Shown one piece after another: positions 1-64,000 of a DNA stretch of 64,000 nt. Below the pieces are notes generated by a model, which was given only the letters and a program-made list of their open reading frames with translations, was not told the origin of the DNA and did no database searches. The DNA lies in assembly GCF_019679455.1 (NCBI RefSeq), contig NZ_JAIEZQ010000002.1, positions 992,001-1,056,000 on the forward strand, read 5' to 3'. A program made the translations under genes and the position numbers. Position 1 is the stretch's first letter, and every line of letters begins with the position of its first letter. The DNA is from Nocardioides jiangsuensis (GTDB lineage Bacteria; Actinomycetota; Actinomycetes; Propionibacteriales; Nocardioidaceae).

Positions 1-877
1 GGCCGGTGCGATCGTCGGCGCGGTGCTCGCCGCCCTGCAGCGCCGCGGCGAGCCGATCGGCCGGCTGGAGGACGTCAGTCGCAGCCTGGACTACCGGCGC
101 TTCCGCGACCGCGGCTTCCCCGGCAGGTACCTCGGCCCGCTCGGGTTCCTCACCGACGGGCTCTCGGTCCTGCTGGAGGACGGCGTCTACGAGGGCGACT
201 ACCTGCACGACTGGCTCGACGGGGTCCTGCGGGACCTCGGTGTGGAGACCTTCGGCGACCTGCGCACCGACGACCCGGGCGACGACGGCACCATGCATCA
301 CCGCTACGGCCTCGTGGTCACCGCCAGCGACCTCTCCCGGAGGCGGCTGCTGCAGCTGCCCTGGGACTACCCGGAGTACGGCCTCGACCCCGACGAGCAG
401 CGGGTCGCCGACGCGGTCCGCGCCTCCGCCTCGATCCCGTACTTCTTCGAGCCGGTCACCCTCCGCGGCACGGCGGGCACCTCGACGCTGGTCGACGGCG
501 GGCTGCTGTCGAACTACCCGATCGGGGTCTTCGACCGGCTCGACGAGCGGGTCCCGCGCTGGCCGACGCTGGGCGTGCGCCTCGACGCGCTACGCCTCGG
601 CGGTCCGGGCAACGGCGGAGCGGTGTCCCCGGTGCGGGGTCCGGTCGCGCTCGGTGTGGCGCTGGTGCAGACCGCGATCGAGGCGAACCAGGCCGAGCAC
701 GTCCTCGACCCGTGCAACGTGGCCCGCTCGGTGTACGTCGACACCGGCGGCGTCAGCGCGGTCGACTTCGGGCTCGACGAGGGCGAGCAGGACCAGCTGC
801 TCGCGGCCGGCCAGGAGGCCGCGCGGGCGTTCCTCGAGACCTGGGACTTCGAGCGCTGGCTGGCCGACTGTCGCTGA
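1..877 (+). CDS. Patatin-like phospholipase family protein (5' truncated by window edge)
   Basis: Probable acyl hydrolase using a Ser-Asp dyad. The reading frame is open from base 2 and starts mid-protein with AGAIVGAV, which in this family directly follows the nucleophile serine of GxSxG; the serine codon would therefore end on base 1, outside view. The second dyad element is visible as DGG in LVDGGLLSNYPIGVFD (about residues 165-180 of the visible part), followed by a C-terminal segment with a helical end. 291 residues are visible, so only the N-terminal Rossmann-like start (about 40 residues) is missing. An internal GTG at 23 is not the real start because homology-like sequence continues upstream of it. 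Substrate cannot be told from sequence. Confidence 0.85.
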   Translation, partial: AGAIVGAVLAALQRRGEPIGRLEDVSRSLDYRRFRDRGFPGRYLGPLGFLTDGLSVLLEDGVYEGDYLHDWLDGVLRDLGVETFGDLRTDDPGDDGTMHHRYGLVVTASDLSRRRLLQLPWDYPEYGLDPDEQRVADAVRASASIPYFFEPVTLRGTAGTSTLVDGGLLSNYPIGVFDRLDERVPRWPTLGVRLDALRLGGPGNGGAVSPVRGPVALGVALVQTAIEANQAEHVLDPCNVARSVYVDTGGVSAVDFGLDEGEQDQLLAAGQEAARAFLETWDFERWLADCR

Positions 878-1109
878 CGCGGCATGAGGTCAGGAGGTCG
901 CGGGCGCGAGCGCCGGCAGGTCGTACAACGCCTGCACGAGCGGGGCGACCTCCGGCTCTGCGCCGCCTCGCCCCGGGTGCGCCGGCTCGCCGGCGCCAGC
1001 GGCCGCCTGACTCGCGGCCGACTGGCGAGGTCGCCCGCCGGCGTCACAGGATCGTGAAGAATCCGTAGCCCGCTTGCGCGATGCCCTACCGATTCCGTTG
1101 TCGCGTGGT

Positions 1110-1115
1110 TAGGCT
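1110..1115 (+). promoter_or_regulatory. Candidate -10 box for the aldehyde dehydrogenase operon
   Basis: TAGGCT matches the actinobacterial TANNNT -10 pattern. Transcription would start near 1122, giving a leader of about 37 nt with an AAGGG Shine-Dalgarno at 1142-1146 before the ATG at 1159. The 281-base gap 878-1158 otherwise holds no gene I can support. Confidence 0.45.
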
Positions 1116-1158
1116 CGGCTCACCGGTCCCGTGTGTGACATGAAGGGCGACACCAGCA

Positions 1159-2589
1159 ATGAGCCAGCAGTTCCGGAACATCATCGGTGGCAGGGCCGTC
1201 GAGGCCGCCTCCGGCGAGACCTACGACATCGTGAACCCCGCGACCGGCGAGGTGTACGCCGCGGCGCCGGCCTCGGGCGCGGAGGACGTGGACCGCGCCA
1301 TGCGGGCGGCCGCGGAGGCGTTCGAGACCTGGGGGGAGACCACCCCCGCCGAGCGGCAGAAGGCCCTGCTCAAGATCGCCGACGCGCTCGAGCAGCGGTC
1401 CGCGGAGTTCGTCAAGGTCGAGTCGGAGAACACCGGCAAGCCGCTCGGGATGACCGAGTCCGAGGAGCTGCCGCCCTGCGTGGACCAGCTGCGGTTCTTC
1501 GCCGGCGCGGCGCGGGTCCTCGAGGGCCGCGCGGCCGGCGAGTACATGAAGGACCACACCTCCTTCGTACGCCGCGAGCCGATCGGCGTGGTCGGCCAGG
1601 TGACGCCGTGGAACTACCCGTTGATGATGGCGATCTGGAAGATCGCGCCGGCGCTCGCCGCGGGCAACGCGGTGGTGCTCAAGCCGTCCGACACCACGCC
1701 GGCGTCCACGACGCTGCTCGCCGAGCTGGCCCAGGAGTTCCTGCCGCCGGGCGTCTTCAACGTGGTGTGCGGCGACCGCACCACCGGCCGGGCCGTGGTC
1801 GAGCACCCGACGCCGCAGCTGGTCTCGATCACCGGCTCGGTGCGGGCCGGCATGGAGGTCGCCGGCTCGGCGGCCGCGCAGCTCAAGCGGGCGCACCTCG
1901 AGCTCGGCGGCAAGGCGCCGGTCATCGTCTTCGACGACGCCGACGTCGAGGCAGCGGCGGAGGGCATCGCGATGGCGGGCTACTTCAACGCCGGCCAGGA
2001 CTGCACCGCGGCCACCCGGGTGCTGGCGGGTCCCGGCGTGCACCAGGACTTCGTGGCCGCGCTCACCGAGCAGGCCAAGGGCACCCGCACCGGCGCGCCG
2101 GACGACGAGGACGTGCTCTACGGCGCGCTCAACAACGAGAACCAGCTGGCCCGGGTCAGCGGGATGATGGAGCGCCTGCCCGGCCATGCCACGGTCGAGA
2201 CCGGGGGCTCCCGGCAGGGGGAGCGTGGCTACTTCTACAGCCCCACCGTCGTCTCCGGGCTGCAGCAGGACGACGAGGCGATCCAGGAGGAGATCTTCGG
2301 CCCGGTGATCACCGTGCAGAGGTTCAGCGACGAGGCCGAGGCGCTGCGCTGGGCCAACGGCGTGAAGTACGGCCTGGCGTCCTCGGTGTGGACCAAGGAC
2401 CACGGCCGCGCCATGCGGATGGCCAAGCGGCTCGACTTCGGCGCGGTGTGGATCAACACCCACATCCCGATCGTCGCCGAGATGCCGCACGGCGGCTTCA
2501 AGCACTCCGGTTACGGCAAGGACCTGTCCATGTACGGGCTGGAGGACTACACGCGCATCAAGCACGTGATGTCCTACATCGGCGAGTGA
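1159..2589 (+). CDS. NAD(P)-dependent aldehyde dehydrogenase, gamma-aminobutyraldehyde dehydrogenase-like
   Basis: Oxidises an aldehyde to the acid; by resemblance to aminobutyraldehyde/betaine-aldehyde dehydrogenases it may convert 4-aminobutyraldehyde to GABA in putrescine breakdown. The 476 residues are full length for the family. Visible motifs: [10 protein letters not shown] in the cofactor domain, the conserved Glu in LELGGKAP, the catalytic Cys at residue 282 in GQDCTA, and the C-terminal EEIFGPV and [11 protein letters not shown] segments. ATG 1159 follows an AAGGG Shine-Dalgarno. It is followed 16 nt later by a saccharopine-dehydrogenase-like gene, and gabT plus another aldehyde dehydrogenase lie nearby, which supports amine or polyamine catabolism. 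The exact substrate is inference; other amino-aldehydes are possible. Confidence 0.85.
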
Positions 2590-2605
2590 GCGGGGAACAC
2601 GACGC

Positions 2606-3820
2606 ATGAGGATCCTCCTGGTCGGCGCCGGCGGCGTCGGCGCCGCGTTCGCTGCGATCGCGGCGCGACGTGACTTCTTCGAGCAGGTCGTGGTCGCCGA
2701 CTACGACCTCGGCCGCGCGGAGAAGGCCGCCGCGTCCGACGAGCGCTTCGTCGCGGCGCAGGTCGACGCGTCGAGCGCGGAGTCCGTGGCCGCGCTGGCG
2801 CGGGAGCGCGCGGTCACCCATGTCATGAACGCGGTCGACCCGCGCTTCGTGATGCCGATCTTCGAGGGGGCCTTCGCCGCCGGCGCGGACTACCTCGACA
2901 TGGCGATGAGCCTGTCGCGGCCGCACCCGGAGGCGCCGTACTCCCGCACCGGCGTGAAGCTCGGCGACGAGCAGTTCTCCCAGGCGACCGCCTGGGAGGA
3001 GTCCGGCCGGCTCGCCCTGGTCGGGATCGGCGTGGAGCCGGGCCTCTCCGACGTGTTCGCCCGGTACGCCGCGGACCACCTGTTCAGCGAGATCGACGAG
3101 CTCGGCACCCGGGACGGCTCGAACCTCACCGTCGACGGCTACGAGTTCGCGCCGTCGTTCTCGATCTGGACCACGATCGAGGAGTGCCTCAACCCGCCGC
3201 TGGTCTGGGAGCGGTCGCGGGCGGACGTGGACGGCGGCTGGTACACCACCGAGCCGTTCAGCGAGCCGGAGACCTTCGACTTCCCCGACGGGATCGGCCC
3301 GGTCGAGTGCGTGAACGTGGAGCACGAGGAGGTCGTGCTGATGCCGCGCTGGGTGGAGGCGAAACGGGTCACCTTCAAGTACGGCCTCGGCGCCGAGTTC
3401 GTCGACGTGCTCAAGACCCTGCACAAGCTGGGCCTGGACCGCACCGAGAAGGTGCGGGTCGGCGGCGTCGAGGTGTCGCCGCGCGACGTGGTGGCGGCCT
3501 GCCTGCCGGACCCGGCCGCGCTGGGCGACCGGATGCACGGCAAGACGTGCGCCGGCCTGTGGGTCACCGGCACCGGCAAGGACGGCCGCCCCCGGTCGAC
3601 GTACCTCTACCACGTCGTGGACAACGCGTGGTCCATGGCGGAGTACGGCCACCAGTGCGTCGTCTGGCAGACCGCGCTGAACCCCGTGGTGGCGCTGGAG
3701 CTGCTCGCGACGGGCACCTGGTCCGGGGCGGGCGTGCTGGGCCCTGAGGCGTTCGACGCGGTCCCGTTCCTGGACCTGCTGGGGGAGTACGGCTCCCCGT
3801 GGGGCCTGCGCGAGCAGTGA
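2606..3820 (+). CDS. Saccharopine dehydrogenase family protein
   Basis: Oxidoreductase with an N-terminal Rossmann fold: GAGGVGAAFA at residues 7-16 binds NAD(P). The middle and C-terminal parts (EPGLSDVFARYA, then a VKFGLG-like catalytic domain) match saccharopine dehydrogenase-like proteins, which include true saccharopine reductases, lysine 6-dehydrogenases and carboxynorspermidine synthases. 404 residues is the usual length. It sits 16 nt behind an aminoaldehyde-type dehydrogenase, probably in one transcript, so a role in lysine or polyamine metabolism producing an aldehyde for its neighbour is a reasonable inference. A hairpin at 3821-3860 closes the unit. Start ATG 2606 follows GGGGAA. 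Confidence 0.75.
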   Translation: MRILLVGAGGVGAAFAAIAARRDFFEQVVVADYDLGRAEKAAASDERFVAAQVDASSAESVAALARERAVTHVMNAVDPRFVMPIFEGAFAAGADYLDMAMSLSRPHPEAPYSRTGVKLGDEQFSQATAWEESGRLALVGIGVEPGLSDVFARYAADHLFSEIDELGTRDGSNLTVDGYEFAPSFSIWTTIEECLNPPLVWERSRADVDGGWYTTEPFSEPETFDFPDGIGPVECVNVEHEEVVLMPRWVEAKRVTFKYGLGAEFVDVLKTLHKLGLDRTEKVRVGGVEVSPRDVVAACLPDPAALGDRMHGKTCAGLWVTGTGKDGRPRSTYLYHVVDNAWSMAEYGHQCVVWQTALNPVVALELLATGTWSGAGVLGPEAFDAVPFLDLLGEYGSPWGLREQ

Positions 3821-3860
3821 CCGCGGCGGCCCGGCTAGCCGCCCGGGCCGTGCGCCGCGG
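3821..3860. terminator. Bidirectional hairpin between convergent genes
   Basis: CGGCCCGG at 3827-3834 pairs with CCGGGCCG at 3843-3850 around an 8-nt loop; the self-complementary CCGCGG at 3821-3826 recurs at 3855-3860 and extends the stem. It begins on the base after the stop codon of the plus-strand gene and ends just before the 3' end of the convergent minus-strand gene. There is no T run, as is common in high-GC actinobacteria. Confidence 0.6.
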
Positions 3861-3863
3861 AGG

Positions 3864-4172
3864 TCAGAGCGTGGGTGTGACCCACCAGCCCATGTCGACC
3901 GCCGCCCGGCCCGGGTCGTTGCTCCACGAGCACTGCCAGTACGGCGTCACGCCGGCGACCCAGTCCAGCCGCACGTGGCGGTAGCTGCCGCCGGTGATGT
4001 CGTTGCACTCCGCCACCGCCGCGGCGTGCAGGGCAGGCGTGACCGCCGGGCCGTAGAGGTAGAACCCCACGCCGGCGATGCCGGCGACGACGCCCGTCAG
4101 GGCGCGCATGCTCCTGATCGACAGCCCCGATGCGCCGGTTGCGGAAACCGCCATGTCCGTCCCCCATCCCAC
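3864..4172 (-). CDS. Small exported or membrane-anchored protein, unknown function
   Basis: I do not recognise this gene. It encodes at most 102 residues: a hydrophobic segment at about residues 25-45 (ALTGVVAGIAGVGFYLYG) that could be a signal anchor or signal peptide, then a short soluble domain with two cysteines (AECNDITGG and WQCSWSND) that could form a disulfide outside the cell. Two starts compete: ATG 4172 and ATG 4154; the latter has GGGGGAC directly upstream and gives 96 residues. A TANNNT box (TAAACT, complement of 4202-4207) lies upstream. It is convergent with the saccharopine dehydrogenase-like gene. Confidence 0.55.
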   Translation of the reverse strand: MGWGTDMAVSATGASGLSIRSMRALTGVVAGIAGVGFYLYGPAVTPALHAAAVAECNDITGGSYRHVRLDWVAGVTPYWQCSWSNDPGRAAVDMGWWVTPTL

Positions 4173-4242
4173 GGGACCCCCGTGAGGGCCCTCCCTCCCT
4201 CAGTTTAGGAACGTCTGGGTCCGGTGCACGGTAAATCCCGAT

Positions 4243-5604
4243 TTACGTGGTCGAGGCGAAGGCGTCGGCGAGCACGTCGAACGCCTCCTCGAGCAGGTGG
4301 TCGGGCATCACGAGCGGCGGCAGGAAGCGCAGCACGTTGCCGTAGGTGCCGCAGGTGAGCGTGACCACGCCCTGCGCGTGGCAGTAGGCGGAGAGGGAGC
4401 CGGCGCGGACGGCATCAGGGGTGTGCCCGTCCGCGCCGACGATCTCGACCGCCATCATCGCCCCGCGCCCCCTGACGTCGCCGATGACGGGGTACTCCTC
4501 CGCGAGGGCGGTGAGTCTGCGGGTCATGGTCTCGCCGAGCGCGCGGGCGCGGGCGGCGAGGTCGTGCTTCTCCATCGCCTCCATGGCGCCCAGCGCGGCG
4601 GCGCAGGCGACCGGGTTACCGCCGTAGGTCCCGCCCAGACCGCCCACGTGCACCGCGTCCATGACGTCCGCGCGGCCGGTGACGGCGGCGAGCGGGAAGC
4701 CCCCGGCGATGCCCTTCGCGGTGGTCACCAGGTCGGGGACGACCCCCTCGTGGTCGCAGGCGAACCAGTCGCCGGTGCGGCAGAAGCCGGTCTGGATCTC
4801 GTCGGCCACGAACACGATCCCGTGCCGCTCGGTCCACTCCCGCAGGCGGGGGAGGAAGCCGGGCGCGGGGACGACGAAGCCACCCTCGCCGAGAATCGGC
4901 TCGATGACGACGCAGGCCAGGTTCGCGGCGCCGACCTGCTTCTCCAGCACGTCGATGGCACGGTCGGCCGCCTCCTCGCCGGAGACCGGCGCGGGCTCCC
5001 GGAACGGGTAGGACACCGGCGCGCGGTAGACCTCGTTGGCGAAGGGGCCGAACCCGTGCTTGTAGGGCATGCTCTTCGCGGTCATCGCCATGGTGAGGTT
5101 CGTGCGGCCGTGGTAGGCGTGGTCGAAGACCGCCACCGCGTCCCGGCCGGTGAAGGAGCGGGCGACCTTGACCGCGTTCTCGACCGCCTCGGCCCCGGAG
5201 TTGAGCAGCGCCGACTTCTTCGGGTGCGTGCCGGGGGTGAGGTGCGCGAGCCGCTCGCAGACGTCGACGTAGCCGTCGTACGGCGTGACCATGAAGCAGG
5301 TGTGCGTGAACGCCTGCGCCTGCTCCACCACGCGGCTGGTCACCTCGGGGGCGGAGTTGCCGACGCTGGTGACCGCGATCCCCGAGGCGAGGTCGATCAG
5401 CGAGTTGCCGTCGGCGTCCACGAGCACCCCGCCGCCCGCCGCCTCGACGAACACCGGGAGCGTCGTCCCGACCCCCGCGGCCACGTGCTGGTCGCGCCGG
5501 GCGAACTTCGCGGTCGACACCGGGCCGGGGATCTCGGTGACGAGCCGCCGCTCCTGCGGCAGCTCGGGGCCGCCGTGGCGGGTCACGTCTGCTGCGTCGC
5601 TCAT
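4243..5604 (-). CDS. gabT: 4-aminobutyrate--2-oxoglutarate transaminase
   Basis: PLP-dependent class III aminotransferase that moves the amino group of GABA to 2-oxoglutarate, giving succinate semialdehyde. 453 residues, full length. Visible are the cofactor region LLNSGAEAVENAVKVAR, the DEIQTGFCRTG segment whose Asp contacts the PLP nitrogen, and the Schiff-base lysine K297 in TTAKGIAGG. The open frame continues far upstream, but ATG 5604 is preferred because a TAACCT box sits exactly 7 nt before it, consistent with a leaderless mRNA, and because the known N-terminus begins shortly after. The divergent aldehyde dehydrogenase could take the product to succinate, completing a GABA shunt. Lysine or other omega-amino acids are alternative substrates. 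Confidence 0.88.
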   Translation of the reverse strand: MSDAADVTRHGGPELPQERRLVTEIPGPVSTAKFARRDQHVAAGVGTTLPVFVEAAGGGVLVDADGNSLIDLASGIAVTSVGNSAPEVTSRVVEQAQAFTHTCFMVTPYDGYVDVCERLAHLTPGTHPKKSALLNSGAEAVENAVKVARSFTGRDAVAVFDHAYHGRTNLTMAMTAKSMPYKHGFGPFANEVYRAPVSYPFREPAPVSGEEAADRAIDVLEKQVGAANLACVVIEPILGEGGFVVPAPGFLPRLREWTERHGIVFVADEIQTGFCRTGDWFACDHEGVVPDLVTTAKGIAGGFPLAAVTGRADVMDAVHVGGLGGTYGGNPVACAAALGAMEAMEKHDLAARARALGETMTRRLTALAEEYPVIGDVRGRGAMMAVEIVGADGHTPDAVRAGSLSAYCHAQGVVTLTCGTYGNVLRFLPPLVMPDHLLEEAFDVLADAFASTT

Positions 5605-5611
5605 GGTGAAC

Positions 5612-5617
5612 AGGTTA
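5612..5617 (-). promoter_or_regulatory. -10 box of gabT (leaderless)
   Basis: Reading the minus strand, TAACCT is followed by 7 nt and the ATG at 5604. The same stretch on the plus strand contains TAGGGT at 5616-5621, so it could also serve the divergent dehydrogenase gene. Confidence 0.5.
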
Positions 5618-5688
5618 GGGTGCGGCGCGGAGGAATGCCACGGATCTGGTGCGTCGTGGTGGCGGTTCATCGAGGAAACGGTGGCAAA

Positions 5689-7137
5689 TTGCGCGAAGAG
5701 GCTCTGATTCCGTTGTTGGTGGCCGGTGCCTGGGTGCACGGCGAACGTCCTCTGGTGGTGCGCAGCCCGTACGACGGGAGAGCGGTCGGGACCACGTCGT
5801 ACGCGACCCCCGAGCAGGTCGAGCGGGCGGTCCGGGCGGCCGTCGACGTCGCGGCCGAGGCGGCGGCCCTGCCGGTGCACGCGCGCGCCGACGCGCTGGC
5901 CCGGATCAGCGCGGGCATCGCGGCCCGGGCCGATGGGCTCGCCGCGACGATCACCGCGGAGAGCGGCAAGCCCCTGGTCTGGGCGCGCGCGGAGGTGGGC
6001 CGGGCGGTGTCGGTGTTCCGCTGGGCGGCGGAGGAGACCCGTACCTGGTCCGGGGAGGTGATGCGGCTCGACACCGAGCCCGCCGCCGAGGGCCGGATCG
6101 CCTACGTGCGCCGGGTGCCCAAGGGTCCGGTGCTGGCGATCTCGCCGTTCAACTTCCCCCTCAACCTCGTCGCCCACAAGGTCGCGCCGGCACTCGCGGT
6201 CGGGGCCCCGGTGCTGCTCAAGCCCGCCCCGAAGACGCCGCTCTCCGCGCTGCTGCTGGCGGAGATCGTGGCGGAGACCGACCTGCCGGCGGGCATGCTC
6301 GGCGTGGTCCTGGTCGAGAACGACCGCGCGGCCGGGCTCGTCGCCGACCCGCGGCTGCCGGTGGTCTCCTTCACCGGCTCCGGTCCGGTGGGCCACGCGA
6401 TCCAGGACGCCGTCCCGCGCAAGCACGTCGTGCTCGAGCTCGGCGGCAACGCCGCGGCCGTGGTCTGCGCCGACTACGTCGGGGAGCGCGACCTGGACTG
6501 GGCGGCCACCCGGATCGCGGCGTTCGGCACCTACCAGGCCGGGCAGTCCTGCATCAGCGTCCAGCGGGTCTACGCCGACACCACCGTGTACGACGACCTG
6601 CGCGACCGCGTGGTCAAGGCGGTGGGCGCCCTGCGCACCGGCGACCCGGCCGATCCCGCCACGCATGTCGGCCCGATGATCGACGAGGCCGCCGCGCGCC
6701 GGGTCGAGTCGTGGGTGCAGGAGGCCGTCGCGGCGGGCGCACGGCTCCTCGCCGGCGGGAGCCGGGAGGGTGCGACGTACGCCCCCACCGTGCTCGAGGC
6801 CGTCCCGGCCGACGCGAAGGTGATGTGCGAGGAGGTCTTCGGGCCGGTGCTCGCGCTGCAGCGGGTGTCCGGCACCGACGAGGCGTTCGGCCTGGTGAAC
6901 GCCTCGCGCTACGGGCTCCAGGCGGGGGTGTTCACCCACGACCTCCGCACCGCGTTCCGGGCGCACCGCGAGCTCGAGGTCGGCGGGGTCGTGGTCGGCG
7001 ACGTGCCCAGCTACCGCGCGGACCAGATGCCGTACGGCGGCGCCAAGGACTCCGGCGTGGGCCGCGAGGGCGTCCGCTACACGATGGCGGACCTGACCTA
7101 CGAGCGGGTGATGGTGCTGACCGGCCTCGACCTGTGA
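5689..7137 (+). CDS. Aldehyde dehydrogenase family protein, possible succinate-semialdehyde dehydrogenase
   Basis: NAD(P)-dependent aldehyde dehydrogenase of about 475-482 residues. Visible motifs are [14 protein letters not shown], the conserved Glu in LELGGNAA, the catalytic Cys in YQAGQSCIS and the terminal [14 protein letters not shown] segment. Its place divergent from gabT suggests it oxidises the GabT product succinate semialdehyde, but the sequence does not fix the substrate. The start is uncertain: TTG 5689 (GAGGAA 11 nt upstream) is used here; TTG 5713, GTG 5719 and ATG 5635 are in frame alternatives. The real protein begins near [10 protein letters not shown]. Open frame upstream of 5635 overlaps gabT antisense and is not coding. 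Confidence 0.82.
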
Positions 7138-7171
7138 GCCGGCGCCGGAGACCCGGTGGGAGGATGTCGCC

Positions 7172-8269
7172 ATGAGCTCTCGCAGGGACGTCGTCGTGCT
7201 CGGCTCGACCGGTTCCATCGGCACCCAGGCCCTCGACGTGGTCCGCGCGAACCCCGACCTGTTCCGCGTGGTCGCGCTGACCGCCGGTGGGTCGAACCCC
7301 GAGCTGTTCGAGCAGCAGTGCGCGGAGTTCCGGCCCGCGTTCTCCGGGCTGGGGGAGGAGGCCTCGTCCGAGGCGGCGGCGACGGTCTGCGACGTGGTGC
7401 TCAACGGCATCACCGGCGCGGTGGGCCTGCGCCCGACCCTGGCCGCGCTCGACGCCGGCAACACCCTCGCGCTGGCGAACAAGGAGTCGCTGATCATCGG
7501 CGGCCCGGTGGTGACCTCGCGGGCCAAGCCCGGCCAGATCGTCCCCGTCGACAGCGAGCACAGCGCGCTCGCGCAGTGCCTGCGCGGCGGCCGTGCCGAC
7601 GAGGTGCGCCGGCTCGTGCTGACCGCCAGCGGCGGGCCGTTCCGCGGCCGCTCCCGCGCGGACCTCGAGAACGTCACCCCCGAGCAGGCGCTGGCGCACC
7701 CCACCTGGAGCATGGGCCCGGTGGTCACGGTCAACAGCGCGACCCTGGTGAACAAGGGCCTCGAGGTGATCGAGGCGCACCTGCTCTTCGGCATCCCCTT
7801 CGACCGGATCGCCGTGGTCGTGCACCCCACCTCGGTGGTGCACTCGATGGTCGAGTTCCACGACGGGTCCACCCTCGCGCAGGCCTCGCCGCCGAGCATG
7901 ATGATCCCGATCGCCCTCGGCATGGCCTGGCCCGACCGGGTCCCCGACGCCGCGCCGGCGGTGGACTGGACCCGGCCCGAGACGTGGGAGTTCTTCCCGC
8001 TCGACGACGAGGCCTTCCCCGCCGTACGCCTGGCCCGGGAGGCGGGGAGCCTCGGCGGCACCGCTCCGGCCGTCTACAACGCGGCGAACGAGGTGTGCGT
8101 CGCGGCGTTCCTGGCCGGCGAGATGCGTTTCACCGACATCGTGTCCACGATCGAGCGTGTCCTGGGCGCGCACGACGTACGCTCGACTGAGCAGGAACTG
8201 ACCGTCGACGACGTGCTCGCCGCCGACGCATGGGCGCGCCAGGAGGCCGCCGTGCGTCTCGGCGGGTGA
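7172..8269 (+). CDS. dxr: 1-deoxy-D-xylulose 5-phosphate reductoisomerase
   Basis: Second enzyme of the MEP isoprenoid pathway: rearranges and reduces DXP to 2-C-methyl-D-erythritol 4-phosphate with NADPH and a divalent metal. The 365 residues show the NADPH-binding [14 protein letters not shown] at the N-terminus, [11 protein letters not shown], the metal ligands in DSEHSA, and the substrate/flap region around [15 protein letters not shown]. Slightly shorter than the usual ~385-400. ATG 7172 follows GGGAGGA. The site-2 protease gene follows after 25 nt and ispG lies just beyond, the common actinobacterial dxr-rseP-ispG order. Confidence 0.95.
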
Positions 8270-8294
8270 ACCGGAGAGCTGTGGTGAACCCCCG

Positions 8295-9611
8295 ATGACC
8301 GTGCTGATGTACACCCTCGGCGTGGTGCTCTTCGTCGTCGGCGTCGCGGCCTCGATCGGCCTGCACGAGCTCGGCCACATGGTGCCGGCGAAGAAGTTCG
8401 GCGTGAAGGTCACCCAGTACTTCATCGGCTTCGGCCGCACGGTCTGGTCCAGGCGCCGCGGCGAGACCGAGTACGGCGTCAAGGCGATCCCGCTCGGCGG
8501 CTACGTCAAGCTCGTCGGGATGCTCCCGCCCGGCCCGGAGGACGACCCGAGCCGGATCCGCAAGTCCAACACCGGCATGTTCACCCAGCTGATCTCCGAC
8601 GCCCGCGCCGCGGAGTACGAGCTCGTCGAGCCCGGCGACGAGGAGCGGCTGTTCTACCGCCTGCCCTGGTGGAAGAAGGTCATCGTGATGGCCGGCGGCC
8701 CGACGGTGAACCTCGTGCTGGCCTTCCTGCTCTTCGGCGGCGTGTTCATGCTGCACGGCCAGCCGGAGCCGACCACGACGGTCGACGAGGTCAGCGACTG
8801 CGTCATCGCGGTGACACCGGAGACCCTGAACCAGCAGCAGCGCAAGTGCACCCCGGCCGACCCGGTCGCGCCGGCGAAGCAGGCCGGGCTGCAGCCCGGC
8901 GACCGGATCCTGACCCTCAACGGCACCGAGGTGACCTCGTGGGAGCAGCTGTCGGGCCTGATCCGGGCCAACGAGGACGGCCGGGCGGTCATCGTCTACG
9001 AGCGTGACGGGGAGCGCCGGAGCGCCACGACCAACACCACCGTCTCGCCGCGCCCGGACCTGCGGGACGACGGGCAGGTGGTCGAGGCCGGCTTCCTCGG
9101 GGTCGCGCCGACCATGGTGCTGGACAAGAAGGACGCCGGCTTCGTGGTGGCCACGATGGGCACCTACACGTGGGAGACGGTCAAGGCGCTCGGCGAGATG
9201 CCGGTGAAGCTGGTCGGAGTCGCCCGCGCCGCGCTCGGCCTCGAGGAGCGTTCCGCCGACGGGCCGATGAGCGTGGTGGGCGCCAGCCGGGTCGCCGGGG
9301 AGGTCGCCTCGGCCCACGAGGTCCCGGTGAGCGACCGGTTCGTCAGCCTGCTGATGCTGCTCGGCGGGATCAACCTGTTCGTGGGCATGTTCAACTTCAT
9401 CCCGCTGCTGCCGCTCGACGGCGGGCACATCGCCGGCGCGCTGTACGAGGCGGTACGGCGCGGCATCGCCAAGCTGCTCCGGCGCCCCGACCCGGGCTAC
9501 TTCGACGTGGCGAAGCTGCTTCCCGTGGCCTACGTGATGGCCGGTGTCATCCTCGTGATGAGCGTGGTGCTGATCTACGCCGACATCGTGGCGCCGGTCC
9601 GGCTCGGCTAG
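8295..9611 (+). CDS. rseP: Site-2 (M50) intramembrane metalloprotease, RseP/Rip1-like
   Basis: Zinc protease that cleaves transmembrane substrates such as anti-sigma factors after a first cut. HELGH at residues 24-28 supplies zinc ligands in the first membrane helix; a PDZ domain lies at about residues 165-260 (PGDRILTLNGTEV); the third zinc ligand is in the LDGGH motif near residue 374, followed by a C-terminal helix. 438 residues, full length. Placement between dxr and ispG is conserved in actinobacteria (family knowledge), probably co-transcription rather than shared pathway. Its anti-sigma target is not in this window. Confidence 0.92.
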   Translation: MTVLMYTLGVVLFVVGVAASIGLHELGHMVPAKKFGVKVTQYFIGFGRTVWSRRRGETEYGVKAIPLGGYVKLVGMLPPGPEDDPSRIRKSNTGMFTQLISDARAAEYELVEPGDEERLFYRLPWWKKVIVMAGGPTVNLVLAFLLFGGVFMLHGQPEPTTTVDEVSDCVIAVTPETLNQQQRKCTPADPVAPAKQAGLQPGDRILTLNGTEVTSWEQLSGLIRANEDGRAVIVYERDGERRSATTNTTVSPRPDLRDDGQVVEAGFLGVAPTMVLDKKDAGFVVATMGTYTWETVKALGEMPVKLVGVARAALGLEERSADGPMSVVGASRVAGEVASAHEVPVSDRFVSLLMLLGGINLFVGMFNFIPLLPLDGGHIAGALYEAVRRGIAKLLRRPDPGYFDVAKLLPVAYVMAGVILVMSVVLIYADIVAPVRLG

Positions 9612-9650
9612 GGGGCAGACCTGTCGCGGTGGCGGCAGCGGCCCCGGGGA

Positions 9651-9656
9651 TACAGT
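9651..9656 (+). promoter_or_regulatory. Candidate -10 box for ispG
   Basis: TACAGT in the gap between rseP and ispG would start transcription near 9663, leaving a leader of about 45 nt that contains the AAGAAGGA ribosome binding site before the ATG at 9708. Confidence 0.4.
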
Positions 9657-9707
9657 CGGAGTCGGTGAACCTCGCGTGACTCGACCGGAGAAAGAAGGAC
9701 GCACTCG

Positions 9708-10868
9708 ATGACCTCGGTCAACCTCGGTATGCCCGCAGCACCCCCGCCGGTGCTCGCACCGCGGCGGAAGACCCGCCAGATCAAGGTCGGCAAGGTCCTC
9801 GTCGGCGGCGACGCCCCGGTCTCGGTGCAGTCGATGACCACCACGGTGACCTCCGACGTCAACACCACGCTGCAGCAGATCGCCGAGCTCACCGCCTCCG
9901 GCTGCGACATCGTCCGGGTGGCCTGCCCGTCGCAGGACGACGCCGACGCGCTGCCGCAGATCGCCCAGCACTCGCAGATCCCGGTGATCGCCGACATCCA
10001 CTTCCAGCCGAAGTACGTCTTCGCCGCGATCGACGCGGGCTGCGCCGCGGTCCGCGTGAACCCCGGCAACATCCGCAAGTTCGACGACCAGGTCAAGCAG
10101 ATCGCGCAGGCCGCGAAGGACCGCGGCACGTCGATCCGGATCGGCGTCAACGCCGGGTCGCTCGACCCGCGGCTGCTCGAGAAGTACGGCAAGGCCACCC
10201 CCGAGGCGCTCGTGGAGTCCGCGGTCTGGGAGGCGAGCCTGTTCGAGGAGCACGACTTCCACGACTTCAAGATCTCGGTCAAGCACAACGACCCGGTGGT
10301 CATGGTGAAGGCCTACGAGATGCTCTCCGAGCGCGGTGACTGGCCGCTGCACCTCGGCGTCACCGAGGCCGGCCCGGCGTTCCAGGGCACGATCAAGTCC
10401 GCGGTCGCCTTCGGCTCGCTGCTCTCGCGCGGGATCGGCGACACCATCCGGGTCTCCCTCTCCGCCCCGCCGGTGGAGGAGGTCAAGGTCGGCCTGCAGA
10501 TCCTCGAGTCGCTGAACCTGCGGCCGCGCCGGCTCGAGATCGTCTCCTGCCCGTCCTGCGGCCGCGCCCAGGTCGACGTGTACAAGCTCGCCGACGAGGT
10601 CACCGCGGGGCTCGACGGCCTCGAGGTCCCGCTCCGGGTCGCGGTCATGGGCTGTGTCGTGAACGGTCCGGGCGAGGCCCGCGAGGCCGACCTCGGCGTC
10701 GCCTCCGGCAACGGCAAGGGCCAGATCTTCGTCAAGGGCGAGGTGATCAAGACCGTCCCCGAGGCCAAGATCGTGGAGACGCTGATCGAGGAGGCCATGC
10801 GGATCGCCGAGGAGATGGGCGAGCCCGTCGACGGCGAGCCCGGCGGCGCCACCGTCACGGTCTCCTGA
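9708..10868 (+). CDS. ispG: 4-hydroxy-3-methylbut-2-enyl diphosphate synthase (flavodoxin)
   Basis: MEP-pathway iron-sulfur enzyme converting methylerythritol cyclodiphosphate to HMBPP. 386 residues, full length. The N-terminal TIM-barrel part includes [14 protein letters not shown]; the C-terminal cluster-binding part shows the three cysteine ligands C281 and C284 (SCPSCGRAQ) and C316 ([10 protein letters not shown]). ATG 9708 has a strong AAGAAGGA site. It completes the dxr-rseP-ispG cluster. Fe-S binding implies sensitivity to oxidants. Confidence 0.96.
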
Positions 10869-10888
10869 CGCGCGCCGTGCGGCTGCCC

Positions 10889-10894
10889 TAGGCT
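10889..10894 (+). promoter_or_regulatory. Candidate -10 box for the MFS transporter gene
   Basis: TAGGCT lies 30 nt before the ATG at 10925, and a GGGGGAG ribosome binding site sits between them. Confidence 0.4.
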
Positions 10895-10924
10895 TCCGGC
10901 GACCACACGGCACGGGGGAGTGCG

Positions 10925-12187
10925 ATGACGGAGGACCCGGGGCGGACCCTGCTGCGGGACCGGGACTTCCAGCGGTACGCCGCGGCCCGGGGCCTCTCGC
11001 TCGTCGGCTCCATCATCACCCTGGTCGCGCTGCCCGTGCTGGTCTACCGGCTCACCGGCTCGGCGTCGACGACCGCGCTCGTGGCCGGCCTGGAGGCGGC
11101 GCCGTACGCCGTGTTCGGGCTGTTCGCCGGGGCGCTGAGCGACCGCTGGAACCGGCGCACGGTGATGGTCGTCGCGGACGTGTGCAGCGCGCTGCTGCTC
11201 GCGACCGTCCCGGTGGCACACCTGCTCGGCATGCTCACCGTCCCGCACGTCCTGGCCGTCGCGTTCCTCGGGCCCACCGTGGGCACCTTCTTCGACGGCG
11301 CGGTGTTCGGCGCGGTGCCGATGCTCGTCGGGCGCTCCCGGATCGCACAGGCCAACGCCTACGTGTGGTCGCTGCAGGGCGTGGTCGAGGTGGTGATGCC
11401 GGCCGCGGTCGGCGTGGCCCTGGCCGTGCTGCACCCGGCGACCCTGCTGCTCGTCGACGCGCTGTCCTTCCTCGTCTCCGCCGCGCTCATCTCGGGCATC
11501 ACCCGGCCGCTGCACGACAGCAGCCGGCAGCGGCCGCCGCTGACCCCGCGGCAGGTCCTCGTCGACATCCGCGAGGGGCTGTCCTACCTGTGGCAGCACG
11601 CCGGGGTGCGCACGATGACCGTGGTCGGCTTCACCCAGTGTGTCGGCGGCGGCGGGTTCGTGGCGCTGATGGTGGTCTGGATCGACCGGCAGCTCGGCCT
11701 TGGCACGGAGGGCCTGCGGTTCGGCCTGGTGTACGGCGCCTGGGCGGTCGGCGGCCTGCTCGCCTCCGTCACGCTGCCCCGGCTGCTGCGCCGTACGACG
11801 CCGGCCCGGGTCGCCCTGGTGGCGCTGCCGGTCTCCGCGGTGCTCGGCGTGCTCACGCCGGTGTGGTCGCTGTGGTGGGCCGGAGCGCTCTCCCTGCTGG
11901 TCTGGAGCGCGGCGTACACCCTGGTCGCGGTGAACTCGATCAGCTACCGGCAGCAGGTCACCCCCGAGCACCTCCTCGGCCGGGTCAACACCGCCGGCCG
12001 GATGCTCGCCTGGGGAGCCGGCTGGACCGGCGGCGCGTTCGTCGCGGGCGCGCTCAGCGGGGTGCTCGGGGTGCGCCCGACCCTGTTCGTGATGACCGGG
12101 GTCGCGTTCGTCGGGGTCGTCGTCGCCTGGACGTCGCCGCTGCGTGCGAACGCGCGTGCCGGCGCCGGCTCCGCGAACGTCGCGTAG
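10925..12187 (+). CDS. MFS transporter, drug-exporter type
   Basis: Integral membrane protein of 420 residues with about 12 hydrophobic segments and the family signature between helices 2 and 3 (GALSDRWNRRTVMV). It resembles the DHA3/macrolide-efflux-like exporters that lack a large loop. Substrate unknown. ATG 10925 follows GGGGGAG. The stop codon TAG forms the first bases of the -10 box of the next gene, so the acetyltransferase can be transcribed independently. Confidence 0.8.
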   Translation: MTEDPGRTLLRDRDFQRYAAARGLSLVGSIITLVALPVLVYRLTGSASTTALVAGLEAAPYAVFGLFAGALSDRWNRRTVMVVADVCSALLLATVPVAHLLGMLTVPHVLAVAFLGPTVGTFFDGAVFGAVPMLVGRSRIAQANAYVWSLQGVVEVVMPAAVGVALAVLHPATLLLVDALSFLVSAALISGITRPLHDSSRQRPPLTPRQVLVDIREGLSYLWQHAGVRTMTVVGFTQCVGGGGFVALMVVWIDRQLGLGTEGLRFGLVYGAWAVGGLLASVTLPRLLRRTTPARVALVALPVSAVLGVLTPVWSLWWAGALSLLVWSAAYTLVAVNSISYRQQVTPEHLLGRVNTAGRMLAWGAGWTGGAFVAGALSGVLGVRPTLFVMTGVAFVGVVVAWTSPLRANARAGAGSANVA

Positions 12188-12190
12188 GCT
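12185..12190 (+). promoter_or_regulatory. -10 box of the GNAT gene (leaderless)
   Basis: TAGGCT overlaps the TAG stop of the MFS gene and is followed by exactly 7 nt and the GTG start at 12198. Confidence 0.5.
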
Positions 12191-12197
12191 CCGCTAC

Positions 12198-13043
12198 GTG
12201 CTCCGGACCCAGCACGGCGTGCGCCTTCTCGGCCCCTCCGACCTCCCCGCGCTGTCGGAGCTCGTCGCGCGCGATCCGGTGGTCAACGTCTTCGTCGACC
12301 ACCGCGCCCGGATCACCCGGCTCGACCCGCGGTGGATGGGCGGCGAGATGTGGGGCTACGTCCAGGACGGCGAGCTCGTCTCGGCCTGCCACGCCGCCGC
12401 CAACCTGGTGCCGGTCGACGCCACCCCCGAGGCGGTCCAGGCGTTCGCCGCCCGCGCGATCCGCCAGCGCCGGCGCTGCGCCACGATCGTCGGCCCGGCC
12501 GACGCGGTCACGGGTCTCTGGGACGAGCTCGAGCACCACTGGTCGCGGCCGCGCGACGTGCGCTGGGTGCAGCCGCACCTGGAGATCGACCGCGCCCCCG
12601 ACGTGGAGCCCGACCCGGGGGTGCGACGCACCCGGCCCGGGGACCTCGACGTGCTCTACCCGGCGTGCGTGGCGATGTACACCGAGGAGGTCGGCGTCTC
12701 GCCGGAGGCCGGGGGAGGCGCGGCGATGTACCGCGCCCGGGTCGCCCAGCTGATCGGCAAGGGCTGGTCGTTCGCGCGCATCGAGGACGGCCGGGTCCTG
12801 TTCAAGGCCGAGGTGGCCGCGGTGTCGCCGTACGCCTGCCAGATCCAGGGCGTGTACGTCGACCCGACCCGGCGCGGCGAGGGGCTGGCCACCTCCGGCA
12901 TGGCCGCCGTGGTGGCCACCGCCCTGCGCGAGATCGCCCCAGTGGTCTCGCTCTACGTCAACGACCACAACACCCCGGCGCGCCGGGCCTACGCGGCGGT
13001 CGGGTTCGAGCAGACCGCGACGTTCTCCACGATCATGTTCTAG
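12198..13043 (+). CDS. GNAT N-acetyltransferase with N-terminal DUF4081-like domain
   Basis: Two-domain protein of 281 residues. Residues 1-135 resemble the DUF4081 domain found in front of actinobacterial GNAT enzymes; residues 140-281 carry a GNAT fold with the acetyl-CoA loop in [15 protein letters not shown] and a C-terminal [18 protein letters not shown] strand. The acceptor is unknown. GTG 12198 is chosen because a TAGGCT box lies 7 nt upstream, arguing for a leaderless message; an in-frame ATG at 12144 lies inside the MFS gene. It precedes proS. Confidence 0.82.
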
Positions 13044-13127
13044 CTCGCGGGACGCGCGCGGGAGCGCCGTTCCCGGGCTCCGGAGCGGCAGGGCGAAACT
13101 GGTGTGCGGCGCCGCGAGGCCGCTGGG

Positions 13128-13133
13128 TAGCCT
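13128..13133 (+). promoter_or_regulatory. -10 box of proS (leaderless)
   Basis: TAGCCT is followed by 7 nt and ATG 13141, which favours 13141 over the in-frame ATGs at 13147 and 13153. Confidence 0.5.
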
Positions 13134-13140
13134 TGCGCGC

Positions 13141-14904
13141 ATGATCATGCGGATGTCGACCCTGTTCGTGCGTACCCTCCGAGAGGATCCCGCCGACGCG
13201 GAGGTCCCGAGCCACCGGCTGCTGGTCCGCGCCGGCTACATCCGCCGCGCCGCGCCGGGCATCTACTCCTGGCTGCCGCTGGGCTACCGGGTGCTGCGCA
13301 ACATCGAGCGGATCATCCGCGAGGAGATGGACGGGATCGGCGCCCAGGAGGTGCACTTCCCGGCGCTGCTGCCCCGCGAGCCCTACGACGCGAGCGGCCG
13401 CTGGGCCGAGTACGGCGACAACATCTTCCGGCTCAAGGACCGCAAGGGCGGCGACTACCTGCTCGGGCCCACGCACGAGGAGATGTTCACGCTCCTGGTC
13501 AAGGACCTGTACTCCTCCTACAAGGACCTGCCGCTGTGGATCTACCAGATCCAGAGCAAGTACCGCGACGAGGCGCGCCCGCGCGCCGGCCTGCTGCGCG
13601 GCCGCGAGTTCACGATGAAGGACTCCTACTCCTTCGACGTCGACCAGGCCGGCCTCGACGCGTCCTACGCCGCGCACCGTGCCGCCTACATCCGGACCTT
13701 CGACCGGCTCGGTTTCGACTACGTGATCGTCAAGGCCACCGCCGGCGCGATGGGCGGCTCCAAGTCCGAGGAGTTCCTCGCCACGGCCGCCAACGGCGAG
13801 GACACCTACGTGCGCTGCACCTCGTGCGACTACGCCGCGAACGTCGAGGCGGTCGCCGTACCCGCCCCGGCGCCCGTGTCGTACGACGGGGTGCCCGCCG
13901 CCCACGCCGAGCAGACGCCGGGCACGCCCACCATCGAGACGCTCGTGGACCACCTCAACGAGAAGCTCCCGCGTGACGACCGGCCCTGGGCCGCGGGCGA
14001 CACCCTGAAGAACGTGCTGATCGTGCTCAAGCACCCCGACGGCACCCGCGAGCCCGTCGCGATCGGCCTGCCCGGTGACCGCGAGGTGGACGCCAAGCGC
14101 CTCGAGGGCCAGCTCGAGCCCATCGAGGTCGAGCCGTTCGACGAGAAGGACTTCGCCCAGCACCCGTCGCTGGTGAAGGGCTACATCGGCCCCGGCGTGC
14201 TCGGCGAGACCAACGAGTCCAAGATCCGCTTCCTCGTCGACCCCCGGGTGGCCGAGGGCACGCGCTGGGTGACCGGCGCGAACGTCGACGGCCAGCACGT
14301 GCTCGACCTGGTGGTCGGCCGCGACTTCACTCCCGACGGCACGATCGAGGCCGCCGAGGTGCGCGACGGCGACGCCTGCCCGAACTGCGGCGCGGCGCTC
14401 GAGTCGGCCCGCGGCATCGAGATGGGGCACATCTTCCAGCTCGGCACCAAGTACGCCGAGCCGCTCGAGCTCAAGGTGCTCGACGAGAACGGCAAGCTGG
14501 TCACGGTGACGATGGGCTCCTACGGCATCGGCGTCTCCCGCGCCGTGGCCGCGGTCGCGGAGTACTCCCACGACGAGCTCGGCCTGATCTGGCCCCGCGA
14601 GGTCGCACCCGCCGACGTGCACCTCGTCGCGACCGGCAAGGACGCCGCGGTCTTCGAGACCGCCGCGCGCTACGCCGGGGAGCTCGAGGCGCAGGGCCTG
14701 ACCGTGCTGTACGACGACCGCCCGAAGGTCTCGCCCGGCGTGAAGTTCAAGGACGCCGAGCTGATCGGCGTGCCGACCATCGTGGTCGTCGGGAAGGGTC
14801 TCGCCGACGGCGTGGTCGAGGTCAAGGACCGGGCCAGCGGCGAGCGTGAGAACGTCGCGGTGGCCGACCTCGTGTCCCACGTGGTCGGGGTCGTGCGTGG
14901 CTGA
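13141..14904 (+). CDS. proS: Prolyl-tRNA synthetase (bacterial type with editing domain)
   Basis: Charges tRNA(Pro) with proline. 587 residues, class II synthetase. The N-terminal catalytic core includes [10 protein letters not shown] and the motif 2 region [21 protein letters not shown]-like segment; an insertion of about 170 residues (roughly 225-400) containing TLKNVLIV is the YbaK/INS editing domain that clears mischarged Ala-tRNA; the C-terminal anticodon domain follows ([19 protein letters not shown]). ATG 13141 is set by the -10 box 7 nt upstream. The HAD gene overlaps its last 8 bases. Confidence 0.95.
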
Positions 14905-15598
14905 CGGCGTCGACGCGGTCATCTTCGACTGGGGCGGCACCCTCACGCCCTGGAAGTCGATCGACCCGGCCGAGGAGTGGGCGACGCTGGCGCGCGCGGC
15001 CGCCCCCGACCGGGTCGAGGAGGCCACCGTGGCGCTGCTGGCGGCGGCCGACGCGGTCTGGGCGCGCTCACGTGACGAGCACCGGTCGGCGACGCTGGCC
15101 GAGATCTGCGAGCTCGCGGGTGTCCCGTACGCCGACCACCACCTCGCGGGGTACCGCGAGTTCTGGGAGCACGCCACCTTCACCGACGACGACGTGCTGC
15201 CGCTGCTCAGCCGGCTCAAGGTCGACGGGCTGAAGGTCGGCGTGCTGTCCAACACCGTCTGGCCGCGCGGCTGGCACGACGAGATCTTCGAGCGCGACGG
15301 TGTCCTCGACCTGCTCGACGGCGCGGTGTACACCAGCGACATCCCGTGGACCAAGCCGTCGCCGGAGGCGTTCGCCGCCGCGGCGGCGGCCGTCGGGGTC
15401 GAGCACCCGTCGCGCTGCGCGTTCGTCGGCGACCGTCTCTTCGACGACATCTGGGGCGCCTCGAACGCCGGGATGCGCACGATCCTGGTGCCGCACAGCG
15501 ACATCCCGGTCGGGCAGGTCGGGCACTCCGAGGGCGACCCCGACGCGGTGGCGCACCGGCTCGCCGAGGTCTACGACATCGTCTCCGCCTGGCGCTGA
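14897..15598 (+). CDS. HAD family hydrolase
   Basis: Probable phosphatase of 233 residues. Motif I is FDWGGTLTP (nucleophile Asp, with the unusual W-G in place of the common LDGTL), motif II SNT in VGVLSNTVW, motif III Lys in WTKPSPEAF and motif [13 protein letters not shown] helical cap lies at residues 20-95. GTG 14897 overlaps the 3' end of proS by 8 bases, so the two are probably translationally coupled. The substrate cannot be told. Confidence 0.85.
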
Positions 15599-15641
15599 CC
15601 CGGCGCCCTCGTCGCCGGGGGACCGGCTTGGCGCGAAGGCC

Positions 15642-15668
15642 CCGGTTTGCCGGGGGTTCCGGTTTGCC
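15642..15668 (+). repeat. Direct repeat upstream of the first M43 protease gene
   Basis: CCGGTTTGCC occurs at 15642-15651 and 15659-15668, 17 bp apart, and is followed by a small inverted repeat (TGCC..GGCA). It lies where a promoter for the secreted protease would be and may be an operator. Function is inference. Confidence 0.35.
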
Positions 15669-15736
15669 TGCAATTGGCAGATGATCCCTGTGGGGGTGCC
15701 GACCGGCTTCCCCGTCGAACAGGGGAGCAGAACCAC

Positions 15737-16660
15737 ATGAACCGAACCACGATGCGTGCCCTGACTCTCGCCGGCGCCACCGCGCTGGCCCTCGGCACCA
15801 CGCTCGCGACCGCCGTCGCCATGCCGACCGTGGAGCGCGGCACCGTCTGCGTCGCGCCCTCGGGCGCCGCCGCCCGCGGTGACGGGGCCCAGCACCAGGG
15901 CACCGACCACCGGGACGTCTCCGCCACCGAGCAGCGGGCGATCGAGCGGCAGACCGCGGCGGCCCTGGCCCGCGACGGCGGCAAGCTGGCCGACGGCGCC
16001 ACGGTCCCCGTCTACGTGCACGTGATGCGCGACGACACCGGCCAGCTCGGCGACGTGACCGACCGGCAGATCCGCGACCAGATCGCGGTCCTCAACGAGA
16101 CTTTCTCCGGCGGCGAGTCGTCGACGGCCTCCGACAGCGGCTTCCGTTTCGAGCTCGCCGACGTGCAGCGCTACGACAACACGACCTGGCACTACGACCG
16201 GGCCAGCGCGAAGTACCGCTCCGAGACCCGGCGTGGTGGCGCGGACGCGCTGAACATGTGGCTCGTCGACTTCGACTACCTCGGCATCGCGACCTTCCCG
16301 TGGGACTACAGCAAGCAGGGCCGCATCGACGGGATCCGGGTGCACTACGACTCGCTGCCGGGTGGCGGCATCGCCAACTACAACCTGGGGGAGACCGCCA
16401 CGCACGAGGCCGGGCACTGGTTCGGGCTCTACCACACGTTCCAGGGCGGGTGCACCGAGACCAACGACGAGGTGAGCGACACCCCGGCGCAGAGCGCGCC
16501 CACCCGGGGCTGCCCGGAGGGCTCGGACACCTGTGACCTTCCGGGGCTGGACCCGATCCACAACTACATGGACTACAGCTACGACTCCTGCTACACGGAG
16601 TTCACCGGAGGCCAGTCCACGCGGATGGCCGAGATGTGGACGGCGTACCGGGCCTCCTGA
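15737..16660 (+). CDS. Secreted zinc metalloprotease, M43 (pappalysin-type)
   Basis: Exported protease of 307 residues. A signal peptide covers residues 1 to about 30 (ALTLAGATALALGTTLATAVA, AxA-type end near residue 30). The extended zinc motif HEAGHWFGLYH begins at H223 (HExxHxxGxxH), and the Met-turn is in NYMDYSYDSC. Several cysteines (GGCTE, TRGCPEG, DTCDLPG, DSCYTE) match the disulfides of the family. ATG 15737 follows AGGGGAG. The next gene is a close paralogue in the same orientation, so this is a tandem duplication. Likely role: extracellular protein digestion. Confidence 0.9.
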   Translation: MNRTTMRALTLAGATALALGTTLATAVAMPTVERGTVCVAPSGAAARGDGAQHQGTDHRDVSATEQRAIERQTAAALARDGGKLADGATVPVYVHVMRDDTGQLGDVTDRQIRDQIAVLNETFSGGESSTASDSGFRFELADVQRYDNTTWHYDRASAKYRSETRRGGADALNMWLVDFDYLGIATFPWDYSKQGRIDGIRVHYDSLPGGGIANYNLGETATHEAGHWFGLYHTFQGGCTETNDEVSDTPAQSAPTRGCPEGSDTCDLPGLDPIHNYMDYSYDSCYTEFTGGQSTRMAEMWTAYRAS

Positions 16661-16679
16661 CCCGCGCGCGACGTCTTCC

Positions 16680-16729
16680 CGGTCGTCCGTACCAGCGAGC
16701 GCTATGAGCCGCGCTGGTACGGACGACCG
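16680..16729. terminator. 17-bp perfect inverted repeat between the two M43 genes
   Basis: CGGTCGTCCGTACCAGC at 16680-16696 pairs perfectly with 16713-16729 around a 16-nt loop. It lies 20 nt after the first M43 stop and can act as an intrinsic terminator without a T run, but the long stem and large loop could also be a protein-binding palindrome for the downstream gene. Confidence 0.5.
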
Positions 16730-16878
16730 CGTGCGTCCCGGGGTGCTGCATGCCTCGGCATCTGCCAAAACCTGCAAAAAGTTCTCCTGCCGGGATGTTC
16801 CTTCTGCGGCATTTGTGCCACAAGATCGCGCTACGGGACACAACCCGGCGTTCCGCGGACAGAAGAGAGCGAACCTCC

Positions 16879-17811
16879 ATGACTCGTGCACGTCTTCGTA
16901 CCCTCGCCGTGGCCGGAGCCATGGCCTTCGTCCTCGGCGGCGTGGTCGCCCCCGCCCAGGCGATGCCCTCCCTCGAGCGCGGCTGCTTCGAGCCGGCGGA
17001 GTACGCCGGGGCCCGCGTCGCCGGTGACGACCAGCGGGGCGCCGACCACCGGGACATCTCCGCGGCGCAGCAGCGCGCCATCGAGAAGCGCACCAGGAAC
17101 GTGCTCGCCGCCAAGGGCACCACCCCGGCGGAGGCGGGCGCCGAGTTCAGCGGCGCGAGCGTCCCGGTCTACGTGCACGTGATGCGTGACAAGGCCGGCA
17201 ACGGCGACGTGACCGACACCCAGATCAGCCAGCAGATCGCGGTGCTGAACAAGACGTTCGGCGGCCAGGAGTCGTCGTCCGCGTCCAACACCGGGTTCAC
17301 CTTCACGCTCGCCGGCGTCGACCGGTTCAACAACGACCAGTGGCACGCCGACCGGAAGAGCACGCAGTACCGCGCGGCCACACGCCAGGGCGGGGCCGAC
17401 GCGCTGAACATCTGGCTCGTCGACTTCAGCTACCTGGGCATCGCGACGTTCCCCTGGGACTACGCGCGCAACCCCTCGATCGACGGCATCCGGGTGCACT
17501 ACGCCTCGCTGCCCGGCGGCAGCATCGCCAACTACAACCTCGGCGAGACCGCGACCCACGAGGCGGGCCACTGGTTTGGGCTCTACCACACGTTCCAGGG
17601 CGGCTGCACCTCCACGAACGACGAGGTCTCCGACACCCCGGCGCAGGGCAGCTCGACCAACGGCTGCCCCGAGGGCCGCGACTCGTGCTCGCTGCCCGGG
17701 CTCGACCCGATCCACAACTACATGGACTACAGCTACGACTCCTGCTACACCGAGTTCACCGGTGGCCAGACGTCGCGGATGGGCACCATGTGGACGGCCT
17801 ACCGGGGCTGA
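16879..17811 (+). CDS. Secreted zinc metalloprotease, M43 (second tandem copy)
   Basis: Paralogue of the preceding gene, 310 residues. Signal peptide at residues 1-30 (LAVAGAMAFVLGGVVAPAQA). The zinc motif HEAGHWFGLYH starts at H227 and the Met-turn YMDYSYDSCYTEF is identical to the first copy, as is most of the catalytic domain; the copies differ mainly in the signal peptide and the pro-region (residues 30-90). ATG 16879 is preceded by GAGCGAACC, a weak ribosome site. The upstream 16740-16870 segment is unusually A/T-rich for this genome and likely holds the promoter. A strong hairpin at 17849-17876 ends the unit. Confidence 0.9.
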   Translation: MTRARLRTLAVAGAMAFVLGGVVAPAQAMPSLERGCFEPAEYAGARVAGDDQRGADHRDISAAQQRAIEKRTRNVLAAKGTTPAEAGAEFSGASVPVYVHVMRDKAGNGDVTDTQISQQIAVLNKTFGGQESSSASNTGFTFTLAGVDRFNNDQWHADRKSTQYRAATRQGGADALNIWLVDFSYLGIATFPWDYARNPSIDGIRVHYASLPGGSIANYNLGETATHEAGHWFGLYHTFQGGCTSTNDEVSDTPAQGSSTNGCPEGRDSCSLPGLDPIHNYMDYSYDSCYTEFTGGQTSRMGTMWTAYRG

Positions 17812-17848
17812 CCGGAGGAGCGGCATCGTCGACGGGGTGACCGTCGTG

Positions 17849-17876
17849 AGGGGTCCCGGGCGAGCCCGGGGCCCCT
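17849..17876. terminator. Bidirectional intrinsic terminator
   Basis: A 12-bp stem (17849-17860 with 17865-17876, one G-U pair) with a CGAG loop followed by TCT lies between the plus-strand M43 gene and the minus-strand ferritin-like gene. Confidence 0.75.
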
Positions 17877-17905
17877 TCTGCGTGCCCGGTCCGCGTGCTC
17901 GGGAG

Positions 17906-18331
17906 TCAGAGCTCGGCGATGCCGGGGAACGCGTCGGGCTTCGCGCCGAAGGACAGCGACCGCACGGCCGCGTCCTCGAGCGCCTCGAGCGCCCACTGGC
18001 GGTTCGCCCCGGACGTGCTGCCCACCATGTCGGCGTACACCGCGGAGCACCGCTGCTCGAGCAGCAGGGCCGCCGCGGTGAGCTCCTCGGTGCTGGTGGC
18101 GGGCGTGGGCAGGTCGTAGCTGACCTCGGAGGCGACCGGCTCGGCCTCGGCGGTGCGCAGCATCGAGACGAGCTGGTCGCGTCGTCCGCGGTGCAGGGTG
18201 TACGCCGTGCGGACCCGGCTCCACAGGTCCGGCTCGGTCGAGACCGAGACCCGTCCGCCGACGACGCCGTACACGTAGACCGCGGCGTGCTCGCCGGCCA
18301 GGGCCGCCTGCATCGCCTCCACGGGGGTCAC
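17906..18331 (-). CDS. Ferritin-like domain protein (DUF4439 type)
   Basis: Cytoplasmic or peripheral helical protein of 141 residues resembling the DUF4439 ferritin-like domain, with the pattern AALAGEHAAVYVYGVVGGR in the first helix and a second long helix around LLLEQRCSAVYADMVG. The Glu residues in the helices could bind metal, but a full di-iron set is not obvious. Its GTG start overlaps the TGA stop of the lipoprotein gene upstream (GTGA), so the two are translated together. Function is not established; metal storage or oxidative stress is only suggested by the fold. Confidence 0.65.
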   Translation of the reverse strand: MTPVEAMQAALAGEHAAVYVYGVVGGRVSVSTEPDLWSRVRTAYTLHRGRRDQLVSMLRTAEAEPVASEVSYDLPTPATSTEELTAAALLLEQRCSAVYADMVGSTSGANRQWALEALEDAAVRSLSFGAKPDAFPGIAEL

Positions 18332-18927
18332 CGTCGTCCACCGCCCCGGCTCGGGTCCACCGCACCGAGGACCACCACGTGCTGCGCGGCGGCCGCGGCC
18401 ATGCTTCCCAGCAGCCGGGCGAACGCGCCGCTCTCCGCGACGAAGGCGTGCTGCTTGGTCGCGTCGGTGAGCTGCTGCTCCGAGGCCACGAGGTCGGCCA
18501 GCGCCTTCGCCGGGTCACGGGGCACCGCGCGCGACGACCGGCGCGACGCCGCGGCCGGGGAGGCGGACGCGGACGGTACGGCGGTCGCGCCGCCGGCCAG
18601 TCCCGGGGGGACCGCCTCGCCGAGCAGCTTCACGTGCGCCTCGTGGGTGCCGACCAGCGGCGCGAGGTCACGGCGCAGCGCGGGGTGCGCGTCCTGCGTG
18701 GCGACGACGAGGTCGAGGGCGGCCCGCTGCCCGGCGAGCGCCTCGGAGGCCACCGCGACGTCCGGGTCGACGTCGGGCCCGCCGCCACGGTGTCGGCCGC
18801 CCCGGCGGGCGGAGTCGTGCTCCGACGTACACCCGGAGAGGCCGGCCACCAGGCCGGCCGCGGTCCCGGCGAGCACCGCACGGCGGGTCGGACGGGCCCG
18901 ACGGGGAAGGGCGGAGCGGGCGGACAC
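18328..18927 (-). CDS. Putative lipoprotein with ferritin-like helical domain
   Basis: 199 residues beginning with a twin-arginine-like and hydrophobic stretch (RPTRRAVLAGTAAGLVAGL) that ends in the lipobox LSGC, so the protein is probably lipidated at that Cys and held on the outer face of the membrane. The remainder is Ala-rich and helical, with a HEAHVKLLGE-like helix resembling ferritin-like folds. GTG 18927 is preferred because TAGAGT lies 7 nt upstream; the open frame runs far upstream but is antisense to rimP and nusA. Overlaps the DUF4439 gene by 4 bases; the pair may form one complex. Confidence 0.65.
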   Translation of the reverse strand: MSARSALPRRARPTRRAVLAGTAAGLVAGLSGCTSEHDSARRGGRHRGGGPDVDPDVAVASEALAGQRAALDLVVATQDAHPALRRDLAPLVGTHEAHVKLLGEAVPPGLAGGATAVPSASASPAAASRRSSRAVPRDPAKALADLVASEQQLTDATKQHAFVAESGAFARLLGSMAAAAAQHVVVLGAVDPSRGGGRR

Positions 18928-18934
18928 GGCGCCG

Positions 18935-18940
18935 ACTCTA
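18935..18940 (-). promoter_or_regulatory. -10 box of the lipoprotein gene (leaderless)
   Basis: On the minus strand TAGAGT is followed by 7 nt and GTG 18927. Confidence 0.5.
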
Positions 18941-18957
18941 GCGTGCCCGACGTCCGC

Positions 18958-18963
18958 TAAGGT
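18958..18963 (+). promoter_or_regulatory. -10 box of the rimP-nusA operon
   Basis: TAAGGT would start transcription near 18970, giving a 75-nt leader before rimP. It lies 18 bp from the divergent lipoprotein promoter. Confidence 0.45.
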
Positions 18964-19044
18964 TGCTGCCACGGACGCACCGGTGGTCTCCGCCGTACGG
19001 CGTCCGTACGCACGCCCGACAACAGCACAGCAAGGAGCTTGCCC

Positions 19045-19512
19045 GTGAGCAACGATGAGACCCGGGACCGACTTGCAGAGGTGTTGACCGTGCCGCTCGC
19101 CGCGGCCGGGCTGGACGTCGAGGCCATCGAGATCACCCCCGCCGGCAAGCGCCGCCTGCTGCGCGTCGCCGTGGACAAGGACGGCGGGGTGACCATGGAC
19201 GACATCGCCGAGGCCACCAAGGAGGTCTCCCGCGTGCTCGACGGGTCCGACGTGATGGGCGAGCAGCCCTACACCCTCGAGGTCACCTCGCCCGGCACCG
19301 ACCGGCCGCTGACCCTGCCCCGCCACTGGCGCCGCAACGAGGGCCGCCTGGTGAAGGTGGCGGCCCGCGACGGCGCCGGCGTGACCGGGCGGATCCTGCG
19401 CAGCGACGACCAGAGTGCCACGCTCGACGTGGACGGCCAGGAGCAGACCGTGGCGTACGCCGACGTGACCAAGGCCCGCATCCAGATCGAGTTCAACAAG
19501 AAGGAGGGCTGA
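19045..19512 (+). CDS. rimP: Ribosome maturation factor RimP
   Basis: Needed for maturation of the 30S subunit. 155 residues with the N-terminal alpha/beta domain (LLRVAVDKDGGVTMDDI) and a C-terminal SH3-like domain (TGRILRSDDQSATLDVDG). GTG 19045 is chosen over TTG 19039 because AAGGAG at 19032-19037 is spaced 7 nt from it. First gene of the rimP-nusA-ylxR-infB translation block; nusA follows after 3 nt. Confidence 0.93.
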   Translation: MSNDETRDRLAEVLTVPLAAAGLDVEAIEITPAGKRRLLRVAVDKDGGVTMDDIAEATKEVSRVLDGSDVMGEQPYTLEVTSPGTDRPLTLPRHWRRNEGRLVKVAARDGAGVTGRILRSDDQSATLDVDGQEQTVAYADVTKARIQIEFNKKEG

Positions 19513-19515
19513 GGC

Positions 19516-20517
19516 ATGGACATCGACATGACGATCCTGCGCTCGCTCGAGCGTGAGAAGGAGATCTCCTTCGACATCCTGGTCGAGGCCATCGAGCAGG
19601 CCCTGCTGATCGCCTACCAGCGCACCCCGGGCGCGCAGCCGAAGGCGCGCGTCGAGCTCGACCGGAAGAACGGCCACGTGACCGTGTTCGCCGCCGAGAC
19701 CGACGACGAGGGCAACACGGTCGCCGAGTTCGACGACACCCCGGACGGCTTCGGCCGGATCGCGGCGACCACCGCGAAGCAGATCATCCTGCAGCGGCTG
19801 CGCGACGCCGAGGACGACCTCAAGTTCGGGGAGTTCTCCGGCAAGGAGGGCGACATCGTCTCCGGGATCATCCAGCAGGGCCGCGACCCGCAGGACGTGA
19901 TGGTCGACCTCGGACGCCTCGAGGCGCTGCTGCCGCAGGCCGAGCGGGTGCCGGGGGAGCGCTACGACCACGGCACCCGGATCAAGTGCCTGGTGGTGAG
20001 CGTCCGCAAGGGAATGCGCGGGCCGCAGGTGATGCTGTCCCGGTCGCACCCCAACCTGGTCAAGAAGCTCTTCGCCCTCGAGGTCCCGGAGATCGCCGAC
20101 GGCACCGTCGAGATCTGCGCGATCGCCCGCGAGGCGGGGCACCGCACCAAGATCGCGGTCCGCTCGACGGTCCCCGGCGTCAACGCCAAGGGGTCGTGCA
20201 TCGGGCCGATGGGGCAGCGCGTCCGCAACATCATGCACGAGCTGCACGGGGAGAAGATCGACATCGTCGACTGGGCCGAGGACCCCGCCGAGCTGGTCGC
20301 GCACGCGCTCTCCCCGGCCCGGGTCTCCAGCGTGGAGATCGTCGACCTGGCCGCCCGCTCGGCCCGGGTGATCGTGCCCGACTACCAGCTGTCTCTCGCC
20401 ATCGGCAAGGAGGGCCAGAACGCCCGCCTCGCGGCCCGGCTGACCGGCTGGCGGATCGACATCCGTTCCGACGAGGCAGCGGCCGAGCAGGCCCGGGCCG
20501 CCTCGCCGGACGCCTGA
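19516..20517 (+). CDS. nusA: Transcription termination/antitermination factor NusA
   Basis: Binds RNA polymerase and nascent RNA, modulating pausing, termination and antitermination. 333 residues, the short actinobacterial form without C-terminal acidic repeats: N-terminal polymerase-binding domain (1-125), S1 domain (about 135-200), then two KH domains ([11 protein letters not shown] and [23 protein letters not shown]). ATG 19516 begins 3 nt after rimP. It precedes ylxR, the usual order. Confidence 0.96.
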
Positions 20518-20549
20518 CAGCGCGTTTCGGTTCTCAGGGCCGCAGGCGC

Positions 20550-20555
20550 TAGACT
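20550..20555 (+). promoter_or_regulatory. -10 box of the ylxR-infB unit
   Basis: TAGACT is followed by 8 nt and the GTG of ylxR at 20564, so ylxR-infB can be transcribed independently of nusA, probably without a leader. Confidence 0.45.
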
Positions 20556-20563
20556 GGTTCACG

Positions 20564-20869
20564 GTGGTTCGCGACAACGGCGCTGACGCATGCGCACATG
20601 TTCCTGTGCGTACCTGTGTCGGATGCCGCACGCGGGCCCCGAAGCAAGAACTGCTGCGCGTGGTCGCCGGCGGTTCGGACGACGGCCCGGCCGTCGTACC
20701 CGATCCGCGGGGCACCGCACCCGGCCGTGGGGCGCACCTGCACCCCACGCTCGAGTGCTTCGACCTCGCGACTCGCCGCCGAGCTTTCGTCAGGGCCCTC
20801 CGGGCCAGGACCGGGCTTGCCGGTGCGCCGCTGGAGGAGTACCTCCGGGGGCTGGAGCAGCAGACATGA
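20564..20869 (+). CDS. ylxR: YlxR family (DUF448) RNA-binding protein
   Basis: 101 residues. The signature VRTCVGCR lies at residues 15-22, followed by a basic C-terminal part (TRRRAFVRALRAR) suited to RNA or tRNA binding; the family is linked to nusA-infB loci and to RNase P or transcription control in other bacteria (family knowledge). GTG 20564 fits the -10 box 8 nt upstream; GTG 20606, directly before the signature, is an alternative. Its TGA stop overlaps the ATG of a 17-codon ORF, starting an unusual chain of micro-ORFs leading to infB. Confidence 0.85.
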   Translation: MVRDNGADACAHVPVRTCVGCRTRAPKQELLRVVAGGSDDGPAVVPDPRGTAPGRGAHLHPTLECFDLATRRRAFVRALRARTGLAGAPLEEYLRGLEQQT

Positions 20870-20919
20870 CCGTGATTGACCGACAGAAGATGGAGCAGCA
20901 GCTCATGAGCACTCGATGA
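20866..20919 (+). CDS. Micro-ORF 1 (17 codons) between ylxR and infB
   Basis: Starts at ATG 20866, overlapping the ylxR stop as ATGA, and ends MSTR-stop. An internal ATG at 20905 begins the same last four codons. It is the first link of three overlapping micro-ORFs. Whether it is translated is inference. Confidence 0.45.
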   Translation: MTVIDRQKMEQQLMSTR

Positions 20920-20933
20920 GTACTTCGCGATGA
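20916..20933 (+). CDS. Micro-ORF 2 (MSTSR)
   Basis: ATG 20916 overlaps the stop of micro-ORF 1 as ATGA; five codons then TGA, itself part of the next ATGA. Its N-terminus MST repeats that at the end of micro-ORF 1. Confidence 0.4.
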
Positions 20934-20950
20934 GCATGCACACCAGCTAA
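20930..20950 (+). CDS. Micro-ORF 3 (MSMHTS)
   Basis: ATG 20930 overlaps the stop of micro-ORF 2 as ATGA; six codons then TAA at 20948-20950, directly before the hairpin in front of infB. Confidence 0.4.
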
Positions 20951-20951
20951 C

Positions 20952-20979
20952 GGTCCGGCCATACCCAAGGGCTCGGACC
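20952..20979 (+). promoter_or_regulatory. Hairpin before the infB ribosome binding site
   Basis: GGTCCG (20952-20957) pairs with CGGACC (20974-20979); the infB Shine-Dalgarno GAAGGAG starts 2 nt later at 20981. A ribosome finishing micro-ORF 3 would reach the left arm of this stem. Confidence 0.5.
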
Positions 20980-20991
20980 AGAAGGAGAAGC

Positions 20992-23868
<2,877 letters not shown>

Positions 23869-23893
23869 CCCGCACGTGGCCGACCTGCCGGCC

Positions 23894-23929
23894 GGGGGAC
23901 ACCGAGGCAACCAGCCTCGCTCGTCCCCC
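23894..23929 (+). repeat. Stacked stem-loop after infB
   Basis: GGGGGAC (23894-23900) pairs with GTCCCCC (23923-23929); inside, CGAGGC (23903-23908) pairs with GCCTCG (23914-23919) around AACCA. A two-helix structure between infB and the main terminator. Confidence 0.5.
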
Positions 23930-23959
23930 GCTCGGCGGCCAGGCCCACCATCCCTCGGC

Positions 23960-23995
23960 GCCCCCGCCCGTCCGGTCAGCCGGACGGGCGGGGGC
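23960..23995. terminator. Strong intrinsic terminator between infB and rbfA
   Basis: A perfect 16-bp stem (23960-23975 with 23980-23995) around TCAG. It suggests rbfA-truB-ribF have their own promoter or are reached only by partial readthrough. Confidence 0.75.
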
Positions 23996-24044
23996 ACGCC
24001 CGGGGGTCATGCTGAACCTCTGAACCAACCCAGGAGAACCACTC

Positions 24045-24524
24045 ATGAGCTCGCCCCGCGTGCGCAAGGTCGCCGACCGGATCCAGGTCATCGTGGCCGA
24101 GATGCTCGAGCGCCGGATCAAGGACCCGCGTCTGGGGTTCGTGACCGTCACCGACGTCCGGGTCTCCGGTGACACCCAGAACGCGACGATCTTCTACACC
24201 GTCCTGGGCGAGGTCGACGAGCTCGCGGGGACTGCCGTCGCGCTGGAGTCGGCGAAGGGGATCCTGCGCTCCGAGGTGGGCAAGCAGCTCGGGATGCGGC
24301 ACGTCCCGACGCTGGAGTTCATCCACGACGCCCTGCCCGACACCGCCCGCCACCTCGACGAGCTGCTGGCCAAGGCCAGGGAGTCCGACGCCCAGGTCGC
24401 CGCCGCGGCGGCCGGCGCGCAGTACGCCGGTGAGGCGGATCCCTACAAGAAGCCCCACGACGAGGACGCCGAGGACGACACCGTCGACGGCGACGAGGCC
24501 GCGGACCCCACCACCGACGCGTGA
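24045..24524 (+). CDS. rbfA: 30S ribosome-binding factor RbfA
   Basis: Assists late 16S rRNA processing and cold adaptation of the 30S subunit. 159 residues; the KH-like core ([17 protein letters not shown], then [15 protein letters not shown] and [12 protein letters not shown]) covers residues 4-110, followed by an acidic, probably disordered tail of about 40 residues. ATG 24045 follows CCAGGAGAA. Its last bases overlap truB as GTGA. Confidence 0.94.
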
Positions 24525-25420
24525 GCACGTCGGGCACTGCCGGCGCGGCGGGCCGGGCCGGCCTGGTCGTGGTCGACAAGGCCGGCGGGATGACGTCGCA
24601 CGACGTGGTCGCGCGGCTGCGCCGGCTGGCCGGCACCCGCAAGGTCGGCCACGCGGGCACCCTCGACCCGATGGCGACCGGGGTCCTCCTGGTCGGCGTG
24701 AACCGGGCCACCCGGCTGCTCGGCCACCTGATGCTCACCGAGAAGGCGTACGACGCGGTCGTCCGGCTCGGGGTCTCCACCACCACCGACGACGCCGAGG
24801 GCGAGGTGCTGGCCACCACCGACGCCTCCCACCTCACCGACGCGACGGTGCGCGAGGCGCTGGCCGCCTTCGTCGGCGACATCGAGCAGGTGCCCTCCTC
24901 GGTATCCGCGATCAAGGTCGACGGCCGGCGCGCCTACGCGAGGGTCCGCGCCGGCGAGAAGGTCGAGCTGGCCGCGCGGCCGGTCACCGTCCACGCGCTC
25001 GACATGGGCGCGGTTACCAGAGACGCCGGCACGGTCGACGTCGCGATCTCGGTCCGCTGCTCCAGCGGCACCTACATCCGCGCGTTGGCCCGCGACCTGG
25101 GCGCCGCCCTCGGCGTCGGCGGGCACCTCACCGTGCTCCGCCGTACCGCCGTCGGCCCCTTCGGCCTCGCCGACGCCGTGACCCTCGACCAGCTGGCCGC
25201 GGAGTTCACGATGGTCGCGATCGACGACGTGGCACGCCGCTGCTTCCCGACCCGCACCGTCGACGAGCAGGGTGCGGCGGACGTCGCCGTCGGCCGCAAG
25301 CTCGAGCTGGACCTGGGTGCGCCGGGACCGGTCGCGGTCCTCGACGGCGAGGGCCGGTTCCTCGCCCTGTACGAGCAGCGCGGCCCGGTGGCCGCCGCGG
25401 TCGCCGTCTTCACCTCCTGA
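24521..25420 (+). CDS. truB: tRNA pseudouridine(55) synthase TruB
   Basis: Isomerises U55 in the T-loop of most tRNAs. 299 residues with the catalytic Asp in [15 protein letters not shown], the substrate motif [10 protein letters not shown], and [21 protein letters not shown]-terminal PUA-like domain follows. GTG 24521 overlaps the rbfA stop by 4 bases, indicating coupling. Often followed by ribF, as here. Confidence 0.95.
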
Positions 25421-25509
25421 GCGCCCCGAGGTCTCCCGGGCGCGGCGCCCGCCCGTGTGGCAGGCTTTTGCCGGACTCTCCCGACTCCCAGGACAGGAGC
25501 ACCACGGAC

Positions 25510-26463
25510 GTGCGGATCTGGCGCTCGATCGACGACGTTCCCGCCGACCTCGGTCGGACGGTCGTGACGATCGGCAACTTCGACGGGGTACACCTCGGTC
25601 ACCAGCACGTGGTGCGGCGCGCCCGCGAGGTGGCCCGCGACCGCGGCGTGGAGCACCTGGTCGCGGTCACCTTCGACCCGCACCCGATCGCGGTGCTGCG
25701 CCCCGAGCACGCGCCGCCCACCCTGACCACCGTGGAGACGCGCGCGGTGCTCCTCGCGGACGCGGGGGTGGACGACCTGCTCGTGGTGCCGTTCACCCGC
25801 GACATCGCGGCCTGGACGCCCGAGCGGTTCATCGAGGAGATCCTGGTCGACGCGCTCCACGCGACGGCGGTGGTGGTCGGCGCCAACTTCCGGTTCGGCC
25901 ACCGCGCCGCGGGCGACGTCAGCACGCTGCGCGAGGCGGGGAAGAGCCACGACTTCGTGACCGAGGGCATCGCGCTCGACGGCGGTCCGCAGGTCTGGTC
26001 GTCGACGTACGTCCGGAACTGCCTCGCGGCCGGTGACGTCGAGGGCGCCGCGGAGGCGCTGGGACGTCCCTTCACGGTGCGCGGCGAGGTCGTCAAGGGC
26101 GACCAGCGCGGCCGCGAGCTCGGCTACCCGACCGCGAACGTGCCGACCACCGGGATGCACGCCGCCCCCGCCGACGGGGTGTACGCCGGCTGGCTGCGCC
26201 GCCTCGAGGGCGACCCGACCCCGCTACCCGCCGCGATCAGTGTCGGCACCAACCCGACCTTCGACGGCGACCGCGAGCGGCGGGTGGAGTCCTACGTCCT
26301 CGACCGCGACGACCTCGAGCTGTACGGCGTCCCGGTGGAGGTGGCCTTCGTGGCGCGGCTGCGGGGCATGGTGCGCTTCGACTCCATCGACGACCTGGTC
26401 GCCACCATGGCCGACGACGTGGCCCGTGCCCGCGTGGCGCTCGGCCGGGAAGACCAGACATGA
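25510..26463 (+). CDS. ribF: Bifunctional riboflavin kinase / FAD synthetase
   Basis: Makes FMN from riboflavin and then FAD. 317 residues: an N-terminal nucleotidyltransferase domain with GNFDGVHLGHQ and the SSTYVR segment, and a C-terminal flavokinase domain with KGDQRGRELGYPTAN and GTNPTF. GTG 25510 follows AGGACAGGAG; upstream open frame belongs to the truB antisense/other frame and is not coding. Its stop overlaps the next gene as ATGA. No FMN riboswitch was found upstream. Confidence 0.95.
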   Translation: MRIWRSIDDVPADLGRTVVTIGNFDGVHLGHQHVVRRAREVARDRGVEHLVAVTFDPHPIAVLRPEHAPPTLTTVETRAVLLADAGVDDLLVVPFTRDIAAWTPERFIEEILVDALHATAVVVGANFRFGHRAAGDVSTLREAGKSHDFVTEGIALDGGPQVWSSTYVRNCLAAGDVEGAAEALGRPFTVRGEVVKGDQRGRELGYPTANVPTTGMHAAPADGVYAGWLRRLEGDPTPLPAAISVGTNPTFDGDRERRVESYVLDRDDLELYGVPVEVAFVARLRGMVRFDSIDDLVATMADDVARARVALGREDQT

Positions 26464-27479
26464 GCGGGCAGCACGGCGTCCGCGGCTGGCGGGGCGGTCG
26501 GGCCGCCAGCCCGCAGACCATCGAGGCCGCCGAGCGGTGGTTCGTCCGGCACGGGCTGCCGTACTTCGTCGACTCCGAGCGCGAGGAGGTCCGCCGCGGC
26601 CTGAAGCCGAGACGGCTGGGCGCGGTGGCGACCACCGCGGTGGTGGCGGGGCTCGCCGTCGGCGTGGTGCTCGGCTGGCTCACCGTCGACGTCTCCCTCG
26701 GGATCAGCGCCGCGCTCGCCGTCGTGGGCGCGGTCGCGGCGTTCTACGCCTTCACGACCCTGCGGCTGGGGGCCATGGCCCGCTGGGCGGTGGCCCGGAC
26801 CCTGCGCAGCCTCGGGCTGATGTTCCCGCTGGTCACCCGGGCGCTGCCGCTGCTGCTGCTGTTCGTCACGTTCCTGTTCATCAACGCCGAGGTCTGGCAG
26901 GTCTCCTCGACCCTCGACGGCGGCGTCATGTGGCTGGCGGTGATGCTCTTCGCCGGCATGGCGGTGGGCTTCCTGCTGGTCCGGCTTCCCGAGGAGCTCG
27001 ACAAGGTCGACGACGAGGTCGAGGGCGGCCGGCTGGTCGCCGCATGCAAGGGCACCCCGCTGGAGGAGGCGGCCCGACAGCTCGCCGAGTCCGGGGAGCA
27101 CGTGCACCAGGACGCGACCGTGAGGGGCTTCCAGAAGGCCAACCTGATCCTGGTGCTCCTGGTCGCGCAGGTGGTGCAGGTGCTCCTGCTCTCGGTGGCG
27201 GTGTTCCTGTTCTTCATCGTCTTCGGCGCGGTGGCGATGAAGGAGGGCGTGGTCGAGTCCTGGATCGGCGCGGAGTCGCACCCGCTGGGCATCTCGACGC
27301 TGACCGTGGAGCTGGTCCAGGTGTCGGTCTTCCTGGCCGCGTTCTCCGGGCTCTACTTCACTGTGTACGCGGTGACCGACGAGACCTACCGCGGGCAGTT
27401 CTTCACCTCGATCACCGACGAGCTCGAGCGGGCGGTCGGCGCGCGCACGGTCTACCACGCGCTGAAGTCGCAGGCCTGA
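26460..27479 (+). CDS. Conserved integral membrane protein, unknown function
   Basis: I do not recognise a named family. 339 residues: a soluble N-terminus (1-55), two adjacent hydrophobic segments (about 60-105), one or two more near 130-180, a soluble middle loop rich in Glu (EELDKVDDEVEGG, about 180-230), and two further membrane segments (235-310) before a short C-terminal tail. ATG 26460 overlaps the ribF stop as ATGA, so it is the last gene of the rbfA-truB-ribF unit. A strong terminator follows at 27512-27545. Confidence 0.75.
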   Translation: MSGQHGVRGWRGGRAASPQTIEAAERWFVRHGLPYFVDSEREEVRRGLKPRRLGAVATTAVVAGLAVGVVLGWLTVDVSLGISAALAVVGAVAAFYAFTTLRLGAMARWAVARTLRSLGLMFPLVTRALPLLLLFVTFLFINAEVWQVSSTLDGGVMWLAVMLFAGMAVGFLLVRLPEELDKVDDEVEGGRLVAACKGTPLEEAARQLAESGEHVHQDATVRGFQKANLILVLLVAQVVQVLLLSVAVFLFFIVFGAVAMKEGVVESWIGAESHPLGISTLTVELVQVSVFLAAFSGLYFTVYAVTDETYRGQFFTSITDELERAVGARTVYHALKSQA

Positions 27480-27511
27480 CCGCCGCCGTACGACTCCTCA
27501 CGCCGCAACGG

Positions 27512-27545
27512 CGTACGCCCCGACCGCAAGCGGTCGGGGCGTACG
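27512..27545. terminator. Bidirectional intrinsic terminator
   Basis: A perfect 15-bp stem (27512-27526 with 27531-27545) with a CAAG loop lies between convergent genes, ending the ribF unit on one strand and ptsH on the other. Confidence 0.85.
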
Positions 27546-27561
27546 TCGTGTGAGGGAGCGG

Positions 27562-27819
27562 TCAGGCGTCGAGGTCCTGCTCGACCAGCGCGGCGATCTT
27601 GTCGAGCGCCCCCTGGTCGTCGCTGGAGACCTCGACCGCGTCGCCCTTGCCGGCGCCGAGGGTCATGATCAGCAGCGCGGAGCTGGCGTCGACGGCCTCA
27701 CCTCCAGGGACACCGATGGTGACCTCGGCGTCGAGCTCGCCGGCCGCCTCGGAGATGATCGCGGCGGGCCGGGCGTGGAGTCCGACGGCGGAGCCGACGT
27801 TGACGGTCTTCGTGGGCAT
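27562..27819 (-). CDS. ptsH: Phosphocarrier protein HPr
   Basis: Carries phosphate from enzyme I to the fructose EII. 85 residues, with the phosphorylated His15 in VGLHARPAA and the regulatory-Ser region as DASSALLIMTLGAG, where Ser residues are present near position 46. ATG 27819 follows GGAGAAA. It lies 59 nt downstream of fruA and is probably the last gene of fruR-fruK-fruA-ptsH. Confidence 0.95.
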   Translation of the reverse strand: MPTKTVNVGSAVGLHARPAAIISEAAGELDAEVTIGVPGGEAVDASSALLIMTLGAGKGDAVEVSSDDQGALDKIAALVEQDLDA

Positions 27820-27878
27820 GTGCGTTTCTCCTTGTGGTGGGTTCCGACGACCTGCGAGGCGTGCGGTGCTGCGGGAGG

Positions 27879-29981
27879 TCAGACGGTGACCTCGGACAGC
27901 TCCTCGATCTCTTCCTTGCTCTCGGTGAGGCTCTTCAGTGCGATGACGCTGGCTGCCGCGACGATGACGCCGGCGGCCAGGGCGATGAGGAACCACAGCA
28001 CGTTGCCGACCGCGAACAGCACGAAGATACCGCCGTGCGGGGCGCGCAACGTGACGTCGGCACCCATCGCGATGGCACCGGTGACCGCACTCCCGAGCAT
28101 GATCGAGGGGATCACGCGCAGCGGGTCGGCGGCCGCGAACGGGATCGCACCCTCGGTGATGAACGAGGCGCCGAGCAGCCACGCCGCCTTGCCGTTCTCC
28201 CGCTCGGCCTCCGTGAACAGGCTGGGACGGAGGACGCAGGCCAGGGCCAGCGCCAGCGGCGGCACCATGCCGGCGAGCATCACCGCGGCCATGATCTTGA
28301 GCTGCGGGGCGTCGCCGCCCGCCGTCGCCGCCGCGCCGAGGCCGGTGACCGCGAAGACGTAGGCGGTCTTGTTGAGCGGGCCGCCCATGTCGAAGGCCAT
28401 CATGAGGCCGAGGACCACGCCGAGGATGATGGCGGAGCCCCCCGCCAGGCTGTTCAGGCCTTCGGTGAGGGCTTCCATGAGCGTGGCGAGCGGCTTGGCG
28501 AGCAGGACCAGCATGATCAACCCGGAGATGAGGGTCGCGCCGAGCGGGATGATCACCACCGGCATCAGGCCGCGGACGAAGACCGGCACCTTCCGCTGGG
28601 CGATCCAGTGGGCGGTGACACCGGCGAGGACACCGCCGACGATGCCGCCGAGGAAGCCGGCGTTGATGGCCGGGCCGGCAGCGAGCGCGCCCATCACGAA
28701 GCCGGGGGCGATGCCCGGGCGGTCGGCGATCGCGTAGGCGATGTAGCCGGCCAGGGCGGGCACCAGGAAGCTGAACGCCGCGCCGCCGATGGTGAGCAGC
28801 ACCGCGCCGAGGTAGGCGCCCATCGCGCCGAGCGCGTGGTCGAGACCCAGCGCCGCGGGGTCGGGAAGGTTGAACAGGGTGTTGTCAGCGATGATCCCCG
28901 AGGCCTTGCCCTCGAGCGCGATCTCGTAGCCGCCGAGCAGGAAGGCCAGCGCGATCAGGAGACCGCCCGCGGCGACGAACGGGATCATGTACGACACGCC
29001 GGTCATCAGGATGCGGCGGATCTTCAGCCCCCAGGTCTCCTGGGCGCCGGACCGGGCCGGCGCCCCGGCGGCCGCGGCGTCGCCCTCCACCCGGGGGGCG
29101 TTCGGGTCGTCGACGTAGGAGAGCGCCTCGGCGATCATCCCGTCGGCGTCGTCGATGCCGCGCTTCACGCCGGCGGCGACGACCGGCTTGCCGGCGAAGC
29201 GGCCACGGTCCTTGACCCCGACGTCGGCGGCGAACACGGCGGCGTCGGCGGCGCGGATCAGCTCCGGGTCCAGCGGCGTGGAGCCTGCGGACCCCTGGGT
29301 CTCCACGTGGATGTCCACCCCGGCGCGGGCACCGGCGGCCTCGAGCGACTCCGCTGCCATGTAGGTGTGCGCGATGCCGGTCGGGCAGGAGGTCACCGCG
29401 ACGATGCTGCGGCGGCGCTGCGGCGCGGCAGGTTGCTCGGCGGCCGGCTGCCCGGTGGCGGCCGCGGCCGGCGTGGGCGTGGCCGGGCTCCCCGCGGCGG
29501 CGGCGGGGGCCGCAGCCTTGGCGGGAGCCGGCGCCGAGACGACTGCGCTGACCGTGTCCACGATCTCCTGGGGCGTCTCGGCGGCGCGCAGCGCGTCGGT
29601 GAAGTCCTTCTTCACCAGGGACCGGGCCAGCTGGGTGAGCAGCTGGAGGTGGGTGGCGTCGCCGCCGGCGGGGGCGGCGATGAGGAACGCGAGGTCCGCC
29701 GGGCCGTCCTTGGCGCCGAAGTCGGTGGCGGGGGAGAGCCGGGCGAAGGCCAGCGTGGGTACGTCGACATGCTCGGTGCGGCAGTGCGGGATCGCGATGC
29801 CACCGGGGAGGCCCGTCGACGAGGTGGCCTCACGGGTGAGGGCGTCCTCGGCGAGACCGTCCGGGTTGCCGGTGCGTCCTGCCTCGGCGACCACTGCCGC
29901 CAGGGCGCGGATCACCTCGTTCTTGTCGGAGCCGAGCGAGGCGTCGAGCCGCACGAGGTCCGCAGTGATGAGTTCGGACAT
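27879..29981 (-). CDS. fruA: PTS fructose transporter, fused EIIA-EIIB-EIIC
   Basis: Imports fructose and phosphorylates it at C1. 700 residues: EIIA (1-150) with the active His66 in GIAIPHCRTEH; an Ala/Pro linker (about 150-190); EIIB (190-300) with the phosphocysteine C199 in VAVTSCPTGIAHTY; and EIIC (about 335-690), a multi-span membrane domain with GGLLIALAFLLGG and GGIVGGVLAG. ATG 29981 follows fruK by 7 nt; in-frame sequence upstream overlaps fruK and is not used. Phosphate comes from HPr (ptsH) and enzyme I (ptsI) in this same cluster. Confidence 0.95.
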   Translation of the reverse strand: MSELITADLVRLDASLGSDKNEVIRALAAVVAEAGRTGNPDGLAEDALTREATSSTGLPGGIAIPHCRTEHVDVPTLAFARLSPATDFGAKDGPADLAFLIAAPAGGDATHLQLLTQLARSLVKKDFTDALRAAETPQEIVDTVSAVVSAPAPAKAAAPAAAAGSPATPTPAAAATGQPAAEQPAAPQRRRSIVAVTSCPTGIAHTYMAAESLEAAGARAGVDIHVETQGSAGSTPLDPELIRAADAAVFAADVGVKDRGRFAGKPVVAAGVKRGIDDADGMIAEALSYVDDPNAPRVEGDAAAAGAPARSGAQETWGLKIRRILMTGVSYMIPFVAAGGLLIALAFLLGGYEIALEGKASGIIADNTLFNLPDPAALGLDHALGAMGAYLGAVLLTIGGAAFSFLVPALAGYIAYAIADRPGIAPGFVMGALAAGPAINAGFLGGIVGGVLAGVTAHWIAQRKVPVFVRGLMPVVIIPLGATLISGLIMLVLLAKPLATLMEALTEGLNSLAGGSAIILGVVLGLMMAFDMGGPLNKTAYVFAVTGLGAAATAGGDAPQLKIMAAVMLAGMVPPLALALACVLRPSLFTEAERENGKAAWLLGASFITEGAIPFAAADPLRVIPSIMLGSAVTGAIAMGADVTLRAPHGGIFVLFAVGNVLWFLIALAAGVIVAAASVIALKSLTESKEEIEELSEVTV

Positions 29982-29988
29982 GTGTTCC

Positions 29989-30945
29989 TCAATCTCTGGT
30001 GAGAGCGAGCTCGTGAACCTCGACGAGCTCCGGGTGGATGTGGTGAGGCGTCGGAATGGTCGTTCCGGGGAGGCCGGCGGCGGCGCTGCCGTAGGCCACG
30101 GCGAGTCGGAGCCTCTCGGCCGGCTCGGCGCCCCGGAGGTGGCCGAGCAGGTAGCCGAAGAGGCTGGAGTCGCCGGCACCGACGGTGCTGACGACGGTCG
30201 TCGGGGGCGGGCCGGCGTGCCAGGCGCCCTCGCGGGTCACGAGTACGGCGCCGTTCCCGCCCAGCGTGGCGAGGACCGCGCCCACGCCCCGTTCGACGAG
30301 GACCAGGGCCGCCTTCGCGGCCGCGGCGGGGTCGGACTCGATCGCGTCGGCGTCACCTCCGGTGAGTGTGGCGAGCTCCTCGCCGTTGGGCTTCATGAGG
30401 TCCGGCGCCGCCGTTTCCAGGGCGTCGGTCAGCGCGACGAGGGGCTCCCCGGAGGTGTCCACGCTGACCCGGGCCGCCGTACCGGCGAGGTCGGCGACGA
30501 GCGTGGCGTACCAGTCGGCGGGTGCGCCCGGGGGGAGCGACCCCGCCAGGACCACCCACTGCGCGGACTGCGCGCGCTGGTGCAGGGCGTCCTCGAGCCG
30601 CTGCAGCGACGCGTCGTCGGCGACCGCGCCGGGGGAGTTGATCTTGGTGGTGGTGCCGTCGGGCTCGGTGATCGTGATGTTCACCCGCACCGGGCCGACC
30701 GGGCGCTCGGGACGGCAGTCGATGCCGTCGCGGAGCAGCTCGAGGACGTACGGGTCGTCCTTCTCCGCCGGGAGCACCGCGATCGTGGGCACCCCGGCGG
30801 CGACCGCCGCCCGCGAGATGTTCACGCCCTTGCCGCCGGACTGGGAGATGACCGACTCGGCGCGGAGCACCGCCCCGCGCTCAAGCCGGGAGGTCAGGGC
30901 CACGGTCCTGTCCACGCTCGGGTTGGGGGTGAGGGTGACGATCAT
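29989..30945 (-). CDS. fruK: 1-phosphofructokinase
   Basis: Phosphorylates fructose 1-phosphate, the product of FruA, to fructose 1,6-bisphosphate. 318 residues of the ribokinase/PfkB family: substrate motif SQSGGKGVNISRA near the N-terminus, and the ATP/anion-hole motif VGAGDSSLFGYL at the C-terminus with its catalytic Asp. ATG 30945 overlaps the fruR stop by 4 bases (ATGA), so regulator and kinase are coupled. Confidence 0.95.
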   Translation of the reverse strand: MIVTLTPNPSVDRTVALTSRLERGAVLRAESVISQSGGKGVNISRAAVAAGVPTIAVLPAEKDDPYVLELLRDGIDCRPERPVGPVRVNITITEPDGTTTKINSPGAVADDASLQRLEDALHQRAQSAQWVVLAGSLPPGAPADWYATLVADLAGTAARVSVDTSGEPLVALTDALETAAPDLMKPNGEELATLTGGDADAIESDPAAAAKAALVLVERGVGAVLATLGGNGAVLVTREGAWHAGPPPTTVVSTVGAGDSSLFGYLLGHLRGAEPAERLRLAVAYGSAAAGLPGTTIPTPHHIHPELVEVHELALTRD

Positions 30946-31709
30946 GCGACCACCACTTCGATGTCTCGGGCGCGGAGTGCCGCGGCGGTCTTGGTGGACA
31001 GGCCCGAGTCGGTGACCAGGACGTCGATGTCGTCCAGGCCGGCGAATCGGACGGTGTGCTCCTGGCCGATCTTCGTCGAGTCTGCCAGCACCACGACCCG
31101 TTGTCCGCTCCTGACCATCGCGCGCTTCGCGGCGGCCTCGGCGTGGTCGGGGGTGCTGAGCCCGTGGGCCAGGGAGACGCCGTTGGCGCCCACGAAGGCG
31201 ACATCGGTGCGGAGCAGGTCCACCGCGGCCACGGTGTCCTCGCCGACGGCGGCCTGGGTGGTGCGGCGGACCCGTCCGGGGAGCAGGTGCAGATCGACGT
31301 TGGAGAGACCGGCCAGCCGGCCCGCGATCGGCACCGCGTTGGTGATCACGGTCAGCCGCAGGTCGTGGGGGAGGTAGGAGGCCAGCCGCGCGGTCGTCGT
31401 ACCGGCGTCGAGCAGGATGCTGCCGCCGGGCCCGGGCAGCTGGTCGAGGGCGGCCTTGGCGATCCGCTCCTTCTGCTCGGCCTGGGCGAGGTCGCGGTCG
31501 CTGACGGCGGTCTCGAGAGCGACCAGCGCCGAGGCGGGTACGGCGCCGCCGTGCACGCGCCGGATGATCCCGGCCCGCTCGAGCAACGACAGGTCGCGGC
31601 GCACGGTCTCGGTGGTCACCCGGTAGGCGTCGGCGAGGTCGTTGACCGAGAGCCGGCCGCGCTGGGCGATCAGGTCCGACATGGCCTGACGACGTTCCTC
31701 GGCGTACAC
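30942..31709 (-). CDS. fruR: DeoR family transcriptional regulator of the fructose cluster
   Basis: 255 residues. The N-terminal helix-turn-helix (YAEERRQAMSDLI, then LAQRGRLSVNDLADAYRV-like and TTETVRRDLSLLE) is typical DeoR; the C-terminal DeoRC domain (GSILLDAGTTTARLA, then ADSTKIGQEH) senses a phosphosugar, in this context probably fructose 1-phosphate or the bisphosphate. First gene of the minus-strand operon with fruK, fruA and ptsH; likely represses it and the divergent ptsI through repeats at 31760-31789. ATG 31709 is the first codon of the DeoR motif. Confidence 0.92.
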   Translation of the reverse strand: MYAEERRQAMSDLIAQRGRLSVNDLADAYRVTTETVRRDLSLLERAGIIRRVHGGAVPASALVALETAVSDRDLAQAEQKERIAKAALDQLPGPGGSILLDAGTTTARLASYLPHDLRLTVITNAVPIAGRLAGLSNVDLHLLPGRVRRTTQAAVGEDTVAAVDLLRTDVAFVGANGVSLAHGLSTPDHAEAAAKRAMVRSGQRVVVLADSTKIGQEHTVRFAGLDDIDVLVTDSGLSTKTAAALRARDIEVVVA

Positions 31710-31759
31710 CCTGCCACCTCTCCCTGCGTATCGGTCTTCACCTGCGTGGGTGGATCTTT

Positions 31760-31789
31760 GTATCTGTTGTTTTACGCCCGTATCTGTTG
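31760..31789. promoter_or_regulatory. Probable FruR operators (20-bp-spaced direct repeat)
   Basis: GTATCTGTTG occurs at 31760-31769 and 31780-31789, exactly 20 bp apart, i.e. on one face of the helix. A weaker match GTATCGGTC lies at 31728. The second copy contains part of the ptsI -35 region. Direct repeats next to a DeoR gene are typical operators. Confidence 0.6.
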
Positions 31790-31797
31790 ACTGTCAA
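31787..31797. promoter_or_regulatory. Overlapping divergent -35 elements in one palindrome
   Basis: TTGACTGTCAA is an 11-bp palindrome. Plus strand reads TTGACT (31787-31792), 19 bp from the TAGAGT of ptsI; minus strand reads TTGACA (31797-31792), 17 bp from TAAAAC (31774-31769) facing fruR. Confidence 0.6.
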
Positions 31798-31811
31798 GGG
31801 GGCGGCGGGTT

Positions 31812-31817
31812 TAGAGT
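31812..31817 (+). promoter_or_regulatory. -10 box of ptsI (leaderless)
   Basis: TAGAGT is followed by 6 nt and ATG 31824. Confidence 0.55.
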
Positions 31818-31823
31818 GCTGGC

Positions 31824-33530
31824 ATGTCGATCGAAACTTCCGCACCCCAGGGGTCCTCCGCCCAGCCGACCCTGCTGAGGGGTACCCCGGTCGTACCGGG
31901 CGTGGCGTACGCGCCCGTGGTGGTGGCCACGACCGCCATCGCGCAGAGCGCCATCGACGCCTTCGACCACGAGGCGCTCGACGAGCAGGCCGCCCTCGCC
32001 CGCTTCGACGAGGCGGTGGTCGTGGTCGCCGAGCGGCTCGCCGTGCGCGCGTCGAAGGTCAGCGGCTCGGCCGCGGAGGTGCTCACCGCCACCGCCGGCC
32101 TCGCCCGGGACAAGGGTCTGCGCTCCGCCGTGGCCAAGCGGGTCAAGGCGGGGGAGCCGCTCCTGGTCGCGCTGCACGGCGGGGTCGACCAGTTCGCGGA
32201 CCTGTTCGCCCAGATGGGTGGCCTGATGGCCGAGCGGGTGACCGACCTGCGTGACATCGAGAAGCGGGTCACCGCCTCCCTGGTCGGCGAGCCGGAGCCG
32301 GGCGTGCCCACCCCGGAGGAGCCGTCGGTGCTGGTCGCCGAGGACCTCGCCCCCGCGGACACCGCCGGCCTCGACGCCGCCCGGGTGGTCGCGCTGGTCA
32401 CCGAGAAGGGTGGCCCGACGAGCCACACCGCGATCATCGCCCGCCAGCTCGGCATCCCCTGCGTGGTGGCCGCGGCGGGGGCGATGGGCCTGCGCAGCGG
32501 GGCGAAGGTGCTCGTCGACGGCACCACCGGCGAGATCGAGGTGGCTCCGGACGAGGCGAGCGCCCGGGCCCGGGTCGAGGCGGCGGCCGCCGCCCGCGCC
32601 GCGCTGGAGAGCTGGACCGGTCCGGCGAGGACGAGCGACGGTACCCGGGTGAAGATCCTGGCCAACGTCGCCGACGGGGCGTCCGCGCGCGCCGCGGCCG
32701 ACGGGCCGGTCGAGGGCGTCGGGCTGTTCCGCACCGAGCTGTGCTTCCTCAACCGCAAGGACGAGCCGACGGTCGAGGAGCAGACCGAGGTGTACGCCGA
32801 GGTGCTCGACGCGTTCGGCACCGAGCGCACCGTGGTGATCCGCACCCTCGACGCCGGCTCCGACAAGCCGATCGCCTTCGCCACCCACGAGGGCGAGGAG
32901 AACCCCGCGCTCGGCGTGCGCGGCCTCCGGCTCTCCTTCGGCAACCCGGGTCTGCTCGAGCGCCAGCTCGCCGGCATCGCCGCCGCAGCGCGGCAGACCT
33001 CCACCGACCCGTGGGTGATGGCGCCGATGGTCGCCACCGTCGTGGAGGCCAGGGAGTTCGCCGCGCAGGTCCACGAGCACGGCCTCCGGGCCGGGGTGAT
33101 GGTGGAGATCCCGAGTGCGGCGCTCCAGGCGCACAAGATGCTCGAGCACGTCGACTTCCTGTCGATCGGCACCAACGACCTGACCCAGTACACGATGGCC
33201 GCGGACCGGATGGCCAGCGACCTCGCGCACCTGACCGACGCCTGGCAGCCGGCCGTCCTCGCGCTGATCGCGATCACCGCCGAGGCCGGCAAGCAGGTCG
33301 GCAAGCCGGTGGGCGTGTGCGGCGAGGCCGCGGCCGACCCGTCGCTGGCCGCGGCGCTCGTCGGCATGGGGGTCACCTCGCTGTCGATGGCCTCGGCCGC
33401 GGTCCGCTCCGTCGGCGCGCAGCTCGCCGCGGTGTCGATGGACATGTGCGAGCACGCCGCCGAGGCGGCGCTCGCGCAGAGCGACCCGATGGCCGCGCGC
33501 GACGCGGTGCGCCGGGTCCTCGGCGGCTGA
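31824..33530 (+). CDS. ptsI: PTS enzyme I (phosphoenolpyruvate-protein phosphotransferase)
   Basis: Transfers phosphate from PEP to HPr. 568 residues: the N-terminal HPr-binding helical domain, the phosphohistidine H201 in GGPTSHTAIIARQLG, and the C-terminal PEP-binding barrel with FRTELCFLNR, SIGTNDLTQYTMAADR and the active-site Cys in GVCGEAAADP. ATG 31824 sits 6 nt after the -10 box, so the message is probably leaderless. Divergent from fruR-fruK-fruA-ptsH; together these give a complete fructose PTS in one locus. Confidence 0.96.
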   Translation: MSIETSAPQGSSAQPTLLRGTPVVPGVAYAPVVVATTAIAQSAIDAFDHEALDEQAALARFDEAVVVVAERLAVRASKVSGSAAEVLTATAGLARDKGLRSAVAKRVKAGEPLLVALHGGVDQFADLFAQMGGLMAERVTDLRDIEKRVTASLVGEPEPGVPTPEEPSVLVAEDLAPADTAGLDAARVVALVTEKGGPTSHTAIIARQLGIPCVVAAAGAMGLRSGAKVLVDGTTGEIEVAPDEASARARVEAAAAARAALESWTGPARTSDGTRVKILANVADGASARAAADGPVEGVGLFRTELCFLNRKDEPTVEEQTEVYAEVLDAFGTERTVVIRTLDAGSDKPIAFATHEGEENPALGVRGLRLSFGNPGLLERQLAGIAAAARQTSTDPWVMAPMVATVVEAREFAAQVHEHGLRAGVMVEIPSAALQAHKMLEHVDFLSIGTNDLTQYTMAADRMASDLAHLTDAWQPAVLALIAITAEAGKQVGKPVGVCGEAAADPSLAAALVGMGVTSLSMASAAVRSVGAQLAAVSMDMCEHAAEAALAQSDPMAARDAVRRVLGG

Positions 33531-33558
33531 CCGGTCAACGGGTCGCCGTCCTAGGCCG

Positions 33559-33846
33559 ATGGAGCTGGAGTTCAGCGGCGAGATGTGGTTCTGGAGAGGG
33601 CCCGCGCCGTGGCACTTCGTCACCGTGCCGGAGGAGGACTGTCACGAGCTGGAGGCGACGGCCGCGTTCGTGAGCTACGGCTGGGGCATGATCCCGGTGG
33701 CGGCTCGGATCGGGGGCACCGGCTGGACGACGTCGCTGTTCCCCAAGGACGGTCGCTACGTCGTGCCGGTCAAGGCGGTCGTGCGGCGGACCGAAGGGCT
33801 CGACGTCGGAGACCTGGTGACGGTCCGCCTGGTCGTGGACGTCTGA
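33559..33846 (+). CDS. DUF1905 domain protein
   Basis: 95 residues matching the small beta-barrel DUF1905 domain: FSGEMWFWRGPAPWHFVTVP at the start, then ATAAFVSYGWGMIPVAARIG and the conserved LFPKDGRYVVPVKA segment. The function of the family is not known. It follows ptsI by 28 nt and converges with the DinB gene. Confidence 0.8.
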   Translation: MELEFSGEMWFWRGPAPWHFVTVPEEDCHELEATAAFVSYGWGMIPVAARIGGTGWTTSLFPKDGRYVVPVKAVVRRTEGLDVGDLVTVRLVVDV

Positions 33847-33874
33847 CCGGTCGCCTCGTTCGCCGGTACGGCGG

Positions 33875-34450
33875 TCAGCCGCGCCGGCCCGATCGTGCGT
33901 GCCATCCGGCCGGAGGGTCCTCGCCGACCAGACCGTCCACGGCCTCGCGGAGCAGGTCGGCGTGCCCGGTGTGCCGGCCGTACTCCTCGATCAGGTCGCA
34001 GACGAGCCGGCGCAGGCTGGCGTGGCGACCGTCCGCGGCCGAGGCGTGGACGAGCTGGTCGAGCCCACCGTCGGCGAGGGCCGCGTCGAGCCTCGCGCGG
34101 GACCGTTCGACGGCGCCGTCCCAGAGCGCGTAGAGCTCGTCGGGGGTGTCGTCGGCGGCCGAGGTGAAGTCCCAGTCGTCGCTGCCGTCCCAGCCGGTGG
34201 TGTCCCACGGTGCGCCGATCGGCTCACCGCGGAGCTTGGTGGTGAAGTGGTAGTCCTCCGCGGCGGCGAGATGCTTGAGCAGGCCGCCGAGGGTCAGCGA
34301 GGAGGCGCCGACGCGGGTCTGCAGCCCGGCGGCGTCGAGGTCGTCGGCCTTCCAGCGAAAGGTCGTGCGAAGGCGGTCGAGCGCACCCACGAGGTGCTCG
34401 GTCTCGCTGCCGGCGAGGGGCGGTTCCCACGGGTAGTCGCTGTCGCTCAT
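33875..34450 (-). CDS. DinB family protein (DUF664-like)
   Basis: Four-helix-bundle protein of 191 residues of the DinB/YfiT superfamily, many actinobacterial members of which are mycothiol-dependent transferases or maleylpyruvate isomerase-like enzymes. Histidines in LGGLLKHLAAAEDYHF (H59, H67 region) and YGRHTGHADLLRE are the usual metal ligands. ATG 34450 overlaps the stop of the molybdopterin oxidoreductase gene (ATGA), so it is made with that enzyme. Confidence 0.82.
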   Translation of the reverse strand: MSDSDYPWEPPLAGSETEHLVGALDRLRTTFRWKADDLDAAGLQTRVGASSLTLGGLLKHLAAAEDYHFTTKLRGEPIGAPWDTTGWDGSDDWDFTSAADDTPDELYALWDGAVERSRARLDAALADGGLDQLVHASAADGRHASLRRLVCDLIEEYGRHTGHADLLREAVDGLVGEDPPAGWHARSGRRG

Positions 34451-36630
34451 GGCGCCACGGTAGACCTCGTCGCGGACGTTCCGTCCCCGATTCGGGCGGA
34501 GTCAGACCGGGCCGACCGCCGGGAGGACGCCGCCACCGTCACCGGGACGCCGTTGAGCACGGCGTTGCCGCTGACCGCGTCGAGCTCACCAGGGTCGGTG
34601 AGGTCGTTGATCGAGGGGCCGGGGACGGTCGTCGCGTTGCCCAGGAGCACATCGTCCCGCTGGTGCCCGTAGCCGTGGGGGAGGCTGACCACCCCGGGCA
34701 TCATGTCCTCGCTGGCCCGGACCTCCACCTCCACCGCGCCGACGCGCGAGGTGACGGTGACCGTCGTACCGTCGGCGATGCCGCGTTCCGCGAGGTCCTC
34801 GGGGTGCATCAGCAGGTGGTGTCGGGGGCGCCCGCGGGTCAGCCGCTCGGTGTTATGCATCCAGGAGTTGCAGTCGCGCTGGTGCCTGCGCCCCACCAGC
34901 CGCAGCTCGCCGACGCCGGGGCCCGCCGCGAGCGCCTCCTCGACCCGGGACAGGTCGTCGAGCACGAGGTGGGGGGCGGCGTCGATCCGCTTGTCCCGGG
35001 TCATCAGCCGGTCCGGCAGCGCCGGGCGCAGCGGCCCGAGGTCGACGCCCGCGGGGTGCTTGCGGAGCGTGCGCAGGGAGAGTCGGGGGCGGTCGGTGCG
35101 CAGCAGCAGGTCGACCGTGCGCCGGGGGGACAGCCGGAGCCGGCCCGCGGCGACCAGCCGCTTGCGCAGGGAGGTCCGGGCGCCGACCCGCTTCGCGGTG
35201 CGCAGGGCGATCTCGCGGAAGATCTCCCAGTCCTCGAGGGCGCCCTCCGGCTTCGGGAGCACCGCCGGGGTGAACCGCGCCGTGTTGCGCACGGCCAGGG
35301 TGTGGAACACCAGGTCGTAGTGGTCGCGCTCCAGCGCGGACGTCGGCGGCAGGATCACGTCGGCGTGCCGGGTGGTCTCGTTGACGTAGAAGTCGACCGC
35401 GGCGACGAAGTCGAGATTCTCGACCGCCCCGGCGAGCCGCTTCCCGTCAGGGGTGGAGAGCACCGGGTTGCCGGCCACGGTGAGCAGCGCCCGGACCTGG
35501 CCCTCGCCGGGCGTGAGGATCTCGTCGGCCAGCGTGGAGACCGGGAGCTCGCCACCGAACTCGGGCAGCCCCCGGACCCGGCTGTGCCAGACGCCCCGGT
35601 GGCCCCTGCCGATCAGGCCGCGCCCGACCGCGTCGATCGCCGGCCGGGTGAACATCGTGCCGCCCTCGCGGTCGAGGTTGCCGGTGAGCAGGTTCATGCA
35701 CTGCACGGCCCACTGGCACACCGACCCGAACGCCTGAGTGGAGACGCCCATCCGGCCGTAGAACGCGCCGGCCCCGCTGGTCGCGAACTCCCGGGCGACC
35801 CGGCGGATGTCCTGCGCCGCGACCCCGCTGAGCTCGGCGGCGCGCTCCGGGGTGAACGGCCGCACCGCCTCCTCCACGACGCCGACCCGGTCGACGTACG
35901 CCGCCGGGCGGGTGAGCCCCTCGTCGAAGAGCGTGTGCAGCATCGCGAGCAGCACCACCACGTCGGTGCCGGGGCGGACGAAATGGTGCTCGGTGGCGAC
36001 CTTGGCGGTCTCGGTGCGCCGCGGGTCGAAGACCACCATCCTGCCGCCGCGCGCCTTGAGCTCGCGCAGCCGGCGCGGGAAGTCCGGGACGGTCATCAGG
36101 CTGCCGTTGGAGGCCATCGGGTTGCCGCCGAAGACCACGAAGTACTGCGTGCGGTCGATGTCGGGCACCGGCAGCAGCAGCTGGTGGCCGTACATCAGGT
36201 GCGCGACGAGCTGGTGGGGGAGCTGGTCGACCGACGTGGCGCTGTAGGTGTTGCGGGTGCGCAGCGAGCGGACCATCGCGGTGCCGTGCGTCATCGCGCC
36301 GAGGCTGTGCACGTTGGGGTTGCCGAGGTAGACGGCCAGCGCGTCGCGGCCGTGCTCGCGCACGGTGCGCGCCAGGTTGTCGGCGACCAGGTCGAGCGCG
36401 GTGTCCCAGTCCACCTCCTTCCAGCCGTCGGCCGTACGGCGCACCGGGCGGCGCAGCCGGTCCGGGTCGTCGTGCACGTCCTGCAGCGCCACCGCCTTGG
36501 GGCAGATGTGCCCGCGGGAGAGGGGGTCCTCGGGGTTGCCGCGCACGGACGTGACCCGGCCGTCCTCGAGGGTGAGCTCAAGGCCGCAGATCGCCTCGCA
36601 CAGGTTGCACACGCCGAGCCGCTTCTCCAT
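34447..36630 (-). CDS. Molybdopterin-dependent oxidoreductase, 4Fe-4S type
   Basis: Member of the DMSO reductase/formate dehydrogenase superfamily, 727 residues. The N-terminal cluster motif has C8, C11, C15 (VCNLCEAICG) and C43 (GHICPKA). Mo-bis-MGD binding segments include GNPMASNG, VFDPRRTETAKVA and, at the C-terminus, the molydopterin dinucleotide domain (RLTRGRPRHHLLMHPEDLAERG, LPHGYGHQRDDVLLGNAT). No twin-arginine signal, so it is cytoplasmic. No partner subunits are adjacent; the substrate is unknown. The last 20 residues after VPVTVA form a Ser/Arg-rich tail. ATG 36630 is the natural start because the Cys motif begins 7 residues later. Confidence 0.85.
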   Translation of the reverse strand: MEKRLGVCNLCEAICGLELTLEDGRVTSVRGNPEDPLSRGHICPKAVALQDVHDDPDRLRRPVRRTADGWKEVDWDTALDLVADNLARTVREHGRDALAVYLGNPNVHSLGAMTHGTAMVRSLRTRNTYSATSVDQLPHQLVAHLMYGHQLLLPVPDIDRTQYFVVFGGNPMASNGSLMTVPDFPRRLRELKARGGRMVVFDPRRTETAKVATEHHFVRPGTDVVVLLAMLHTLFDEGLTRPAAYVDRVGVVEEAVRPFTPERAAELSGVAAQDIRRVAREFATSGAGAFYGRMGVSTQAFGSVCQWAVQCMNLLTGNLDREGGTMFTRPAIDAVGRGLIGRGHRGVWHSRVRGLPEFGGELPVSTLADEILTPGEGQVRALLTVAGNPVLSTPDGKRLAGAVENLDFVAAVDFYVNETTRHADVILPPTSALERDHYDLVFHTLAVRNTARFTPAVLPKPEGALEDWEIFREIALRTAKRVGARTSLRKRLVAAGRLRLSPRRTVDLLLRTDRPRLSLRTLRKHPAGVDLGPLRPALPDRLMTRDKRIDAAPHLVLDDLSRVEEALAAGPGVGELRLVGRRHQRDCNSWMHNTERLTRGRPRHHLLMHPEDLAERGIADGTTVTVTSRVGAVEVEVRASEDMMPGVVSLPHGYGHQRDDVLLGNATTVPGPSINDLTDPGELDAVSGNAVLNGVPVTVAASSRRSARSDSARIGDGTSATRSTVAP

Positions 36631-36688
36631 GCCGCGTATCCTCGCACGCGCCGGTGTGTCGTTCCGCGCGCTACTTCGCATCCCGCAG

Positions 36689-36694
36689 TAGTGT
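36689..36694 (+). promoter_or_regulatory. -10 box of the PadR gene (leaderless)
   Basis: TAGTGT is followed by 7 nt and ATG 36702. Confidence 0.5.
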
Positions 36695-36701
36695 GCGGTG
36701 C

Positions 36702-37034
36702 ATGGACACGACACAGCTCCTCAAGGGAGTGCTCGACCTCGCGGTGCTCGCGGTCGTCGACGCCGAGGACGGCTACGGCTACGACGTGCTCCGCCGGCTG
36801 CGCGCGGGCGGGCTGGACGGGGTCGGCGACGCGTCGGTCTACGGGACGCTGCGCCGGCTCTACGCGTCGGGGGCGCTGACGTCGTACGTCGTCCCCTCCG
36901 ACGAGGGCCCACACCGCAAGTACTACGGCATCACCACCGCCGGACGCGCCCTGCTCGCGCAGCAGCGCGACGACTGGGGCCACTTCTCGACCACCGTCAG
37001 CGCACTGCTGAAGAACCAGGGGGCCACCCGATGA
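36702..37034 (+). CDS. PadR family transcriptional regulator
   Basis: 110 residues: a winged helix with LLKGVLDLAVLAVV, DGYGYDVLRRL and SVYGTLRRLYASGALTSY, ending in a dimerisation helix (GRALLAQQRDDWGHFS). ATG 36702 is set by the -10 box 7 nt before it. Its stop overlaps a HAAS-type membrane protein gene as ATGA; PadR-HAAS pairs are common and probably autoregulated (family knowledge). Confidence 0.9.
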   Translation: MDTTQLLKGVLDLAVLAVVDAEDGYGYDVLRRLRAGGLDGVGDASVYGTLRRLYASGALTSYVVPSDEGPHRKYYGITTAGRALLAQQRDDWGHFSTTVSALLKNQGATR

Positions 37035-38146
37035 ACGAGCCGACCACCAAGCTGGAGACCCGCCCCGACGTACGCGGGTTCGTCGACCGGGTCCGCGCCA
37101 GGCTGGCCGACCTGAACGAGGAGGAGCGCGAGGAGCTCGTGGGCGGCCTCGAGGCCGACCTGGCCGAGCTGGTCTCCGACGGCGGCTCGGTCTCCGAGCT
37201 CGGCGACCCGCGGGCCTACGCCGACGAGCTCCGCGCCGCCGCCGGGTTCGACGCGGGCACGCGGTCGCCGGCGCCGGCACGTCGGCCGGTCGGGCAGGCG
37301 TTCACGGGCTGGCTCGACGCCCTCGCCGACACGTGGCGGGAGTCGATGCAGGCGCCCGCGCTGCGCGGCACGTGGAGCGTCCTGGTGACCCTGCGTCCCG
37401 TCTGGTGGGTGCTGCGTGCCTGGGTCGCCCTCGAGCTGTTCGACTACGCGTTCGGCAACGGCCGCGACGGGCTGGACCTGGTCCCGACGCTCAGTGCCCC
37501 ACCGATGGACCTGGTCCTGCTCGGCGCCGCGGTCGCCGGCAGTGTCGCCGTGGGGCAGGGGCGGCTCTGGCCGGGCTCGCACGCGGGCTCCTCGCCTGTC
37601 TCCCGGGTGGTCCTGCTCGCGCTCAACCTGATCGCCGTGCTCGCCGTGCTGTTCGTCGTGCCGCAGCTGCCCACGCAGTACGACGTGGTGCGGGCCTTCG
37701 ACTACGGCTACGGCGCGGCCGGCCCCGGGCCCGGTGCGGGACTGGTGAGCCGCGGCGCGTACGTCGAGAACGTCTTCCCGTACGACGCCGACGGGCTCCC
37801 TCTGACCGGGGTCCAGCTCTTCGACCAGGACGGCCGGCCGCTCACCGTGTCGCACGGCGCCTACGACTACCGGGACGGCACCATGCTCTACCCCTGGCTC
37901 AACGGGGACAGCCGCCTCTACAACGTGTTCCCGCTGCCGGTCCGCACGCAGGACGGTCCCGGCGTGACCGTGCAGGCGTGGGAGAGCGACACCCCGCCCG
38001 TCGTACCCACGCCGCCGCAGGCCACGGTCCCGACCGCCTCGCTGCCCACCGCCGCGCCGAGTCCCGCGGCGGAGCCCACGCAGCGGCCCGCCGAGGAGGC
38101 CCGGGAGGGCGTTGGACCGGATTCGGAGAAACCCCGGTCACGCTGA
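37031..38146 (+). CDS. HAAS (DUF1700)-type membrane protein
   Basis: 371 residues. The N-terminal ~70 residues (VDRVRARLADLNEEEREELVGGLE-type helices, then ELGDPRAYADELR) match the HAAS signalling domain usually found beside PadR regulators. About four hydrophobic segments follow (roughly 115-140, 160-180, 195-215), then an extracytoplasmic domain with YPWLNGDSRLYNVFPLPV and a Pro/Ala-rich C-terminal tail. Coupled to the PadR gene by an ATGA overlap. Its signalling target is unknown. Confidence 0.75.
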   Translation: MNEPTTKLETRPDVRGFVDRVRARLADLNEEEREELVGGLEADLAELVSDGGSVSELGDPRAYADELRAAAGFDAGTRSPAPARRPVGQAFTGWLDALADTWRESMQAPALRGTWSVLVTLRPVWWVLRAWVALELFDYAFGNGRDGLDLVPTLSAPPMDLVLLGAAVAGSVAVGQGRLWPGSHAGSSPVSRVVLLALNLIAVLAVLFVVPQLPTQYDVVRAFDYGYGAAGPGPGAGLVSRGAYVENVFPYDADGLPLTGVQLFDQDGRPLTVSHGAYDYRDGTMLYPWLNGDSRLYNVFPLPVRTQDGPGVTVQAWESDTPPVVPTPPQATVPTASLPTAAPSPAAEPTQRPAEEAREGVGPDSEKPRSR

Positions 38147-38152
38147 TAGCCT
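38147..38152 (+). promoter_or_regulatory. -10 box of rpsO
   Basis: TAGCCT directly after the upstream stop codon; transcription would start near 38159 or just before the leader structure. Confidence 0.4.
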
Positions 38153-38153
38153 T

Positions 38154-38245
38154 GGGCAGTTGCCGTCTAACGGCCGCGGAACGAGAGTGCCCGGGTGAAC
38201 AGGCCCCGGCGCGCCGCGCAACGACAAACCCCGAGAGGAGCCCGC
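38154..38245 (+). promoter_or_regulatory. Structured rpsO leader, possible S15 autoregulatory RNA
   Basis: GGGCA (38154-38158) pairs with TGCCC (38188-38192), enclosing the hairpin GCCG-TCTAA-CGGC (38162-38174). S15 represses its own translation through leader RNAs in several phyla, and actinobacterial examples have been reported (recalled). The ribosome binding site GAGAGGAG lies at 38233-38240. Confidence 0.4.
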
Positions 38246-38521
38246 GTGTCCATCGGTACCGACGCGGAGACCAAGAAGAAGATCATCGCTGAGTACGGCA
38301 CCACCGAAGGCGACACCGGCTCGCCCGAGGTCCAGGTTGCTCTGCTGAGCCACCGTATCTCCCACCTGACCGAGCACCTGAAGGAGCACAAGCACGACCA
38401 CCACAGCCGTCGTGGTCTGCTCATCCTGGTCGGTCAGCGTCGCCGTCTCCTGAACTACCTCCAGAAGACCGACATCAACCGTTACCGTTCCATCGTGGAA
38501 CGACTCGGCCTTCGCCGATGA
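38246..38521 (+). CDS. rpsO: 30S ribosomal protein S15
   Basis: Primary 16S rRNA binder of the central domain. 91 residues with [21 protein letters not shown], the conserved [10 protein letters not shown] rRNA-contact segment and [12 protein letters not shown] 38246 follows AGAGGAG by 5 nt. A strong terminator at 38527-38562 separates it from pnp, which follows as in most bacteria. Confidence 0.97.
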
Positions 38522-38526
38522 GCGTC

Positions 38527-38562
38527 GCAGGAGCGGCTACCCGCGTGGGTGGCCGCTCCTGC
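38527..38562. terminator. rpsO terminator
   Basis: A 16-bp stem with one G-U pair (38527-38542 with 38547-38562) and a GCGT loop, 6 nt after the rpsO stop. Confidence 0.8.
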
Positions 38563-38729
38563 TCACTTTCCGGGCGAGCGACCGCTAGGGTCTGTCCCGT
38601 CCGGCCTGACAACTGAACAAACACCATTCACTGGAGCGACCGCGGACGTCTGGCCCGGTCCTCGGTAGTGGCTCTCGGGAACCGGTTCGTCCGGGACACC
38701 CGCGGGCCTCGATCGAAGACCGGCCCCCC

Positions 38730-38800
38730 AAATCTGGGAACAACCAAGGGCCGCGCCCTCTCAGATTTCTTGAGGCGCCCTCGCGTGATCGCTCCGCGAG
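38730..38800 (+). promoter_or_regulatory. Structured pnp leader
   Basis: AAATCTG (38730-38736) pairs with CAGATTT (38762-38768), enclosing AGGGC-CGC-GCCCT (38747-38759). A second stem CTCGCG (38780-38785)/CGCGAG (38795-38800) ends 2 nt before the AAAGGGG ribosome site of pnp. The 294-base rpsO-pnp gap holds no gene. PNPase commonly controls its own leader in other bacteria, so an autoregulatory role is plausible. Confidence 0.45.
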
Positions 38801-38815
38801 AGAAAGGGGTATCCC

Positions 38816-41044
38816 GTGGAGGGACCCATCGTTTCGGCCGTCGAGACCGTGATCGACAACGGCAAGTTCGGCACCCGCACCGTCAAGTTCGAGACCGGCT
38901 ACCTGGCCCGCCAGGCCGCCGGCTCGGTCACCGCCTACCTGGACGACGAGACCATGCTCCTGTCGGCCACCACCGCGTCGAAGAACCCGAAGGACCACTT
39001 CGACTTCTTCCCGCTGACCATCGACGTCGAGGAGCGGATGTACGCCGCGGGCCGCATCCCCGGCTCGTTCTTCCGTCGTGAGGGTCGCCCCTCCGAGGAC
39101 GCCATCCTCACCTGCCGCCTGATCGACCGCCCGCTGCGCCCGACCTTCAAGAAGGGCCTGCGCAACGAGGTCCAGGTCGTCATCACGGTCATGGCGCTCG
39201 AGCCCGACACGCCGTACGACGTGCTCGCGATCAACGCCGCGTCGATGTCCACCCAGCTCTCCGGCCTGCCGTTCTCCGGCCCGGTCGGCGGCGTCCGCGT
39301 CGCGCTGATCGACGGCCAGTGGGTCGGCTTCCCGACGCACAGCCAGCTCGAGGAGGCCGTGTTCGACATGGTCGTCGCGGGTCGCGTCACCGACACCGGC
39401 GACGTCGCGATCATGATGGTCGAGGCCGAGTCCACCGAGGCCACCTGGAACCTGGTGCAGTCCGGCATCCAGGCGCCGACCGAGGAGGTCGTGGCCGGCG
39501 GTCTCGACGCCGCCAAGCCGTTCATCAAGCAGCTCTGCGACGCCCAGTCCGAGCTCGCCAAGCAGGCCGCGAAGCCCGTCCAGGACTTCCCGATCTTCCT
39601 GGACTACCAGGACGACGTGTACGCCGCCGTCGAGGCCGCCGCGAAGGCCGACCTCACCCCGGCGCTCGCCGTCACCGGCAAGCTCGAGCGCGAGGAGGCC
39701 ATCGACGCCGTCCGCGCCAGCCTGCTCGAGAAGATCGGCCCGGACTTCGAGGGCCGCGAGAAGGAGATCGGCGCCGCGTTCCGGTCGCTGACCAAGAGCC
39801 TGGTCCGCGAGCGCGTGCTGCGCGACAAGGTCCGCATGGACGGCCGTGGCCTCACCGACATCCGGACGCTGTCCGCCGAGGTCGGCGTGATCCCGCGCGT
39901 CCACGGCTCGGCCCTGTTCGAGCGCGGCGAGACCCAGATCCTGGGTGTCACCACGCTGAACATGCTGACCATGGAGCAGAAGCTCGACACGCTCTCCCCG
40001 GAGACGAGCCGGCGCTACCTGCACAACTACAACTTCCCGCCGTACTCCACCGGTGAGACCGGCCGCGTCGGCTCCCCGAAGCGTCGCGAGATCGGCCACG
40101 GTGCGCTCGCCGGCCGTGCGCTCATGCCGGTGCTGCCCACCCGCGAGGAGTTCCCCTACGCGATCCGTCAGGTCTCCGAGGCTCTCGGCTCCAACGGCTC
40201 CACCTCGATGGGCTCGGTCTGCGCCTCGACGCTGTCGCTGCTCCAGGCCGGTGTGCCGCTGCGCGCAGCCGTCGCCGGCATCGCGATGGGCCTCATCTCC
40301 GGTGAGGTCGACGGCGAGACCCAGTACGTCGCGCTGACCGACATCCTGGGCGCCGAGGACGCCTTCGGCGACATGGACTTCAAGGTCGCCGGCACCAAGG
40401 AGTTCGTCACCGCGCTCCAGCTCGACACCAAGCTCGACGGCATCCCGGCCGACGTCCTCGCGGGCGCGCTGACCCAGGCCAAGGACGCCCGTCTCGCGAT
40501 CCTCGAGGTGATGGCCGAGGCCATCGACGCCCCCGAGGAGATGTCGCTCAACGCGCCGCGGATCATCACCGTGAAGGTCCCGGTCGACAAGATCGGCGAG
40601 GTGATCGGGCCCAAGGGCAAGGTCATCAACCAGATCCAGGACGACACCGGCGCCCAGATCAGCATCGAGGACGACGGCACCATCTACATCGGTGCCACCA
40701 ACGGCGAGTCCGCCGAGGCCGCCCGCTCGATCATCAACGGCATCGCGAACCCGACGATGCCCGAGGTCGGCGAGCGCTACCTGGGCACGGTCGTCAAGAC
40801 GACCAACTTCGGCGCCTTCGTCTCGCTGCTCCCCGGCAAGGACGGGCTGCTGCACATCAGCAAGCTCCGCGCCCTCGCCGGCGGCAAGCGCGTCGACGCC
40901 GTCGAGGACGTCGTGTCGGTGGGCCAGAAGGTCCAGGTCCAGATCGCCGAGATCGACGACCGCGGCAAGCTCTCCCTGATCCCGGTCGTGGAGGGCTCCG
41001 AGGACGACGCCGCCGAGGCCGACTCCACCGACGGCGAGCAGTGA
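38816..41044 (+). CDS. pnp: Polynucleotide phosphorylase / guanosine pentaphosphate synthetase
   Basis: Phosphorolytic 3'-5' exoribonuclease, also a (p)ppGpp synthetase in actinobacteria. 742 residues: two RNase PH domains ([14 protein letters not shown] and [14 protein letters not shown]), the catalytic segment [14 protein letters not shown], then KH ([18 protein letters not shown]) and S1 ([21 protein letters not shown]) RNA-binding domains. GTG 38816 follows AAAGGGG. Its stop overlaps the M16 peptidase gene as GTGA. Confidence 0.96.
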
Positions 41045-42399
41045 GCCGGAAGCTCACCGCTTCCCAGCAGAAGCCCGGGACGACCCGCACCCTCGCCGTT
41101 GAGAAGGACCGCGGCGGCAGTGTGATCAGCACTGTCCGCCGGACGGTCCTTCCCGGCGGACTGCGGGTCGTCACCGAGGCGATGCCCGGCGTCCGGTCCG
41201 CCACCATCGGTGCGTGGGTCGGCGTCGGGTCGCGTGACGAGGCCCCCACGCTGTCGGGGGCCTCGCACTTCCTCGAGCACCTGCTGTTCAAGGGCACCCC
41301 GGGTCGCAGCGCGATGGACATCTCCATCGCGCTCGACCGGGTCGGGGGCGAGTTCAACGCCTTCACCGCCAAGGAGTACACCTGCTTCCACGCGCGGGTG
41401 CTCGACCAGGACCTGCCGCTGGCGGTCGACGTGCTCGGCGACATGATCACCTCCTCGCTGATCACCGCCGAGGACGTCGAGGCCGAGCGCGAGGTGATCC
41501 TCGACGAGATCGCCATGCACGACGACGACCCCGACGACGTCGTGCACAACCTCTGGGCCGAGAAGGCCTGGGGACCGGGACCCCTCGGGCGCCCCATCGC
41601 GGGGACCGTGGAGTCCATCCGGTCCCTGACCCGCGCCCAGATCGCGCGCTACTACCGCACCCGGTACCGCCCCGAGAACATGGTGATCGCGGTCGCCGGC
41701 AACATCGAGCACGCCGCCGTCGTACGCCTGGTCCGGACGGCGTTCGGGCGGTCGAACTTCCTCGCCGACACCACCATGCGGCCCGTCCCGGTCCGCCGCT
41801 CCGACCGGTTCAAGCGGTCCGCGGCGGGGGAGGTGACGGTCTCCCGGCCGTTCGAGCAGGTCAACGTGGTGCTCGGCGTGAACGCGCTCGCCCGCACCGA
41901 CGACCGCCGCTACGCGCTCGGCGTGCTCAACGCGGTCCTCGGCGGCGGCACGTCCTCGCGGCTGTTCCAGGAGGTCCGCGAGCACCGTGGGCTGGCCTAC
42001 TCCGTCTACTCGTTCGCCTCGCACTACAACGACGCCGGCATGTTCGGGGTCGGGGTCGGCTGCCTGCCGTCGAAGCTCGACGAGGTGCTGGCCGTGGTCC
42101 GCGACGAGATGCGCGAGCTCGCGGAGAACGGCATCACCGAGGAGGAGCTCGAGCGCGGCCAGGGCCAGCTCCGCGGCGGGCTCGTGCTCTCCCTGGAGGA
42201 CTCCGGCTCCCGGATGTCGCGGATCGCGAAGGCCGAGCTCCTCTACGACGAGCTGCCCACGCTCGAGGAGGTCATCGGCCGGATCGACGCGGTCACGCTC
42301 GAGGACGTGCAGCTGCTCGCCAAGGAGCTCTTCGCCCAGCCCGAGACCCTCGCCGTGGTCGGGCCGTCCGCGGTCCCGCCCGGGACCCCGACCCCGTAG
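41041..42399 (+). CDS. M16 family zinc peptidase (processing-peptidase-like)
   Basis: 452 residues with the inverted zinc motif HFLEH at H76-H80 followed by LLFKGT, and the distal Glu ligand in the [11 protein letters not shown] region about 76 residues later. The C-terminal non-catalytic M16 half is present ([28 protein letters not shown]). GTG 41041 overlaps pnp by 4 bases. The pnp-M16-dapB order is conserved in actinobacteria, but the substrate is unknown; family members process small peptides. Confidence 0.9.
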
Positions 42400-42454
42400 C
42401 GTCCGCCCCGCCCGCCACGCGGGACCGGGGGAGCGTCGCCCGCGTGCGCCCGAC

Positions 42455-43671
<1,217 letters not shown>

Positions 43672-43780
43672 CCTGCACAACCCTGCATCGCACGAACACG
43701 CAGAGCTTGCCCCTTCCCCTGCACGCGGTCGGCGTTGTCTCATGCAGGTGCGCGCACCCGCGCCTCTCGGAAGGAAGCCC

Positions 43781-45415
43781 ATGCGAACCACTGCAGGAAT
43801 CAGCGCCGCCGCCCTCGCCGCCGCGGCGCTCACCGCCACCGCGCCGACGGCGGTTGCTACCGGAAACGACCGTTCTGTGCCGGCGGTGTCCCGCCAGGTC
43901 GACGACCCCCGCTCGATCGCTCGCTCCGCCGTCACCGCGGTCCAGGCCCACCGGGGCGTGGCCAAGGTGGGTGACGGACAAGGTTTCACCGTCACCGACG
44001 CGCTGGTGGACCCCAGTGGCGCCACCCACGTCCGGATGGACCGCACCTACCGTGGCCTGCCGGTGCTCGGCGGCGACCTCGTCGTCCACCGTGGCGCCGA
44101 CGGCGGCTGGCGCGGCGTCAGCCAGACCCTGGGCTCCGCACCGACCTTCGACACCACCCCGGCCGTCGGCGCGGACGCCGCGACCCGGGCGGCGCTCGCG
44201 CCCAGCAAGGCCAACCGCGACGTCCGCGGGGCGCAGGTGGCGGCCGACCCGACCCTCGTGGTCGACGCGGTCGCCGGTGGGCCCCGCCTGGCCTGGCAGG
44301 TGCTCAGCGGCGGGGTCCAGGAGGACGGCACGCCGAGCCGGCTGGCGACGTACATCGACGCCCGCACCGGCGAGGTGCTGCGCGCCGAGCAGGAGATCCA
44401 GACCGTCGGCGGTGAGGGTGACTCGCTGTACGGCGGGACGGTCCCGCTCGAGCTGACGCTGGCGAACGGCACCTACTCGCTGAAGGACCCGACCCGCGGA
44501 AACAGCTTCACCGCGGACATGGGCAACAAGACCGACTCGATGACCTGCCAGCTGTTCGGCACCAAGTGCGCCACGGGCACGCTGTTCACCAGCTCCGACA
44601 ACCTGTTCGGCAACGGCTCCACGAGCAGCCGGGAGTCGGCGGCGGTCGACGCGCAGTACGGCACCGACAAGACCTGGGACTACTTCAAGCTGGTCCACGG
44701 ACGCAACGGCATCTTCGGTGACGGGTCCGGGTCCTCCAACCGCGTGCACTACGGCACCAACTACGCCAACGCCTTCTGGGACGGCGCCCGGATGACGTAC
44801 GGCGACGGGGACGGCAGCAACTACGGCCCGCTCACCTCGCTCGACGTCGCCGGCCACGAGATGTCGCACGGCGTCACCGAGAACACCGCCGACCTGACCT
44901 ACTCCGGCGAGTCCGGTGGCCTCAACGAGTCCACGAGCGACATCTTCGGCACGATGGTCGAGTTCTACGCGGCGAACCCGGAGGACCCCGCCGACTACCT
45001 GATCGGCGAGGAGTTCGACCTCCAGACCCACCTCGGCTTCCGCCGGATGGACCAGCCGAGCAGCGACGGCGCCTCGGTGGACTGCTGGGACTCCGGGGTC
45101 GGCCAGCTCGACGTCCACTACTCCTCGGGTGTGGGCAACCACTTCTACTACCTGCTCGCCGAGGGGTCGGGCTCGAAGACGATCGGCGGGGTGGCGCACA
45201 GCTCGACGACGTGCAACGGCTCGACGGTCACCGGGATCGGCCGCGACGCCGCGGCGAAGATCTGGTTCCGAGGGCTCACCGTCTACATGACCTCGAACAC
45301 GAACTACGCGGGTGCGCGCACCGCGACCCTGAACGCTGCCAGGGACCTGTACGGCGCCGGCAGCGCGCAGTACAGCGCCGTCGCGGCCGCCTGGAGCGCA
45401 GTCTCCGTCGGCTGA
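43781..45415 (+). CDS. Secreted M4 (thermolysin-like) metallopeptidase
   Basis: 544-residue preproenzyme. Signal peptide at 1-26 (ISAAALAAAALTATAPTAVA), an FTP/PepSY-like propeptide (about 40-190, DRTYRGLPVLGGDLVVH), and the catalytic domain from about 200. HEMSH at 359-363 binds zinc and GGLNESTSDIFG supplies the third ligand Glu; the active-site His is in DVHYSSGVGNHFYYLL. ATG 43781 follows GGAAGGA. An extracellular protease like the M43 pair at 16-18 kb. A terminator follows at 45431-45468. Confidence 0.93.
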   Translation: MRTTAGISAAALAAAALTATAPTAVATGNDRSVPAVSRQVDDPRSIARSAVTAVQAHRGVAKVGDGQGFTVTDALVDPSGATHVRMDRTYRGLPVLGGDLVVHRGADGGWRGVSQTLGSAPTFDTTPAVGADAATRAALAPSKANRDVRGAQVAADPTLVVDAVAGGPRLAWQVLSGGVQEDGTPSRLATYIDARTGEVLRAEQEIQTVGGEGDSLYGGTVPLELTLANGTYSLKDPTRGNSFTADMGNKTDSMTCQLFGTKCATGTLFTSSDNLFGNGSTSSRESAAVDAQYGTDKTWDYFKLVHGRNGIFGDGSGSSNRVHYGTNYANAFWDGARMTYGDGDGSNYGPLTSLDVAGHEMSHGVTENTADLTYSGESGGLNESTSDIFGTMVEFYAANPEDPADYLIGEEFDLQTHLGFRRMDQPSSDGASVDCWDSGVGQLDVHYSSGVGNHFYYLLAEGSGSKTIGGVAHSSTTCNGSTVTGIGRDAAAKIWFRGLTVYMTSNTNYAGARTATLNAARDLYGAGSAQYSAVAAAWSAVSVG

Positions 45416-45430
45416 CGGCATCTCGGGGAC

Positions 45431-45468
45431 GCGGGCGTCGGGCTGGGGGCCACCAGCCCGGCGCCCGC
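45431..45468. terminator. Intrinsic terminator after the M4 peptidase
   Basis: A 16-bp stem with one G-U pair (45431-45446 with 45453-45468) around a 6-nt loop, 15 nt after the stop. Confidence 0.75.
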
Positions 45469-45529
45469 GCCGGGTCCGGTCCGTGGCGATCGGTCCCGGT
45501 GTCGGTGGCCTGCGGTAAGAATGTGTGCC

Positions 45530-45976
45530 ATGACCGACGCCGTGCCGCCCAACTTCAGCATCGTGACGCTCGGCGTCACCGACCTCGAGCGGTCCGTCCG
45601 CTTCTACACCGACCTCGGCTGGGAGCAGCGGGGCAACATCACCGACGGCATCGTGTGGTTCAAGACCTCCGGGACCTGGCTCGGCCTCTTCGGGTACGAC
45701 GCCCTGGCCGACGACGCCCACCTCGAGGCGCCGCCGCAGGACGAGCTCCCGCGCTACCGGGGGATCACCCTGGCGGTCAACCTGCCGGACGAGGCGGCCG
45801 TCGACCTGGCGTTCGTCCGGGTCCGGGAGGTGGGCGGCAAGATCGTGAAGCCGGCCACCCGGGCCGAGTGGGGTGGCTACTCAGGCTACTTCAGCGACCC
45901 CGACGGGATCCTGTGGGAGATCGCCTACGCGCCCGGCTTCGCCGTCGACGAGCACGGTCGCATCGAGGTCCCCTGA
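45530..45976 (+). CDS. VOC (glyoxalase/bleomycin resistance) family protein
   Basis: 148 residues with two beta-alpha-beta-beta-beta units: FSIVTLGVTDLERSVRFYTDLGWEQ at the start and YSGYFSDPDGILWEIAYAPGF at the end, the usual second metal-ligand region. Substrate unknown. ATG 45530 is preferred over 45521 since the VOC fold begins soon after. It is the last ordinary high-GC gene before the low-GC island. Confidence 0.85.
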   Translation: MTDAVPPNFSIVTLGVTDLERSVRFYTDLGWEQRGNITDGIVWFKTSGTWLGLFGYDALADDAHLEAPPQDELPRYRGITLAVNLPDEAAVDLAFVRVREVGGKIVKPATRAEWGGYSGYFSDPDGILWEIAYAPGFAVDEHGRIEVP

Positions 45977-46133
45977 CCACGATCGGGTCCGGGCCCGTCG
46001 CGGGCGTGCTGCACGGGGTGTGTCCCATTTCCTAGGAGACCGACGAGCTGGGAGCGCAACGCGCTCTCATGCCGATGTGCGGACTGATGGACGACTACGT
46101 GGTGCCGCACGAAGTCTTGACGGCCTGCCGCAC

Positions 46134-46517
46134 TCACTTGAGCCAATCAGGCGTCCGTTGTCGGCTCGGCTTGACCCATTCCTTGGCCATCCAGAGGAAC
46201 GACCCCAAGGCGACGACGAGAAGCAGCATCGCCGAGAAGCCGATCCACTCGTTGCTCGTAGCAAAGGCGACCCTGCCCACCAACACCATGGCGAAGGAGC
46301 TCGCGAAGGCGATGGCCCCTGGCAGCGAGATGTACCCCAGCATGATGACCAACTCGCGCTCCATGGGACCGATGCCGTACCGCGCATCCATGTGCCAGCC
46401 CGTCCGGAACCTCCAATGGTTCAGCGCCAAGACAAGCGCGCACATGGCACAGAACACCACCGCCCAGGCCGGGACCTGGGCCGGCGCACCGGACCCCGAC
46501 GACTGCATGAAGACCAC
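46134..46517 (-). CDS. Small integral membrane protein, unknown
   Basis: Unrecognised, up to 127 residues with three hydrophobic segments: VPAWAVVFCAMCALVLAL, LVIMLGYISLPGAIAFASSFAMVL-type, and IGFSAMLLLVVALGSFLWMA. ATG 46517 or 46508 may be the start. Base composition is lower in GC than the surrounding chromosome, and it lies near the left end of the island. Confidence 0.5.
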   Translation of the reverse strand: MVFMQSSGSGAPAQVPAWAVVFCAMCALVLALNHWRFRTGWHMDARYGIGPMERELVIMLGYISLPGAIAFASSFAMVLVGRVAFATSNEWIGFSAMLLLVVALGSFLWMAKEWVKPSRQRTPDWLK

Positions 46518-46657
46518 GACGACAACCTAGTCGTGCTCGTCATGTGCCCTGACGGACATGCCGCGGATAGCAAAGTGGCTGAGATTCCGATGAACAGGAG
46601 ACCGCCCCGCGTGCGCTGTTTGAGATGCTGCCGCCCCGAGTCGTGTTGAATACCCAG

Positions 46658-47143
46658 ATGACCGAGTCCGACGCCTGGAAGATGGACCGCATTGGCTCCG
46701 CGCGAGCCGGCACCAATCCCACTGTGCTTGCCAAGATGGCGCACTCGTATGCCGTCATCGGCGACACGCAGTTCCTTCCCGGGTATTGCGTTCTGTTGGT
46801 CGACGACCCCAGCATCGACCGGCTAACGGACATGCCGAAGAGCCAGCGCCTGGAGTTCCTCGAGAGCATGGACACGCTCGGCCAGGCGGTCGAATCCGCC
46901 TGCCGGGCAAGCGACTCAGCATTCCGACGGATGAACTACGAGATCCTCGGCAACACCGACGCCTACCTCCACGCACACCTGTTCCCCCGCTACGAGTGGG
47001 AGCCACCGGAGAACATCGGCCGGCCCGCATGGCTCTACGACCCCGAGCAGTTCTACGCGGCCGAAGCGGCGCTCGCCCCCCGGCATGACGAGCTTCGTGC
47101 GCGCATCGTTGCCGAACTCGCGGGTCTCGGAGTGACGGTCTAG
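46658..47143 (+). CDS. HIT family hydrolase (Ap4A hydrolase-like)
   Basis: 161 residues of the histidine-triad superfamily: GYCVLLVDDP and RMNYEILGNTDAYLHAHLFPRY, the latter with the HxHxx core (HAHLF). Family members hydrolyse dinucleoside polyphosphates or nucleotide phosphoramidates. ATG 46658 begins where the conserved N-terminus does; an upstream in-frame ATG at 46625 is less likely. Part of the low-GC island. Confidence 0.75.
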   Translation: MTESDAWKMDRIGSARAGTNPTVLAKMAHSYAVIGDTQFLPGYCVLLVDDPSIDRLTDMPKSQRLEFLESMDTLGQAVESACRASDSAFRRMNYEILGNTDAYLHAHLFPRYEWEPPENIGRPAWLYDPEQFYAAEAALAPRHDELRARIVAELAGLGVTV

Positions 47144-47195
47144 CAACGTCCTGATCTGCCGCTGTCCGCGCGCAACTGCCGATGTGCGGACACGG

Positions 47196-47423
47196 TCACA
47201 AGCGCCATCGAAGGTGGACGACACCGTCTGGTGCGAGCAGGTGCTCTGCCCGTCCGACGCCACCGGTTTCTACCTTCTCGTCCATGTCCCACCGGATCTC
47301 CGCAGCCCAGTCTTCAGGGGTCTCACACCGAGTTCCGGTGTTCGGGCCGGGACCACGGCCGCCGTTCGCAGCCGCGTGCGGCGCGCGGGGGGTGCGGATC
47401 GACGCGGAAGGTCGGTCCTCCAT
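47196..47423 (-). CDS. Possible small hypothetical protein
   Basis: A 75-codon frame from ATG 47423. The last 45 residues (CETPEDWAAEIRWDMDEKV, then VGRAEHLLAPDGVVHLRW) look protein-like, the first 30 do not. It lies in the 355-base gap between the HIT and VOC genes, which otherwise shows nothing. Weakly supported. Confidence 0.25.
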   Translation of the reverse strand: MEDRPSASIRTPRAPHAAANGGRGPGPNTGTRCETPEDWAAEIRWDMDEKVETGGVGRAEHLLAPDGVVHLRWRL

Positions 47424-47498
47424 ATGTATCGACGAGGGTCTCGGTGGGATGCTGAGGACGTCTGGAACTGAGACGACCCAGCTGACAAGGAGGACGAG

Positions 47499-47900
47499 AT
47501 GACCGCGAACCTTCACCACGTCGTGTTGACGGTGAGAGACATCGAGGCAAGCGTTGGCTGGTACACCGACCTGTTCGGATTCGCCGAACTGGCACGCGAG
47601 GAGCACTTCGGTGGATCCGGAGGCCGGACGGTCCTTCTCGGCGCTCCGGACTGGTCCATGGGCATCGGCCTCGCCTCCCACCCCACGAACGGAGGGGAGA
47701 CATTCGATCCGAGCCGGACCGGGCTTGACCATGTCGGCTTCACGGTGGCCGACCGCGCCACCTTGGAGGAGTGGGAAGCACGCATGTCCGACAAGGGCAT
47801 CAAGCACAGCCCGATCAGTGACCACGACTGGGGCTCGTCGCTGAACTTCCGCGACCCCGACGACATGCAGCTCCAGCTTGTCGCATTTCGCCAGAGTTGA
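47499..47900 (+). CDS. VOC family protein
   Basis: 133 residues, a single glyoxalase-type module pair: LHHVVLTVRDIEASVGWYTD with a metal-ligand His, then GLDHVGFTVAD and SLNFRDPDDMQLQLV. ATG 47499 has a strong AAGGAGGACG site. Substrate unknown. It is in the low-GC island and is not closely similar to the VOC gene at 45.5 kb. Confidence 0.8.
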   Translation: MTANLHHVVLTVRDIEASVGWYTDLFGFAELAREEHFGGSGGRTVLLGAPDWSMGIGLASHPTNGGETFDPSRTGLDHVGFTVADRATLEEWEARMSDKGIKHSPISDHDWGSSLNFRDPDDMQLQLVAFRQS

Positions 47901-47954
47901 GGTGACCTGGGATACCGATGACTGACAAACGCAGGACGCTCAGGCCCGCCGCCT

Positions 47955-48155
47955 TCATCGGCGACGGCACTCAGGTAGATCCGTCAATGAGTAGTGCACA
48001 GCGAACCGTGTGCCGGGGTCATACGGCGGTCGGACCGGTGCTGCCGCGTCGACGGTGAAGGTCAGATCGGCCCACTCGAACGTCCAGGAGTCCGGTGTGT
48101 ACGAAGCCAGTACGGAGCGCACCGCTGTCTGCACGTCGCTGGCCGACCAATCCAC
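47955..48155 (-). CDS. Possible small hypothetical protein
   Basis: 66 codons from GTG 48155, composition plausible for a soluble protein (SWTFEWADLTFTVDAAAPV, then GTRFAVHYSLTDL). No family recognised and no clear ribosome site. It occupies most of the otherwise empty 47901-48238 stretch. Confidence 0.3.
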   Translation of the reverse strand: MDWSASDVQTAVRSVLASYTPDSWTFEWADLTFTVDAAAPVRPPYDPGTRFAVHYSLTDLPECRRR

Positions 48156-48238
48156 GGCTCACAGCCTGCCGCACGATGGACGCGAACGAACTCATCTGCC
48201 GCAGATAGCTAGAGCTGTGAACTGCCGATGAGCACGCA

Positions 48239-48802
48239 TCACGTTGGATCGGGGCTCGCCACACGCGTGAGGCAGCATGCCAGGGCGGCGTCGGTCTCGA
48301 AGGTATCCACCAGCAGCCGAGACCCATCGATCGCCTCGTTCCACTCGTCGTAGTTCATGTCCAGGATCTGCTCCCAATTGGGACCTACGTACCCCCGGGC
48401 CTGGCGGTGCTCAACCCTGAGGCGGTGCTCCACCTCGTCCTCCAGAGTCATCTCCAACTGAACCAGGCGGCTCTGGGTTGCCTCGGATACGCCGCGCCAC
48501 AGCGCTCTCCGCTCGTGCGTCGCGTGCACCCCGTCAACCACGACAGGAACGCCCGCACGCAAGTTTTCGGTCGCGACCTCGCGGGCGATGCCGTATGCGA
48601 CGCGCCCGGCTTCTGCGGTGTCCTCGGTGACACCTTCGAGAAGCATCGGACCAGCGATTACATCGGTGCGCAGATACGCGGCCCGAAGCCGACGAGCAAG
48701 CAACCTTCCGATCGTGGTCTTGCCGGTACCGGGCAGACCCGCCAACACAACGAGCACGTCGCGGACGTTCGATCCCAGAGGAGTGTTCTCGTCGCTGCTC
48801 AC
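48239..48802 (-). CDS. P-loop kinase-like ATPase (AAA_33 type)
   Basis: 187 residues of the nucleotide/small-molecule kinase-like group: Walker A in LAGLPGTGKTTIGRLLA near residue 20, then LRTDVIAGPML, and the Asp/His region PVVVDGVHATHERR, followed by a lid with Arg residues (HRLRVEHRQARGY). Members phosphorylate small compounds such as gluconate, shikimate or antibiotics; the target is unknown here. GTG 48802 is used because the P-loop domain begins 13 residues later; the longer frame upstream lacks protein-like features. Part of the island. Confidence 0.65.
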   Translation of the reverse strand: MSSDENTPLGSNVRDVLVVLAGLPGTGKTTIGRLLARRLRAAYLRTDVIAGPMLLEGVTEDTAEAGRVAYGIAREVATENLRAGVPVVVDGVHATHERRALWRGVSEATQSRLVQLEMTLEDEVEHRLRVEHRQARGYVGPNWEQILDMNYDEWNEAIDGSRLLVDTFETDAALACCLTRVASPDPT

Positions 48803-49038
48803 GTTCACCGCGACATTGTGGACGAGTGCCTTGTGGGAACGCACGCATCTGCCCCTGTCAGACGGTTTTCGGGGGTCGCCGCCCATGGTGGACGGCGGCC
48901 CCCTGGCGCCTGGCCCGACTCGAACGGTGCCGTCATCCCTGGGTTCAGTGACGCCCAGTACCAGCGCTGGGCGTTGAGCAGGCTGGCCTCCAACGGTACG
49001 GGACACTCCGCTGCCCACCACCTCAGCTGGTCGCACGC

Positions 49039-49440
49039 TCATGCCGTAGTTGGTGTGGCCGACGCTGCCCTGGTGTCGGCGGCGTCACCGCTGAGACAGC
49101 CCGTTCTGGATGCGCCGCTTGGTGGGCCGCCGATTCCGATCTCGTTGCCGTCCGGATCGCCGTAGATGGCCTTGCGGACGCCGTTGTCGTACGTCTCCCG
49201 TCCCAACATGACCGCGTAGCCTCCAGCCGTGGATCCCGACATGCGCGTGCTCGCCCAGCGCGTCATCGACCAGCAGCTCCGCAGCCTCGGGGTGTTTCTC
49301 CGAGGCGCATCCGACGCGCTTGATGACCCTGCGTCAAGTACGCCGGCCCGCGCTGACCTCGACCATGTGAGCGGCCACCCGGACAAGGAAGACCTGATGG
49401 GCTGCGCTGGTGGGCACACCGCGCAGCCACCCTGAACATG
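49039..49440 (-). pseudogene. Probable VOC family remnant
   Basis: The frame ending at 49039 carries a typical VOC C-terminal strand (YAVMLGRETY, then IYGDPDGNEIGIG), but the matching N-terminal half is not in frame: the better upstream continuation (VFLVRVAAHMVEVSAG) is in another frame and hits a stop near 49340. This fits a decayed glyoxalase gene. The rest of 48803-49617 shows nothing convincing except a CACCCC-AGTA-GGGGTG hairpin at 49558-49573. Confidence 0.3.
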
Positions 49441-49617
49441 CACGCCGCCATAGAGCATCTCAAGGGCGTGGCGCACGATCCTGGCCGGTGACGAACTACT
49501 GCCGCTGCCCGCGATGGCACTTGCCCGGTCGGTCTATGAAGCCGTCATCAACACGTGCACCCCAGTAGGGGTGTGGGTCAAGGGAAGCCGGTGAACCCCG
49601 AATAGGGACACACCCAG

Positions 49618-49917
49618 TCAGAGCAGGCGGAGCCCGGCGGCGGTGACCGCGGCGACGAGCACGACGACGATGAACGGCGCCCGCAGCAGCAGCGCGACGA
49701 AGGCGGCGCCGAGACCCGCCAGCCGGGCGTCCACCTGCAGCGTGGGTCCGTCCGCGAGCACCTGCACGGCGACCAGGGCGGCCAGCAGCGCGACCGGCAG
49801 CAGGTCGGCGATCCGGTGCACGAGCGGGTGCTCGAGCACCCGGCTCGGGATGGACAGCCCGGCCAGCTTGAGCAGGTAGCAGCCCAGGGCGGCGAGGAGG
49901 ATCGCGGTCCACATCAT
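49618..49917 (-). CDS. azlD: AzlD family branched-chain amino acid export subunit
   Basis: Small membrane protein of 99 residues with four hydrophobic segments, including LLKLAGLSIPSRVLEHPLV and LLPVALLAALVAVQVLADG, characteristic of AzlD. It works with AzlC as a two-component exporter of branched-chain or related amino acids (family knowledge). ATG 49917 overlaps the azlC stop by 4 bases. Its own stop is only 2 bases from the inverted repeat that ends the low-GC island, so the island inserted directly behind it. Confidence 0.85.
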   Translation of the reverse strand: MMWTAILLAALGCYLLKLAGLSIPSRVLEHPLVHRIADLLPVALLAALVAVQVLADGPTLQVDARLAGLGAAFVALLLRAPFIVVVLVAAVTAAGLRLL

Positions 49918-50663
49918 CGTTGGTGCTCACCCCCGCCGGGCAGGTCGTCCCGGCCGGGCACCTCGGTCGGGTCGGTGGCGTGCGAGACGACGCCGACCAC
50001 CAGCGCGACGACCGCCGCGGCGAGCACCGGGACGCCCGCGGGCGCGACGGGCACGAGCGTCAGTACCAGGGCCGCGGCGAGCACCGCGGTCAGCTGGTTG
50101 CGCCGGTCCTTCAGCCGCGGCCAGAGCAGCGCCAGGAACGCGCCGCCGACCGCGGCGTCGAGCCCGTAGGTCCGCGGGTCGCCGAGGGCCTCTCCGGCCA
50201 GGGCCCCGCCGAGGGTGGCGAGGTTCCAGAGCACGAACACCGCGAGGCCGGTGGCGAGGAAGCCGACCCGCGCGGCCGCCGTGGTCTCGCGGGTCACCGC
50301 CATCGCGGTGGACTCGTCGATGAGCAGGTGCGCTGCGGCCCCGCGGCGCCAGCCGCGCCATCCGAGCAGGGGCGCGAGGCGGATGCCGTAGAGCGTGTTG
50401 CGGGTGCCGAGCAGGAGTCCGGTCACCGCGCCGGAGAGGGGGCTTCCGCCGGCGGCGACGACGCCGACGAGGGCGAACTGGGAGGCGCCCGTGAACACGA
50501 GCAGGGACAGTGCGCAGGTCTGCCAGACGTCGAGGCCGGCGGCGACGGAGATCGCGCCGAAGGAGATGCCGTAGGCGCCGGTCGCGATCCCGACCGCGAC
50601 GCCGTCACGGACGATCGCGGACCGCTCCCCGGGCGGGAGGACAGGGTCGGGCGAGGCGGTCAC
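49914..50663 (-). CDS. azlC: AzlC family branched-chain amino acid export permease
   Basis: 249 residues, about seven to eight hydrophobic segments. Signature FGAISVAAGLDVWQTCALSLLVFTGASQFA-type region near residue 35-60 and LLIDESTAMAV. Forms the large subunit of the AzlCD exporter. GTG 50663 is supported by TAGGTT 6 nt upstream on the minus strand. Confidence 0.88.
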   Translation of the reverse strand: MTASPDPVLPPGERSAIVRDGVAVGIATGAYGISFGAISVAAGLDVWQTCALSLLVFTGASQFALVGVVAAGGSPLSGAVTGLLLGTRNTLYGIRLAPLLGWRGWRRGAAAHLLIDESTAMAVTRETTAAARVGFLATGLAVFVLWNLATLGGALAGEALGDPRTYGLDAAVGGAFLALLWPRLKDRRNQLTAVLAAALVLTLVPVAPAGVPVLAAAVVALVVGVVSHATDPTEVPGRDDLPGGGEHQR

Positions 50664-50669
50664 CCGCCG

Positions 50670-50675
50670 AACCTA
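50670..50675 (-). promoter_or_regulatory. -10 box of azlCD (leaderless)
   Basis: On the minus strand TAGGTT is followed by 6 nt and GTG 50663. Confidence 0.5.
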
Positions 50676-50693
50676 ACAAGCCCGCGGGGTGGG

Positions 50694-50933
50694 TCAGTGC
50701 GGGCGGGTACGGCGGATCCGGTGCGGCTGCGGGGCGTGGTGCGGCTCGTGCAGCAGGAGGAAGGCGGTCAGCGCCCCGACGGCGAGCCCGACGCTCGCGC
50801 CGACGCTGATCAGGATCGGGTAGGGCAGCAGGAACGCCGCATAGGCGCCGGCGCCCACGAAGACGAGCAGGGCGACCACGGAGACGGCGACGCGGTAGAG
50901 CTTGGGCAGCGGACCGAGCACATTCACTCCCAC
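50694..50933 (-). CDS. Small membrane protein, unknown
   Basis: Up to 79 residues with two hydrophobic segments (VAVSVVALLVFVGAGAYAAF and ISVGASVGLAVGALTAFLLL) and a His/Arg-rich cytoplasmic tail (HEPHHAPQPHRIRRTR). GTG 50933 or GTG 50921 may start it. No family recognised; a two-span protein of this layout is common in actinobacteria. Confidence 0.5.
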   Translation of the reverse strand: MGVNVLGPLPKLYRVAVSVVALLVFVGAGAYAAFLLPYPILISVGASVGLAVGALTAFLLLHEPHHAPQPHRIRRTRPH

Positions 50934-51046
50934 GGACGGGTTCTTCGGAGGCCCGCGGTTTGAGCCTCACGTCTTGTCAGACGTCCAAGACGGGCAGATG
51001 GTTGCCGTTTTCGGTGAATTCCAAACGTGTCAGTCGCAGAAATGTG

Positions 51047-51598
51047 TCATTCCGACAGGTCTGTGTGCAGGCGGACCTGCTTCACGGTGACCGCACCGTC
51101 GCCGTGCAGGTCGAGCTCGCGGTGCGCCCCGTCCGGGGCCCAGCCCGCGCCGGTGGCGAACCGGCGCAGCGCGTCGTCGGTGGCGGCGATCCAGAGCAGG
51201 CCGCGGGTGAACCGGTCCGCGCGCAGGGTGTCCGCGCAGGCCTGCATCAGCCGGGAGCCGTGGCCCTGTCCGGTCTGTGCCGGGTCCACGGTCAGGTCGG
51301 ACACCTCGCCGTCGTCGATCGGGTCGGTGTCGGGGTCCGAGGCCGGGGAGGTGAGCGCGAAGCCTCGGATGGTGTTGCGCTCGAGTGCGACCAGCACCCG
51401 GTTCCGCGCGTCCTTGGGGGTGCTCAGCGAGGCGTGCCACGCGGCGGCGATCTCGGCGGGGTCGAGGCTCGCGAGCACGTCGGCGGGCAGGAGGCCGTCG
51501 TACGCCGTGCGCCAGGCCCGGACCTGCACGGCGGCGATGCCCTCGGCGTCGTCGGCCCAGGCGACGCGAACGGACACGTCGGCGGTGGGGGAGGTCAT
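51047..51598 (-). CDS. GNAT family N-acetyltransferase
   Basis: 183 residues: VRVAWADDAEGIAAVQVRAW at the N-terminus, the acetyl-CoA loop VDPAQTGQGHGSRLMQ and a C-terminal LRRFATGAGWAPDG strand. The acceptor is unknown. ATG 51598 is the first start in keeping with the fold; upstream frame is not protein-like. Confidence 0.85.
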   Translation of the reverse strand: MTSPTADVSVRVAWADDAEGIAAVQVRAWRTAYDGLLPADVLASLDPAEIAAAWHASLSTPKDARNRVLVALERNTIRGFALTSPASDPDTDPIDDGEVSDLTVDPAQTGQGHGSRLMQACADTLRADRFTRGLLWIAATDDALRRFATGAGWAPDGAHRELDLHGDGAVTVKQVRLHTDLSE

Positions 51599-51759
51599 GC
51601 GGACATCCTGACAGGCTCCGCCCGGGGAACCGGAGCGGCCACCCGGAGACCGCCGCGCGCTCCGGGACCTTGGCCGCGCGACCGGGGCCCTTGGGCTCTG
51701 GGCGGGCCCCGGCCGCAGCGTCACCATGAGGGTGGCGGGGGTGCGCGAGGAGGTGCGTG

Positions 51760-52137
51760 ATGGCCAGGCATGCGGCGGCGATGCAGCACCGTGGGTGGCG
51801 ACAGGTGACCCACGAGGAGCGGGACGTGCGCAAGGCATGGATGTGGCTGCTGATGTTCCCGGTCACCTTCGTGGTGGCCTCGCTGCTCGGCGAGGGCGCG
51901 CTCTCGCTGCTCGGCTACGAGACGGGCTCGGGCGAGGCGGCGCCGCTGGGCTACGCGCTGCTGGTGGGCCTTCCCGCGGTGGCGATCGCGGTCGCGCCGG
52001 GCGTGGTCGCCTGGTTCTACGGCAGTCGTGCCCGGCACGCCGGTGACGAGAAGGGCCTGGCGCCCGCCGTGATCGGTGCGACGGCGGCGGCCGCCTTCCT
52101 CGTGCTCAACCTCGCCGCGGTCGTCTTCGGCAGGTAG
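51760..52137 (+). CDS. Small integral membrane protein, unknown
   Basis: 125 residues with three hydrophobic segments (WLLMFPVTFVVASLLG, ALLVGLPAVAIAVAPGVVAWF and IGATAAAAFLVLNLAAVVFG). GAGGAGG at 51747-51753 decides for ATG 51760 over GTG 51757. No known family recognised. Confidence 0.65.
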   Translation: MARHAAAMQHRGWRQVTHEERDVRKAWMWLLMFPVTFVVASLLGEGALSLLGYETGSGEAAPLGYALLVGLPAVAIAVAPGVVAWFYGSRARHAGDEKGLAPAVIGATAAAAFLVLNLAAVVFGR

Positions 52138-52177
52138 CGCGGGCGGTCAGGGGACGGAGGCGGCCCGGCCCCGGAGG

Positions 52178-52798
52178 TCACTCGAACCGGGTCGGGTCGC
52201 CTGACCCCCGGCGCACGATCTCCGGCGCGCCGCTGGAGAAGTCCACGACGGTGGTCGGCACGTCGTTGCACCAGCCGGAGTCGATCACCGCGTCGACCTG
52301 GTGGTCGAGCCGTTCCTTGATCTCCCAGCCCTGGGTCAGCGGCTCCTCGTCGCCGGGCAGCAGCAGCGTGCTGGAGAGGATCGGCTCGCCGAGCTCGGTC
52401 AGGAGCGCCTGGGCGACCTTGTGGTCGGGGATCCGCACGCCGACCGTCTTCTTCTTCGGGTGCAGCAGCCGGCGCGGCACCTCGCGGGTGGCGGGCAGGA
52501 TGAACGTGTAGCAGCCCGGGGTGGCCGCCTTGATCGCCCGGAACACCGCGTTGTCGATGTGCACGAGCTGCCCCAACTGGGCGAAGTCCTTGCAGAGCAG
52601 CGTGAAGTGGTGCTTGTCGTCGAGCTGCCGGATCTCGGTGATCCGGGCCTTGCCCTCGGCGTTGCCGAGCTGGCAGCCGAGGGCGAAGCACGAGTCCGTG
52701 GGGTAGGCGATCAGTCCGCCGGAGCGCATGATCTCCACCGCCTGCGCGATCGCACGCGGCTGGGGGTTGTCCGGGTGGACGTCGAAGTACTTCGCCAT
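52178..52798 (-). CDS. YciO/YrdC/Sua5 family protein (L-threonylcarbamoyladenylate synthase-like)
   Basis: 206 residues of the Sua5/YrdC fold: GGLIAYPTDSCFALGC, IRQLDDKHHFTLLC (the K-R-x-SN equivalent is altered) and PGCYTFILPATREVPRRL. The sequence style is closer to E. coli YciO than to YrdC, so a role in the t6A tRNA modification is uncertain. ATG 52798 is chosen because TACTCT lies 7 nt upstream; a GTG at 52804 lies inside that spacer. Divergent from thyA. Confidence 0.85.
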   Translation of the reverse strand: MAKYFDVHPDNPQPRAIAQAVEIMRSGGLIAYPTDSCFALGCQLGNAEGKARITEIRQLDDKHHFTLLCKDFAQLGQLVHIDNAVFRAIKAATPGCYTFILPATREVPRRLLHPKKKTVGVRIPDHKVAQALLTELGEPILSSTLLLPGDEEPLTQGWEIKERLDHQVDAVIDSGWCNDVPTTVVDFSSGAPEIVRRGSGDPTRFE

Positions 52799-52805
52799 GG
52801 GCACG

Positions 52806-52811
52806 AGAGTA
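52806..52811 (-). promoter_or_regulatory. -10 box of the YciO-type gene (leaderless)
   Basis: On the minus strand TACTCT is followed by 7 nt and ATG 52798. Confidence 0.5.
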
Positions 52812-52838
52812 CGGCCCGGGGGTGGGGGCGGCCGGTGT

Positions 52839-52844
52839 TAGGTT
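52839..52844 (+). promoter_or_regulatory. -10 box of thyA (leaderless)
   Basis: TAGGTT is followed by 6 nt and GTG 52851. Confidence 0.55.
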
Positions 52845-52850
52845 TGCCGG

Positions 52851-53645
52851 GTGCAGCAGTACCTCGACCTCCTCCAGCGGATCCTCGACGACGGCGCCGA
52901 GAAGGGCGACCGCACCGGCACCGGCACCCTGTCGGTCTTCGGCCACCAGCTGCGCTTCGACCTGAGCGCGGGGTTCCCGCTGGTGACCACCAAGAAGGTG
53001 CACACCCGGTCGGTCTTCGCCGAGCTGCTGTGGTTCCTCCGCGGCGACACCAACGTGAAGTGGCTCCAGGACCGCGGCGTCACGATCTGGGACGAGTGGG
53101 CCGACGAGAACGGCGACCTCGGCCCGATCTACGGCTACCAGTGGCGCTCCTGGCCCACGCCCGACGGCCGGCACGTCGACCAGCTCGCCGAGGTGGTCGA
53201 GGCGATCCGCCGCGACCCCGACTCCCGCCGCCACATCGTCTCCGCCTGGAACGTGGCGGACATCCCGGACATGGCGCTCGCGCCCTGCCACACCATGTTC
53301 CAGTTCTACGTCGCCGAGGGCCGGCTCAGCTGCCAGCTCTACCAGCGCTCCGCCGACGTCTTCCTCGGCGTGCCGTTCAACATCGCGTCGTACGCCCTGC
53401 TCACCCACATGGTCGCCCAGGTCACCGGCCTCGCCGTCGGCGACTTCGTGCACACGCTCGGAGACGCGCACCTCTACCTCAACCACCTCGACCAGGCCCG
53501 GCTCCAGCTGACCCGCGACCCGAGGCCGCTGCCCACGCTGCGCCTGGACCCCTCGGTGACCGAGCTCGACGCGTTCGACCTCGAGCACATCGCGGTCGAG
53601 GGCTACGACCCTCACCCCGGCATCAAGGCGCCGATCGCGGTATGA
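52851..53645 (+). CDS. thyA: Thymidylate synthase
   Basis: Methylates dUMP to dTMP with methylenetetrahydrofolate, yielding dihydrofolate. 264 residues, the same length as the E. coli enzyme, with the nucleophile at C146 in [13 protein letters not shown], the phosphate-binding Arg in [13 protein letters not shown] and [20 protein letters not shown]. Dihydrofolate reductase follows with an ATGA overlap, so the product is recycled immediately. GTG 52851 is supported by the -10 box 6 nt upstream. Confidence 0.97.
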
Positions 53646-54187
53646 CGACGCCCCGGACCGACCCCGTGACCGGTGCCGCTCCCGACGCGGAGGAGCGCCG
53701 CCGTACGACGGGCAAGCGGGTCGTCATGGTCGCCGCCGTCGCGGACAACGGCGTGATCGGCCTCGGCGGCGACATCCCGTGGAGCCTGCCGGAGGACCTC
53801 AAGCACTTCCGCGCGACCACCAAGGGCAACACGGTGGTGATGGGCCGGGTCACCTACGAGAGCATCGGCCACCCGCTGCCGTACCGGACCAACATCGTGG
53901 TCACCCGGCAGGACGGCTGGAGCGCCGACGGGGTCTTCGTGGCCGGGACCGTCGAGGACGCGGTCTCGATGGCCCAGGACTTCGACGGCGACGTGATGGT
54001 GATCGGCGGCGCGCAGATCTACGCCGCCGCGATGCACCTCGCCGACGTCCAGGTGCTCACCGAGGTGCACCAGGCCCCGGAGGGGGACACCCGCTACCCG
54101 GAGTTCGACCGGTCCGACTGGACCGAGACCCGCCGGGAGCCGCACGACGGGTACGAGTTCGTCTGGCTCGAGCGCACCGGCTCCTAG
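53642..54187 (+). CDS. folA: Dihydrofolate reductase
   Basis: Reduces dihydrofolate from ThyA to tetrahydrofolate using NADPH. The core (from [19 protein letters not shown]) contains [15 protein letters not shown] with the substrate-binding acidic residue, [12 protein letters not shown] and [10 protein letters not shown]. 181 residues with an unusual polar N-terminal extension of about 25 residues if ATG 53642 is used; ATG 53726 would remove it. The ATGA overlap with thyA favours 53642. Confidence 0.94.
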
Positions 54188-54276
54188 CGGGGCCGGTCGC
54201 CCACCCGGGTGCAGGGGATAGACCGCGCCGCGCCCGTCCCGCGCCTCCCTGCTCCGCCGGCCCGACCGACAACCGA

Positions 54277-54282
54277 TAACCT
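54277..54282 (+). promoter_or_regulatory. -10 box of dapA (leaderless)
   Basis: TAACCT is followed by 6 nt and ATG 54289. Confidence 0.55.
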
Positions 54283-54288
54283 GAGGCC

Positions 54289-55206
54289 ATGACTTCGGAC
54301 TCTCTGGCGCCCGCTCCGTTCGGGCGGGTCCTCACCGCCATGGTCACCCCGTTCGCCGCGGACGGGTCGGTCGACCTCGAGGCCACCGCCCGGGTCGCGA
54401 CCCACCTGGCCGACCACGGGCACGACGGCGTCGTGGTCTCGGGCACCACCGGCGAATCGCCGACCACCAGCACCGAGGAGGACGGCCGGATCCTCCGCGC
54501 CGTCGTCGACGCGGTGGGGGACCGGGTCAAGGTCGTCGCCGGGGTCGGCACGAACAACACCGCGCACTCTGTCGAGCTCGCCGAGCAGGCCTTCAAGATC
54601 GGGGCGCACGGCGCGCTGCTCGTGACGCCGTACTACAACAAGCCCACCCAGGAGGGCCTGGCCGCGCACTTCGAGGCCGTGGCCGACGCCAGCGCGCTCC
54701 CGGTCATGCTCTACGACATCCCCGGCCGCACCGGGCTGCAGATCTCCGAGGACACCTACCGCCGCGTCGCCCGGCACGAGCGGATCGTCGCGGTGAAGGA
54801 CGCCGTCGGCGACCTGTACCGCGGCGTGCGGATCATGCAGGAGACCGGCCTGGCGTTCTACTCCGGCGACGACGTGCTCAACCTCGCCTGGCTGACCCAC
54901 GGCGGCTCGGGCATCGTCTCGGTGGTCGGCCACGTCGCCGGCGACCAGTACGCCGCGATGGTCCGCGCCGTGGAGGCCGGTGACCTCGCCGGTGCCCTCG
55001 ACGTCTACCGCCGCCTCGTCCCCGTCGTGGACGCGATCATGAACAAGGCGCCGGGCGCCATGATGGCCAAGGCCGCCATGGAGCTGCTCGGCGTGATCCC
55101 CAACCGCAACGTGCGCCTGCCGCTCGTGCCCGCAGACGACGCGCTGGTCGCACACCTGCGCGCCGAGCTGGCGGCCGCAGGACTACTGGAGGAAACCCGC
55201 GCATGA
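54289..55206 (+). CDS. dapA: 4-hydroxy-tetrahydrodipicolinate synthase
   Basis: Condenses pyruvate with aspartate semialdehyde, the entry to diaminopimelate and lysine. 305 residues, TIM barrel: VVSGTTGESPTTS, the Tyr of LLVTPYYNKPTQEG, and the Schiff-base Lys in RIVAVKDAVGD. ATG 54289 lies 6 nt after a -10 box. Its stop overlaps the RNase J gene as ATGA, the conserved dapA-rnj order of actinobacteria. Confidence 0.96.
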   Translation: MTSDSLAPAPFGRVLTAMVTPFAADGSVDLEATARVATHLADHGHDGVVVSGTTGESPTTSTEEDGRILRAVVDAVGDRVKVVAGVGTNNTAHSVELAEQAFKIGAHGALLVTPYYNKPTQEGLAAHFEAVADASALPVMLYDIPGRTGLQISEDTYRRVARHERIVAVKDAVGDLYRGVRIMQETGLAFYSGDDVLNLAWLTHGGSGIVSVVGHVAGDQYAAMVRAVEAGDLAGALDVYRRLVPVVDAIMNKAPGAMMAKAAMELLGVIPNRNVRLPLVPADDALVAHLRAELAAAGLLEETRA

Positions 55207-56894
55207 GCCATCCCCATCCCGAGCTCTCCGCCCCCGGACCGCTCCCCGAGAACGGCCTGAGGATCATCCCCCTCGGAGGGCTCGGTGAGGTCGGACGGAA
55301 CATGACCGTCTTCGAGTACGACGGGCGGCTGCTGATCGTCGACTGCGGCGTGCTGTTCCCCGAGGAGCACCACCCGGGCGTCGACCTGATCCTCCCCGAC
55401 TTCGACCCGATCCGGGACAGGCTCGACGACGTCGAGGCGCTGGTGCTCACGCACGGCCACGAGGACCACATCGGCGCGACGCCGTACCTGCTGCGCGAGC
55501 GCGGCGACATCCCGCTCGTGGGCTCCCAGCTGACCCTGGCCCTGCTCACCAGCAAGCTGCGCGAGCACCGGCTCAGGGAGACCGTGCACCACCAGGTCAA
55601 GGAGGGCGACCGGATCTCCTTCGGCCCCTTCGACCTCGAGTTCGTCGCGGTCAACCACTCCATCCCCGACGCGCTGGCGGTCGCGATCCGCACCGGCGCC
55701 GGTCTGGTGCTGCACACCGGCGACTTCAAGATGGACCAGGTCCCGCTCGACGGGCGGATCACCGACCTGCGCGCCTTCGCCCGGCTCGGCGAGGAGGGCG
55801 TGGACCTGTTCATGGTCGACTCCACCAACGCCGAGGTGCCCGGCTTCACCACCGCCGAGAAGGACATCTCCCCGGTCCTCGACCGGGTCTTCCACCAGAG
55901 CAACCAGCGGATCATCGTGGCCTGCTTCGCCTCGCACGTGCACCGCGTGCAGCAGGTGATGGACGCCGCCGTGGCGCACGGCCGGAAGGTCGCCTACGTC
56001 GGCCGCTCGATGGTGCGCAACATGGGCGTCGCCCGCGAGCTCGGCTACCTCAACGTGCCGCCGGACACCCTGGTCGACGCCAAGGAGCTGGCCGGCTACC
56101 CGCCGGAGAAGATCGTGCTCATCTCGACCGGGTCGCAGGGCGAGCCGCTCTCGGCCCTGTCGCGGATCGCGCAGCGCAACCACAACTTCGTGCACATCGA
56201 GCAGGGCGACACCGTCGTGCTCGCCTCCTCGCTGATCCCCGGCAACGAGAACGCGGTCTACCGGGTGATCAACGGGCTGTCCCGCTGGGGCGCGAACGTC
56301 GTGCACAAGGGCAACGCGCTCGTGCACGTCTCGGGCCACGCGTCGGCCGGTGAGCTGCTCTACTGCTACAACATCGTCCGGCCGAGCAACGTGCTCCCGG
56401 TGCACGGCGAGATCCGGCACATGCTGGCCAACGCCGAGCTGGCCCGGCAGACCGGGGTCCCCGCCGACCAGGTCGTGATCGCCGAGGACGGCGTCGTCGT
56501 CGACCTCGTCGACGGCAAGGCCAAGATCGCCGGCAAGGTCGACTGCGGGTACGTCTTCGTGGACGGGTCGTCGGTCGGCGACATCACCGAGTCCTCGCTC
56601 AAGGACCGCCGGATCCTCGGCGAGGAGGGCTTCATCTCGGTCGTCGTGGTCGTCGACACGGTGACCGGCAAGGTGTCCAGCGGCCCGGAGATCCACGCCC
56701 GCGGCTTCCTCGAGAACGACGCCGCCTTCGACGAGATCGTGCCCTCGTTGACGGAGGCGCTCGACCGCGCGGTGGCCGAGGGGGTCGACGACACCTACCA
56801 GCTGCAGCAGACGATCCGCCGGGTCGTCGGGCGCTGGGTGAGCAACAAGCACCGCCGCCGCCCGATGATCATCCCGGTCGTGCTCGAGGCCTGA
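55203..56894 (+). CDS. rnj: Ribonuclease J
   Basis: Metallo-beta-lactamase/beta-CASP ribonuclease with endo- and 5'-exonuclease activity in mRNA and rRNA processing. 563 residues: the zinc motif THGHEDHIG from H84, AVNHSIPDALA, LHTGDFKMD, the beta-CASP segment GSQGEPLSAL and HVSGHASAGEL, then the C-terminal domain. ATG 55203 overlaps dapA. Together with pnp it covers much of RNA decay in this window. Confidence 0.96.
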   Translation: MSHPHPELSAPGPLPENGLRIIPLGGLGEVGRNMTVFEYDGRLLIVDCGVLFPEEHHPGVDLILPDFDPIRDRLDDVEALVLTHGHEDHIGATPYLLRERGDIPLVGSQLTLALLTSKLREHRLRETVHHQVKEGDRISFGPFDLEFVAVNHSIPDALAVAIRTGAGLVLHTGDFKMDQVPLDGRITDLRAFARLGEEGVDLFMVDSTNAEVPGFTTAEKDISPVLDRVFHQSNQRIIVACFASHVHRVQQVMDAAVAHGRKVAYVGRSMVRNMGVARELGYLNVPPDTLVDAKELAGYPPEKIVLISTGSQGEPLSALSRIAQRNHNFVHIEQGDTVVLASSLIPGNENAVYRVINGLSRWGANVVHKGNALVHVSGHASAGELLYCYNIVRPSNVLPVHGEIRHMLANAELARQTGVPADQVVIAEDGVVVDLVDGKAKIAGKVDCGYVFVDGSSVGDITESSLKDRRILGEEGFISVVVVVDTVTGKVSSGPEIHARGFLENDAAFDEIVPSLTEALDRAVAEGVDDTYQLQQTIRRVVGRWVSNKHRRRPMIIPVVLEA

Positions 56895-57013
56895 GCCCGG
56901 GCGCGCGACGGCGGGCGGTCCGGACGGTCAGAAACCTGCGCCAGTCCCGGGTGGTGGTGGTCATCGTCGCCTCCCGACGTCCGGACCTCTGCTCCCGACG
57001 GTACGCCCGGCGG

Positions 57014-60000
57014 CTACCCCACGACATGCTCCGCGCGAGCCACGCCCGCGCGGTCGGGTGCGTGCGCGGGGGGTGCGGGCTGCGCGGCCCGGCGGCCGAG
57101 GTCCAGCACGGTGTCGACCCGGTCCAGGCCGGCGGTGCCGTGGGTGACCCAGACCACCGAGCGGCCGCGGCCGGCGTCGAGCAGGTCGGCGGCGACGTCC
57201 TCGGCGGTGGCCGAGTCGAGGTGGGCGGTGGGCTCGTCGAGCACGAGCACCGGCAGGTCCGCGAGGACGGCGCGGGCCATCCCGATCCGGGCGCGCTCCC
57301 CGCCGGAGACGTGCGCGTGGCCGTCGCCGAGCAGGGTGTCGAGCCCGTCCGGGAGCCCGTCGAGCCAGTCCCCGAGCCGGACCGCCCGCAGCGCGGCTGC
57401 GACCTCCGCCCGCGACGCGTCGGGCCGCGCGAGCCGGACGTTCTCGAACAGGGTCGACGAGAACACGTGCGGGTCGTCGTCGACCAGGCCGGTGGTGCGT
57501 CGTACGTCGTCGAGCAGCAGTGACGTCGCCGGGACACCGCCGATCGTCATCCGCCCCGAGGCGGGGTCGAGGAAGCGCAGCAGCAGTGCGGCCAGCGTCG
57601 ACTTGCCGGAGCCGCTCGGGCCGACCACCGCGACGCGCGACCCCGGTGCGAGGTCGAGGTCGAGGTCGCGCAGCACCGGCGTCTCACCCCACCCGGCCGA
57701 CACCCGCTCCAACCGGACCTCCGGCACGGCCCCGTCCCGGGACTGCGGGCCGGGCGCGGTCGGGTCCGCGACGGCCGGAGCGGTCCGCGCCAGCGCGGTG
57801 AGCCGCCGGTCGGCGGCGCTGACCCGCACCGCGAGCGCCCCGACGTCGGCGAGCGGGCTGACCACCTCGAGCAGCGCGAGGGGGAGGAGCACGAGCAGTG
57901 CCAGCATGGGGGCGGACAGCTCGCCCGAGGCCAGGGGGGCGGCGCCGACGCGGGCCACGGCGAGCACGCCCAGCCCGGTGACCAGGACCGCGAGGGCGCG
58001 TCCGGTGGCCACCGCACGGGCGGAGCGGGTCGCCGCGGTCGCGACGGCGCCGCCCAACTCGTCGACCCGGTCCAGCTCACGTCCGGTGGCCTGCCACAGG
58101 ACCAGGTCCTGCGCGCCCTGGAGCAGGTGCACGACCTGCGCGGACAGCGCGGCGCGCTGCGCGACGAAGGACCGCTCGGCGCGGGCCACGCCGACCCGGC
58201 TGACGCCGTACGCCAGGCTGCCGCCGACGAGCAGGGTGGCCGCGGTGACCAGGCCGGCGGAGGGCAGCACCCAGGCGGCGAACCCGGTGCTCAGCACGGT
58301 GACCACGGCGAAGGTGGTGAGCGGGCCGCGCACCCGCAGGTACCGGTCCACGAGCGAGTCGACGTCGTCGACCACCGAGGCGAGGACGTCCCCGCGCTGC
58401 CGGCCGAGCCGGCCCGGCACCAGCGGCACGAGCAGGTCGTAGACCGCGGCACGCCGGTCGGCGAGCAGGCGCAGCGCGACGTCGTGGGTGACCAGCCGCT
58501 CGGCGTAGCGCAGCACCGGCCGGGCCAGGCCGAAGGTGCGTACCCCGACGATCGCGACCATGAGCATGAGCACCGGCGGGTGCTCGGCGGCGCGGGCGAT
58601 CAGCCAGCCGGCCGTCGCGGTCAGCGCCACGCCCGACGCGGCCGCGAGCGACCCCAGCAGCGCGCCGAGAGCCAGCCGCACCCGGGGCCGGGCGAGCGGC
58701 CCGGAGGCCGCCGGAGGCACGGCGGACGCGGGCGGGGCGGCGGCCGCGTCCGGCGCGGCGGGCGCCGTGGCGGAGGCCTCGGTCAGCACCTGGGGGAGTG
58801 GCTCGGTGGCCGCCCGAGCGGGGGAGGCGGCGGCCAGGAGGGGGATCTCGACCACGTGGTCGGCCATCCGCACCAGGCTGTCGCGGTGGGCGACCACGAC
58901 GACCGCGCTGTCGCGCGCGAGGTCGCGGATCGTGTCCGCGATCACCGACTCGGTCAGCGGGTCGAGGTGGGCGGTGGGCTCGTCGAGCAGCACCAGCGGC
59001 CGCTGCGCCAGGACGGCCCGGGCCAGCACCAGCCGCGCGCGCTCGCCGGCCGACAGCCCGGCGCCGTCCTCGCCCAGCACCTCGTCGAGCCCGCCGGGCA
59101 GCGCGGCGACGACCTCGCCGAGCGCGACCCGCTCCAGGGCCGCCCAGACCTCGGCGTCGGTGGCGCCGGGACGACCGAGCAGCACGTTGTCGCGGACCGG
59201 GGCGGCGGCCACCCAGGGACGCTGGGGGACCCAGGCGACCTGCGAGCGCCAGTCCGCCCGCTCGGGGTCCAGGGGCACGCCGTCGACGAGGAGGCGGCCG
59301 GCGGAGAGCGGCAGCTGCCCGGTGAGCACGGCCAGGAGCGTCGACTTGCCGGACCCCGAGGGACCGACCACCGCGGTGAGCCCCCGGGAGGGGACGACCG
59401 CGTCCAGCCGGTCGAGCACCGGCTCGACCCGGCCGGGATAGCCCGCGGTGACCCTCTCCAGGTGCAGCTCCCGCCGGGGAGCGGGGGCTGCCCCGGGGGC
59501 GGCGTCCGCGGGCTCGGGTGCGCCCGACAGGACCGCGTCGGCGGCCTCGAAGGTGGCGGTGCCCTCGGCTGCGGCGTGGAACTCCGCTCCCACCCTGCGT
59601 AGAGGCCAGTACGCCTCGGGCGCGAGCAGCAGCACCACCAGCGCCGTACCGAGGTCCAGCGAGCCGCCCGAGAGCCGCAGGCCGACGGTGACGGCGACCA
59701 GCGCCACCGACAGGGTCGCGACCAGCTCGAGCACCGCGGAGGAGGCGAAGGCCAGCTTGAGCGTCTCGTTCGTCGCCCGCCGGTAGCGGTCGGTGACCGA
59801 CCGGATGGATGCCGACTGCGCGCGGGCCCGGCGGTAGGCGACGAGCGTGGGCAGGCCGCGCATCACGTCCACGAAGTGACCGGACAGCGAGGCGAGCGCG
59901 CGCCACTGCCGGTCGGCGCGGTCGCGGGTGGCGAGCCCGACCAGGACCGCGAACACCGGCACCAGCGGCAGGGTGACCAGCACGATGCCCGCGCTGAGCA

Positions 60001-60478
60001 GGTCCTGGGTCGCGATCGCCAGCACGGTCAGCGGAGGCAGCACCGCGGCGACCACCAGGGTGGGCAGGTAGCGGGTGAGGTACGGGTCGACCGCCGCGAC
60101 GCCGCGGGTGGCGAGCAGGGCCACCTCACCGTCCCGGCGGCCGGCGCGGCCGGACGGGCCGAGCGTGACGGCGGCGTCCAGCAGCCGCCGTCGCAGGGTG
60201 GAGGTGACCCGCGCCGACGCCGAGGCCGCGGCGGCGTCGACCAGCCACGAGGTGACCGCCCGGCCCGCGGTCACCGCGGCGAGCAGCAGCGCCGCGTCCA
60301 CCGCAGCCGACCAGCGGCCGGTGCCGGCGCCGGCGAACAGGGCGGTGACCAGGCCGGCCACGGCGAACGCCTGTCCGACCAGGAGCGCGCCCGAGACGAC
60401 GCCGCCCGCCACCACGCCGGCCAGGGGGAGCCTGGCCGGCGTGAGGTGCGGCAGCAGCCGCGGGTCGAGGGGCCTCAT
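57014..60478 (-). CDS. cydDC: Fused CydD-CydC thiol reductant ABC exporter
   Basis: Exports cysteine and glutathione-like thiols, needed for assembly of the bd oxidase. 1154 residues fusing two half-transporters: CydD membrane domain (1-320) and ABC domain (about 345-545, Walker A VGPSGSGKSTLLAVL, signature LSAGERARLVLAR, Walker B LVLLDEPTAH); an Ala/Pro linker (545-610); CydC membrane domain (610-880) and second ABC domain (about 900-1130, Walker A VGPSGSGKSTLAALL, signature VSGGERARIGMAR). ATG 60478 overlaps the cydB stop as ATGA. Such fusions are known in actinobacteria. Confidence 0.94.
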   Translation of the reverse strand: MRPLDPRLLPHLTPARLPLAGVVAGGVVSGALLVGQAFAVAGLVTALFAGAGTGRWSAAVDAALLLAAVTAGRAVTSWLVDAAAASASARVTSTLRRRLLDAAVTLGPSGRAGRRDGEVALLATRGVAAVDPYLTRYLPTLVVAAVLPPLTVLAIATQDLLSAGIVLVTLPLVPVFAVLVGLATRDRADRQWRALASLSGHFVDVMRGLPTLVAYRRARAQSASIRSVTDRYRRATNETLKLAFASSAVLELVATLSVALVAVTVGLRLSGGSLDLGTALVVLLLAPEAYWPLRRVGAEFHAAAEGTATFEAADAVLSGAPEPADAAPGAAPAPRRELHLERVTAGYPGRVEPVLDRLDAVVPSRGLTAVVGPSGSGKSTLLAVLTGQLPLSAGRLLVDGVPLDPERADWRSQVAWVPQRPWVAAAPVRDNVLLGRPGATDAEVWAALERVALGEVVAALPGGLDEVLGEDGAGLSAGERARLVLARAVLAQRPLVLLDEPTAHLDPLTESVIADTIRDLARDSAVVVVAHRDSLVRMADHVVEIPLLAAASPARAATEPLPQVLTEASATAPAAPDAAAAPPASAVPPAASGPLARPRVRLALGALLGSLAAASGVALTATAGWLIARAAEHPPVLMLMVAIVGVRTFGLARPVLRYAERLVTHDVALRLLADRRAAVYDLLVPLVPGRLGRQRGDVLASVVDDVDSLVDRYLRVRGPLTTFAVVTVLSTGFAAWVLPSAGLVTAATLLVGGSLAYGVSRVGVARAERSFVAQRAALSAQVVHLLQGAQDLVLWQATGRELDRVDELGGAVATAATRSARAVATGRALAVLVTGLGVLAVARVGAAPLASGELSAPMLALLVLLPLALLEVVSPLADVGALAVRVSAADRRLTALARTAPAVADPTAPGPQSRDGAVPEVRLERVSAGWGETPVLRDLDLDLAPGSRVAVVGPSGSGKSTLAALLLRFLDPASGRMTIGGVPATSLLLDDVRRTTGLVDDDPHVFSSTLFENVRLARPDASRAEVAAALRAVRLGDWLDGLPDGLDTLLGDGHAHVSGGERARIGMARAVLADLPVLVLDEPTAHLDSATAEDVAADLLDAGRGRSVVWVTHGTAGLDRVDTVLDLGRRAAQPAPPAHAPDRAGVARAEHVVG

Positions 60479-61497
60479 CGGGTCGGCTCGGCCGCCAGCT
60501 GCGGGGTGGGGATGTGGTGCACCGCGATCCGCTTGCGGAACACCCAGTAGGTCCAGCCCTGGTACATCAGCACGATCGGGGTGAACAGCACCGCCACCCA
60601 GGTCATGATCGTCAGCGTGTACGACGTGGCGGCCGCGTTCGTCGTGGTCAGCGACAGGCCGCCCTCGAGCGTGGTCGGCATGACGTCGGGGAAGAGCGCC
60701 ACGAACAGGCCGGCCACCGCGAGCGCGATCGCCGCGAAGGTGCCGAGGAACGCCCAGCCCTCCCGGGCCCGCCACGCGGCGAACAGCCCCCCGAGCAGGG
60801 CGAGGGCGGCGGCCACGAACAGCGCCGAGGAGGTCAGGTCCCCGGTGATCGCCTGGGTCCAGGTCAGGAACACCACCGCGGCCACGGCGGCGGCGAGCCC
60901 GAGGAGCAGGCCCAGCGACCTGGCCCGGTGCCGGATCTCCCCGTCGGTCTTCAGCGCGAGGAACAGCGCACCGTGGGTGAGGAAGAGCAGCAGCGTGGTG
61001 ACCCCGCCGAGCAGCGCGTAGGGGTTGAGCAGGGTCAGCGTGGTGCCGACGTACTCCTTGTCGGCGTCGATGGGCACGCCGCGCACGATGTTCGCGAACG
61101 CCACGCCCCACAGCACGGCGGGCACCAGCGAGCCGATCACGATCGCCTTGTCCCAGCGGGCCCGCCAGGTGTCGTCGTCCCGCTTGGCGCGGTACTCGAA
61201 GGCCAGGCCGCGCACGATCAGCGCGACCAGGATCAGCAGCAGCGGCAGGTAGAAGCCGCTGAACAGGGTGGCGTACCACTCGGGGAAGGCGGCGAAGGTG
61301 GCGCCGCCGGCGACGAGCACCCACACCTCGTTGCCGTCCCACACCGGGCCGATCGTGTTGATCACGACCCGGCGCTCGGTCTCGGAGCGCGACAGCACCG
61401 GCAGCAGCATGCCGACGCCGAAGTCGAAGCCCTCGAGGCAGAAGTAGCCGATCCAGAGCACCGCGATCAGGCTGAACCAGACGGTGGTCAGTTCCAT
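60475..61497 (-). CDS. cydB: Cytochrome bd oxidase subunit II
   Basis: Membrane subunit of the bd quinol oxidase, 340 residues with eight to nine hydrophobic segments. Signature FDFGVGMLLPVLSRSETERRV near residue 25 and GPVWDGNEVWVLVAGG, both typical of CydB, plus the heme-proximal region AFEYRAKR. ATG 61497 follows AGAAGGAACTC. It sits 31 nt after cydA and overlaps cydDC at the 3' end. Confidence 0.95.
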   Translation of the reverse strand: MELTTVWFSLIAVLWIGYFCLEGFDFGVGMLLPVLSRSETERRVVINTIGPVWDGNEVWVLVAGGATFAAFPEWYATLFSGFYLPLLLILVALIVRGLAFEYRAKRDDDTWRARWDKAIVIGSLVPAVLWGVAFANIVRGVPIDADKEYVGTTLTLLNPYALLGGVTTLLLFLTHGALFLALKTDGEIRHRARSLGLLLGLAAAVAAVVFLTWTQAITGDLTSSALFVAAALALLGGLFAAWRAREGWAFLGTFAAIALAVAGLFVALFPDVMPTTLEGGLSLTTTNAAATSYTLTIMTWVAVLFTPIVLMYQGWTYWVFRKRIAVHHIPTPQLAAEPTR

Positions 61498-61528
61498 GGG
61501 GAGTTCCTTCTTCTCGTCAGGTCGCGGG

Positions 61529-62971
61529 TCAGTAGGCGAAGGTGAGCGGCTCGTCGGAGTGCTCGCCGAGCTTGGGGTTCGGCGGCTCGACGAACGGCTC
61601 CGCGCCCTGGCGGACGTACTTGAGCATCAGTCCGACCTCGATCACCGCGAGCACGGCGTAGAGCAGGGTCAGCGTGATGACCGAGGTGAGCGCCTCGCCG
61701 ACGCTGACGCCGGGGGAGACCGCGCTCGAGGTGGTCATCAGCCCGAACACCACCCAGGGCTGGCGGCCCATCTCGGTGAAGATCCAGCCGAACGAGTTCG
61801 CGGCGACCGGCAGCAGCGGCATCGCGATCGCGAGCCACACCCACGCCTTGCCCCGGGGAAGCCGACCGCGCCGGCTGACCCACAGCAGCGCCGCGGCACC
61901 GGCCGCCGCGACGACGCCGAGGCCGATCATCAGCCGGAAGGTCCAGTAGGTGACCGGGATGACCGGGGTGTAGTCACCGGGGGAGTAGTACTTCGCGCCC
62001 GGGTCCTGGCCGTACGTCGCCCGGTACTCCTCGCGCAGCTCGTCGATCCCGACCACCTTGGAGTCGAAGTCGTTCTCGGCCAGGAAGGACAGCAGGCGCG
62101 GGACCTTGATCGAGAAGACCTCCTCGGACCCGTCGAGCGAGCCGATGGTGAAGATCGAGAACGCGGCCGGCTGCTCGGTCTCGTAGAGCGCCTCCGCCGC
62201 GGCCATCTTCATCGGCTGCACGTCGGTCATCACCTTGCCCTGGAAGTCGCCGGTCACGGCCACGCCCAGGCCGCCGACCAGCGCCACCACCGCCCCGATC
62301 CGGACCGCGGTGCGGTACATCGGGCGGTCGGCGTCCGGGGTCGAGCGGCGGACCATCAGCCAGAACGCGACCCCGGCGACGAACGCGCCGCCGGTCAGGT
62401 AGCAGGCGGTCACGGTGTGCGGGAAGGACACCATCTGCACCTTGTTGAACATCACCGCCCAGAAGTCGGTGAGCTCCGCGCGGCCGGTGTCGGGGTTGAA
62501 CTCGTAGCCGACCGGGTTCTGCATCCAGGAGTTGGCGGCGAGGATGAAGTACGACGAGAGCAGGGTCCCGAGGTGGACCAGCCAGATGCACGCCGCGTGC
62601 AGGCCGCGGGGGAGCTTGTCCCAGCCGAAGATCCACAGGCCGAGGAAGGTCGACTCGAGGAAGAAGGCGAGCAGCCCCTCGATCGCGAGCGGGGCGCCGA
62701 AGATGTCGCCGACGAATCGCGAGTAGTCGCTCCAGTTCATCCCGAACTGGAACTCCTGCACGATCCCGGTGACCACGCCGATCGCGAAGTTGATCAGGAA
62801 GAGCTTGCCGAAGAACTTCGTCAGCCGCAGGTAGGCGGGGTTGTTCGTGCGCACCCACATCGTCTCGAAACCGGCGATGATCGCCGACATCCCGATCGTG
62901 ATGGGGACGAACAGGAAGTGGTAGACGGTGATGATCCCGAACTGCCACCGGGCGATGTCGACGACATCCAC
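61529..62971 (-). CDS. cydA: Cytochrome bd oxidase subunit I
   Basis: Catalytic subunit that carries three hemes and oxidises quinol while reducing O2 to water with high affinity. 480 residues with about nine hydrophobic segments; WQFGIITVYHFLFVPITIG, the conserved glutamates of the proton/heme region APLAIEGLLAFFLESTFLG, and GRQPWVV near the end. The loop between the sixth and seventh helices is short (short Q-loop type). ATG 62971 follows GGGAGGA. Its promoter region contains two BlaI-type palindromes shared with the divergent blaI gene. Confidence 0.95.
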   Translation of the reverse strand: MDVVDIARWQFGIITVYHFLFVPITIGMSAIIAGFETMWVRTNNPAYLRLTKFFGKLFLINFAIGVVTGIVQEFQFGMNWSDYSRFVGDIFGAPLAIEGLLAFFLESTFLGLWIFGWDKLPRGLHAACIWLVHLGTLLSSYFILAANSWMQNPVGYEFNPDTGRAELTDFWAVMFNKVQMVSFPHTVTACYLTGGAFVAGVAFWLMVRRSTPDADRPMYRTAVRIGAVVALVGGLGVAVTGDFQGKVMTDVQPMKMAAAEALYETEQPAAFSIFTIGSLDGSEEVFSIKVPRLLSFLAENDFDSKVVGIDELREEYRATYGQDPGAKYYSPGDYTPVIPVTYWTFRLMIGLGVVAAAGAAALLWVSRRGRLPRGKAWVWLAIAMPLLPVAANSFGWIFTEMGRQPWVVFGLMTTSSAVSPGVSVGEALTSVITLTLLYAVLAVIEVGLMLKYVRQGAEPFVEPPNPKLGEHSDEPLTFAY

Positions 62972-63001
62972 GGGCGGGTCCTCCCTCGTAGGGCGCGTAG
63001 G

Positions 63002-63018
63002 TACTACAAAGTGTAGTA
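63002..63018. promoter_or_regulatory. BlaI-type operator 1
   Basis: TACTACAAAGTGTAGTA, a perfect palindrome of TACTACA/TGTAGTA half sites, matching the recalled BlaI consensus of actinobacteria. It is the copy nearer cydA, 31 bp from its start. Confidence 0.75.
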
Positions 63019-63020
63019 GA

Positions 63021-63037
63021 TACTACGACGTGTAGTA
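63021..63037. promoter_or_regulatory. BlaI-type operator 2
   Basis: TACTACGACGTGTAGTA, perfect TACTAC/GTAGTA halves, centred 19 bp from operator 1, nearer blaI and about 20 bp before its -10 box. Confidence 0.75.
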
Positions 63038-63056
63038 AGGAACCGGACAGGGCCGT

Positions 63057-63062
63057 TAGACT
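63057..63062 (+). promoter_or_regulatory. -10 box of blaI (leaderless, sets start at 63070)
   Basis: TAGACT ends 7 nt before GTG 63070. The upstream ATG 63064 would begin only 1 nt after the box. Confidence 0.5.
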
Positions 63063-63069
63063 CATGCCC

Positions 63070-63450
63070 GTGGCACTTACGTCCCGGATGGGTGAGCTCG
63101 AGCGCGCGGTGATGGACGAGCTGTGGTCGGTCGACGACGACGGCTGGCTCACGGTGCGCGAGGTCCACGAGCGGCTCGCCCGCAGCCGCGACATCGCCTA
63201 CACCACGGTGATGACGGTGATGGACCGGCTGTCGAAGAAGTCCCTGGTCCGCCAGCAGCGGGACGGGCGCGCCTACCGCTACCAGGCCGCCGCCTCCCGC
63301 GGCGCGATGACCGCGGACCTGATGCGCGGCGCGCTCGAGGAGTTCTCCGAGCGTGACCGCCGCGGCGCGCTGGTCGCGTTCGTCGGGGAGGCCTCCCCGG
63401 AGGAGCGGGCCGCCCTGCGCGAGGCGCTCGCCGCGCTCGAGAGCGGCTGA
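63070..63450 (+). CDS. BlaI/MecI/CopY family repressor
   Basis: Winged-helix repressor, about 126 residues: LGELERAVMDELW-type first helix, AYTTVMTVMDRLSKKSLV recognition segment and the wing RAYRYQAA, followed by a C-terminal dimerisation helix with ERDRRGALVAFVGE. In the family it is inactivated by cleavage by the neighbouring M56 sensor protease. GTG 63070 is preferred over ATG 63064 from the promoter geometry. Two operators lie between it and cydA, so it probably represses both itself and the bd oxidase operon; this is inference. Confidence 0.85.
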   Translation: MALTSRMGELERAVMDELWSVDDDGWLTVREVHERLARSRDIAYTTVMTVMDRLSKKSLVRQQRDGRAYRYQAAASRGAMTADLMRGALEEFSERDRRGALVAFVGEASPEERAALREALAALESG

Positions 63451-63460
63451 CCCGCCAGTC

Positions 63461-64000
63461 GTGACCACCCTGTTCCTCTCCGCGCTCGCGGTGCTGCTGT
63501 CCGGGCCGGTCCCCGCGCTGCTCGGTCGGACCCCGCTGCTGCGCCGAGTGCCGCGCGCCGCGGTGACGCTGTGGCAGTCGGTGTCCCTGGCCGCGGTGCT
63601 CTCCGCGCTCGGCGCCGGCCTGTCCCTGGTCACCGACCGCGGCACTCGCGAGGGCTGGACCGGGTACGGCGTCGCGCTCCTCGCGCTGCTGCTCACCGCC
63701 GTGGTGCTCGGCCGGATGCTGCTCAGCGGGCACCGGGTCGGCACGCGCATCCGCGCCGTCCGCCGGAGGCACCGCGACCTGGTCGACCTGCTCGCGACGC
63801 GGGAGCACGAGGCGCCGGAGCGCGCCTCGGTGCCGGCCGGCCGGACCGCCGAGGCCGGGGTGCGGGTCCTCGCCGCGCAGGCGCCGCTGGCCTACTGCCT
63901 TCCGGGGCTGGCCCGGTCCCGGGTGGTGGTCTCCGCGGGCACCTTCGACCGGCTCGCCCCCGAGGAGGTCGGCGCGGTGCTGGCGCACGAGCGGGCCCAC
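63461..64000 (+). CDS. M56 family metallopeptidase / BlaR1-like sensor (3' truncated by window edge)
   Basis: 180 codons are visible from GTG 63461 to the last base. Three hydrophobic segments lie at about 2-20, 40-55 and 63-82, then a cytoplasmic loop, and a zinc protease domain whose HERAH motif (HExxH) occupies residues 176-180, the very end of the window. It follows the BlaI gene by 10 nt. In the paradigm the membrane protease senses a signal and cleaves BlaI. The stop codon and any sensor domain are beyond the edge. Confidence 0.8.
   Translation, partial: MTTLFLSALAVLLSGPVPALLGRTPLLRRVPRAAVTLWQSVSLAAVLSALGAGLSLVTDRGTREGWTGYGVALLALLLTAVVLGRMLLSGHRVGTRIRAVRRRHRDLVDLLATREHEAPERASVPAGRTAEAGVRVLAAQAPLAYCLPGLARSRVVVSAGTFDRLAPEEVGAVLAHERAH

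Follow-up and report, generated by a model that had tools for sequence, protein, structure and literature searches.

A conserved chain of overlapping micro-ORFs between ylxR and infB in Actinomycetes, a candidate translational attenuator of initiation factor IF2

Introduction

Bacterial translational attenuators of the ermC type use a leader peptide to control hairpins at a ribosome-binding site. In yeast GCN4 and mammalian ATF4, a series of upstream ORFs (uORFs) ties downstream translation to re-initiation capacity and hence to an initiation factor. Re-initiation is otherwise usually seen as a by-product of gene packing and not as a sensor. Among initiation factors, IF3 is autoregulated through the AUU start codon of infC. 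To our knowledge, how bacteria set the level of IF2 is poorly understood.

In termination-reinitiation coupling, stop and start overlap as ATGA or TGATG, and one ribosome ends one frame and restarts on the next, as described in the available parts of two sources (PMC6728339, PMC12548453). IF3 is reported to control sigR in Streptomyces (PMC5472188, in part). The attenuator in the rimP leader of the rimP-nusA-infB operon is, in the available part of its description, a transcription terminator at the operon 5' end (PMC2965389). The locus analyzed here belongs to the same operon, but it is internal, between ylxR and infB, and appears to be translational.

Results

The ylxR-infB region of the window

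The window is the whole stretch of DNA analyzed, 64,000 nt of a 3.97-Mb genome, and the operon order around the site is rimP-nusA-ylxR-infB-rbfA-truB. The original prediction named ATG codons at 20866, 20916 and 20930, a hairpin and the infB ribosome site, and all of these are present at those positions. The features are as follows.

20564..20869, + strand: ylxR, ORF for a YlxR/RnpM-like protein (PF04296, E 5.4e-21)
20866..20919, + strand: 17-codon connecting ORF, bridging the ylxR stop to the MSTR frame; ends in MSTR, TGA 20917-20919
20905..20919, + strand: relay micro-ORF 1, MSTR and stop; conserved first member, in-frame ATG at 20905; 4 codons in most loci
20916..20933, + strand: relay micro-ORF 2, MSTSR and stop; usually 5 codons; its start overlaps stop 1 by 4 nt
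20930..20950, + strand: relay micro-ORF 3, MSMHTS and stop; usually 6 codons; TAA 20948-20950
20952..20979, + strand: hairpin H1, presumed open state; 20952-20960 pairs with 20970-20972 and 20974-20979
20969..21010, + strand: alternative hairpin H2, presumed closed state; 20969-20979 (GGGCUCGGACC) pairs with 21000-21010
20980..20994, + strand: infB Shine-Dalgarno (SD) sequence (AGAAGGAGAA, 20980-20989) and GTG start (20992)
20992..23868, + strand: infB, translation initiation factor IF2, 958 codons, presumed regulated gene (TIGR00487, 777 bits, cut-off 424)
21013..21030, + strand: H3, hairpin within infB codons 8-13 (GAGCUC...GAGCUC); covariation keeps the pairing

The ylxR product scored 57 bits against the RnpM model, below the cut-off of 80. 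The TGA of ylxR (20867-20869) overlaps the ATG at 20866, and the 17-codon ORF that begins there had been taken for the first link of the chain. It proved to be a local feature, seen in the window genome alone among the loci read; elsewhere ylxR is connected to the relay directly, via other ORFs, or not at all. As judged from the comparison of loci, the conserved core of the chain is MSTR>MSTSR>MSMHTS, with 4, 5 and 6 codons. In the window, GGAG stands a few nucleotides upstream of micro-ORF 1, and the stop of micro-ORF 3 is separated by 1 nt from H1, the arms of which are GGTCCG (20952-20957) and CGGACC (20974-20979). The 3' strand of H2 is formed by infB codons 3-7, and the infB SD and start are enclosed by this hairpin.

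A known riboswitch or other Rfam element was rejected, as the Rfam covariance models gave no match at the relay. The only matches in 16000-27000 lay elsewhere (17821-17884 and 22758-22815), far under their gathering scores.

Conservation of the chain in the class

The class sample comprised 120 loci, 30 from one search and 90 from genomes bearing YlxR, which was found in 277 of 296 class genomes. Thirty of these 90 were the best matches, and 60 were picked for family spread among the matches listed. The infB start was located in 118 loci (35 families), the two others being L061 and L115. Chains were defined by stop/start overlaps of -4 or -1 nt. At least three overlapping ORFs of 3-16 codons, ending upstream of infB, were found in 117/118 loci (35 families), a conservation far wider than Streptomyces, for which a similar string had been mentioned in the original prediction. 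That string is real; the named Streptomyces record L151 has ATGAGCACTCGATGAGTACGCGATGAGTACGCCCATGAAGTAG before infB. The single exception, L013, has two links, and its third start reads CTG by eye. Inspected by eye, L061 carries the relay METR>MSSQR>MSA, whereas L115 contains a pair of overlapping ORFs preceded at 2 nt by a third frame.

We also analyzed titled records (the best 80 of 556), allowing ORFs of up to 25 codons. The infB start was located in 76 loci and not in the other 4, and at least three links were present in 76/76. These loci include Nocardioides, Streptomyces, Kitasatospora, Jiangella, Nocardia, Mycolicibacter, Plantactinospora, Micromonospora, Agromyces, Microbacterium, Actinopolymorpha and several metagenome-assembled genomes. 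The genomes of family f25 are small (1.0-2.2 Mb); YlxR was found in 9/15 of them, with three links in 8/9 and two in 1/9. The codon numbers of the last three ORFs were 4-5-6 in 55/118 loci and 4-4-6 in 19/118. The exact 11/14 ATGA spacing of the window had a match in 68/118 class genomes, some of the listed matches plainly not being the infB relay, and the reversed-pattern control had 2 matches. By these comparisons the chain is real and conserved, and the relay is near-universal in the Actinomycetes sampled, among them streptomycetes, mycobacteria, micromonosporas and relatives.

The number of links varies between lineages; it is mostly three, with extra links in family f3. This family (L026, L027, L029 and L030; genomes of 7.6-8.5 Mb), which we assume is perhaps Kribbella, has one or two of them (MSVER or MSVQK, MMDTQR, MSAMR). 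Each is a whole frame-preserving unit, which makes the family a natural experiment on link number. In the f6 loci L061-L063 and in L153 (Arthrobacter), inspection by eye gave a longer last relay ORF of about 23 codons. In f6 it starts 2 nt past the preceding stop without overlap, and in Arthrobacter it ends in RSKK right before the hairpin (both by eye).

Chance controls and other classes of the phylum

The same algorithm was run on dinucleotide-shuffled versions of these leaders, with the chain allowed anywhere in the stretch. A chain of at least three appeared in 1.3% of shuffles against 117/118 real leaders; links past the last three may be partly due to chance. In the 3.97-Mb genome, the pattern ATGA-N(7-10)-ATGA-N(7-10)-ATGA occurred 3 times and its reversed control 0 times. 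The other two occurrences are in-frame ATG codons in 12-nt steps with no linked ORFs; apart from such in-frame ATG triplets, the pattern is unique to the ylxR-infB site in the window genome.

We fetched 30 loci from other classes of the phylum and located the infB start in 13. A chain of at least two before infB was found in 0/13 of these. The surroundings of the ylxR stop held at most one ORF in 27/28 of the loci from other classes (2/30 were not placed). In L143 of another class, a chance chain of three consists of the ylxR end, a frame that spans the infB start and another within infB.

Junctions, frames and peptides

When the ylxR-infB regions were compared and their junctions and frames counted, as had been proposed with the original prediction, the internal junctions of the last three ORFs (n=235) were ATGA in 217, GTGA in 13, TGATG in 4 and TAATG in 1. 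Peptides, start codons (ATG or GTG), overlap type and link number varied among loci, and the frames persisted. In family f21, ACG stands in place of the first ATG, and the frame is opened upstream by a GTG that follows AAGGAG (MTLTSVR/MTLTSAR). The first ATG is likewise ACG in L095, where an upstream ATG opens the same frame (MATSTR). Because junctions and starts change while frames persist, selection appears to act on the frames, keeping stops, starts and frames as re-initiation would need.

The 50 distinct 4-5-6 sequences encode 20 different peptides in ORF 1, 28 in ORF 2 and 44 in ORF 3. A function of the peptides was rejected, since the peptides vary and the frames stay. Given the same variation, no stall signal by a leader peptide or its codons was evident in these 50 sequences. 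The repeated MS-T start, at first held unlikely to be chance, is mostly a by-product of the overlap: with ATGA, the second codon begins with A and the last codon ends in A, which forces S, T or N as the second residue and R, Q, P or K as the last.

The last stop of the relay was TAA or TAG in 100/118 loci and TGA in 18/118, and the ylxR stop was TGA in 73/117. The bias at the last stop could mean that RF1 and not RF2 terminates at the switch, or could merely reflect avoidance of ATGA/GTGA there.

Entry into the relay

An unbroken path of overlapping ORFs, TTG starts allowed, led from the ylxR stop to the relay in 63/117 loci, and none was found in 54/117. Among the 63 joined loci, the ylxR stop is itself the relay junction in 19, and the path runs via one ORF in 39 and via two in 5. 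Ribosomes can therefore come from ylxR where the two are joined, and in the 54 unjoined loci the relay must be entered independently. A strict SD string was present before the first micro-ORF in 54/118 loci.

In 37/118 loci (families f4, f9, f12, f15, f16, f18, f19, f20, f27 and f43), the first relay ATG is preceded at about 20 nt by a GAAGCRGGTCGA-like block, and the distance from the end of the block to the ATG is nearly fixed at 5-7 nt. Judged from its sequence, this block may be an atypical ribosome-binding site, and base pairing between its TCGAG and the CTCGA of junction 1 is conceivable.

Comparative support for the hairpins

The last stop lies a median of 1 nt from H1 (range 0-7) and 42 nt from infB (range 21-65; 116 loci), the latter without L062 and L063, in which the distance to infB is 116 and 110 nt. 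In the window, the folding energy at 37 C was -16.3 kcal/mol for H1 (z -2.99) and -21.9 kcal/mol for H2 (z -2.98). At 30 C, the z of H1 had a mean of -3.07 and was under -1 in 111/115 loci; that of the H2 region, with the leader core alone shuffled, had a mean of -2.04 and was under -1 in 91/115. H1 and H2 are predicted to be mutually exclusive, the 3' arm of H1 being common to both. The minimum free energy fold of the window is H1 and the ensemble centroid is H2 (37 C). The median difference between the H1 and H2 energies was -0.8 kcal/mol (quartiles -4.0 and +1.8), and the two were within 5 kcal/mol in 89/115 loci.

In the leader, the base before YGGRCC covaries with the synonymous third position of an infB Arg codon (C-G, T-A, G-C, A-T). 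After the 30/118 loci without the motif were dropped, the two bases were Watson-Crick in 76/88 loci. With families treated as independent, 24/35 family-distinct combinations were Watson-Crick against 14.8 expected (p about 1e-4). In a swap test, the leader arm paired better with the infB start of its own locus than with starts from other families in 98/115 loci and in 32/33 families, f34 being the exception.

Alignment A1 holds 32 loci of 25 families, hand-picked from 45 representatives, with the 13 that had differing arms or infB starts omitted. For H2, 94.9% of the cells were paired and 12 were doubly changed, values that 0/500 shuffles reached. For H1, 94.7% of the cells were paired and 6 doubly changed, which were reached by 7 and 3 of 500 shuffles. 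Two of the five measures on A1, two-sided changes and further pair types, were not clearly above shuffles for either hairpin (for H2, 406/500 and 23/500 shuffles reached them). The covariation of H1 is, in this alignment, weaker than that of H2.

In most families, the predicted alternative partner of the H1 3' arm, with which it can pair, is infB codons 3-7 (H2). Inspection of the loci without the covariation motif revealed a different hairpin reaching the SD itself in f34, f40 and f36, and in several f7 loci CCUC faces the SD GAGG (by inspection). From the type of relay, we assign f34 to Microbacteriaceae and f7 to the mycobacteria.

H3 is a conserved RNA structure inside the infB coding start. 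A synonymous Glu position (GAG/GAA) covaries with the first position of a Leu/Phe codon (CTC/TTC). The 6-bp helix was paired in 88/89 loci with the motif, which 29/118 lack, and in 36/37 family-distinct combinations against 31.2 expected (p 0.0003).

Folding with a ribosome on the leader

The folding sets comprised 114-116 loci, L062, L063 and tails outside 30-66 nt being dropped. Unpaired probabilities and the mean z of H1 and H2 were calculated at 30 C, and energies and opening costs at 37 C. When H1 was blocked, the mean unpaired probability at the infB SD and start was not lowered (0.555 to 0.608; lower in 22/115 loci), and simple SD occlusion was rejected on this ground. The probability at the SD is not lowered because H2 leaves the SD in a loop. 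Since the 3' strand of H2 occupies about +9 to +19, a better measure is the cost of opening the ribosome footprint from -12 to +16.

With the 5' side of H1 covered, the mean cost of opening infB from -12 to +16 increased from 9.4 to 17.6 kcal/mol. The cost rose in 106/115 loci and in 32/33 families, and the mean change in the shuffled-tail control was -0.17. The mean family change was 8.4 kcal/mol for -12..+16, 6.1 for -14..+14 and 3.3 for -12..+10. The predicted closure rests on the whole-footprint opening cost, and its size varies with the footprint chosen. The effect was small or absent in families f15, f19, f34, f37 and f40, and at least five pairs between the leader and the infB start were lacking in the blocked state in 6/115 loci.

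When the relay sequence was included (114 loci), the family mean was 11.9 kcal/mol without a ribosome, 11.5 with a ribosome at stop 1, 11.3 at stop 2 and 16.8 at the last stop. The cost at the last stop was higher in 30/33 families, by >2 kcal/mol in 26. For the window, the corresponding costs were 8.0, 7.9, 8.2 and 19.1, and in a scan of the ribosome front edge the last-stop position (-32) lay on the plateau of the curve. By calculation, only ribosomes that have finished every link would close infB, because the last stop raises the opening cost and stops 1 and 2 do not.

Discussion

We favor, with somewhat more confidence than doubt, a translational attenuator whose sensor is the stop-start micro-ORF relay; completion of the relay would close infB and place IF2 under negative feedback. 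The chain, its frames, the position of the last stop beside H1 and the support for H1 and H2 come from comparative sequence analysis. A ribosome would arrive from ylxR or via an entry site directly ahead of the relay, translate micro-ORF 1 (4 codons), terminate at ATGA and re-initiate on micro-ORF 2 (5 codons), and then re-initiate on micro-ORF 3 (6 codons) to terminate right before H1. While the relay end is empty, H1 would keep the shared 3' arm and the infB start would be open. A ribosome at the last stop would cover the 5' arm of H1, leaving the 3' arm to pair with infB codons 3-7 as H2. The formation of H2 would close infB; in some families, by inspection, the pairing partner would be the SD itself. 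The closing position would be reached by ribosomes that succeed at all re-initiations and by no others. The repressive sign and its restriction to the last stop are calculated; from the whole we infer translation in vivo, switching, IF2 as the signal and the negative feedback.

At high IF2, the relay would be completed and infB translated less, and at low IF2, ribosomes would drop off the relay and infB would be translated more. Each link would add an IF2-dependent step, and the chain would sharpen the response. We propose negative feedback on IF2 because of the relay anatomy and because re-initiation depends on IF2 in E. coli. There, in the available part of PMC2268962, re-initiation with a mutant initiator tRNA increased about 2.5-fold when IF2 was overproduced, and the authors suggest that IF2 may be required for re-initiation to a greater extent than for de novo initiation. 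The same source reports that IF3 overproduction lowers re-initiation and that formylation matters for it in E. coli. By analogy with this E. coli and mutant-tRNA evidence, IF2 would be the signal, the sign of the loop being less certain since infB translation itself also needs IF2.

The chief rival to the attenuator reading is that the coupling junctions carry ribosomes from ylxR to infB, with IF2 tied to the upstream operon and the hairpin bridging the gap. We regard this as unlikely. The overlapping ORFs that join the ylxR stop to the relay in 63/117 loci would also suit such simple coupling, and the available part of PMC12548453 places the peak of coupling at -4 to +3 nt, with some studies reporting it at +40 nt and far beyond. 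However, the relay is unjoined to ylxR in 54/117 loci, infB has its own SD, and the last junction does not overlap infB; a median gap of 42 nt follows, with a stable hairpin directly after the stop. According to the same part of PMC12548453, coupling is in most studies weak or lost once the distance exceeds 30-40 nt, and weak coupling correlates with structure past the stop. The co-adapted H2 would also be left unexplained. The restarting ribosome of the original prediction is, on these grounds, probably not delivered to infB. Its idea of ribosome-flow control of IF2 is still the best-fitting reading, but with the opposite sign, since comparative folding has completion of the relay close infB. 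A quite improbable variant, to which we give slightly less weight than to delivery, keeps the same switch and lets it respond to initiator-tRNA formylation, IF3, release factor 2, ribosome recycling or a ribosome-targeting drug. Only the switch, not the limiting factor, is set by the anatomy. The lower frequency of TGA at the last stop (18/118) than at ylxR stops (73/117) would suit such signals, as would the effects of IF3 and formylation in E. coli (PMC2268962, in part). Against this, internal TGA stops are forced by ATGA/GTGA, many ylxR stops are TGA through the relay overlap, and infB directly downstream makes IF2 the simplest signal.

Two further readings have little to recommend them. 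The micro-ORFs might simply tie up ribosomes and keep infB output at a constant, lower level with no sensing. The 6/115 loci that keep the relay and lack at least five leader/infB-start pairs in the blocked state, and the five families with the relay and a small or absent closing effect, would fit this, but the near-equal exclusive hairpins and the effect specific to the last stop look like a switch, and we think a fixed damping highly improbable. Hardly credible to us is that the repeated GATGAG is bound by an RNA-binding protein such as YlxR, the frames being incidental. The motif does repeat at 11-14 nt spacing, and ylxR, of a family called RNA-binding in its model names, is directly upstream. 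Yet it is the frames that are kept and not the motif, as seen at GTGA and TAATG/TGATG junctions and where ACG is accompanied by upstream in-frame starts, and the relay had no Rfam match.

Extending the attenuator reading, we tentatively propose, with less confidence than in the attenuator itself, that Actinomycetes gauge their own IF2 supply by an n-step re-initiation relay whose switch closes infB, with a steepness that grows with the number of links, as a bacterial counterpart of GCN4. If this is true, the relay is a natural assay of re-initiation efficiency in vivo, consecutive micro-ORFs can serve as a multi-step counter in bacteria, and IF2 homeostasis becomes directly testable, the relay being easily mutated. 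The analysis also points to micro-ORFs below the size that gene finders detect, located before a core gene in a medically and industrially important class.

In the open-access literature, we found no description of a micro-ORF chain before infB, and the available part of a ribosome-profiling study of M. tuberculosis (PMC9094748) does not mention one. The locus shows translational-attenuator traits, namely a conserved leader ORF start, frame and stop and, by prediction, two exclusive hairpins. As in ermC-type attenuators, where the ribosome position on a short leader ORF picks one of two exclusive hairpins, the same choice is proposed here. Unlike them, the infB relay would need at least three ORFs completed by re-initiation, its peptides are not conserved, no stall codon is evident, and the ribosome is predicted to close the start and not to open it. 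The relay shares -4/-1 nt stop/start overlaps with termination-reinitiation coupling, whereas it joins at least three micro-ORFs, for which no product is evident, and stops before reaching infB instead of linking a pair of genes. As with infC and sigR, the activity of an initiation factor would be read by an unusual initiation event on the mRNA; those two read start-codon discrimination at a single site, and the infB relay would read repeated re-initiation. With GCN4 and ATF4, it has in common several uORFs before the target, and by analogy to E. coli its output may likewise depend on an initiation factor. It differs in being bacterial, in using stop-start overlaps without scanning, in its predicted read-out by an RNA hairpin and in its proposed target, the gene of the initiation factor itself. 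What seems new is that three features are combined across the class: a stop-start relay of several links, a switch tuned to the final stop and an initiation-factor gene as the target.
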